NCBI GenBank assembly: GCA_001563905.1
Contig: LKMO01000005.1
Location: 1-41,532, forward strand
DNA: 41,532 nt
Source: Nanohaloarchaea archaeon B1-Br10_U2g19
GTDB taxonomy: Archaea > Nanohalarchaeota > Nanosalinia > Nanosalinales > Nanosalinaceae
Direction: 5' to 3'
The notes under the pieces are model-generated. The model was not told the DNA's origin, made no database searches, and saw nothing but the letters and a program-made list of their open reading frames with translations. Of the stretch, positions 1 through 41,532 are shown piece by piece; position 1 is the first letter of the stretch, and the number at the start of each line of letters is the position of its first letter. The position numbers and the translations under genes are program-made.

Positions 1-487
1 CGTTTTCTACAGCCTGGTCAGATCCTTGATAACCTGCTTCAACTATAACTGCGTTTAGGTAACGTCCCATTGTATCCGAATCGTTTTCGAATAAAACTGC
101 TTTTTCAACACCCGCCTTACTTACTAACTTTTTCGTTGAAGGCTCCAAATCTTTTAATGTGGAGAAGGGTTCAGGATACGACCTTGTGGAGTGTATATCA
201 AGAATAGTTAGTCCTTCTAGCTCTTCCATTAGTTTGGAGGCTAAACGTTCTTCATGAAGCTCCGAATCTTTATCTCCCGGAAAACAACGGTTTAAATCCG
301 TATCTAAGAACCTTTCATTCTCTTTCAAGGCTTTTTCGTTCGCTATTACAAATTTTACCGGTTTCTTAATCTCCCAGTCTTCTGAAAGAAATCTTTCAAT
401 AGCTTTTTTACCGCAGGGCTCATCTCCATGGATTGAACCAACAACAGCGTACTCAGGTTCTCCTTTACCTAGTTTCTTTACTTTCAT
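1..487 (-). CDS. Succinylglutamate desuccinylase/aspartoacylase family zinc hydrolase (partial, runs off window start)
   Basis: Manual reverse-strand translation from ATG at 487: MKVKKLGKGEPEYAVVGSIHGDEPCGKKAIERF...DTDLNRCFPGDKDSELHEERLA...LTILDIHST; HGDE, DLNR.FPG and DIHS motifs of the AstE/AspA family. Confidence 0.8.
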   Translation of the reverse strand, partial: MKVKKLGKGEPEYAVVGSIHGDEPCGKKAIERFLSEDWEIKKPVKFVIANEKALKENERFLDTDLNRCFPGDKDSELHEERLASKLMEELEGLTILDIHSTRSYPEPFSTLKDLEPSTKKLVSKAGVEKAVLFENDSDTMGRYLNAVIVEAGYQGSDQAVEN

Positions 488-511
488 AAGAAATTATTAG
501 ATACACTTAGT

Positions 512-1687
512 TTAAGAATACTTTTGTAACGTTTTTATCGCCGGAAGATCTTCTCCAGACATGAAGCGTACAAATGCTCCTCCCGCTATAGATACGTGAG
601 AGAATTCATCCATCTCACGGTTAAATCTTTCAACAAGTGAAGAGGTATGACCTCCTCCTAGAACTGTGAAGGCTTCTGTATCTGCTAGAGCGTCTATTAT
701 TGATTTTGTTCCTTCAGGGTTATCTTCGAAAGCACCCATAGGCCCTTTCATAAGTACAGAGTCTGTGTTTTCAATTATTTCAGAGTATTTTTCTTGTGTT
801 TTACTTCCTATGTCCCATACCATATCGTCTTCAGGAACGTTTTCCGGTAAGTAGTTGCCTGAATCTGTTTTGACATCTTTGGGAACAATTATTTTGTCTT
901 TATACTGTTCTAAAAGATTTTCTAGGTCTTTCCGACCTTTGTCAAATCCTTGTTCTTTTATCCAGTCTGATTTTTGTCCAAGTTTTCTTCCTTGAATCAT
1001 TAAGGCTAGTTCTCCCGGTACTCCTCCTAAGAGCACTTTATCGACATCTTCAATCATGTGATTAAGCATTCTTATGATATCTGAAGGTTTTTCTCCTCCT
1101 AAAACAAGTACAGGATCTTCTAGATCATCTCTGATTTTTTTACAGCTTTCGAACTCGTTTTCCATTACTATTCCTGCGTATGAGTCCATTATAGGTGTGA
1201 AACCTACGATTGAACCGTGTGTTCTGTGTGCTGCTGAGAAGGCGTCGTTGACAAAGATATCTGTGTTTTCCGCCAAGGTTTTGACAAAGAAGTCGTTCTT
1301 GTGTATATCAGGTTTAACGTTCTGTAGTTCTTCTGAGAGAAAACGTATGTTTTCTAGAAGTATTACATCTCCGTTTTCCATTGAGTTGATGGCTTCTTCC
1401 AGGTTCTGTCCGAAAAAGCTTTGAACAAGTTTTACTTCTTGGTTTAGTTCGTTTGAAAGTATCTGAGAGTGCTTTTCTAGCGATGTGAAGTCTTTTCTTG
1501 TTGGTCTGCCTTGGTGTGCTAGTATTACTGTTTTTGCATTTTCTTCAGATAGTTTCTGTATAGTTTTTAGGTAGCGTTTGAATCGAATGGTTTTACGTGG
1601 CTCTCCGTCTTCTATCGGAAGGTTTAGATCTGTTCTTAGTATTACTTTATTTGCTTCTAACGGAGTTTCTTCTAGAGTTTTCACCAC
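512..1687 (-). CDS. pgk: Phosphoglycerate kinase
   Basis: 391 aa; VILRTDLNLPIEDG, LAHQGRP, NDAFSAAHRTHGSIVGF, LGGEKPSDI, MKGPMGAFE, LGGGHTSSLVERF motifs. Confidence 0.95.
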   Translation of the reverse strand: MVKTLEETPLEANKVILRTDLNLPIEDGEPRKTIRFKRYLKTIQKLSEENAKTVILAHQGRPTRKDFTSLEKHSQILSNELNQEVKLVQSFFGQNLEEAINSMENGDVILLENIRFLSEELQNVKPDIHKNDFFVKTLAENTDIFVNDAFSAAHRTHGSIVGFTPIMDSYAGIVMENEFESCKKIRDDLEDPVLVLGGEKPSDIIRMLNHMIEDVDKVLLGGVPGELALMIQGRKLGQKSDWIKEQGFDKGRKDLENLLEQYKDKIIVPKDVKTDSGNYLPENVPEDDMVWDIGSKTQEKYSEIIENTDSVLMKGPMGAFEDNPEGTKSIIDALADTEAFTVLGGGHTSSLVERFNREMDEFSHVSIAGGAFVRFMSGEDLPAIKTLQKYS

Positions 1688-1911
1688 TTCACAACCTCTA
1701 TATTACGATGTATTACTCCTTGTTTTTAATGGTGCCTATCAGAACCAGCAAAAATCTATAAAAAATCTGTACTGAAACCTTAAACCGAACTACAATGCCA
1801 ACAAAGGGTGGATACTTTGGACCGTCCCAAAAGACGGACCACAAATAAGAATTACAACCAGTTCAAAACCCCTAGCTTCTACTATAAAAAATTCGAGGAG
1901 ACTGTTTCTTT

Positions 1912-3612
1912 ATGAACAACTTAACTAAGAAAGTCTCCGAACTGTCCAAACGACGTGGCTTCTTCTTCCAGTCAAGCGAGGCCTACGGAGGCGTAGCAGG
2001 ATTCCAGACATTCGGACCTGAAGGCGCAGAACTCAAAAGAAATATAGAGGAAAGCTGGAGAAACACGTTCTCCAGAGAACTCGGACACAGAGAAATCCAG
2101 GCACCAACCATAATGCCTGAACCAGTTTTCAAAGCCTCAGGACACCTAGACGGCTTCGATGACATGATAATCGAATGCCCGGAATGTAAAAGCTCAATCA
2201 GAGCCGACCACCTCGTAGAAGACAACACAGAAATCGAAGAGGCAGAAGGATTCTCAACAGAGAAAATAGCAGAAATAATAGCAGACCACGACCTAGAATG
2301 CAGTAACTGCGAAACCTCTCTAACCGGTATAGAAGTAGAGGACTTTAACCTGATGTTCGAAACCAGTATAGGTCCTGGAAACGGGCAGCCCGGCTACTTA
2401 AGACCGGAGACAGCCCAAGGAATCTTCGTGGAGTTTCCAAGACTCAAAGAGTACGCAAGAAACCAGCTGCCTTTCGGAATAACCCAGATAGGTAAAGCAT
2501 ACAGAAACGAGATAAGCCCTAGAAAAGGACTTGTACGAGTAAGAGAGTTCACACAAGCCGAACTAGAACACTTTATCGATCCTGATGAAGACGAGCCGAA
2601 CTTAGACAAAGTGCAAGATGTCGAACTGAAGCTTTATCCTGTAGATAAGCAAGGTTCAGGAGAATACATTACCAAAACGGTTGAAGAAGCGGTTGAAGAA
2701 GATATAGTACATAACTGGGTTGCTTACTACCTAGGTATCGCCAAAAAATGGTATAAAGAGATAGGTGTTGATATGGACCGGTTCCGTTTCCGGCAACACC
2801 AGAAAGGGGAAAGAGCGCATTACGCTACAGACTGCTGGGATGCCGAAGCAGAGATTGATGGCGACTGGATTGAGATCGCAGGATTTGCATACCGAGGCTG
2901 TTACGACCTAACAAAACATCATGAGCACTCAAGAGAAGACTTCACAATCTTCAAAGAGTACGATGAACCTGTGACTAAAGAAAAAACGGTTGTACAGCCA
3001 GATATGGGTTATCTAGGTCCGGAATACGGCGGGAAAGCTCAAAAAGTAGCCAAGAAAATCGGGGAACTGGCTCAAAACTCACCTGAAGAGTTTGAGAAAG
3101 AAGCTGTAAACGTAGAAGTTGATGGAGAAAAGCTCGAAATACCTACCGACAAATGCAACTTTGAAGTTAAAGAAGTGACTGAGTCAGGCGAACACATCAT
3201 TCCTCACGTAGTAGAGCCCTCTTTCGGTGTAGGCAGAACAGTTTACACAGTATTAGCTCATGCTTACGAAGAAGATGAAATTGACGGGGAAGAAAGACGG
3301 GTACTTCATCTAAGTAGAGAGGTTTCTCCTACAGAAGTTGCGGTATTCCCTTTAATGGACAAAGACGGTCTAGGAGACAAAGCCCAGGAGATAGCAGCCA
3401 AACTTAGAGAAAAAGGTTTCTCAGTAAAATACGACGACACCGGTAACATCGGTAAACGTTACAGGAGACAGGACGAAGTCGGAACACCAGTATGTGTTAC
3501 AGTTGACTACGAGACCTTGGAAGACAGTCCTGAAACCGTTACAGTAAGAGATAGAGACTCTACAGAACAGGAAAGAGTTGAAATCAGTAAACTTGTAGAC
3601 TATCTCCGGTAA
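1912..3612 (+). CDS. glyS: Glycyl-tRNA synthetase (archaeal/eukaryotic type)
   Basis: 566 aa; RRGFFFQSSEAYGGVAGFQTFGPEGAELKRNIEESW, LRPETAQGIFVEF, EISPRKGLVRVREFTQAELEHF, C-terminal anticodon-binding domain. Confidence 0.95.
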   Translation: MNNLTKKVSELSKRRGFFFQSSEAYGGVAGFQTFGPEGAELKRNIEESWRNTFSRELGHREIQAPTIMPEPVFKASGHLDGFDDMIIECPECKSSIRADHLVEDNTEIEEAEGFSTEKIAEIIADHDLECSNCETSLTGIEVEDFNLMFETSIGPGNGQPGYLRPETAQGIFVEFPRLKEYARNQLPFGITQIGKAYRNEISPRKGLVRVREFTQAELEHFIDPDEDEPNLDKVQDVELKLYPVDKQGSGEYITKTVEEAVEEDIVHNWVAYYLGIAKKWYKEIGVDMDRFRFRQHQKGERAHYATDCWDAEAEIDGDWIEIAGFAYRGCYDLTKHHEHSREDFTIFKEYDEPVTKEKTVVQPDMGYLGPEYGGKAQKVAKKIGELAQNSPEEFEKEAVNVEVDGEKLEIPTDKCNFEVKEVTESGEHIIPHVVEPSFGVGRTVYTVLAHAYEEDEIDGEERRVLHLSREVSPTEVAVFPLMDKDGLGDKAQEIAAKLREKGFSVKYDDTGNIGKRYRRQDEVGTPVCVTVDYETLEDSPETVTVRDRDSTEQERVEISKLVDYLR

Positions 3613-3690
3613 GGCTCTTACTACTCTACTCTTCTTTTTCTTGTTTTGTTCAGGCCGTTATGATAAAAATGTGGTTGAGGAAGTTTCTGT

Positions 3691-4593
3691 ATGACTCAGT
3701 GTTCAGAATGCGGTAAAGAAGATATGAGTTTCAAATGCCGTTACTGCAGTGAAAAATTCTGCTCTGAACACAGACTACCTGAGAACCATGACTGTCCGGG
3801 TCTAGAGCCTGCGTTAGAGAAGGAGAAGGAAGAGACCGACAAATGGTTCCAGAAGAAAGAGGTTAAAAACGAGATCGGGAACGGACCCGCTAAAAAAGCC
3901 CGTAAACCTTCAGTAATTGAAGATATACTAAATACGTTTAAAACGAATTATACGCTTCTAATAATACTTTTCACATCTTTTATCTACTTTTTACAGGTTT
4001 CAACAGCTACGGCGCCCGGTCAAGGACCTATGTACGACATGTTCGTACTACAGTCGGATATAGGAGAGCTTCTTACCCATCCTTGGAGCGTTGTAACCGC
4101 GATGTTTATGCACGGAACCACCTTCCACTTGTTCGCTAACATGATAACGCTTTACTTCTTCGGTACAGCGCTCGAGAGACTTATAGGCAGTAGAAAGTTT
4201 CTTAAGTTCTACTTTGTATCCGGCATAATTGCGAGTTTAGCATTTGTAGCGTTCAGAAATCTTCTATACCTCATACATGGAAGTCCCTGGGCTCTAGGAA
4301 CAGCAGTAGGTGCTTCTGGAGCAGTAGTAGCTGTGTTTGCAGCTGTAGCAATGCTTTATCCGAGAGCTGATATACTACTCTTCTTTGTTATACCTATGAA
4401 GATTAAAACCGGTTTATACGCCTTTGCAGGTTTCGAAACATTTATGTTTATATTAACTCTTTCCGGTTTCGAGTACTGGCCTTTCGCATCTTCTGCACAC
4501 CTAGCAGGCTTAATTGTAGGAGTTTGGTTCGGTAAGAAACTTCAGAAAAAGTATACCAGTAAATCCTCGTTCTTCAACCCTTTAGAAGTATAA
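3691..4593 (+). CDS. AN1-type zinc finger fused to rhomboid family intramembrane serine protease
   Basis: N-terminal CSECGKEDMSFKCRYCSEKFCSEHRLPENHDC (AN1 finger), then multi-TM domain with HLFANMITLYFFG, GASGAV (catalytic Ser) and SSAHLAGLIVG (catalytic His). Confidence 0.88.
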   Translation: MTQCSECGKEDMSFKCRYCSEKFCSEHRLPENHDCPGLEPALEKEKEETDKWFQKKEVKNEIGNGPAKKARKPSVIEDILNTFKTNYTLLIILFTSFIYFLQVSTATAPGQGPMYDMFVLQSDIGELLTHPWSVVTAMFMHGTTFHLFANMITLYFFGTALERLIGSRKFLKFYFVSGIIASLAFVAFRNLLYLIHGSPWALGTAVGASGAVVAVFAAVAMLYPRADILLFFVIPMKIKTGLYAFAGFETFMFILTLSGFEYWPFASSAHLAGLIVGVWFGKKLQKKYTSKSSFFNPLEV

Positions 4594-4665
4594 TTTAGAG
4601 AGAACAGATCTGCTGCTAGAAGTATAATACCTAAAAAATAAAATACTTTAAACCCCTGTACAATT

Positions 4666-5175
4666 ATGGATCAAAATAGAATCCGAGAGCTTCTGTCTCA
4701 AGCCCGTGGCGAAAAACCTATAGAAGCCGATCCTACAACCGGCTTCCATCCTGACCAGCTTACAGGATACCCTCTGCAAAGAGTTGGTAGCAAATTATAT
4801 GTCGCCACTATTGAAGGCGTCACTCTAGCAGACAATCCTCAAGACAAAATACTGATAGAAGCCAGCGAGATGGACGAATACTCTGCTCTCAACAATCCTT
4901 CCCCAGAAGAGTTTGAGGATGTTTACGCAAGATTCTCAATAAGAGATGAGAGAAAACCGACAAAAGGAGCGAACTCCCTAACTCAGCAAGGAGAAGCACT
5001 AGTATCGTATACCGATATCGGCGAATATCTTTCAGAAAAAGGCTTAGAATACGAACCTGAACAATACCCTAACACTCTCTTTGAAGTTGGGAGAGAAAGA
5101 CAAACCGAAGTATCAGTATCTGACTGGCAGAAACTTCTGGACAACTCCTTTACCACACTGGAGATGCTGCATTAA
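4666..5175 (+). CDS. Hypothetical protein
   Basis: 169-aa ORF with A/T-rich promoter-like upstream; no recognised family. Confidence 0.65.
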   Translation: MDQNRIRELLSQARGEKPIEADPTTGFHPDQLTGYPLQRVGSKLYVATIEGVTLADNPQDKILIEASEMDEYSALNNPSPEEFEDVYARFSIRDERKPTKGANSLTQQGEALVSYTDIGEYLSEKGLEYEPEQYPNTLFEVGRERQTEVSVSDWQKLLDNSFTTLEMLH

Positions 5176-5711
5176 GGTGTTACCCTACCTACTCGGTAGT
5201 ATGTAACTTCTCTTTCAGAGTCTACTACTGCCCAAAGCATTTTTGCTCTGATATTTTGGGCTAGACGGACTGCTCGAGACATTTCTTGGTAGCTCTGGTT
5301 ATAGTTTTCAGGTACAGCGTGTACTATCCACTGTGTATGTTCTCTGTCCTCTTTAGGTCCTTCTTTGTACGGGTTGACGCCTCGAGGATATACTCTGAAA
5401 TGCGTGCCGAACTTGAAGCCTGTTTTAACTATGTAGCCTCGGTCTCTGAGATCGTCGTAGACTGCGTATTTCTGGTCGAACTCATCGTCTTTCTCTGCGA
5501 ACAGCTGGTATGCTTCATCTCTATCTAGAACTTTTCCTTCACTTAGAATCTCTAACTCTTCTCTGTCAACTAAATGCATGGCTTCAACTAGAGAAAGCTG
5601 TAAGTACTCTTCCTCAATATATTTTCCGTAGTAAAGTTCTGTATGGATTTTATCTGCGTCTCCATCGTCCCATACTTTGACTGTTGTTTCTGCGAGTTTG
5701 CCTTCAACCAT
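5172..5711 (-). CDS. endA: tRNA-splicing endonuclease
   Basis: 179 aa; YIVKTGFKFGTHFRVYPRG, HTQWIVHAVPE, LAQNIRAKMLWAVVDSEREVTYY; Tyr/His/Lys catalytic triad positions present; single-unit length. Confidence 0.9.
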   Translation of the reverse strand: MVEGKLAETTVKVWDDGDADKIHTELYYGKYIEEEYLQLSLVEAMHLVDREELEILSEGKVLDRDEAYQLFAEKDDEFDQKYAVYDDLRDRGYIVKTGFKFGTHFRVYPRGVNPYKEGPKEDREHTQWIVHAVPENYNQSYQEMSRAVRLAQNIRAKMLWAVVDSEREVTYYRVGRVTP

Positions 5712-5753
5712 ACTTATGGAAAAAGGTGTCAGAGTTTTTTAAATCAGAGCTGT

Positions 5754-6347
5754 TCAGAAGCTGTGAAGTTCTAACTCTTCTTCTATTACATCGATTATTC
5801 TCTGTTTAACAGAGTCTTCAACGTCTTCTCTATCCTTTTTTATCCAGTCTCTCAGGTTATCGTAGTTTTCAGCTTCTTCATGTATGTTAAGCGTCTGATA
5901 GTTATCATCAAGATATTCATCCTGTAAGTTTATACCCCAGCCTATTCCCTGTCCTCCCCGATCAGTTAAGGCGTTTGTAGCTTCAAGAACTTCTATTTCT
6001 TTATCTTCTCCCAGTAAAATCTTGTTCCAACCATACTTGAGTTCTTCTAAAGCACATGTTCCTTTATAGATACCGTCTTCGTCAAAATAGTATACTTCTG
6101 TTTCAAGATTGTCTTGAGAGACTAATTCATCTGTCCAAGAAGCATAGTCGTAAACTTTCTTCTCTGTAGGCCAAGAGAATACGTACTCTACTTCGTCTTC
6201 TGAAACTTCTTTCTTATTAGCTTTCATGCAGAATTCCGGTGCCTCAACAGCGATACTGTACTTCTTTTTCGGCATAACATACCCTGTTTCCTCACATAAG
6301 GCCTGTCTGAATTCTTCGCCGGTCTCAACATTCAGCTCCATGAACAA
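5754..6347 (-). CDS. Hypothetical protein
   Basis: 197-aa acidic ORF co-directional with endA and rnhB; no recognised domain. Confidence 0.65.
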   Translation of the reverse strand: MFMELNVETGEEFRQALCEETGYVMPKKKYSIAVEAPEFCMKANKKEVSEDEVEYVFSWPTEKKVYDYASWTDELVSQDNLETEVYYFDEDGIYKGTCALEELKYGWNKILLGEDKEIEVLEATNALTDRGGQGIGWGINLQDEYLDDNYQTLNIHEEAENYDNLRDWIKKDREDVEDSVKQRIIDVIEEELELHSF

Positions 6348-6376
6348 GCTTATTCAGAAGTAATAATCTTAAAAAG

Positions 6377-7042
6377 CTAGTTAAAGTCTCCTAAGCCTTT
6401 CTGGTCAGCCTCTTTGAGTATTCTCTCTGCGGTAGACCAGGACTTTCTGGTTTCTTTAGGTAGCTCTCCTTTCTCTTCTACAAACTTTTCTAGGAAGTTT
6501 ATAGTCGGTTTGTCATGAGGGTAGCCTGACCTGAAGTCGTAGCCGTACTTCTCTTTGAGTTCTTGTGTATGTCTTTCACGTGCGGACTTCGCTACTATCG
6601 ATGCTGCGGAAACCACAGGATAAGTATCATCTGCTTCATGCTCGGCTACAAACTTGACATCCTGAAATCTTTCCGGTAGCTCTCTCTTCATCTTACGTAT
6701 AAACCTGTCGCCGTCAGGCTCAGGTAGATCAACAAAGACTTCGTCAGGCTCTGCTCTCTCTATTATATCGACGAATGCGTGGAGCTCGATCTCGTTTAAA
6801 CTCATTATTTCACGGAGCTCGTCTATCTCTTCGGCTTCAACCTCTTTAAGAAATGTGTCGCCGTAATCCTCCAAAACATCGTCTATAGAGTCTCTTAACT
6901 TGTTTGAAAGCTTCTTGGAGTCTTTAACACCTAGTTTTTCTACCTCACCAAGTTTTTCTTTATCTACTAAGAACCCTCCTACGAACATGCTTCCTATTAC
7001 AGGTCCTCTTCCTGCTTCATCAACTCCAAGAACTTTTACCAT
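6377..7042 (-). CDS. rnhB: Ribonuclease HII
   Basis: 221 aa; GVDEAGRGPVIGSM, GVKDSKKLS, AEHEADDTYPVVSAASIVAKSARE, SGYPHDKPT; C-terminal QKGLGDFN resembling a PIP box. Confidence 0.95.
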   Translation of the reverse strand: MVKVLGVDEAGRGPVIGSMFVGGFLVDKEKLGEVEKLGVKDSKKLSNKLRDSIDDVLEDYGDTFLKEVEAEEIDELREIMSLNEIELHAFVDIIERAEPDEVFVDLPEPDGDRFIRKMKRELPERFQDVKFVAEHEADDTYPVVSAASIVAKSARERHTQELKEKYGYDFRSGYPHDKPTINFLEKFVEEKGELPKETRKSWSTAERILKEADQKGLGDFN

Positions 7043-7200
7043 AGAATCTTGTTTGAACCCTTAGAGGTTTTTATCCTTTCCCCAAAAACAGAAACATAGT
7101 TTAAAAGAATGACCGACCACAACTATAATACAGAATCTGTATAACCCACAAAAGCAGATTTGATTGATTAAACGCTAAAACAATTATTAGAACGGTTGAA

Positions 7201-7275
7201 AGCGGGGTGGAGCAGCCAGGAGTGCTCGTCGGGCTCATAACCCGGAGGTCCGTGGTTCAAATCCACGCCCCGCTA
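7201..7275 (+). tRNA. tRNA-Met(CAT), probably initiator
   Basis: Cloverleaf: acceptor AGCGGGG/CCCCGCT (7201-7207/7268-7274), anticodon loop CTCATAA closed by CGGG/CCCG, T arm CGTGG-TTCAAAT-CCACG; A1:U72 and G:C-rich anticodon stem as in archaeal initiators; CCA not encoded. Confidence 0.93.
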
Positions 7276-7523
7276 ACTTATAGCCGTTTCAGCCTACTTA
7301 AACATTTCTTATTGCAGCAGCCAGTTTATCTTTTCCATTCTGTTACCGCCTTCATAGAAGGTTTTCCTTGACGCTTGTTAAAGATCTGAATCAAGACCTT
7401 TCCGATAGCTCTAGCAGGAGCGAAACCTTAACTTAAATAAAGAGTTGTGGTCTTCTAATATTGTATAATGATCTGTTTAGGGGAGAGAGTTCGGGGAAGT
7501 GACTTGAGACAGAGGAAGAAAAC

Positions 7524-7877
7524 ATGAAGAAACTAGGTAACGTTCTAATTGAAGTAATGCAAGATCTTTCAAGCGTCTCTACAAACGGTTCAGCACATAT
7601 CAGAGTTAATAAGAACATTTGTAGCCCTCAACAGTTCGAACAGCTTTTCAACTACTTCTCAAGAGGCACCATACTTGAGAGACTTGAATTAGAGGTCGAC
7701 GCCATGCCAACCCAGTTAGAATGTGTCTGCGGACACCAAGAAGAGATAAACGGAGAGCACAACGGTTATGGACGCTGTCCTTCATGCGGACAGTTCGCCG
7801 ATGTTAAAGACGAAAGCTATCAGCTTGTCGACCCTGATCCTGAGAAGACTCAGCCAAGGAAAAGCATCCGTTTCTAA
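7524..7877 (+). CDS. HypA-like zinc-ribbon protein
   Basis: 117 aa; HypA-like layout (LELEVDAMPTQLECVCGHQ...CPSCGQFADV) with CxC/CxxC zinc site; N-terminus MKKLGNV instead of MHE. Confidence 0.6.
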   Translation: MKKLGNVLIEVMQDLSSVSTNGSAHIRVNKNICSPQQFEQLFNYFSRGTILERLELEVDAMPTQLECVCGHQEEINGEHNGYGRCPSCGQFADVKDESYQLVDPDPEKTQPRKSIRF

Positions 7878-7924
7878 AGAATTTTAGACAAGATAGAAAA
7901 ACAGGTCCGACCTATCATAAAGTT

Positions 7925-8803
7925 ATGAAGATCTTTATCACCGGAGGAACCGGATTTGTAGGCTCACATCTAACACATAAACTGGTTTACAACGGACATG
8001 AAGTAACCGTCGGCAGTATTAAACCAGAAAATCCTGTTTTAGAGCTTCCAGAATCTGTTAACAGAGAGAAAATAGATATAACCGATTCAGAAACACTAGA
8101 TTTCTCTGACCACGACGTAGTTATCCATCTTGTCGGTCTTTCCCCTCTAAAAAAACCAGGTATACCTTATAGAAAGATACATGTTGAAGGTACTGAAAAC
8201 GTTTTAGAGGCGTGTAAACAGTCAGAGATTAGTCGTTATATCCATATGAGTGCTTTAGGTGCAGATCCTGAAGCAAGTACAGAGTACTTGAGGACAAAAG
8301 GCGAAGCCCAAAAACTTGTAGAAGAATCAGAACTTGACTGGACGGTTTTCCAGCCATCAGTGATCTTCGGTGAAGGAGGACAGTTCCTAGACTTTACTGA
8401 AAAACTTGTTACACCTTATTTAACCGGTCTGCCTGGAGGAGGAAAGAACAGGTTTCAGCCTATCTACGTCGAGGACATCGGCGACTTGTTCGTTGAAACA
8501 GTTGAGAACGACCACCATCTAAACAGTATCTATGAAGTAGGAGGTCCTGAAATCCACACACTGAAAGAGATAGTTAAAATGATTGAAAGACAGAAAGGAA
8601 GAAGCCTGAAAGTTTTACCCGTACCTATGTTTGCAGCTAAAACAGGTTTAACAGTCTCCGAATATCTTGATTTTCTGCCTTTCGGTCTAGATCAGTACCG
8701 TTCACTTAAGATAGATAACGTGGTTATAGAGGACAGCTTGGAGTTCTTCCATAAGGATAGGGATGAGCTTTTAACACTTGAAGACTATCTTAAAGACAGG
8801 TAG
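7925..8803 (+). CDS. NAD(P)-dependent epimerase/atypical SDR (NDUFA9-like)
   Basis: 292 aa; KIFITGGTGFVGSHL Rossmann motif, HLVGLSP, HMSALGADPEASTEYLRTKGEAE-like, QPSVIFGEG. Confidence 0.85.
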   Translation: MKIFITGGTGFVGSHLTHKLVYNGHEVTVGSIKPENPVLELPESVNREKIDITDSETLDFSDHDVVIHLVGLSPLKKPGIPYRKIHVEGTENVLEACKQSEISRYIHMSALGADPEASTEYLRTKGEAQKLVEESELDWTVFQPSVIFGEGGQFLDFTEKLVTPYLTGLPGGGKNRFQPIYVEDIGDLFVETVENDHHLNSIYEVGGPEIHTLKEIVKMIERQKGRSLKVLPVPMFAAKTGLTVSEYLDFLPFGLDQYRSLKIDNVVIEDSLEFFHKDRDELLTLEDYLKDR

Positions 8804-9283
8804 ATGAGTTTATACCTTACAATCGCTGTTTTATTACTTGTTTTAGGAGTTGTAGGGAGTTTAATTCCCTCAGTTCCAGGACCTTTATTTTCGGTTGTAG
8901 GAGTTCTTCTATACTGGTGGAGTACAGGCTACTCTGTCCCAGGTAATATAGCCTTGTTTCTAATGGTTTCTACAGCTCTTTTTGCCTCAGTAATAGACCT
9001 GGTTGCTACTTATGTAGGTGCCAGAAAGTCCGGCGTATCAAACAAAACTGCTTATGCCGGAGTTTTAGCTGGTTTAGTTCTTTTCTTCGTTACAGGCCCT
9101 TTCGGTATACTCATAGGCGTTGTGGGAACTATCTTTTTGAGAGAGTATTTGAAAGGTAAAAGTCAAGAAGAGGCGTTGAGATCTTCTCTTCTATCAGGTT
9201 TAGCTCTGCTCGCATCAACAGCTGTGAAAACATTTCTCACTGCTTTAGTATTGTTAATGTTTTTATTATCTGTATTTATTTAG
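8804..9283 (+). CDS. DUF456 family membrane protein
   Basis: 159 aa; multi-TM with LGSLIPSVPGPLFS-type start and FVTGPFGILIGVVGTIFLREYL; ATG directly abuts the upstream stop. Confidence 0.75.
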   Translation: MSLYLTIAVLLLVLGVVGSLIPSVPGPLFSVVGVLLYWWSTGYSVPGNIALFLMVSTALFASVIDLVATYVGARKSGVSNKTAYAGVLAGLVLFFVTGPFGILIGVVGTIFLREYLKGKSQEEALRSSLLSGLALLASTAVKTFLTALVLLMFLLSVFI

Positions 9284-9317
9284 ATTGTAGAAAGCAATCC
9301 TGTACGTTGAGCATCAT

Positions 9318-11267
9318 TTAAGAGTTGTTTTTCAGAAGTGCGGAAGGGAAACGGGTTACGCATGTCTCATACTCTCCTCCTTCTCCTGCAGCGTTGAATC
9401 CGTACTTCTCTGAAAGCTTTATGAGGTCTTCAACCGACTCTTCATCAAGAATTTTATCTTCCCAGGCCTCATCTAGACCTCTGGCTGCAACAGAAGTTAT
9501 CTTGATCTCGAAACCTTCTCTTATAAGCCAGCGCATATAGTTTTGCTGATTTTCTTGCCACAGAGGCGAGAAAACTTTCAAACCTGTTTTTTCCGCTATT
9601 TTTTCAACTCTGTCTCTCTGGTAAGTTGAGGCTAGTGCACCTGCTACAACTCCTTCAACACCGTACTGTTGTTTAGCTTTGTTGAACGCTTTTTCTAGAT
9701 CTTCAAGCTCTTTCTCTTTCTCGCCTTCAGTTTTCTGAACTAGTAGAGGAATACCTAGTTTTTCTGACTGCTGCTCTAGCATATTCATTTCCTTTTTGGA
9801 GTCGAACATGTAGCTGTCTTTGTTTTCTGATCTTAGAGTTACTAGACACGAGATCTCGTTATTTCTTCTACTCATCCGGTAAAGTGCTGCGTTCGAGTCT
9901 TTCCCACCCGAGGTTAGTGCCGCAAGCTTCTTGTTAGGCTTGTCTCTTAAAGAGTTCAAATACTCTTGTTTATGGTTAAATCCTTTCTCACGCGACAACT
10001 TATCTATAGCTTTGTCGAAGTTACTTCCATACTGTGCAGCTGTTTTTTTACGCCAAACTACCTCTTCCGGCACACCTAATTTCTCGGCAGCCAGACGTAG
10101 AACGTATTTCCGGTAATCTTCTTTCACTTTGTATTCTTCCGGTATTGTGAGCGCATGTTCAATAAGCTCTTTATCTAGAAACGGTGTTCTCAGTTCGTAA
10201 CCGTTTCTGAAGGAGATTACATTATCTCTGTAGAGATCTCTGTGGAATATTGAGCGTAGACCAGACAGACATTCTTTGTTGAGGTAGCCTTGTTGTCTTG
10301 AGTAGCCTGCATAGAGCTGTTCGCTTCCTAAGCCACTCATAACCACTTTTTCATTACCTGTAAGAGCTATATGGAACGGAAGTGCTACACCGTTCTTAAC
10401 GACGGATGTTGATGAAATCCAGTCTGTGATCTTAGGTAGTTCTGTTTCAACATCGTTTAGAGATGCTTTGTTTACTTTTAGTTCTAAATCCATTTTTTCT
10501 GCTATCTTTTCAGCCCATTCAACGTCTCGTGGAGCGTTTACATTTCCATACTGTATTCCCGAGGTGTAACATGTGAATTCCTCTCCCAGCTCTTTCAGTG
10601 CTGCCGCTATAAGTGTTGAGTCGACTCCTCCCGAGAATAGAAGCGCTATTTTTTTGTCAGGCACTCTCTTTTCTACTGCTTCAAGAAATTTTTCTTTAAT
10701 TTTTTCTGCTGTCTCATCAAGCTCTTCTTTTTTTACGTTTATTTTGAAGAACTCTCTGTTCTCAAAAGATAGAGTGTCCTCTTCTAGATCGTACCTTAGT
10801 ATCTGTCTAGGATGTAGTTCTCTGGAGTCTAAACCTGCTTTTTCTAATGCTTGTTTCTCTGAAGCAAATGCGAATGGGTCTTCGGAGTACCAGATAGGGT
10901 TGACTCCTAGACAATCTCTTGCAAGAATAAGTTCTCCTTCTTTAAGATATGCAAATGCGTATATACCATCCAGTTCTTCTAGAATTTTGATTCCTTTATC
11001 TTCTAAAAGTTTGAAGAGTAGTTCTGCATCATTTTCGGCTTCTATATCATGTTTGTGGGAAAGTTCTTCCCAGTTGTATATCTCGCAGTTAGCAGCCAGT
11101 GTTCCTTCTCCACTGAGAGGCTGTTTGACCTCTCCTACAACCGAGTGTAGTACATGACCTACGCTGAAACTACCTAGTTTTATTCTGGAAGAGCTTCCTC
11201 GGTGTTCAAGTGACTCAGTAAGTTTCTCAATAATTTCCGGGTTTCTAGCTCCTGCTATACCACACAT
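9318..11267 (-). CDS. Class II glutamine amidotransferase/asparagine synthase-like protein fused to diphthine-ammonia ligase (Dph6) domain
   Basis: 649 aa; N-terminal MCGIAGA (Cys2 nucleophile), NCEIYNWEEL; middle PP-loop LLFSGGVDSTLIAAAL, SGLGSEQLYAGYSRQ, RKKTAAQYGSNF; C-terminal second PP-loop AALTSGGKDSNAALY and GEGGEYETCVTRFP typical of Dph6. Confidence 0.88.
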   Translation of the reverse strand: MCGIAGARNPEIIEKLTESLEHRGSSSRIKLGSFSVGHVLHSVVGEVKQPLSGEGTLAANCEIYNWEELSHKHDIEAENDAELLFKLLEDKGIKILEELDGIYAFAYLKEGELILARDCLGVNPIWYSEDPFAFASEKQALEKAGLDSRELHPRQILRYDLEEDTLSFENREFFKINVKKEELDETAEKIKEKFLEAVEKRVPDKKIALLFSGGVDSTLIAAALKELGEEFTCYTSGIQYGNVNAPRDVEWAEKIAEKMDLELKVNKASLNDVETELPKITDWISSTSVVKNGVALPFHIALTGNEKVVMSGLGSEQLYAGYSRQQGYLNKECLSGLRSIFHRDLYRDNVISFRNGYELRTPFLDKELIEHALTIPEEYKVKEDYRKYVLRLAAEKLGVPEEVVWRKKTAAQYGSNFDKAIDKLSREKGFNHKQEYLNSLRDKPNKKLAALTSGGKDSNAALYRMSRRNNEISCLVTLRSENKDSYMFDSKKEMNMLEQQSEKLGIPLLVQKTEGEKEKELEDLEKAFNKAKQQYGVEGVVAGALASTYQRDRVEKIAEKTGLKVFSPLWQENQQNYMRWLIREGFEIKITSVAARGLDEAWEDKILDEESVEDLIKLSEKYGFNAAGEGGEYETCVTRFPSALLKNNS

Positions 11268-11370
11268 TATACTGTTAGATTTGTTGGAAAGTTTTTTGTG
11301 TCTGAAACCTGGATTATCCGTGTTTTAGGTAGGCCTAATCCACAACTGTTAAACCGGTATATATGCAACC

Positions 11371-11589
11371 ATGGACATAGGTGACTCAAGAATGTTAGAT
11401 AGAATCAAAGAAGCTGTTGAAGAGTACGGAGAAATCATGATTAGAACCGACAACGGTACAGAAGCAGAGCTACATAAACACAACACCGAGTTCCTAGACG
11501 ACGACGTTATCAAAGTAGATGCTGACGACGAAGTTCACTGGGTAGACGGAAACAAGATTGAACACTTCTGGATCCATTACGACTTCTAA
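11371..11589 (+). CDS. Hypothetical small acidic protein
   Basis: 72-aa ORF with near-upstream TATA-like AACCGGTATATATG; biased codons. Confidence 0.65.
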   Translation: MDIGDSRMLDRIKEAVEEYGEIMIRTDNGTEAELHKHNTEFLDDDVIKVDADDEVHWVDGNKIEHFWIHYDF

Positions 11590-11620
11590 AACAAAAAACC
11601 AACTTCCTACCTTTCTTATC

Positions 11621-12442
11621 TTATTTTGTACTATAGTCGGCGCTGAAGTCGCTTAAACCTTTCTGACTGTTATCAACAGCTTCGTAAGAAGCAATTACAT
11701 CCTCCATATCAACATCAACGAACTCCAAGTCTCTCTCCTCCAAATATGAAAGAATCTTATCCGTCATCTTCGGAGCCACAAGAATACCTCTTATAACACC
11801 TTGAAACTCTTCCTCTATCTCTTCCACATATCTCTGGAGCTGTAGAACCGTATTGTAATCAGGATTACGTTTAACCTCGATAACAACATAGTTATCATCC
11901 TTGTCCATCGCAAAAACATCTATAAAACCGGCAGGAGTCTCTTTCTCTCTTTCAATAACCTTGAGCTCTTCCTCTATTATATCTGGCTCCTCCTCTATAG
12001 ACTCATGTATATCTACTTCATGACCTCTTATCTTGAGCTCGGACTTATCAACTAACTGAGAAACTGTTAGAAACTCTAAATCTTCAAATCTTATCTCTAC
12101 GCTCTCATCCGGATTAGTTCTTTCAGCTCTTAGAAACAGTCCTTCTTCCTCTGCCTCAACCCTCCAAGAGTCTACTTCAGGCTGCCAGTTCTTGGGCTGG
12201 TAGTTTTCAGGTCCGTGGACAAGTAGTGCAGAGTCCTGTTTCTTGAAGACTATTCTCTCTCCTCGGTCCAGTTTAGACTTTGCACGGCCTTGATAGTTTA
12301 CGGTACAGAGCCCGTTTATCTGAACGGTATACTCCCGTCTAAGATACTCTTTTAGGACCTCTGCAGCCTCCTCAAAATCCGGATTCTCAAGAAGTTTTTC
12401 CATTAATATAACCGATTGTTTCGGCCGAACATTTTTACACAT
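11621..12442 (-). CDS. nucS: Endonuclease NucS (EndoMS)
   Basis: VNYQGRAKSKLDRGERI, HGPENYQPKNWQP, AGFIDVFAMDKDDNYVVIEVKRN, LQLQRYVEEI; ORF track starts at TTG 12463, but ATG at 12442 gives the usual N-terminus; C-terminal QKGLSDFS PIP-like motif. Confidence 0.9.
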   Translation of the reverse strand: MCKNVRPKQSVILMEKLLENPDFEEAAEVLKEYLRREYTVQINGLCTVNYQGRAKSKLDRGERIVFKKQDSALLVHGPENYQPKNWQPEVDSWRVEAEEEGLFLRAERTNPDESVEIRFEDLEFLTVSQLVDKSELKIRGHEVDIHESIEEEPDIIEEELKVIEREKETPAGFIDVFAMDKDDNYVVIEVKRNPDYNTVLQLQRYVEEIEEEFQGVIRGILVAPKMTDKILSYLEERDLEFVDVDMEDVIASYEAVDNSQKGLSDFSADYSTK

Positions 12443-12484
12443 AACTAGAATACTTTTTAACAAGTAAATTTTAAACAGAAATAT

Positions 12485-13150
12485 ATGAGCTATAATGTCA
12501 AAAACCTTCCTAAAAGCGAACAGCCAAACGAAAAACTAAAGAAAAATGGCGTATCAAGCCTTACAGATGTCGAGCTTCTTTCACTAGTTTTAAGATCCGG
12601 AATTCCCGGAAAAAATGTTAAAGAACTATCCTCAGACATACTAACTACATACTCTCTATGCAATCTTTCAGAACGCTCTATGAGAGACTTGAAACAGTTT
12701 GAAGGAGTTTCAAATGCTAAAGCCGGACAGCTAAAAGCATTAGGAGAGCTAGGGCGTCGAATGAAAGTTGAGAAGAAGGAGAATATCTCGGCGCTTTCAG
12801 ACGTGAAGAAAAGAGTTCAAGATATGAAGTTTATGAGAACTGAGAAAATAAGAACACTCTTTCTTTCATCAGGCAACAAGCTTCTAAAAGAAGAGGAGTA
12901 TGAAGGAGAAGTTAGTTCCGCAAGCTTTAGTGCCAGAAAACTGTTCAGATCAGCTTTAAACGAGAAAGCTGCCGCATTAATAATTGTCCACAACCATCCT
13001 TCAGGCGATCCAAACCCTTCAGAAAGCGATATCGAGGTAACCGAAGAGCTGAAGCTTATAGGCGACAATCTAGGAGTCCAAGTTCTCGACCATATTATTG
13101 TTGGCGAGAGAATAATAAGTATGAGAGAGAAGAAACTTGTCAGGTTCTAA
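12485..13150 (+). CDS. radC: RadC family JAB/MPN protein
   Basis: 221 aa; N-terminal HhH (LTDVELLSLVLRSGIPGKNV), FEGVSNAKAGQLKALGELGRR, C-terminal ALIIVHNHPSGDPNPSESD metalloprotease-like motif. Confidence 0.92.
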   Translation: MSYNVKNLPKSEQPNEKLKKNGVSSLTDVELLSLVLRSGIPGKNVKELSSDILTTYSLCNLSERSMRDLKQFEGVSNAKAGQLKALGELGRRMKVEKKENISALSDVKKRVQDMKFMRTEKIRTLFLSSGNKLLKEEEYEGEVSSASFSARKLFRSALNEKAAALIIVHNHPSGDPNPSESDIEVTEELKLIGDNLGVQVLDHIIVGERIISMREKKLVRF

Positions 13151-13180
13151 AACCATGTTTTCAGACAGATTCGAGAGGCC

Positions 13181-13225
13181 TATTTAATATCTTTCGGTCA
13201 AATCACACCACCTATTTAAAATTTA
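13181..13225 (+). promoter_or_regulatory. Tandem TATA-like elements upstream of rpoH
   Basis: CCTATTTAATAT and CCTATTTAAAATTT, 45-105 nt before the rpoH ATG. Confidence 0.45.
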
Positions 13226-13285
13226 CTTGAACCTCTCTAACTATAGCTTTCTAAACCAATCTCGTACGAGAAGTGAAACACCACC

Positions 13286-13522
13286 ATGGCCATTGATATA
13301 ACAGACCACGAAGCCGTTCCCGACCATCGAAAACTTGACGAAGACGAAGTTGAAGAAGTTCTTGAGAAGTTCGAAATAGAGCAACACGATCTTCCTAAGA
13401 TTGAGAGAACCGACGCAGCCCTAAAACAGATGGATGTTGAAGTCGGAGACGTAATCGAGATTGTAAGAGACTCCCCTACAGCGGGAGAAACAACCTACTA
13501 CAGAACCGTTATCGAAAGGTGA
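13286..13522 (+). CDS. rpoH: DNA-directed RNA polymerase subunit H
   Basis: 78 aa; HEAVPDHRKLDEDEVEEVLEKFEIEQHDLPKI...DAALKQMDVEVGDVIEIVRDSPTAGETTYYRTV (RpoH/RPB5 C-terminal domain). Confidence 0.95.
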   Translation: MAIDITDHEAVPDHRKLDEDEVEEVLEKFEIEQHDLPKIERTDAALKQMDVEVGDVIEIVRDSPTAGETTYYRTVIER

Positions 13523-13528
13523 TTACCC

Positions 13529-14986
13529 ATTCAGAGAGAATTCCTAGACCAGCTGATTAACCGTAACCTTGTCAAACACCAGATAGACTCCTACAACCGT
13601 TTCGTAGATGAAAGAGTCAAAGCAATACTCAACGAAGTCGGAGAGATCAAACCAGAACTACCTGACGGAGAAGAACTTGTAATAAAAATAGTCGACGTAA
13701 ATATCGAAAGACCTCACATCAACGAGGCAGACGGATCCGTAAGAAAAATTACGCCGAAAGAAGCACGGATGCGTGACCTAACATATTCTTCAGAAATTAA
13801 AGTAACTATGACCCCGATCTTCGAAGGAATCCAACAAGAAAGCGAAGAAGTAACAATCGGAGAGATCCCAGTCATGATCGGAAGCGAACTATGCTGGACA
13901 CACGGAAAAGACAGAGAAGAACTAAGAGAGATGGGTGAAGATCCTGACGACCCACAAGGATACTTCCTAATCAACGGATCAGAGAAAACAATCGTCGCAA
14001 TGGAAGAAATGGCAAACAACAAGCCAATCTACCAGAATGACGACGAAGAACAGATCTGTAGAATCAACTCCGAACAGTCAGGCTACGTACAGAGACATAT
14101 TTTAAGAAGAGATGACGACATCGTCAAAATCTCATTCGCAAACGTAAAGAAAACACCTGCAGTAGCACTAGTAAGAGCGCTAGGCTACGAAACAGACAAA
14201 GAAATCGTAGAAAAAATCGGAGAAGAGTACGCATCCGACATCTACCTAAACATCTACGAAACCGGAGCCACAAACAAAGACGAAGCATACGAATTCATCG
14301 CAGGAAAAGCCGGAATCACAAACGATATACCAGAAAGAGTAGACAGCATCCTAGACGACTACCTACTACCACATCTAGGGCAGGAACCAGACGCAAGAGA
14401 AGCTAAAGCAGAGTTCCTAGCCAACATGATCAGAAACACAATCGCACTAGGAAAAGGAGATATCTCCGAAGACGATATGGACCACTACGCAAACAAAAGG
14501 CTCAACCTAGCAGGAGAACTCCTAGAAATGCAGTTCAGATCCGTATTCCTAGGGAAATGGGGTCTACTCGCCAGAATGAAATATAACTTCCGAAAATCCG
14601 CAAAAAGAGGACGACTACCAAGCCTACAGTCAACAATTGTTTCCGACACACTGACAAAACAGATTATGGGAGCTATGGCAACAGGAAACTGGGTAGGCGG
14701 AAGAACAGGTATCTGCCAAAGACTAAACAGAGGAAACCGTATCAAAACACTATCTCACCTCAGAAACGTTGTATCACCACTAAGCGCAGACAGACAGCAC
14801 TTCGAAGCAAGAGATCTACACCCAACACAGTGGGGACGAATCGATCCGATCAAAACACCGGAAGGAATGAACATCGGACTAAGAACACACCTAGCTATGA
14901 GTGCAAACGTTTCAACAGGAATGAGCGCAATGGAGAAAAACTCCTTGAAAGCTAAACTTGAAGAGATAGGGATCGACGCAAGGTGA
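13529..14986 (+). CDS. rpoB2: DNA-directed RNA polymerase subunit B''
   Basis: ORF track begins at internal ATG 13769, but conserved RpoB N-terminus is readable upstream in the same frame: (ATT)QREFLDQLINRNLVKHQIDSYNRFVDERVKAILNEVG...VNIERPHINEADGSVRKITPKEARMRDLTYSS; ATT at 13529 lies 7 nt after GGTG. Confidence 0.88.
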   Translation: MQREFLDQLINRNLVKHQIDSYNRFVDERVKAILNEVGEIKPELPDGEELVIKIVDVNIERPHINEADGSVRKITPKEARMRDLTYSSEIKVTMTPIFEGIQQESEEVTIGEIPVMIGSELCWTHGKDREELREMGEDPDDPQGYFLINGSEKTIVAMEEMANNKPIYQNDDEEQICRINSEQSGYVQRHILRRDDDIVKISFANVKKTPAVALVRALGYETDKEIVEKIGEEYASDIYLNIYETGATNKDEAYEFIAGKAGITNDIPERVDSILDDYLLPHLGQEPDAREAKAEFLANMIRNTIALGKGDISEDDMDHYANKRLNLAGELLEMQFRSVFLGKWGLLARMKYNFRKSAKRGRLPSLQSTIVSDTLTKQIMGAMATGNWVGGRTGICQRLNRGNRIKTLSHLRNVVSPLSADRQHFEARDLHPTQWGRIDPIKTPEGMNIGLRTHLAMSANVSTGMSAMEKNSLKAKLEEIGIDAR

Positions 14987-14994
14987 ATCACAAA

Positions 14995-15066
14995 ATGAAT
15001 ACTATGAACACAAAACTACTTGGAGCAGAAAAACCGGCAACAAGAACACTAGAAGGTGACTTCTAA
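14995..15066 (+). CDS. Possible 23-aa micro-ORF between rpoB'' and rpoB'
   Basis: ATG..TAA encoding MNTMNTKLLGAEKPATRTLEGDF, preceded by GGTG (9-nt spacing), stop codon directly abutting rpoB' GTG. Confidence 0.35.
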   Translation: MNTMNTKLLGAEKPATRTLEGDF

Positions 15067-16866
15067 GTGACAAGAGTATTTGTTGACGGAGAGATCGTAG
15101 ACCAAATCGAAGAACCAGGAGACATCCGCGAGTCACTTATTGAGAAACGACGGAACGGAGAACTCGACAAAGAAGTCTCAGTCTACTACGCCGAAGACAA
15201 AGACGAAATCAGGATCAACACAGACTCAGGAAGAGTTCAAAGACCTGTAATAATTGTCGAAGACAGCGAACCACAGCTAACAGAAGAACAGATGGAAGAA
15301 CTCCAAGAAGGTGAAATAACTCTTCAAGATCTAGAAGAAGAAGGTATAATCGAGTACATCGATGCAGAAGAGGAAGAAAACGCATACGTAGCGATGGATG
15401 AAGATGAAGTAACAGAAGAACACACCCACATGGAAGTCGACCCAGCAATCACACACGGACTATCCGCATCACTAGTAGTATTCCCGGAACACAACCGTGG
15501 AGACCGTGTAAACTTCGGAGCAAAGATGTCCGGACAAGGAATCGGGCTTCCAACACGAGAATACCATCAAAGATTCGATACTAACGCAAACGTACTAACC
15601 TATCCACAAAAACCAATAACAGAGACACAGACATACGACACACTGATTGGAGACCATCCAATCGGACAGAACATGGTTGTAGCACTAGCATCATTCGACG
15701 GCTACAACATGGAAGACGCAGTAATCATGAACAAAGCCTCAGTAGACAGAGGACTAGCACGGTCCGCCTACATGAGAACCTACAAAACAGAGGCACAAAG
15801 ATTCTGGGGAGGACAGAAAGACGAGATAGGCGTCCCAGACAAAGACGTAAGAGGATACAGAAGCGAAGAAGACTACGCAAAACTCGATGAAGACGGAATA
15901 ATCAACCCTGAAACCGTAGTCAACTCAGACGACGTACTAGTAGGTAAAACTTCTCCACCAAAATTCCTTGGATCAGGAGGCGGAGAAGAAGTACAGATGG
16001 GACTAGCAGACAGAAGAGAAACCAGTCTCACCGTAAGACACGGAGAACACGGAAAAATCGATCACGTCATGGTCTCAGAGACAGGAGAAGGAGACAAACT
16101 TCTCAAACTAAAACTAAGAAACTACAGAATACCGGAACTAGGAGACAAGTTCGCAACAAGACACGGACAGAAAGGTGTCGTAGGAATGATAGCAGAAGAA
16201 GAGAACATGCCTTTCACAAAACAAGGAATAACACCAGACATGATCCTATCCACACACGCAGTACCAAGCCGTATGACCGTGTCACAGCTAATTGAGATAA
16301 TCGGAGGAAAAGTCGGCGCACTAAGAGGAGAGAAAGTCGACGGAACAGCCTTCCACAGCGAAGACAAAGACGACCTCAGAGACCAGTTAGAAGAACTAGG
16401 TTTCGAGAGCAACGGAAAAGAAGTAATGTACGACGGAGTAACCGGAGAGAAGATGGAAGCAGAAATCCTTATCGGACCAGGCTACTACCTGAAACTCGAC
16501 CACCAGGTCGGAGACAAGATCCACGCAAGAGCAAGAGGACCAGTAACACTCCTAACAAAACAGCCAACCGAAGGACGTTCACAAGAAGGTGGACTAAGAC
16601 TCGGAGAGATGGAAAAAGACGTTTTCGTAGGACACGGATCCTCACTACTGCTTAAAGAAAGATTTGGAGCAGACTCAACAGAAATCCAGATATGTGAAGA
16701 CTGTGGAGAGATCGGAATCTACGACAGAGAAGAAAACAGAGAGTACTGTCCAAACTGTAACTCAGAAGACTTAGGAGACACAGAAGTACCACACGCATTC
16801 CTACTCCTAATGAACGAGTTAAAATCACTTATGATAGATACAGAACTTCACTTAGAGGAAGAGTGA
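15067..16866 (+). CDS. rpoB1: DNA-directed RNA polymerase subunit B'
   Basis: 599 aa; YNMEDAVIMNKASVDRGLARS, GDKFATRHGQKGVVGMI, ILSTHAVPSRMTVSQLIE, C-terminal CEDCGEIG...YCPNC; GTG start with GGTG 8 nt upstream. Confidence 0.95.
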   Translation: MTRVFVDGEIVDQIEEPGDIRESLIEKRRNGELDKEVSVYYAEDKDEIRINTDSGRVQRPVIIVEDSEPQLTEEQMEELQEGEITLQDLEEEGIIEYIDAEEEENAYVAMDEDEVTEEHTHMEVDPAITHGLSASLVVFPEHNRGDRVNFGAKMSGQGIGLPTREYHQRFDTNANVLTYPQKPITETQTYDTLIGDHPIGQNMVVALASFDGYNMEDAVIMNKASVDRGLARSAYMRTYKTEAQRFWGGQKDEIGVPDKDVRGYRSEEDYAKLDEDGIINPETVVNSDDVLVGKTSPPKFLGSGGGEEVQMGLADRRETSLTVRHGEHGKIDHVMVSETGEGDKLLKLKLRNYRIPELGDKFATRHGQKGVVGMIAEEENMPFTKQGITPDMILSTHAVPSRMTVSQLIEIIGGKVGALRGEKVDGTAFHSEDKDDLRDQLEELGFESNGKEVMYDGVTGEKMEAEILIGPGYYLKLDHQVGDKIHARARGPVTLLTKQPTEGRSQEGGLRLGEMEKDVFVGHGSSLLLKERFGADSTEIQICEDCGEIGIYDREENREYCPNCNSEDLGDTEVPHAFLLLMNELKSLMIDTELHLEEE

Positions 16867-16879
16867 GAGGGTGCCAAAA

Positions 16880-19354
16880 ATGAAGAAGATTGAAAGTCTA
16901 GAATTCGGAATTGTAAGCTCAAAGAAAATCCAGAACATTGCAGTAAAAGAGATCTCAAGAGCAGAAGTATACGACGCTGACGGATTCCCTGTAGAAGGAG
17001 GAGTAATGGATCCTTCACTAGGAGTTATCGACCCAGGAATGACATGTCAAACCTGTGGCGGAAGAATCAGAGAATGTAAAGGACACTTCGGGCTGATCAC
17101 GCTCTCAAGACCTGTATCTCACGTACTACACGCTAAAAAGATTAGAAACCTTCTCCGTTTCACTCATATCAACGAAAACGGGAACTGTACACTCCTAATC
17201 AAAGACGAACATAAAGCACTAAGAAAAAGCAACAGGATGACAGAAGATCCTGAAACAGGAGAAGAAGTACCTGACATAGGATTCGACAAACCGTACACAT
17301 TCACAGAAAACGGAGAAGAGATCAAACCGGATGAAATAATTGAACGTTTCGAACAGATTCCGGACGAACACGCAGCAACATTAGGAGTCTCAGGAGGAAG
17401 ACCGGAAGACCTGATAATTACACACGTACCGGTACCTCCGGTAACAATGCGTCCTTCAATCACACTGGAGACAGGAGAAAGAAGCGAGGACGACATAACA
17501 CACAAACTTGTTGACATAATCAGAATCAACAAGAGACTACAGAACAACATTGAAATCGAAGCACCAGACTTCATTATCGACGACCTATGGGAACTACTAC
17601 AGTACCACGTCTCAACACTGTTCTACAACGACATGAGCGGCGTACCACCGGCAAGACACCGGTCCGGAAGAAGCCTAAAATCATTAATCGAAAGAGTACA
17701 AGGAAAAGAAGGAAGATTCAGACAGAACCTGATCGGTAAACGTGTCAACTTCTCAGCAAGAACAGTAATTTCTCCTGATCCAAACATCGGGATCAACGAA
17801 GTAGGAATACCTTACGAAGTAGCTGAGAAACTAACCGTACAAGTACAAGTCAAAGAAGACAACTACGAAGATGTAATAGAATGGCTTGAAAACGGTGCCG
17901 ACACACATCCAGGAGTAAACTACGTCTTCCAGCCAGACGGCAGAAGAAGAAAGGTAACAGACGAAAACATCGAAGACCTAGCAGAAGTAATCGAAGCAGG
18001 AGAAGGATGGAAGATTGAAAGACACTTAATGGACGACGATATCGTACTGTTCAACAGACAGCCAAGTCTACACAGAATGTCTATCATGGCACACCGAGTA
18101 AGAGTACTGCCATACAGAACATTCAGAATCAATCCTAACGTCTGTGCACCTTACAACGCAGACTTCGACGGAGACGAGATGAACCTGCACATCCCACAGA
18201 CAGAAGAAGCACGTGCAGAAGCAGAAGAACTACTCAAAGTACAGGAACATGTAAAATCACCGAAGACAGGTTCCCCGATCATTGGAATGCTTCAGGACTA
18301 CCTATCAGGACTATACATCCTGACAAAAGGAGACTTAGAGCTTTCAAGAGAGAAAGCATTCAATGTTCTAGCTGAAGCAGGAGAACACGAAGCAAGTCTT
18401 CCAGAAGGAGACACAATCAAAGGAAAAGACCTTGTCTCACTGTTTATACCAAACGATATATCCTTGACAATCAACGAAGGAGAAGACAGCGAAGTAGTAA
18501 TCAAAGACGGACAGCTAGAGAAAGGTGTCCTAACAGACGATGCACTAGGAGACTATGGAGGAGAAATCATCCAACAACTAAACATCGAGTACGGAAGCGA
18601 CAAAGTAGCAGAATTCCTAAACAGAGTCTCAAGAGTAGGAGCAGTATTCCTAACAAGAAGAGGATTCTCAATCAGCATCGAAGATCTTGAAGTACCAAAC
18701 GAAGCAACAGAAGAGATCAGAGGACTAGTTGAACAAACAGTAGACGACGCAGAAGAAGTAATCGAAAGCTACAAAGACGGAGACATGGAAGCAATAACCG
18801 GTAAGACAATGGACGAAACAAGAGAGATCCGGGTAACACAAACATTGAACAACGTCTTCGCAGACATCGGAGAGATAATCAAAGACAACGTAGACGAAGA
18901 CTCAAGCGCACTAATCATGGCAGACTCAGGAGCAAGAGGATCCATGCAGAACGTTACAACCATGGCAGGTCTGCTAGGACAGAACGCAGTAAGAGACCAA
19001 AGAATCAACAGAGGATACAAAGACAGGACAACCAGCCACTTCAAAAAAGGCGAACTAAGTCCAAAAGCAAGAGGATTCGTATCCTCAAGTATCCTAGAAG
19101 GACTAGACGCACAAGAAATGTTTTTCCACCAGATGAGCCAGAGAAAAGCACTGATGGACAAGTCACTCCGTACCAAGACCAGCGGATACATGTATAGAAG
19201 AGTGGCAAACTCTCTCCAAGACCTGAGAGTAGAAAGAGACCAGACAGTAAGAAACGCTCAAGGAGAGATCATCCAGTTCAGAGCTGGAGAAGACGGAGTA
19301 GACCCACAAAAATCCGACAGAGGAAAAGTGTCAACAGAACTGGAGACACAATAA
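16880..19354 (+). CDS. rpoA1: DNA-directed RNA polymerase subunit A'
   Basis: CQTCGGRIRECKGHFG, GKRVNFSARTVISPDPN, NADFDGDEMNLHIPQ; ORF track starts at GTG 16871, but GAGGGTG is better read as SD for ATG 16880. Confidence 0.95.
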   Translation: MKKIESLEFGIVSSKKIQNIAVKEISRAEVYDADGFPVEGGVMDPSLGVIDPGMTCQTCGGRIRECKGHFGLITLSRPVSHVLHAKKIRNLLRFTHINENGNCTLLIKDEHKALRKSNRMTEDPETGEEVPDIGFDKPYTFTENGEEIKPDEIIERFEQIPDEHAATLGVSGGRPEDLIITHVPVPPVTMRPSITLETGERSEDDITHKLVDIIRINKRLQNNIEIEAPDFIIDDLWELLQYHVSTLFYNDMSGVPPARHRSGRSLKSLIERVQGKEGRFRQNLIGKRVNFSARTVISPDPNIGINEVGIPYEVAEKLTVQVQVKEDNYEDVIEWLENGADTHPGVNYVFQPDGRRRKVTDENIEDLAEVIEAGEGWKIERHLMDDDIVLFNRQPSLHRMSIMAHRVRVLPYRTFRINPNVCAPYNADFDGDEMNLHIPQTEEARAEAEELLKVQEHVKSPKTGSPIIGMLQDYLSGLYILTKGDLELSREKAFNVLAEAGEHEASLPEGDTIKGKDLVSLFIPNDISLTINEGEDSEVVIKDGQLEKGVLTDDALGDYGGEIIQQLNIEYGSDKVAEFLNRVSRVGAVFLTRRGFSISIEDLEVPNEATEEIRGLVEQTVDDAEEVIESYKDGDMEAITGKTMDETREIRVTQTLNNVFADIGEIIKDNVDEDSSALIMADSGARGSMQNVTTMAGLLGQNAVRDQRINRGYKDRTTSHFKKGELSPKARGFVSSSILEGLDAQEMFFHQMSQRKALMDKSLRTKTSGYMYRRVANSLQDLRVERDQTVRNAQGEIIQFRAGEDGVDPQKSDRGKVSTELETQ

Positions 19355-19369
19355 GAGGTGGACAAGAAA

Positions 19370-20479
19370 ATGACAGACAACTTACACTGGAAAGAACGAG
19401 CAAAAGAACTACCTAAAAAGTATGAAGAAACCGGATTAACCGGCGAAACAAAAGAAAAACTGAAAGAAAGATACCAGAACATGCAGTATGAACCTGGAGA
19501 ATCAATCGGCGTAGTAGCAGCACAGTCACTAGCCGAACCAGCAACACAGCTGACCATGGAAACATACCACGCAGCAGGAGCTGCACAGGTATCTCTTACA
19601 GCAGGACTTCCACGTCTGATCGAGATTGTAGACGCACGGAGAAACCCTAAGACACCTGCAATGAATGTCTACCTCAATGAAGACTACAACAACGAGGAAG
19701 ACGCTAAAGATGTAGCAAGAAAACTGAGAGAAGTAACTTTCTCAGACCTCATAAGGAAAGATACCTTAGACATTATGCAGCTACAGGTAGAGTACGAGCT
19801 CAACCCTGACCTAATGAGCGACTACGATGTAGATGCTGAAGATGTCAGATCACGTATCAAAGAGTCTGTGAAGAAAGCTAAAATCAGTGTAGACGGTAAC
19901 AAAATTGTATTAGAGTCAACAGAGGACGACTACGACTTAAGAGATCTTAAAGACTTGAAAAACAAGTCTGAAAACGCAAGAATTAAAGGAATCAAAGGGA
20001 TCGAACAGGTAGTTGTAAACGAGGATAACGGAGAATGGAGATTACAGACCGCAGGAACATCTCTAAGAAAAACCTTGAAGATTAAGGAAGTTGATGCTGA
20101 TAGAACTTTCTCCAACGATCTTTACGAAGTCAAAAAGGTTCTTGGTGTTGAAGCATTAAGACAGAGAATTATCGTAGAAGTGAATGAGACGCTCGCAGCA
20201 CAGGGAATCGGAGTTGACAACAGACATATCATGCTGTTGGCAGACATGATGACAAAGGAAGGCGAACTAAACGGTACAACACGTTACGGTATCGTAGGAG
20301 AGAAAGAGTCAGTCCTAGCAAGATGTGCCTTCGAAGAGACTAAGAAACACTTAACCCAAGGAGCACTCAAAGGAGAAGAAGACAAGCTTGAAGGAGTAAT
20401 AGAAAACATTATGCTTGGGCAAGCAGTACCAAACGGAACCGGAACAGTAGATCTGAAAGCCGGTTTCCAGGAGGAGTGA
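19370..20479 (+). CDS. rpoA2: DNA-directed RNA polymerase subunit A''
   Basis: EPGESIGVVAAQSLAEPATQLTMETYHAAG, ALRQRIIVEVNETLAAQGIGVDNRHIMLLADMMT; ORF track starts at GTG 19358 inside an AGAGGTG SD-like motif; ATG 19370 preferred. Confidence 0.95.
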   Translation: MTDNLHWKERAKELPKKYEETGLTGETKEKLKERYQNMQYEPGESIGVVAAQSLAEPATQLTMETYHAAGAAQVSLTAGLPRLIEIVDARRNPKTPAMNVYLNEDYNNEEDAKDVARKLREVTFSDLIRKDTLDIMQLQVEYELNPDLMSDYDVDAEDVRSRIKESVKKAKISVDGNKIVLESTEDDYDLRDLKDLKNKSENARIKGIKGIEQVVVNEDNGEWRLQTAGTSLRKTLKIKEVDADRTFSNDLYEVKKVLGVEALRQRIIVEVNETLAAQGIGVDNRHIMLLADMMTKEGELNGTTRYGIVGEKESVLARCAFEETKKHLTQGALKGEEDKLEGVIENIMLGQAVPNGTGTVDLKAGFQEE

Positions 20480-20505
20480 TAAACCAGTGAACACAACCAC
20501 AAAAT

Positions 20506-20540
20506 GGTTTATAAAACCTAGTATCAAATGATTTTGATAC
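20506..20540 (+). promoter_or_regulatory. TATA-like element and perfect inverted repeat upstream of nusA
   Basis: GGTTT-ATA-AAACC (20506-20518) containing TTTATAAAA, then GTATCAAA-TGAT-TTTGATAC (20521-20540). Confidence 0.5.
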
Positions 20541-20577
20541 AGACCCAAAAACAGATTTTCTTGAGGTAAACAACAAT

Positions 20578-21000
20578 ATGGCAACAGTAACATACGACAC
20601 AGAGAACATCCGTGCGATGAACATGTTTGAATCGATCACAGGTGTTGAAGCAAGAGATGTAATCCTGAAAGAAGACGAAGTATACTTCGTTGTCCCTGAC
20701 GGGAAAGCAGGAATGGCTATAGGAAAAGGCGGAAAAGTAGTGAAGAAAGTACAGAACAAAGTAGGAAGAGAAGTCAAGATTTACGAATACAGCGACAATC
20801 TAGGAAAATTCCTAAACAATCTAGTACCTGCAGACCTTAGAGGAGTAAATATTGAAGAAGACGGAGATGAAAAAAGAGTAGAAATCTCAGTCTCCCAAGA
20901 CAACAAAGGCCGAGTAGTAGGAAAGAACGGCAACAAGATTGACTCCATCAGAGAAGTTCTACAGAGAACACACAACGTAGACGAAGTAGTAGTAGAGTAG
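20578..21000 (+). CDS. nusA: NusA-like transcription factor, KH domains
   Basis: 140 aa; VVPDGKAGMAIGKGGKVVKKVQNKVGREVKIYEY and GRVVGKNGNKIDSIREVLQR KH GxxG motifs; position after rpoA''. Confidence 0.92.
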   Translation: MATVTYDTENIRAMNMFESITGVEARDVILKEDEVYFVVPDGKAGMAIGKGGKVVKKVQNKVGREVKIYEYSDNLGKFLNNLVPADLRGVNIEEDGDEKRVEISVSQDNKGRVVGKNGNKIDSIREVLQRTHNVDEVVVE

Positions 21001-21177
21001 AAAGACTATTCTCTTGCCAGAAACATCCTAGACAGATAAAGAAAGTTCTGCCTACAGCAGATATAGAGAGACGCAAATCCGTAACAGGATTTATGTGACC
21101 TCTAAAAAAACTTATCTTTTACAGACAGCAGTCTAACAGTATCAACTATTAAGTATTGGAAAACTATTGGTTGAGTT

Positions 21178-21459
21178 ATGGCTAAAAGATTCTGTCCGAA
21201 CTGTGGAGGCAAAGATATCAAGCCGGATATGTCAGGTACTACCTCCTTCTCACATGGTAACATAACAGACTGGATCTGTAACAACTGTGGCTATACCGGT
21301 GTCATGCCTACTGGAGAACCGGATGAAGACTTTGAGTTTGATGAGCCTGAGCCTGTTGAAGAAGCTGAAGACCAGCCTAGTATCAAGAACTATACCCTGT
21401 TCATACTTCTGTTCGTACTTACCCTAACATTACTTTTTCTTGACCAGTACTACCTATAG
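21178..21459 (+). CDS. Zinc-ribbon protein with C-terminal transmembrane anchor
   Basis: 93 aa; FCPNCGGKDI...WICNNCGYTG zinc ribbon, acidic linker, C-terminal YTLFILLFVLTLTLLFLDQYYL. Confidence 0.75.
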   Translation: MAKRFCPNCGGKDIKPDMSGTTSFSHGNITDWICNNCGYTGVMPTGEPDEDFEFDEPEPVEEAEDQPSIKNYTLFILLFVLTLTLLFLDQYYL

Positions 21460-21516
21460 ATAGGTCCAACCTACACCTTTGGTATAAAAAGGTTAAGTTC
21501 GATTTAGTGATTTACT

Positions 21517-21939
21517 ATGGGCTTGTACAACGCAAGAAAGATGAGAAAAAAGCGTCAAGAGTACCGCTGGAGTGATATCGACTACAAGCGGAGAATGCTT
21601 AAACTAAAAGAAAAGTCAGACCCTCTAGAAGGATCATCTCAAGGAAGGGGAATTGTATTAGAAAAACGTGTAATTGAAGCAAAACAGCCAAACTCAGCGC
21701 TGCGTAAATGTGTACGAGTCCAACTATTGAAAAACGGTAAACAGTTAACAGCTTTCGTACCAGGAGACGGTGCAATTGACCACATCGATGAACACGACGA
21801 AGTACTTATTGAAGGAATCGGTGGAGCAGACGCAGGACCGAAAGGAGATATTCCAACAGTTAGATTCCAAGTCGTTAAAGTTAACGGAGTAAGCCTCAAA
21901 GAACTGGTAGAAGGAAACAAACAGAAACCAACACGGTGA
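21517..21939 (+). CDS. rps12: 30S ribosomal protein S12 (uS12)
   Basis: [47 protein letters not shown]. Confidence 0.96.
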
Positions 21940-21945
21940 TAAAAA

Positions 21946-22572
21946 ATGAGTAACGCAGCAAAACTAGATTTAGAAGACGAACTACTAACCATGGGAAGAT
22001 GGGACGCCTCAGAAGTAGAAATAGAGGACGATGGACTAGTAAGATACATCAACCTAGACAATATCCTAGCTCCAAGAAGCAAAGGACGACACAGTGAAAG
22101 ACAGTTCTACAAGTCTGATGTACCGATCGTAGAAAGACTTCTAACAAGACTATACGTAGCCGGACACAGAGGAAAGAAACATTATATTGACTCTGGCCAC
22201 AACACAGGAAGCTCCACAAAACTATGGAAGATAATTGAACAGTCCTTCGAAGAAATCGAAGAAGAGACAGGAGAAAATCCTATCCAAGTACTGGTAGACG
22301 CAATCGAAAACTCTGCACCAGCAGAAGAAGTAGTTACATACCAGAGAGGAGGAGTACGAGCAAGAAAAGCAGTACTCGTCTCACCACAGAGAAGAGTAGA
22401 TCTCGCTCTCAGACTACTAGCTCAAGGCGCATACGAAAAAAGACTTGCAAGTGAAGACGATGCAGTAGAGACAATCTCAAACGAACTAATGCTTGCAGCA
22501 GACGGAGACGACAACGCAAGAGCAGTCAGAGAGAAAGAGAGAAGAGAAAGAGAAGCAGAAGGAGCACGATAA
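21946..22572 (+). CDS. rps7: 30S ribosomal protein S7 (uS7)
   Basis: 208 aa; ERLLTRLYVAGHRGKKH, NPIQVLVDAIENSAPAEEVVTYQRGGVRARKAVLVSPQRRVDLALR. Confidence 0.96.
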   Translation: MSNAAKLDLEDELLTMGRWDASEVEIEDDGLVRYINLDNILAPRSKGRHSERQFYKSDVPIVERLLTRLYVAGHRGKKHYIDSGHNTGSSTKLWKIIEQSFEEIEEETGENPIQVLVDAIENSAPAEEVVTYQRGGVRARKAVLVSPQRRVDLALRLLAQGAYEKRLASEDDAVETISNELMLAADGDDNARAVREKERREREAEGAR

Positions 22573-22586
22573 GAACTCTTTTTTCT

Positions 22587-23225
22587 CTACTTCTTATCTA
22601 CTATATCACTCTTTATTTCTACTAGATTACCTGTATTTCTAACATTTATTGCATCTATACCTGCATTTTCCGCAGCTTCCACATCTACGTTTGAGTCTCC
22701 TATATAGACGAAAGGTGTTCTTTTCAGTTCTGCTTTCGCAATCTCTATATGCCAAGGATCAGGTTTTCTACGTTCAAGATCTTCTAACGTAGTTATTCCT
22801 CTATAATAGTGGAATGCGTCTTGTAAGTCAAAGTACTTGATTACAGCATCTACAGAAGTGTCTGGAGAGTTACTTACTAACCCTAAACGAATATTTTCAT
22901 CCTTCAAGTCTTTCAAAAGTTCTTTGGCGCCGTTACAAAGCTTTAGACCGCCGTTGTCTATGAATTCTTTCTTCCTTACTGCCCTTTGTTCGTGTACTGT
23001 TACCCAGAAAACTTCAGGCTCTAAGCCTGCTATCTCACATACTTCTCTATATCTTTCACTTCCTTTAAGCCCTGCTAAAGCATTTATCAGGTTGTCTGAA
23101 AACTTTTTCTCACAGTTGTGCTCCTCTAAAGAGTCTTTGACTGCTTGGTGTAGCCATGATAAGTCACCGGAGCTTGATTCAAGAATGGTTCCGTCAAGAT
23201 CAAATATCGCAGTTTTATACTTCAT
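22587..23225 (-). CDS. HAD superfamily hydrolase (phosphoglycolate phosphatase-like)
   Basis: 212 aa; TAIFDLDGTILESS, LGLVSNSPDTSV, RKPDPWHIEIA, FVYIGDSNVDVEAAENAG. Confidence 0.88.
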   Translation of the reverse strand: MKYKTAIFDLDGTILESSSGDLSWLHQAVKDSLEEHNCEKKFSDNLINALAGLKGSERYREVCEIAGLEPEVFWVTVHEQRAVRKKEFIDNGGLKLCNGAKELLKDLKDENIRLGLVSNSPDTSVDAVIKYFDLQDAFHYYRGITTLEDLERRKPDPWHIEIAKAELKRTPFVYIGDSNVDVEAAENAGIDAINVRNTGNLVEIKSDIVDKK

Positions 23226-23332
23226 AATACAACTATCGGCTATACAATGTTAAAATCTTCAGCAAAATCTATACCCTTTTTTAAATCTTGCAAGTTCTTT
23301 CTAACGTATAACTATTTGGTGACTTTCAAACA

Positions 23333-25516
<2,184 letters not shown>

Positions 25517-25519
25517 GAA

Positions 25520-25550
25520 ACTCCCAAATATCCTTCTTTTTTATTCCCTA
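25520..25550 (+). terminator. Pyrimidine/T-rich terminator candidate after EF-2
   Basis: T-rich run ...ATCCTTCTTTTTTATTCCC just after the stop codon. Confidence 0.4.
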
Positions 25551-25632
25551 TTGATCCCTTAGTTGAAGCAGGTCTGAGAAGTCCTGAAATCTATAAGAAA
25601 TACTTTAAGTCTATAGAACTTGATTAATTAGT

Positions 25633-25872
25633 ATGGAAGCTATAGACTATTTGAGACCAGATAGAGCCAAGATAGTATTGAGCTTAATTTTCCTAGGTAT
25701 TCTGATGCTCTCTACGTTTGCGGTTATGCCGCTGGAGTTTCTTATAGAAGGAGAAATTTACTTACCTGAGGAAGGATCTGCGGCTGTAGAACTAATTTAT
25801 CTGGCTGCCTTAGCTATTTCTGCTTATTTACAGTCAGTTGTGGCTGTCTGGTGGACAGATAAACATAATTGA
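25633..25872 (+). CDS. Small predicted membrane protein
   Basis: 79 aa with two hydrophobic segments (IVLSLIFLGILMLSTFAVM and ELIYLAALAISAYLQSVVAVWW). Confidence 0.6.
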   Translation: MEAIDYLRPDRAKIVLSLIFLGILMLSTFAVMPLEFLIEGEIYLPEEGSAAVELIYLAALAISAYLQSVVAVWWTDKHN

Positions 25873-25940
25873 CTTTATTTCAAAGCTCTCTTTTTCCTTT
25901 AAATCTTTCTTCTATTAAACAGAATCACAAAACCACAAAC

Positions 25941-25952
25941 CCTTTTTAAAAC
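25941..25952 (+). promoter_or_regulatory. TATA-box candidate upstream of EF-1A
   Basis: CCTTTTTAAAAC about 50 nt before ATG 25998. Confidence 0.4.
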
Positions 25953-25997
25953 TTAATCGACTATTTCGGATTATATACGCATTAGGTGTAAAACTCA

Positions 25998-27281
25998 ATG
26001 GCAGATAAACCACACATTAACTTGGTATTTATTGGACACGTAGACCACGGTAAGTCCACCACAATCGGTAGACTACTATGGGACACAGAAAACCTTCCAG
26101 AAGAAGAAATGAGAAAACTAGAAGATGCTGCAGAAGAAGCAGGTAAAGAAACATTCGGATTCGCATTCGCAATGGACAGTCTAGAAGAAGAACGTGAAAG
26201 AGGAGTTACAATCGACCTCGCTCACAAAGACTTCACCTCGGACAACTACTTCTTCACAATCATCGACGCTCCAGGACACAGAGACTTCATTAAAAACATG
26301 ATTACAGGAGCATCACAAGCAGATGCAGGAGTTCTAGTTGTAGCAGCTGACGACGGAATTCAGCCGCAGACAAAAGAACACGCATACCTCTCAAAGACAC
26401 TAGGTATCGACCAGCTAACAGTAGCTGTCAACAAGATGGACCTAGCTGACTACGAAGAAGACGGTTACAACGACGTCGTAGACGAAGTAACAGAGCTCCT
26501 CAAAGGAGTAGGTTACAACCCTAACGACATCGAGTTCGTACCAATTTCATCCTTCGAAGGAGAAGGCGTAGCAGAGAAATCAGACGAAATGCCTTGGTAC
26601 GACGGACCTTCCCTACTAGGCGCACTAGACAACCTAGAAGAACCTGAGAAACCTAAAGACCTAGATCTCAGAGTTCCAGTACAGGACGTCTACACAATCT
26701 CCGGAATCGGAGCAGTAACAGTAGGAAGAGTAGAAACCGGAAACATCGAATCAGGAGACAACATCACATTCGAACCTGCATCCACAAGACTAAACCAGAA
26801 CATCGGTGGAGAAGTCAAAACAATCGAGATGCACCACGAAGAAGTCGAACAGGCAACACCTGGAGACAACATCGGATGGAACACAAGAGGAGTCGGAGAA
26901 CAAGACGTCAAGAAAGGAGACGTTGCAGGACCAGCCGACAACCCTCCAACAGTAGCAGACTCATTCGAAGCACAGGTAATCGTTCTGAACCACCCTAACG
27001 TAGTTTCAGAAGGATACACACCTGTATTCCACGTCAACACAGCACAAGTAAGCTGTACATTCACAGACCTCAAGAAGACTATGAACCCTAAGACAGGAGA
27101 AACACTTGAAGAAGATCCTGACTACATCAAACAGGGACAGGCAGCAATCGTGGAAATTACTCCACAACAGCCACTAGTCATCGAAGAGAACGACGACATC
27201 CCACAGCTTGCAAGATTCGCTGTAAGAGACATGGGACAGACAGTTGGAGCCGGAATGGCTCTAAAAGTCAACGAGAAGTAA
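25998..27281 (+). CDS. tuf: Translation elongation factor EF-1 alpha
   Basis: 427 aa; [57 protein letters not shown]. Confidence 0.97.
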
Positions 27282-27282
27282 A

Positions 27283-27330
27283 AACTTACTTCTCACTCTT
27301 ATCTTTTCCTTTTCCCTATTTTATTCTAAC
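27283..27330 (+). terminator. Pyrimidine-rich terminator candidate after EF-1A
   Basis: ACTTACTTCTCACTCTTATCTTTTCCTTTTCCCTATTTTATTC. Confidence 0.4.
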
Positions 27331-27361
27331 AATTTAACTTTTACCAACGACTATCAGCTAT

Positions 27362-27634
27362 ATGACACTAGAAAAAGTCAAGGATTACCTAGAAATAGGT
27401 AGAGAAGACCATAGAACCAAACTCGCAGCATATGGCGCAGTAGCTGTAGGCTCAAGCGCTTTAGCATTATACCAGATGTCTGAAGGAGAGACCTACCTCT
27501 TCAACCGATCTACAGAAGCTGCTTTAGGAGCCTCTATAACCGCGAACACTATGGGTTTACGAGAGTATGCAAAAGAAAAGCTTTCAGAGGAAGATAAAAA
27601 CAGAGAATATTCTAACACCATTTATAAGATTTAA
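27362..27634 (+). CDS. Hypothetical protein
   Basis: 90 aa; hydrophobic stretch AAYGAVAVGSSALALYQM; between EF-1A and S10. Confidence 0.6.
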   Translation: MTLEKVKDYLEIGREDHRTKLAAYGAVAVGSSALALYQMSEGETYLFNRSTEAALGASITANTMGLREYAKEKLSEEDKNREYSNTIYKI

Positions 27635-27652
27635 CTTCCGAGATAATTGTAT

Positions 27653-27961
27653 ATGCAGCGAGCACGTGTAAAACTTAGAAGCACCGACCAAGAGAAGATT
27701 GACAACCTGTCGGAAGAAATAATTGAAATTGGCGAAGAGTACAACGCAGACGTATCCGGACCAGTACCTATGCCTACACATACTCTAGAGATTCCAACCC
27801 GGAAAGCTCCAGACGGAGAAGGTAAGTCAACCTTCGAAAGATACGAAATGCATATCCACAACCGGTTAATCGATCTCAAAGACAGTGAAAGAGCTTTAAG
27901 ACAGGTCATGCGTGTACACGTACCTGAAGGCGTGGACATCGAGATCGAGCTGGAAGAGTAA
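27653..27961 (+). CDS. rps10: 30S ribosomal protein S10 (uS10)
   Basis: QRARVKLRSTDQEKIDNL...SGPVPMPTHTLEIPTRKAPDGEGKSTFERYEMHIHNRLIDL; ATG 27653 preferred to TTG 27647. Confidence 0.95.
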   Translation: MQRARVKLRSTDQEKIDNLSEEIIEIGEEYNADVSGPVPMPTHTLEIPTRKAPDGEGKSTFERYEMHIHNRLIDLKDSERALRQVMRVHVPEGVDIEIELEE

Positions 27962-28056
27962 AAAAGAATCTTTACTTTTTCCTTACCCTTTCCTAATTTA
28001 AAACTTCTAACAGCTAAACTTGCTATAGACCGTTCTCTAGTGAACGGCAAATACTA

Positions 28057-28141
28057 GCCGAGGTGACTGAGTGGCTAAAGGTGCCACCCTGGAAAGGTGG
28101 TGAGCGTTACGCTCTCCTGGGTTCAAATCCCAGCCTCGGCG
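28057..28141 (+). tRNA. tRNA-Ser(GGA)
   Basis: Acceptor GCCGAGG/CCTCGGC, anticodon loop CTGGAAA, long variable arm GAGCG-TTA-CGCTC, T arm CTGGG-TTCAAAT-CCCAG, discriminator G; CCA not encoded. Confidence 0.95.
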
Positions 28142-28142
28142 C

Positions 28143-28553
28143 TTAACCACTTATTTTATCTTCTAGATGTTCCATAAAGAAGATCTCTCTTCTCAAGTAG
28201 AAGTCCTCTCTAGCTCTCAAATTGAAGTAGCTAGCTGCACCGTATAAGACGAACAAGACGGATACACCTATATATGCAGCAATGTTCTGTAGAACTCTAA
28301 GCTGCTCTAGCCCGAATGATGCCGCGATAGAGGTTACAAGTCCTGCGTAAAGCAGTATTCTGAAACTTACTTCCGCTCTCTTAGTATGTCGATATTTCTT
28401 GTAAGCCTTTCTGTAGTTCTTGTAAAACTTGGTTGAAGGCTCTTTACGTATATACTTTCTCAAATCGTGATCCGACTTTCCGACAGGCGTAAACCATCTC
28501 AGATCTCTTCTAAACCTCTTGAACTTGGTGCGGAGATCATCTAGGTTTTGCAT
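28143..28553 (-). CDS. Small membrane protein, basic N-terminus and two TM segments
   Basis: 136 aa; RFRRDLRW..., ILLYAGLVTSIAASFGL and IAAYIGVSVLFVLYGAASYF. Confidence 0.65.
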   Translation of the reverse strand: MQNLDDLRTKFKRFRRDLRWFTPVGKSDHDLRKYIRKEPSTKFYKNYRKAYKKYRHTKRAEVSFRILLYAGLVTSIAASFGLEQLRVLQNIAAYIGVSVLFVLYGAASYFNLRAREDFYLRREIFFMEHLEDKISG

Positions 28554-28626
28554 AATGAATGAGTAATCTTTGTTGTACTTCTATAAATCCATGTCTTTTT
28601 TCTAGCCAGAGAACCATTAACTGTTT

Positions 28627-28863
28627 ATGGCAGGACCTCACGAATCAAAGGCCGAGTTGGAAGATGCTAAAGTATATGTTCATAGAAAAGACGACGAATC
28701 CGGTTCACAAGTAGTCCATATCGACGTTGAGCATCCGGAGCTGAACAAGGTTATAGAGCCTGGGGAAAACAGTTTTGTCGGAGGTAAAAAAGGCGGCGTC
28801 TTCATAGGCCTAAAAGACGAGATGATCAGCCGGGCGAAAAAACTGGTTGAAGAAAAGGAATAA
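28627..28863 (+). CDS. Hypothetical protein
   Basis: 78 aa, acidic, upstream of the cmk-like gene; no recognised family. Confidence 0.6.
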   Translation: MAGPHESKAELEDAKVYVHRKDDESGSQVVHIDVEHPELNKVIEPGENSFVGGKKGGVFIGLKDEMISRAKKLVEEKE

Positions 28864-28887
28864 AACTAACAGAGTTACTTTCATTTT

Positions 28888-29478
28888 ATGGAGAGTTATA
28901 TAGAAGAGTTCCAGGAAAGCCGGAAGAAAAAGTCTGATATAATCATTACTATAGACGGTTTTGCAGGAGCCGGCAAAGGCACACTTGCCAAACAGGTTGC
29001 AGAAATCCTAGATCTAAAACATTTCTCAGCTAGCGACGTATTCTACCAGATTGCAGAAGAACGAAACCTTTCTGACCATGAGCTCTCCAACAAGGCAGAG
29101 AAAGAAGTAGATCTTGCGATAGACAGGAAAACACTTGAAAGAGGTTTAAACCAGTCCTGTGTAATAGACTCTCGTATCTCCTCATGGGTCTTAGGAAGTT
29201 ACTCCGACCTACGAATACGTCTAACAGCTGAACCGGAGGAAAGAGCTAGAAGACTAGCGGAAAGAGAAGATCTGGACTTAGAAGAGGCAGAGAAAATAAT
29301 CAGTAAAAGGGATCAAGGAGATATAGAAAGATACAGAAAGTACTACGACTTGGATTTAAACGATACCAGTATCTACGACCTGCTTATAGACAACACTGAT
29401 TTAGGTATAGATGAGCAAAAAAAGTTTGTCAGAAAAGCTTTGAAGGAAAAGTTTTCAGAGAAGGTAGAGTCAGAATGA
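28888..29478 (+). CDS. cmk: Cytidylate kinase-like P-loop kinase
   Basis: 196 aa; IITIDGFAGAGKGTLAKQVAEILDLKHFSASDVF P-loop, VIDSRISSWVL, RLTAEPEERARRLAERE. Confidence 0.8.
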   Translation: MESYIEEFQESRKKKSDIIITIDGFAGAGKGTLAKQVAEILDLKHFSASDVFYQIAEERNLSDHELSNKAEKEVDLAIDRKTLERGLNQSCVIDSRISSWVLGSYSDLRIRLTAEPEERARRLAEREDLDLEEAEKIISKRDQGDIERYRKYYDLDLNDTSIYDLLIDNTDLGIDEQKKFVRKALKEKFSEKVESE

Positions 29479-29891
29479 GCTATGAACTACTTGACCATAC
29501 GGCAGACGTAAAGTTTAGAGCAGTAGGCAGCAGTAGAGAAGAAGCTTTCAGTGAAGCTGTGAAGGCGTTCGCCGAGATTGTAGGCAGCGATCCTGAAGCC
29601 GGGGAAGTAAGACATACTATAGAAGTAGAGTCAGAAAGCTTCGACGCATTACTGTTTGATTTTCTCGACGAACTTATCTTCCTACAGGATACGGAAGACG
29701 TCGCAGTATGCCACGCCGAAGACTTGGAGCTAGAAGAAGGCGACACCCATCGGCTTAAAACAGTTGTATGGACCCAGACGATAGTCAGTGGCATGGACCT
29801 ACTGGATATAAAGGCTCCTACATACAACGAAATGAAGACCGACTACAAGAAAGGAGAAGGCTGGATACTTGAAGCAGTTCTCGATATCTAG
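29475..29891 (+). CDS. Archease (RtcB activator)
   Basis: 138 aa; YELLDHTADVKFRAVGSSREEAFSEAVKAFAEIV, LLFDFLDELIFLQD, IKAPTYNEMK; ATGA overlap with the upstream gene. Confidence 0.93.
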   Translation: MSYELLDHTADVKFRAVGSSREEAFSEAVKAFAEIVGSDPEAGEVRHTIEVESESFDALLFDFLDELIFLQDTEDVAVCHAEDLELEEGDTHRLKTVVWTQTIVSGMDLLDIKAPTYNEMKTDYKKGEGWILEAVLDI

Positions 29892-29929
29892 AAAAGCGGT
29901 TAAAAAATTCGTTAGACATTGTTTGAACT

Positions 29930-31348
29930 ATGAAGCTTAACAAGATCTCTGAAAACATCTACGAAATACCTAGAGAAGACGGTATGAACGTCTCTGCAAG
30001 AGTATACGCCTCCGAAAAAATTCTGGAAGACATGAAAAATGATGATACTCTAGAACAAGTAAAGAACATGGCCTCTCTACCCGGTATCGAAAAGTACTCT
30101 ATCGTTATGCCGGACGGACACCAAGGCTACGGATTCCCTATCGGCGGAGTTGCAGCAGTAGACAACGAAAACGGGGTGATAAGTCCTGGCGGAATAGGCT
30201 TCGATATCAACTGCGGAGTAAGAATGCTTACAACAAACCTTACCGCTTCAGATCTCAAAGGCAAAGAAGAACAGGTAGCGAACATTCTAAGCAGTAAAGT
30301 ACCTCACGGACTTGGAAAAGGAGGATACATACAGACCAGTAAAGACGATATACTAGAGATACTTGAGAAAGGTATGGAATGGATGGAAGAAAACGGTCAT
30401 GCCACAGAAAAAGATCTTGAAAGATGTGAAGAGAACGGTCGACTACCCGGAAACCCCGAAAAAGTACCTGAAAAAGCAGTTAAAAGAGGTTTGAAACAGG
30501 TCGGAAGCCTGGGAAGCGGAAACCATTTCCTAGAAGTACAGAAAGTATCCAATATTTACTCAGGAGAAAAAGCAGAATCTTACGGACTTGAAGAAGACCA
30601 AATCGTTGTAATGATACACTCCGGTTCTAGAGGGCTAGGACACGAAACCTGTACCAAGTATCTCAGAAAGTTTGAGAAAGAGTATCCTGAGATTGTTGAA
30701 GAGATACCTGAAAAAAACCTGATTTACGCACCTTTAGAAGACGATTTAGCTGAAGACTACAAACAGGCAATGTATGCTGCTGCAAACTATGCATGGGCGA
30801 ACAGACAAGCCTTAACAAAAGCTGTAAGAGACTGTTTCAACAGAATTTTTGAGCAACCAGAAGTAGATCTACTCTATGACGTATGCCATAATATTGCGAA
30901 AGAAGAAAGACATAATGTAGATGGTGAAGAGAAAGAGCTACTTGTACATCGTAAAGGCGCTACAAGAGCTTTCCCTGCAGGGAGAGAAGAGATACCTGAA
31001 GTTTACAAAGATGTAGGACAGCCTGTTCTAATCCCTGGAAGCATGGGAACCTCAAGCTACGTACTTTCAGGAGGTCAGAACTCTTTAGATATTTCATTCG
31101 GCTCTACAGCTCATGGAGCAGGCCGACTAAAGTCACGTACCCAAGCCAAACAAGACTACTGGGGAGAAGACGTACAGAAAGACCTAGAAAGAAAAGGAAT
31201 ACTTGTTAAAGCTGATACCGGTTCAACAATAGCCGAGGAGGCGCCCGGAGTCTACAAAGATGTGGACGAAGTAATCCAAGTATCTGACGAACTTGGTATA
31301 GGACAGAAAGTGGCACAAACCAAACCATTAATCAATATTAAAGGTTAG
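29930..31348 (+). CDS. rtcB: RNA-splicing ligase RtcB
   Basis: 472 aa; MPDGHQGYGFPIGGVAAVD, SPGGIGFDINCGVRMLTT, GSGNHFLEVQ, HSGSRGLGHE, SFGSTAHGAGRLKSRTQAK; no intein. Confidence 0.96.
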   Translation: MKLNKISENIYEIPREDGMNVSARVYASEKILEDMKNDDTLEQVKNMASLPGIEKYSIVMPDGHQGYGFPIGGVAAVDNENGVISPGGIGFDINCGVRMLTTNLTASDLKGKEEQVANILSSKVPHGLGKGGYIQTSKDDILEILEKGMEWMEENGHATEKDLERCEENGRLPGNPEKVPEKAVKRGLKQVGSLGSGNHFLEVQKVSNIYSGEKAESYGLEEDQIVVMIHSGSRGLGHETCTKYLRKFEKEYPEIVEEIPEKNLIYAPLEDDLAEDYKQAMYAAANYAWANRQALTKAVRDCFNRIFEQPEVDLLYDVCHNIAKEERHNVDGEEKELLVHRKGATRAFPAGREEIPEVYKDVGQPVLIPGSMGTSSYVLSGGQNSLDISFGSTAHGAGRLKSRTQAKQDYWGEDVQKDLERKGILVKADTGSTIAEEAPGVYKDVDEVIQVSDELGIGQKVAQTKPLINIKG

Positions 31349-31524
31349 AGTTCAGAAAATAATCTTAGAAAAGTTCTGAAGACCTATAGAACATCCTAAA
31401 CAAGCTTGAAAGATATAAGTGTGCCGAAAAGATTTCAATAAGTTTTTAGGTCTTGAAAGCGTCTTCAAAAGCTTTGTAGAACGTTCCTAATTATTATAGT
31501 ACTCCTTTACTTTAGTTCTAGTTA

Positions 31525-34500
31525 GTGACCAGAAAATATCTTTCCAGAACACTGTTAGCTGGTTTAATAGTTTTATTAGCTGTTACGGGCAGCTCTACCT
31601 TTTCTAACATCTCTGGAGACATACCTCAACAAGATCCTTCCCAAGTAGATATAGATCCTAATATAGAATCAAAATTCCAGTCAAACATTTTTACAGCCCA
31701 GAGTAAAGACAGAACAGAAGTATTAGTCAGTCTCGAATCCTATCCCCGAAACGTTTCAACAGTTGAAGAGATGGAAAAACACGCTTCAGAAAGCCAAAAA
31801 CCTCTAAAAAAACTGGCTGATAAAAACCCTGAAGTCACTGTCAAAAACAAGTTCTGGATTACTAACGCAGTACTTCTCGAAATCAACCAGGATTTTCCTT
31901 TAGAGAATATTGCAGGAGTAAAAGGCGTAACCCGTCTGAACGAAAACTCTGAATTCACCCTACAAGAATCCGACACTTTTTCAGAAACATCTAACGTAAA
32001 CACACAAAGCTCTGAAAACACGTACGGTCTTAACCAAATAAACGCGACAGAGACCTGGGAAGAGTTTGATACTAGAGGAGAAAACATCAGAATCTCTGTA
32101 ATAGATACAGGTATAGATATCGATCACAACGACCTAGAACTGTACACAGATGATGAAGACGATCCTACCTACCCCGGTGGCTGGGCAGAGTTCAAGAGCG
32201 GCGAAGTTGAGGACTCAGAACCTCGTTACTGCGACTACGACGGCGGAGATCACGGAACACATGTAAGCGGTACCGTAGCCGGAGGAAATGAGTCAGGAAC
32301 AAACATAGGTGTAGCACCAAACACAGAGCTGATGAACGTTGGCGCCTTAATGATTAATAGTACGGAAACCGGCGAATGTGTAGGAGAGCTACAAGACATT
32401 TTAGACGCTATGGAGTGGTCTGTCGACAATGACGCAGATATCATAAGTAAAAGTCTAGGAGCTGACGGATATGAAGAAAGCTATATTGACGCAATCCAAA
32501 ACGCGGAAACCGCCGGAACAGCAGTGATAGCTGCATCCGGAAACAGCGGGGAAGATACTAGCATCTCTCCGGGCAACATATTTGACGCCATAAGCGTCGG
32601 AGCCACGAATGAAGACAAAGACGTAACTGAATTTTCAGGAGGAGAAGAGATAGATACCGACGAAATATGGGGAGACGATGCTCCCGATGACTGGCCAGAA
32701 CAGTACGTCGTACCCTCTTTAGTTGCTCCTGGAAGCAACGTGGAAAGCGCATTACCCGGGAACAATTACGGATTAAAATCAGGGACTAGCATGGCGACGC
32801 CTCATGTATCAGGAGCTGCTGGACTTATACAGTCTGCTACAGAAACAGCTCTTGAACCGGATCAGTTAAATGAGGCTTTAGAAGAGACAGCATGGAAACC
32901 TGAAGACAGTTGTGACGATGAAGAGATAGATGGTAGAGATATAAGATGCGGTCAAGGTATATTAGATACTTACGAAGCCACATACTACTCTATTACACGT
33001 TTCGATGAAGGCTTTGAGGTACGAGACGTATCTCTAAACGTCTCAGAGATCAATATTACTGAAGAATTCAAGGTTGAAGGATCGGTTGAAAATTTTGAGG
33101 ACGAAACCCAGACTATAGATCTTGAATTTAAGCTGAACGACACTCTAAACAGTACTGAAGAAGTCGAGGTAGATGCGGGGACAGAGAAACAGTTCAGTTT
33201 TGAGACAGTTATAGAGGAAGAAGGATTCTACAAAGCTTCTTTAAACCGTGCTGAAGCCGGCAGTATTGAAGCCGTTATGCCGCCTCCAGAGTTCATTATA
33301 GATGAGGAAGAGCTCGAACTCAACGAGTCAGAGATTTCTCAAGGAGACAAAGTAAACACTTCAGGAGTCCTAACAAACGAAGGCGGTGACGGAGTCGCAG
33401 ACCTCAGACTTTTCGCTAACGAAACTGAAAAACAGGGTAAGGAACTTGAACTAGGTTTTGAAGAAGAGAAGCCTTTCAGCTTCACACAACAGTTTGAAGA
33501 TCCTGGGTTCTATGAGGTCAGTGTCAACGATACGTTTGCAGGAAACCTCGATGTACTTGAGGCTGCAAGACTATCCGTCAATAATATAGAGCTGGTTAAC
33601 AAGTCAGAGGAGCTGAACGAGTCTCAGATACTTGAAGGCGAGTATATTGAATCTGAAATCGAAGCTGAGAACATAGGCGAGGAAGACGGAGAGTTCGACA
33701 TCAATCTTTCTGTCAACGGGGAAAAAGTACAGAACAAATCAACAGCTATCGAATCAGGTGAAACCGAGCTAATCACATTTACAGAACAGTTTGATAGCAG
33801 AGGAGAGTACAATATCTCTTCAGAAGACAAGTTTGAGATACTCGAAGTGCTTAGAGAAGGAAACGCCAACCTAGAAAACACTAGTTTATCAGAGCAGAGT
33901 ATCGTTGAAGGTGAGACCGCAGAACTAACAGCCTCAACAAACAATACAGGAGACTTGAATAAAGAAGACCTGCTTAATTTCAGTGTAGACGGAGAAAAGA
34001 TAGAAAAAAGAAATATTGTTGTAGGAAACCGTTCGACTAAAGAAACTGTTTTTGAACAAAGTTTTGACGAACCAGGAACCTATAATCTATCTGTAAACGG
34101 AACTGAAAACACTTTAGAAGTTTTAAAGCAGGCCGAACTAGTTCAAGAAGATTTCAAAGTTGTTAACCAGACTGTTGAAGGAAACGAAATAGAGTTCAGT
34201 AGCCTCATAGAGAACATTGGAGAGGTTGAAGGCGAGTTCAACGTGAATTTGAACGTGACGGACACTACAGAAGACAAAGTAGTAGATACGGAGAAAGATA
34301 TAGTCTTAGGCCCTGAAGAGAACGAAACCGTTGTTTTCACTGAAACTATAGATGAGCCTGGAAACTATACTGCAAACTCGTTAAACAAGTCAAAACATTT
34401 CGAAGTCCTAGAAGGACCTAACTTAGAGTTAAAAGACGGTTCCGTAAACGAGACCGAGATATTCGTAGACGAGACCCTGGAAGTTACTGCGTCGATAGAG

Positions 34501-36240
34501 AACACCGGAAGTATTGAAGGAACAGATCTCTTCGAGTTCTCTGCAGAAGAGATTTTTGAATCTAAAAGCTTAGAGCTGGAACCGGATGAAAAGAAAGACT
34601 TATCTAAAACTACCTCGTTCAGCGAAGAAGGCGAGTACACATTGAACGTGAACGATACAGAGATTGACACTGTTACTGTTGAAGAACCTGATACAGAGAT
34701 AAACCAGGTTTCAGAAGCTGTCTCAGACAAAGGAGTAATCGATGTAGAGGTCGAATTAAACAATCCGAACCGTGTGTCTTCTACCAAAGAATTAGAGCTA
34801 GAAATAAACGACTCCATAGTGGAGGAAGATAGTTTCAAGGTAGAGCCTGAATCCAGTAAAAATATTTCTCTACAACACAACATAAACGAGACCGGTCTGA
34901 AAGAGCTTTATCTGAACTCAGAGAAACTTACAGAGTTCAGTCTTGATCCGGATATAGCTTTCTCAGATCTAAGTCCCGATAACCAAGTTTTTGAGGAAGA
35001 AGAGCCTGTCAGCTTCTCAGCAACCGTAGATGTTATTGGTGAAGGCGAACTAGTTTTAGAGCTTGACGGCTCCGAAGAGATAACAGCTGACTTGGAGTCA
35101 GGTCGGAACGATTTTGGACATACAGATATCTTTTCTGAGGGAATCTATGACTGGAGTCTTGTCGGAGATATTGAAGGCGAAAGCTTTAGCTCAGAAATCA
35201 AAGGTTTTGATGTTGAAGCTGTAGAAGAAGAGGAAGGCGGCGGAGCTCCTGTAGAAGAGGATGAGGAAGAGTCTGAAGAAGAAACTGTGTTGGAAGAAGA
35301 TAACGACAGCATATCCGTAACAGGAATAAACGAAGGACAAAAAATCAGGTTCAACCAGACAGATCTACCTATAGAAAGTATAGAGTTTGAGTCAGCAGAA
35401 AACGATAGTATAGAGATTGAAAGTACCAATGTAGACACTTCATCCTCCATGGAAGAGTTCTTTGAGGCAGAGACAACTTTAACTGAGGAACTGACTCTGG
35501 AGTTCAGTATAACAAATGACTGGCTGGAGGAAAACAATTTTGAGCCGGAGGAAGCTTCTCTATACAGACAGGGAGGGGAAGAATGGTCTGATCTCGGTGC
35601 AGAGCTGGTAGAGGAAGAAGATACTGTTTCAGTTTACAGCGTTACAGTCGATGGTTTCTCTGTATTCGCAACCGGCATAGACCAGACATGTTACTCCGAA
35701 CAGAGCGTTGATGCTGCAGACGAAAACACTTGTTCAACCTTTGATAATGTATGCGAGGTTCCTGATGAGAAAGAAGAGGTGAACAGCTGCGGAGAGTGGG
35801 AGGCTGAACAGGAAACCCGTGAAAGAATCAGAGATATAGAGACAGAGTCTGACAAGGCAGGTGAAAAACTTGTTGAGGCTGAAGAGAAGCTGGAAGAAGG
35901 AAACTTGCAAGAGGCTTCAGAACTTGCAGACGAAGCTGAAGAAGCAGCGGAAACACCAGGTTACACAGACCTAATACGGAATGTTTTCCTAGGTATCTTG
36001 GCCTTGTCAGTTCTAGCTATTCTAACTTACTACATTAAGTCCTACCGAGATAAACAGTCCATAGTCGATGAGCTGCTTGAACTTGAGAAACAGACAGAAA
36101 AGAAGTACAATAACGGCTACGAAGTCTCAGACTGTATAGAGCTTCTTGAAGAGGCTGACAAAGCAGTAAACAACCAAGACTATGAAAAGGCTTCAGAGCT
36201 CTCTGAAACGGTTAGAAACCGGCTAGAGAGAATGGAGTAG
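31525..36240 (+). CDS. Giant subtilisin-like (S8) surface protease with tandem CARDB-like repeats, PGF-pre-PGF-like domain and C-terminal TM/cytoplasmic tail
   Basis: 1571 aa; signal peptide, I9-like prodomain, catalytic ISVIDTGIDIDHNDL / GDHGTHVSGTVAG / GTSMATPHVSGAAGL, about 8 beta repeats (NVSEI..G..V.....N.G......L.VNG......), FSVFATGI module end, TM LIRNVFLGILALSVLAILTYYI. Confidence 0.88.
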   Translation: MTRKYLSRTLLAGLIVLLAVTGSSTFSNISGDIPQQDPSQVDIDPNIESKFQSNIFTAQSKDRTEVLVSLESYPRNVSTVEEMEKHASESQKPLKKLADKNPEVTVKNKFWITNAVLLEINQDFPLENIAGVKGVTRLNENSEFTLQESDTFSETSNVNTQSSENTYGLNQINATETWEEFDTRGENIRISVIDTGIDIDHNDLELYTDDEDDPTYPGGWAEFKSGEVEDSEPRYCDYDGGDHGTHVSGTVAGGNESGTNIGVAPNTELMNVGALMINSTETGECVGELQDILDAMEWSVDNDADIISKSLGADGYEESYIDAIQNAETAGTAVIAASGNSGEDTSISPGNIFDAISVGATNEDKDVTEFSGGEEIDTDEIWGDDAPDDWPEQYVVPSLVAPGSNVESALPGNNYGLKSGTSMATPHVSGAAGLIQSATETALEPDQLNEALEETAWKPEDSCDDEEIDGRDIRCGQGILDTYEATYYSITRFDEGFEVRDVSLNVSEINITEEFKVEGSVENFEDETQTIDLEFKLNDTLNSTEEVEVDAGTEKQFSFETVIEEEGFYKASLNRAEAGSIEAVMPPPEFIIDEEELELNESEISQGDKVNTSGVLTNEGGDGVADLRLFANETEKQGKELELGFEEEKPFSFTQQFEDPGFYEVSVNDTFAGNLDVLEAARLSVNNIELVNKSEELNESQILEGEYIESEIEAENIGEEDGEFDINLSVNGEKVQNKSTAIESGETELITFTEQFDSRGEYNISSEDKFEILEVLREGNANLENTSLSEQSIVEGETAELTASTNNTGDLNKEDLLNFSVDGEKIEKRNIVVGNRSTKETVFEQSFDEPGTYNLSVNGTENTLEVLKQAELVQEDFKVVNQTVEGNEIEFSSLIENIGEVEGEFNVNLNVTDTTEDKVVDTEKDIVLGPEENETVVFTETIDEPGNYTANSLNKSKHFEVLEGPNLELKDGSVNETEIFVDETLEVTASIENTGSIEGTDLFEFSAEEIFESKSLELEPDEKKDLSKTTSFSEEGEYTLNVNDTEIDTVTVEEPDTEINQVSEAVSDKGVIDVEVELNNPNRVSSTKELELEINDSIVEEDSFKVEPESSKNISLQHNINETGLKELYLNSEKLTEFSLDPDIAFSDLSPDNQVFEEEEPVSFSATVDVIGEGELVLELDGSEEITADLESGRNDFGHTDIFSEGIYDWSLVGDIEGESFSSEIKGFDVEAVEEEEGGGAPVEEDEEESEEETVLEEDNDSISVTGINEGQKIRFNQTDLPIESIEFESAENDSIEIESTNVDTSSSMEEFFEAETTLTEELTLEFSITNDWLEENNFEPEEASLYRQGGEEWSDLGAELVEEEDTVSVYSVTVDGFSVFATGIDQTCYSEQSVDAADENTCSTFDNVCEVPDEKEEVNSCGEWEAEQETRERIRDIETESDKAGEKLVEAEEKLEEGNLQEASELADEAEEAAETPGYTDLIRNVFLGILALSVLAILTYYIKSYRDKQSIVDELLELEKQTEKKYNNGYEVSDCIELLEEADKAVNNQDYEKASELSETVRNRLERME

Positions 36241-36264
36241 GGTCTGTAAATATAGGACAACCTA

Positions 36265-36375
36265 TTTATAAAAGTTAGTTCCGACTGTTTTGTTACTCCT
36301 TAAGAAGATTAACTTTTCTGAGGAGACAAGCCCTTTTTCGCAAGATAAGGGGCCTCTGGGAGGACTGATAACACT
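36265..36375 (+). promoter_or_regulatory. TATA box and structured 5' leader of rpl3 operon
   Basis: TTTATAAAA at 36265-36273, then three potential hairpins (36296-36325, 36331-36351, 36353-36363) before ATG 36376. Confidence 0.45.
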
Positions 36376-37347
36376 ATGCCAAAGAAAAATAGACCAAGAA
36401 GCGGATCTTTACAATTCAAGCCTAAGGTTAGAGCCGACAGGATTTACCCTGACATCTCAACCTGGGAAGAAACAGACGAACAAAAACCGTTAGGCTTCGC
36501 AGGCTACAAAGTAGGAATGACCCGTGTCCTTATGATCGACGATCAAGACGGCGCAACAAGAGGTCAAGAAGTAGCAGAAGCAGTAACAATACTCGAAGCT
36601 CCGCCATTAAGAGTTTACGGAGCAAGATTCTACACTGAAGACCTTAACTCAGGAAAACAGGTCTTCACAGAAGCATGGACAGAAAGCCCTTCCAAAGAAC
36701 TGCAAGAAGCAGTAGATATTCCAAAAGATGGAAACCTAGACAACCTAGAGAAAGCTAAAGAACATTCCGACAGAATCACAGACATAACACTATTAGTACA
36801 CACACAGCCACAGCAAACAGGAATGTCCACAAGCAAACCAGCAAACTTCGAACTAGGGATTGGAGGAGACACTGAAGACAAACTAGAGTACGCAGAAGAA
36901 ATGATCGGAAAAGAGATCGAGTTCTCAGACGTATTCGACGAAGGAGACTACTCCGACGTAATCGCAGTAACCAAAGGAAAAGGTGTCGAAGGACCAGTAA
37001 AACGATACGGAATCAAAAAACTAGGTCACAAAACACAGAAGAAACGACGAAAAGCAGGAAACGTCGGACCATGGCATCCAGATATTCTAAGCTGGAAGAT
37101 TCCACTACCAGGACAGCAAGGATTCAACAACCGTACCGAATACAACAAAAGAATCATCCAACACAGTGAAGAACCGGAAGAAGTACAGAGAGAAGGAGGA
37201 TTCAAAGGATACGGAGAAGTAGAATCCAACTACATAATAATCAAAGGATCGGTTCCAGGACCATCAAAAAGACTAGTCCGACTAAGAACCGCTCTAAGAA
37301 CAGATGAAAACCCAGGTAAACCAGAAATAACACACATCAACAAGTGA
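36376..37347 (+). CDS. rpl3: 50S ribosomal protein L3 (uL3)
   Basis: 323 aa; GFAGYKVGMTRVLMIDD, VTKGKGVEGPVKRYGIKKLGHKTQKKRRKAGNVGPWHP. Confidence 0.96.
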   Translation: MPKKNRPRSGSLQFKPKVRADRIYPDISTWEETDEQKPLGFAGYKVGMTRVLMIDDQDGATRGQEVAEAVTILEAPPLRVYGARFYTEDLNSGKQVFTEAWTESPSKELQEAVDIPKDGNLDNLEKAKEHSDRITDITLLVHTQPQQTGMSTSKPANFELGIGGDTEDKLEYAEEMIGKEIEFSDVFDEGDYSDVIAVTKGKGVEGPVKRYGIKKLGHKTQKKRRKAGNVGPWHPDILSWKIPLPGQQGFNNRTEYNKRIIQHSEEPEEVQREGGFKGYGEVESNYIIIKGSVPGPSKRLVRLRTALRTDENPGKPEITHINK

Positions 37348-37352
37348 GAAAA

Positions 37353-38111
37353 ATGACAGAACTACCAGATCAGTTCGATGAAAGAGTAAGACCAGATATT
37401 ATCAAGAGAGCATTCCTCTCAATCCAGGCAAACAAGAGACAGGCATACGGCCACGAAGAAGACGCAGGCCTCAAACATTCAACATACTGGAAGAACAGGA
37501 ACAACGCATACAGAAGCCGTAAAGGCCGAGGAATGTCAAGAGTTCCAAGAAAGATAACAATCAGAAGAGGATCTCAACTGTTCGGTCCAGCAGCAGAATC
37601 TCCAAACACAAGAGGAGGTAGAAGAGCACACGGACCAACACCTGAGAAAGACTTCTCAGAAGACATAAACGATAAAGAAAGAAGAAAAGCAATCCGTTCA
37701 GCACTAGCAGCATCAACAGACCTTAGCATAGTAGGAGAGAAACACAACTATGACGGAGAGCTACCGCTAGTAACAGAAGACCTAGACTCAGTAGAGAAAA
37801 CTTCCGAACTAAAAGAGACACTGGAAGAACTAGGACTAGAAAACGAGCTAGAAAGAGTAAGCGAAAAGAAAGTAAGAGCAGGAAAAGGAAAAGGAAGAGG
37901 ACGAAAATACAAGAGAAAAGTAGGTCCTCTAGTAGTAACTGCAGAAGACAACGGAATCAGCCAGGCAGCAAACAATCTTCCAGGAGTAGAGTTCTCATAC
38001 GTAGACCAGTTAAATGCAGAAAAACTGGCTCCAGGAGCTCAAGCAGGAAGACTCGTTGTCTGGGATCAAAAAGCATTAGACAAACTTGAAGAGGAAGAAC
38101 TTTACCATTAG
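37353..38111 (+). CDS. rpl4: 50S ribosomal protein L4 (uL4)
   Basis: RPDIIKRAFLSIQANKRQAYG, KGRGMSRVPRK, RGGRRAHGPTPEKDF; ATG 37353 preferred over GTG 37344. Confidence 0.95.
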   Translation: MTELPDQFDERVRPDIIKRAFLSIQANKRQAYGHEEDAGLKHSTYWKNRNNAYRSRKGRGMSRVPRKITIRRGSQLFGPAAESPNTRGGRRAHGPTPEKDFSEDINDKERRKAIRSALAASTDLSIVGEKHNYDGELPLVTEDLDSVEKTSELKETLEELGLENELERVSEKKVRAGKGKGRGRKYKRKVGPLVVTAEDNGISQAANNLPGVEFSYVDQLNAEKLAPGAQAGRLVVWDQKALDKLEEEELYH

Positions 38112-38122
38112 GTGAATCAAAA

Positions 38123-38392
38123 ATGGAAGAACACAAAGCACTAAACATAATAGAGAACCCGCACATGACCGAACAAGCAATGGACATGGTGGACAGAGAC
38201 AACAAACTAGTACTAATGGTAAATCTAGAGGCGAACAAGAACCAAGTAAAAGACGCAGTTGAAAGCTTGTTCAATGTCACCGTTAAAAAAGTAAACACTT
38301 CTATTACACCACAGGCGAAGAAAAAAGCATACGTCCAGCTATCAGATTCAGACGATGCAATGGATATCGCCACAAAAATGGGTATGATGTGA
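38123..38392 (+). CDS. rpl23: 50S ribosomal protein L23 (uL23)
   Basis: ENPHMTEQAMDMVDRDNKLVLMVNLEANKNQVKDAVESLFNVTVKKVNT. Confidence 0.95.
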   Translation: MEEHKALNIIENPHMTEQAMDMVDRDNKLVLMVNLEANKNQVKDAVESLFNVTVKKVNTSITPQAKKKAYVQLSDSDDAMDIATKMGMM

Positions 38393-38398
38393 TAAAAA

Positions 38399-39103
38399 AT
38401 GGCAGGAAAAATACGATCACAGAGAAAAGGAAAAGGCTCCCCAACCTACAAGGCCAACAGCCACAAAGGTAAAGGAGCAGTACAGACCAAGAACGCAGAA
38501 ATCACAGGAACAGTCACAGATATAGGTCACGACCCAGCAAGAACAGCTCCAGTAGCAGAAGTAGAGTTTGAAGACGGTGAAGTAAGAAATATTCTAGCAC
38601 CAGAAAACCTTGCTATAGGAGACGAAATCCAGATAGGAGTAAGCGCTCCAATCGAAGAAGGTAACACACTTCCAATCGGAGAAGTACCTGAAGGAGTACC
38701 AATACATAATATCGAACTACAGCCTGGAGACGGCGGAAAACTAGTAAGAAGCGGTGGAACATACGCATTCGTCGTAACACACGAAAAAGATGGTGTAAGA
38801 GTCCAACTACCAAGCAAAGAGTTCAAGAAACTTAACACAGGATGCAGAGCAACAGTAGGAAAAGTTGGAGCAGGCGGAAGAAAAGAGAAACCATTCGTCA
38901 AAGCAGGAAACAAACACAAAGCAATGAAAGCCAGAGGAAAACAGTATCCAAAAGTATCTGGCGTAGCAATGAACGCAGTAGACCACCCATTCGGTGGATC
39001 AGCAAAACCAGGACAACCGAAGACTGTATCCCGACATGCATCACCGGGTAGCAAGTCCGGAAACATCGCCGCAAAAAGAAGCGGTAAGAAGAAGAAAGAT
39101 TAA
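38399..39103 (+). CDS. rpl2: 50S ribosomal protein L2 (uL2)
   Basis: GKIRSQRKGKGSPTYKANSHKGKG, GVAMNAVDHPFGGSAKPGQPKTVSRHASPGSKSGNIAAKRSGK. Confidence 0.96.
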   Translation: MAGKIRSQRKGKGSPTYKANSHKGKGAVQTKNAEITGTVTDIGHDPARTAPVAEVEFEDGEVRNILAPENLAIGDEIQIGVSAPIEEGNTLPIGEVPEGVPIHNIELQPGDGGKLVRSGGTYAFVVTHEKDGVRVQLPSKEFKKLNTGCRATVGKVGAGGRKEKPFVKAGNKHKAMKARGKQYPKVSGVAMNAVDHPFGGSAKPGQPKTVSRHASPGSKSGNIAAKRSGKKKKD

Positions 39104-39115
39104 AGGTGTCATAAC

Positions 39116-39493
39116 ATGAGCGAAGAATTCACATTCAGAGGAAAAACAATGGAAGAACTGGAGAAGATGAATCTAAACCAGTTCGCAGATCTTTTAGATG
39201 CCAGAGGCAGAAGAAAGATTAAAAGAGGACTAAAAGACAACGAAAAAAAGATTCTGAAAGATCTCGAAGAGAAAGATACAGCAAGAACACACGAAAGAAC
39301 CATGATAGTAGTACCTTCAATGGTCGGTAAGACAGTAGAAGTCTACAACGGTCAAGAGTTCGTACCAGTAGAGATCCAAGAAGAAATGTTAGGACACTAC
39401 CTAGGAGAGTTCGCAAAAACCCGTAAAAGAGTACAACACAGTGCACCAGGACTTGGAGCAACAAGATCCTCACAGCACGTACCACTCAAGTAA
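39116..39493 (+). CDS. rps19: 30S ribosomal protein S19 (uS19)
   Basis: FTFRGKTMEELEKM, IVVPSMVGKTVEVYNGQEFVPVEIQEEMLGHYLGEFAKTRKRVQHSAPGLGATRSSQHVPLK. Confidence 0.96.
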   Translation: MSEEFTFRGKTMEELEKMNLNQFADLLDARGRRKIKRGLKDNEKKILKDLEEKDTARTHERTMIVVPSMVGKTVEVYNGQEFVPVEIQEEMLGHYLGEFAKTRKRVQHSAPGLGATRSSQHVPLK

Positions 39494-39507
39494 AGGTGAA
39501 ATAGTAA

Positions 39508-39924
39508 ATGAGTTTACAAGTAGAAGAACATCAAGCCAAGGCCGTAGGAAAGAACCTACGTGTATCTTGGAAACAGTGTACTGAGATCGGACGTTTCATC
39601 AAAGGCGACTCAGTAGAGAAAGCTAAAAACAAGTTAGAAAGAGTAATTGACAAAGAGCTCTCAGTACCTTACACAAAGTTCGATTCAGACGCAGGCCACC
39701 GCTCAGGCGGAGGACCAGGAGGATATCCTGTAAAAGCAGCTGAAGAAGTACTGAAACTAGTTGAAAGCGCTGAATCAAACGCAGAGCACGAAGGACTTAA
39801 CACAGCAAGTCTGGAAGTTCAAAACGTTATATCCAACCAAGGACCTACCTTCAGAACACCTAAACGGCATAGAGGTAGAAGCCCTAAAACCGCTCACATA
39901 AAGATAATTGTAGGAGAACGATAA
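39508..39924 (+). CDS. rpl22: 50S ribosomal protein L22 (uL22)
   Basis: AVGKNLRVSWKQCTEIGRFIKG, GYPVKAAEEVLKLVESAESNAE, FRTPKRHRGRSPKTAHIKIIV. Confidence 0.95.
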   Translation: MSLQVEEHQAKAVGKNLRVSWKQCTEIGRFIKGDSVEKAKNKLERVIDKELSVPYTKFDSDAGHRSGGGPGGYPVKAAEEVLKLVESAESNAEHEGLNTASLEVQNVISNQGPTFRTPKRHRGRSPKTAHIKIIVGER

Positions 39925-39927
39925 TTT

Positions 39928-40986
39928 ATGCAAGAAAAACAATTTATCCAAAAAGGCGCCAGAAAAGTACGCCTACATGAAACACTTCAAGAAGAACTAG
40001 AAGGCGCAGGCTACTCAAACGTAGATATCGTAAGAACACCTACATCAACAAAACTGGTTATATACGCACAGAGACCAGGACTAGTGATCGGTAGAGGCGG
40101 TAGCCGGATCAAAGAACTAACAAATACTATTGAAAACAAGTTTGATTTCGAAAACCCTCAAATCGAGGTAAACGAGATCGAGAACCCTGACGGAAACGCA
40201 CAGATCGTAGCACAGTCAATGGCCTCATGGTTAGAGAAAGGAGGACGTTCCAAAAGAGTAGGATACACATATCTAAGAAGAATCAAAGAATCAGGAATCA
40301 TCGGTGCAGAGATAGAGATGACCGGTAAGATGAGCGGTAACAGAGGAAGAACAGAGAAGTTCTCCTTCGGATACGTTAAGAGATGTGGTAACACATCCAA
40401 AGAAAACGTAGAGAAAGGATACGCACTAGCAAGAACAAAGCCAGGTACAATCGGAGTAAAAGTCCGGTTAATGAAAGAGATGCCTGACTTCATGCACAGA
40501 AACGTGGATGTAGAAGAAGAGCTTATCCATGAAACAGTAGAATCCTCTGAAACACATCAGAAAGCTGAAAAAATCGATATGATTATCGCTGAAGCTGACA
40601 ACATGACAGCTGGCGAAATTGAAAGAGCTATTGAAGAACTCGAAGATATCCAGACAGAAGAAGATATCACAAAGTCTGAAGTCCGAGAAATATTCGAGAA
40701 AGAAGGACCAAAGACAAAAGAAGATATTGAAGAGGACGAAGCTCAGGAAGAAACAGTCGAAGAATCAGAAGACGAAGTAGACGATGATGAGGAACCACAG
40801 CCTGACGCAGAAGAAGCAGATGAATCAGAAACTGACTACGAAGAAATTGTCTCAGGAACAATAAGCGATGCAAAAGACGCTTTAAGCGATCTTGAAAACC
40901 CTGACTACGAAGCAGCACTAGAAGCTGAAGAGTCAAACAAAGACAGAAAAACTCTAACCCAGTGGTTAGAGAACAAGAAAGAATAA
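39928..40986 (+). CDS. rps3: 30S ribosomal protein S3 (uS3) with long acidic C-terminal extension
   Basis: 352 aa; KH domain RPGLVIGRGGSRIKELTN, GRTEKFSFGYVKRCGN, then acidic tail and terminal helical segment. Confidence 0.95.
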   Translation: MQEKQFIQKGARKVRLHETLQEELEGAGYSNVDIVRTPTSTKLVIYAQRPGLVIGRGGSRIKELTNTIENKFDFENPQIEVNEIENPDGNAQIVAQSMASWLEKGGRSKRVGYTYLRRIKESGIIGAEIEMTGKMSGNRGRTEKFSFGYVKRCGNTSKENVEKGYALARTKPGTIGVKVRLMKEMPDFMHRNVDVEEELIHETVESSETHQKAEKIDMIIAEADNMTAGEIERAIEELEDIQTEEDITKSEVREIFEKEGPKTKEDIEEDEAQEETVEESEDEVDDDEEPQPDAEEADESETDYEEIVSGTISDAKDALSDLENPDYEAALEAEESNKDRKTLTQWLENKKE

Positions 40987-41011
40987 AAGGAGAATCCTAG
41001 GTGTCATAAAT

Positions 41012-41215
41012 ATGGCGATTTTAAGAACAGACGACATAAGAAACATGAACGAAAACGAGTTAAAAGAGAAGATAAGAGACATGAAGACCGAGATAATGGA
41101 GGAACGAGGTCAAATCGAGACAGGAGGATTCGCAGACAACCCTGGAAGAATAAAAGAAATGAAGAGAACTATCGCCAAGATTAAAACAGTTCTTAACGAA
41201 AGAAAAGATAACTAG
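41012..41215 (+). CDS. rpl29: 50S ribosomal protein L29 (uL29)
   Basis: 67 aa; RTDDIRNMNENELKEKIRDMKTEIMEERGQIETGGFADNPGRIKEMKRTIAKIKTVLNE. Confidence 0.93.
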   Translation: MAILRTDDIRNMNENELKEKIRDMKTEIMEERGQIETGGFADNPGRIKEMKRTIAKIKTVLNERKDN

Positions 41216-41221
41216 ATACTA

Positions 41222-41532
41222 ATGGCGGAAACTACTTGTCAAAAATGCGGAATGCCTGAAGACCTGTGTGTATGTGATGATATTGCACGGGACGAACAGA
41301 AAATAACTGTTAAAATCGATACACGTACATTCAACAAAGAGATGACCGTTATTGAAGGTCTCTCAGAGGACGTGGACATAGACACATTATCATCCACACT
41401 CAAATCTAAACTGGCCTGCGGCGGTACAGCCAAAAACGGACAGATCCAGTTACAAGGTAACCATCTCAGAAGAATTGAAGATGTTCTATCCCAAGAAGGT
41501 TTCGACAGAAACCAGATAGATGTTAAAAACTA
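41222..41532 (+). CDS. Translation initiation factor aIF-1 (SUI1), reaching the window edge
   Basis: Manual translation MAETTCQKCGMPEDLCVCDDIARDEQKITVKIDTRTFNKEMTVIEGL...STLKSKLACGGTAKNGQIQLQGNHLRRIEDVLSQEGF; not in ORF track because no complete stop lies in the window. Confidence 0.9.
   Translation, partial: MAETTCQKCGMPEDLCVCDDIARDEQKITVKIDTRTFNKEMTVIEGLSEDVDIDTLSSTLKSKLACGGTAKNGQIQLQGNHLRRIEDVLSQEGFDRNQIDVKN

Follow-up and report, generated by a model that had tools for sequence, protein, structure and literature searches.

Why an archaeal Dph6 should be joined in one chain to both a glutaminase and a second ATPase is the question raised by a locus of Nanohaloarchaea archaeon B1-Br10_U2g19. 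The window that we analyzed is a stretch of 41,532 nucleotides (contig LKMO01000005.1) taken from an assembly of 663 kb that is 79.5% complete. Within it, a single uninterrupted ORF of 649 amino acids on the minus strand (11267..9318, ATG at 11267, stop at 9318) encodes, in this order, a class II glutamine amidotransferase (GATase), an AsnB-like PP-loop ATPase, and Dph6. A first-pass annotation had described this triple-domain ORF, and we find the ORF as described, its three domains by Pfam and NCBIfam, and every motif quoted for it. Neither the fusion nor the idea of glutamine-derived ammonia is new, because both were published in 2012: passages of de Crecy-Lagard et al. (PMC3541065) report GAT-II + Asn_Synthase_B_C + DUF71 proteins in Methanohalophilus mahii, Methanosalsum zhilinae, and Ca. 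Nanosalinarum J07AB56, and propose the GAT-II domain as the supplier of NH3. Among the reviewer comments carried by the same source, L. Aravind asked which PP-loop uses the NH3 and what the Asn-synthetase-like domain catalyzes, and our literature search found no paper that takes the middle-domain question beyond that point.

Table 1. Features of the window discussed in the text, with coordinates on the 41,532-nucleotide stretch.
Feature	Coordinates	Strand	Remarks
Class II (Ntn) glutamine amidotransferase domain	10758..11267	(-)	residues ~1-170; nucleophile Cys2; N60/E62/D80 kept; R48 -> L40 (H41 next), G75 -> C61 (human ASNS numbering; residue roles PMC6748925)
Middle AsnB/ASNS-like PP-loop ATPase domain	9933..10721	(-)	residues ~183-445; SGGVDS, D344, R347, K408, AAQYGS kept; asparagine synthetase catalytic Glu -> L313 (E364 role PMC6748925)
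Dph6 (diphthine-ammonia ligase, DUF71/PF01902) domain	9321..9932	(-)	residues 446-649; ends ~30 residues short of standalone Dph6
aEF-2, diphthamide loop LHEDAIHRGPAQ	23333..25516	(+)	predicted substrate

Pfam places GATase_7 at residues 48-142 (E 9e-18) and Diphthami_syn_2 at 447-638 (E 4e-57), with a match to Asn_synthase (E 8e-37). The AlphaFold2 model of the fusion has a mean pLDDT of 92 and a pTM of 0.90. In Foldseek searches, the first ~440 residues match asparagine and beta-lactam synthetases, and the remainder matches the archaeal Dph6 proteins PF0828/PH1257 (TM-score on target ~0.81 and rmsd ~1.4-1.6 Å for the best chains). Elsewhere in the window, positions 12485-13150 of this archaeal genome encode a RadC-like (UPF0758/JAB) protein adjoining the gene for endonuclease NucS, and positions 31525-36240 encode a very large protein (1571 aa) that by eye has a subtilisin-like protease at its start, numerous domain repeats after it, and a membrane segment at its C terminus.

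The fusion is the product of neither chance nor misassembly, because its nanohaloarchaeal relatives mostly match as a single frame and 78 of 80 related loci carry Dph6. Most of these relatives give one match across ~600-650 query residues; in three further relatives a single open frame holds the parts, and L017 contains a frameshift. The 80 loci come from a scan of public genomes with the GATase and middle part as query; all are from DPANN archaea (the scan kept DPANN loci only), and they represent Nanohaloarchaea, Woesearchaeota/Nanoarchaeota, and Diapherotrites. Dph6 lies in the same frame in 77 of them; the remaining Dph6 locus, L037, has a frameshift and represents the gene already seen as L017. 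Of the 28 genomes in the window's phylum, 22 give a match; families f1 and f5 have the fused form, and in f2 and f3 Dph6 stands alone. For the phylum of genome G030 (Woesearchaeota), the 149 Dph6 frames listed from a 279-genome sample comprise 46 of full-length-fusion size (593-793 aa), 11 of 430-532 aa, and 92 standalone frames (<350 aa), and the Diapherotrites sample contains frames of ~690-790 aa that include the middle domain. A search of plasmids for other hosts of the GATase and middle part gave low-identity matches only (24-28% among the best), several of them annotated as asparagine synthase.

The assignment of the C-terminal domain to Dph6 is borne out by NCBIfam TIGR03679 (Dph6_archaeal), against which the fusion protein scores 237.3 bits, above the cut-off of 197.3. 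Its PP-loop, SGGKDS, is present, and the residues given as EF-2-facing for PF0828 in the 2012 passages (S44, Y45, E78, Y103, Q104, E183, E186, and E188; PMC3541065) are all kept, as S485, Y486, E520, Y549, Q550, E629, E632, and E634. The fused nanohaloarchaeal form (window positions 9318-9932 and relatives) is missing the last ~30 residues of standalone and woesearchaeal Dph6. As annotated, EF-2 in the window keeps the diphthamide histidine, in the loop LHEDAIHRG. When the fusion was surveyed against the rest of the pathway, a Dph2 match was found in the window's own genome; a Dph5 search of that 79.5% complete assembly gave no match, and Dph5 is present in a sister genome of the same genus (G010, 96% complete).

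Across the window's phylum, Dph6 tracks Dph2 and Dph5. Dph2 is found in 22 and Dph5 in 21 of the 28 genomes, and all three proteins occur in nearly all of family f1 and are present or partly recovered in f2, f3, and f5 genomes. In the five genomes of family f4 that we searched (G003-G007), Dph2, Dph5, and Dph6 are all absent, and the EF-2 loop (L134-L138) reads IHEDHVHRG or IHEDPAHRG in place of LHEDAIHRG, altered beside the retained histidine. This one nanohaloarchaeal family has probably lost diphthamide, and the joint absence of the three proteins together with the changed loop is what one would expect of a fusion that serves diphthamide. In the genome set that includes the GATase-less forms described below, Dph2 itself is often found as two pieces on different contigs (model positions ~1-58 and ~62-290, for example in G132, G155, G141, and G167), an arrangement that looks widespread; a split Dph2 has already been reported in the nanoarchaeon Nst1 (PMC3655853).

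The explanation proposed in 2012, and taken up in the first-pass annotation, is a simple relay in which the GATase delivers ammonia to Dph6 and the middle domain, derived from an AsnB-type ancestor, serves as a carrier or structural passage. Besides this published proposal (PMC3541065), the relay has in its favor the preservation of several glutaminase residues: of the 63 full-length forms in which the residue is readable, 61 have the Cys2 nucleophile (MCGI), and N60, E62, and D80 are retained in nearly all full-length forms. In human ASNS, R48, N74, G75, E76, and D96 are glutamine-binding/oxyanion residues (PMC6748925), of which the fusion keeps the N, E, and D positions; the replacement of R48 and G75 counts against the relay. 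The interface also speaks for it: the middle-domain residues E358 (human E414), R360, and Y346, which align to the glutaminase side, stay conserved where the GATase is present and drift where it is missing, and human E414 lies within 5 Å of the glutaminase pocket (PMC6748925).

Further support comes from a separate fusion in genome G028, in which Dph6 carries a C-terminal class I GATase (L148:871-2190:-; PF00117, 51 bits, cut-off 22.8; GICAGMEL and GVQFHPEV), the one case seen; in that genome, a class II GATase + middle protein (L104) is encoded apart from Dph6. Yeast Dph6 has C-terminal YjgF/RidA domains, on which its function depends (PMC3585130). Counting the class II GATase, possible ammonia modules of three unrelated kinds are joined to Dph6, which supports the importance of ammonia supply, with the class I fusion represented by its single case.

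The relay nevertheless accounts insufficiently for the middle domain, which outlasts the GATase in several lineages with its ATP site intact and also exists as a GATase-free standalone protein, and we regard it as an unlikely explanation of the fusion. In family f5, the nucleophile is lost in L015 (MGGI; G009) and in L018 (MSGI with a shortened GATase; G008), and the middle domain and Dph6 are intact. Nine ORFs from the G030 phylum contain the middle domain and Dph6 with no GATase; in eight of them, ~600-800 bases upstream are free of a GATase, and the ninth, L163, begins at a contig end. In a tree built on the middle domain and Dph6, the missing GATase of these nine rows requires four changes, of which three are clean. 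Each of the nine genomes has a Dph2 match (in G263 the short piece only). By these sequences, the glutaminase is a part that is optional and was lost on several occasions.

A trans-acting GATase was considered and rejected. Whole-genome searches of the GATase-less genomes found no family-type GATase elsewhere; G155 and G141 gave no match at all, and in the others, the best matches reach ≤105 bits versus 201-208 for true members, being ~570-640-aa AsnB/GlmS-type frames and other weak matches. One locus in G068 (L194), separate from the middle + Dph6 gene, encodes a degraded 289-aa protein related to the GATase + middle part, with neither the starting Cys nor a PP-loop. The Dph6 frames of ~430-540 aa were also considered as class I GATase fusions like L148, a reading that we rejected since they read as middle domain + Dph6 without a GATase; the exceptions are L158, a frameshift, and L162 and L163, which are contig-end cases.

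What persists through these losses is the ATP site of the middle domain, where SGGxDS, D344, R347, D348, K408, Q412, Y413, and G414 are identical in 66 of 66 full-length and nine of nine GATase-less forms. We interpret this as a middle domain that would keep an ATP-dependent job once the glutaminase is gone, and the pattern suggests that the steady partner of Dph6 is the middle ATPase, not the ammonia-releasing part. When the middle domain was used as a query by itself, genomes with standalone Dph6 yielded standalone copies of it, either ~270-300 aa long or as GATase + middle proteins that lack Dph6. Among the matches listed, L206-L209 are middle + dph6 tandems in fusion order, L200 and L210 are divergent pairs, and in L211 the two genes are ~1 kb apart. 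Separate middle/Dph6 pairs within 1.5 kb number at least 7 of 48, compared with ~0.14 expected under a simple uniform model of randomly placed genes; this adjacency could stem partly from gene fission or fusion history. We use adjacency and not co-occurrence as the argument because the latter is not significant: of 92 genomes with standalone Dph6, 48 have a separate middle domain, and of 17 genomes that lack Dph6, 5 have one (p = 0.11, counted irrespective of assembly completeness). No middle domain was found in two nanohaloarchaea with standalone Dph6 (G001 and G002), so the domain is not always needed.

Taken together, our reading, to which we assign a probability of roughly 0.6, is that the fusion is a diphthine-ammonia ligase whose conserved unit would be two PP-loop ATPases, with the glutaminase optional. 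The Dph6 domain, by the function of its family, would use ATP to adenylate the diphthine carboxylate on EF-2 and then amidate it with ammonia. The middle domain would be a second ATP-binding domain of amidoligase type and Dph6's conserved partner, whether as fused domain, operon neighbor, or separate protein; we infer that it takes a direct part in the amidation rather than in a neighboring reaction. Where present, the class II GATase would probably pass glutamine-derived ammonia across the GATase/PP-loop interface, and this supply would make the enzyme less dependent on free ammonium. Counted against the two-ATPase reading is a GATase without the usual glutamine-binding Arg. As for the glutamine-dependent diphthamide synthetase put forward in the first-pass annotation, its domains and its link to diphthamide hold up; beyond lacking novelty, the proposal is incomplete, given the altered R48 and G75 positions, the repeated GATase loss, and the missing nucleophile in two nanohaloarchaea.

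The substrate pocket of the middle domain bears on what else it might do. Human ASNS E364 is essential, both E364A and E364Q being inactive (PMC6748925). Among the 66 full-length forms, 63 have Leu at the corresponding position and 65 have Glu at that of D367; in the GATase-less forms, E364 is replaced by Leu, Thr, or Met. Because of these two changes, the middle domain is unlikely to make asparagine. Nearly all full-length forms retain the ASNS residues S362, D400, R403, and K466. A pocket that differs from that of asparagine synthetase and still keeps D344/R347, with PP-loop, Arg, and Lys fully conserved, would suit a bifunctional enzyme whose middle domain amidates some other substrate (another residue, a tRNA, or a metabolite) and draws on the same ammonia source as Dph6. 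We think this quite improbable, since every case read has Dph6 as the partner in the fusion or operon, and the five diphthamide-less f4 genomes, few as these are, have no middle domain. It is very improbable, despite the overall AsnB/ASNS fold and the Asn_synthase Pfam match, that the genome has its asparagine synthetase in the first two domains and that their fusion is incidental, in view of the replaced E364 and D367, a TIGR01536 asparagine synthase score of 226.3 bits (below the cut-off of 267.1), the GATase-less forms, the repeated linkage to Dph6, and the separate, ordinary AsnB-like protein (L028) of the f5 genome G008.

Under the two-ATPase reading, a middle domain that survives loss of the glutaminase and also adjoins dph6 as its own gene points to a second ATPase in diphthamide amidation, and the pattern offers a testable role for human ASNSD1. 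ASNSD1 is a poorly characterized eukaryotic protein with a GATase and a PP-loop domain, and mammalian DPH6 is without the RidA domains of the yeast protein. The middle domain had been annotated as apparently closer to ASNSD1 than to AsnB. Our human ASNSD1 query was an unverified sequence, and because of this, the likeness is a lead and not a test. The C-terminal half of this query matches the DPANN family at 43-76 bits versus 36-42 bits for ASNS, AsnB, and L028, and in a tree built on a short alignment of 127 columns, the ASNSD1 query joins the DPANN family with branch support of 80/90. The whole-profile scores favor AsnB (195 bits, versus 116 for the ASNSD1 query), probably because of the large ASNSD1 insertion. 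Kinship with the DPANN family is suggested by the C-terminal half and not by the whole profile. Our literature search found no paper naming both ASNSD1 and diphthamide. A broader proposal, in which Dph6 would generally have the middle PP-loop family as a second, ATP-dependent partner in diphthamide amidation, with the glutaminase an add-on and ASNSD1 the eukaryotic counterpart working with DPH6, is offered as a tentative and rather doubtful extension.

Compared with known systems, the fusion is closest to that of 2012, with the same three domains in the same order in one ORF, and the Ca. Nanosalinarum gene is among our loci (L044/L016). The passages of that report (PMC3541065) place it in a few archaea, whereas here it spans three DPANN groups and includes GATase-less, split, and standalone forms; as far as the papers searched show, what is new here is how broadly the family is distributed, that the GATase was lost repeatedly while the middle ATP site was retained, and that the middle domain also occurs as a separate gene neighboring dph6. 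Standalone archaeal Dph6 (PF0828 and PH1257; PDB 3rk1 and 2d13) shares ~40-48% identity in structure alignment and the signature residues; it is a single domain, and the nanohaloarchaeal fused form lacks its C-terminal ~30 residues. AsnB and human ASNS (PDB 1ct9 and 6gq3) share the fold of residues 1-~440, the PP-loop, the Cys nucleophile, and the D400/R403/K466 positions, but the fusion differs in E364 -> L, D367 -> E, R48 -> L, and G75 -> C and in its attached Dph6. ASNSD1, by the unverified query sequence, resembles the fusion in combining a GATase with a PP-loop domain, in HVLH within the GATase, and in G[IL]G[AS][DE][EQ]..AGYxRH and Q[FY]GS, and differs in its large insertion and in having no DPH6 fusion. 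Yeast Dph6 with its YjgF/RidA domains (PMC3585130) likewise joins Dph6 to a possible ammonia-generating module, although the partner domains are unrelated.
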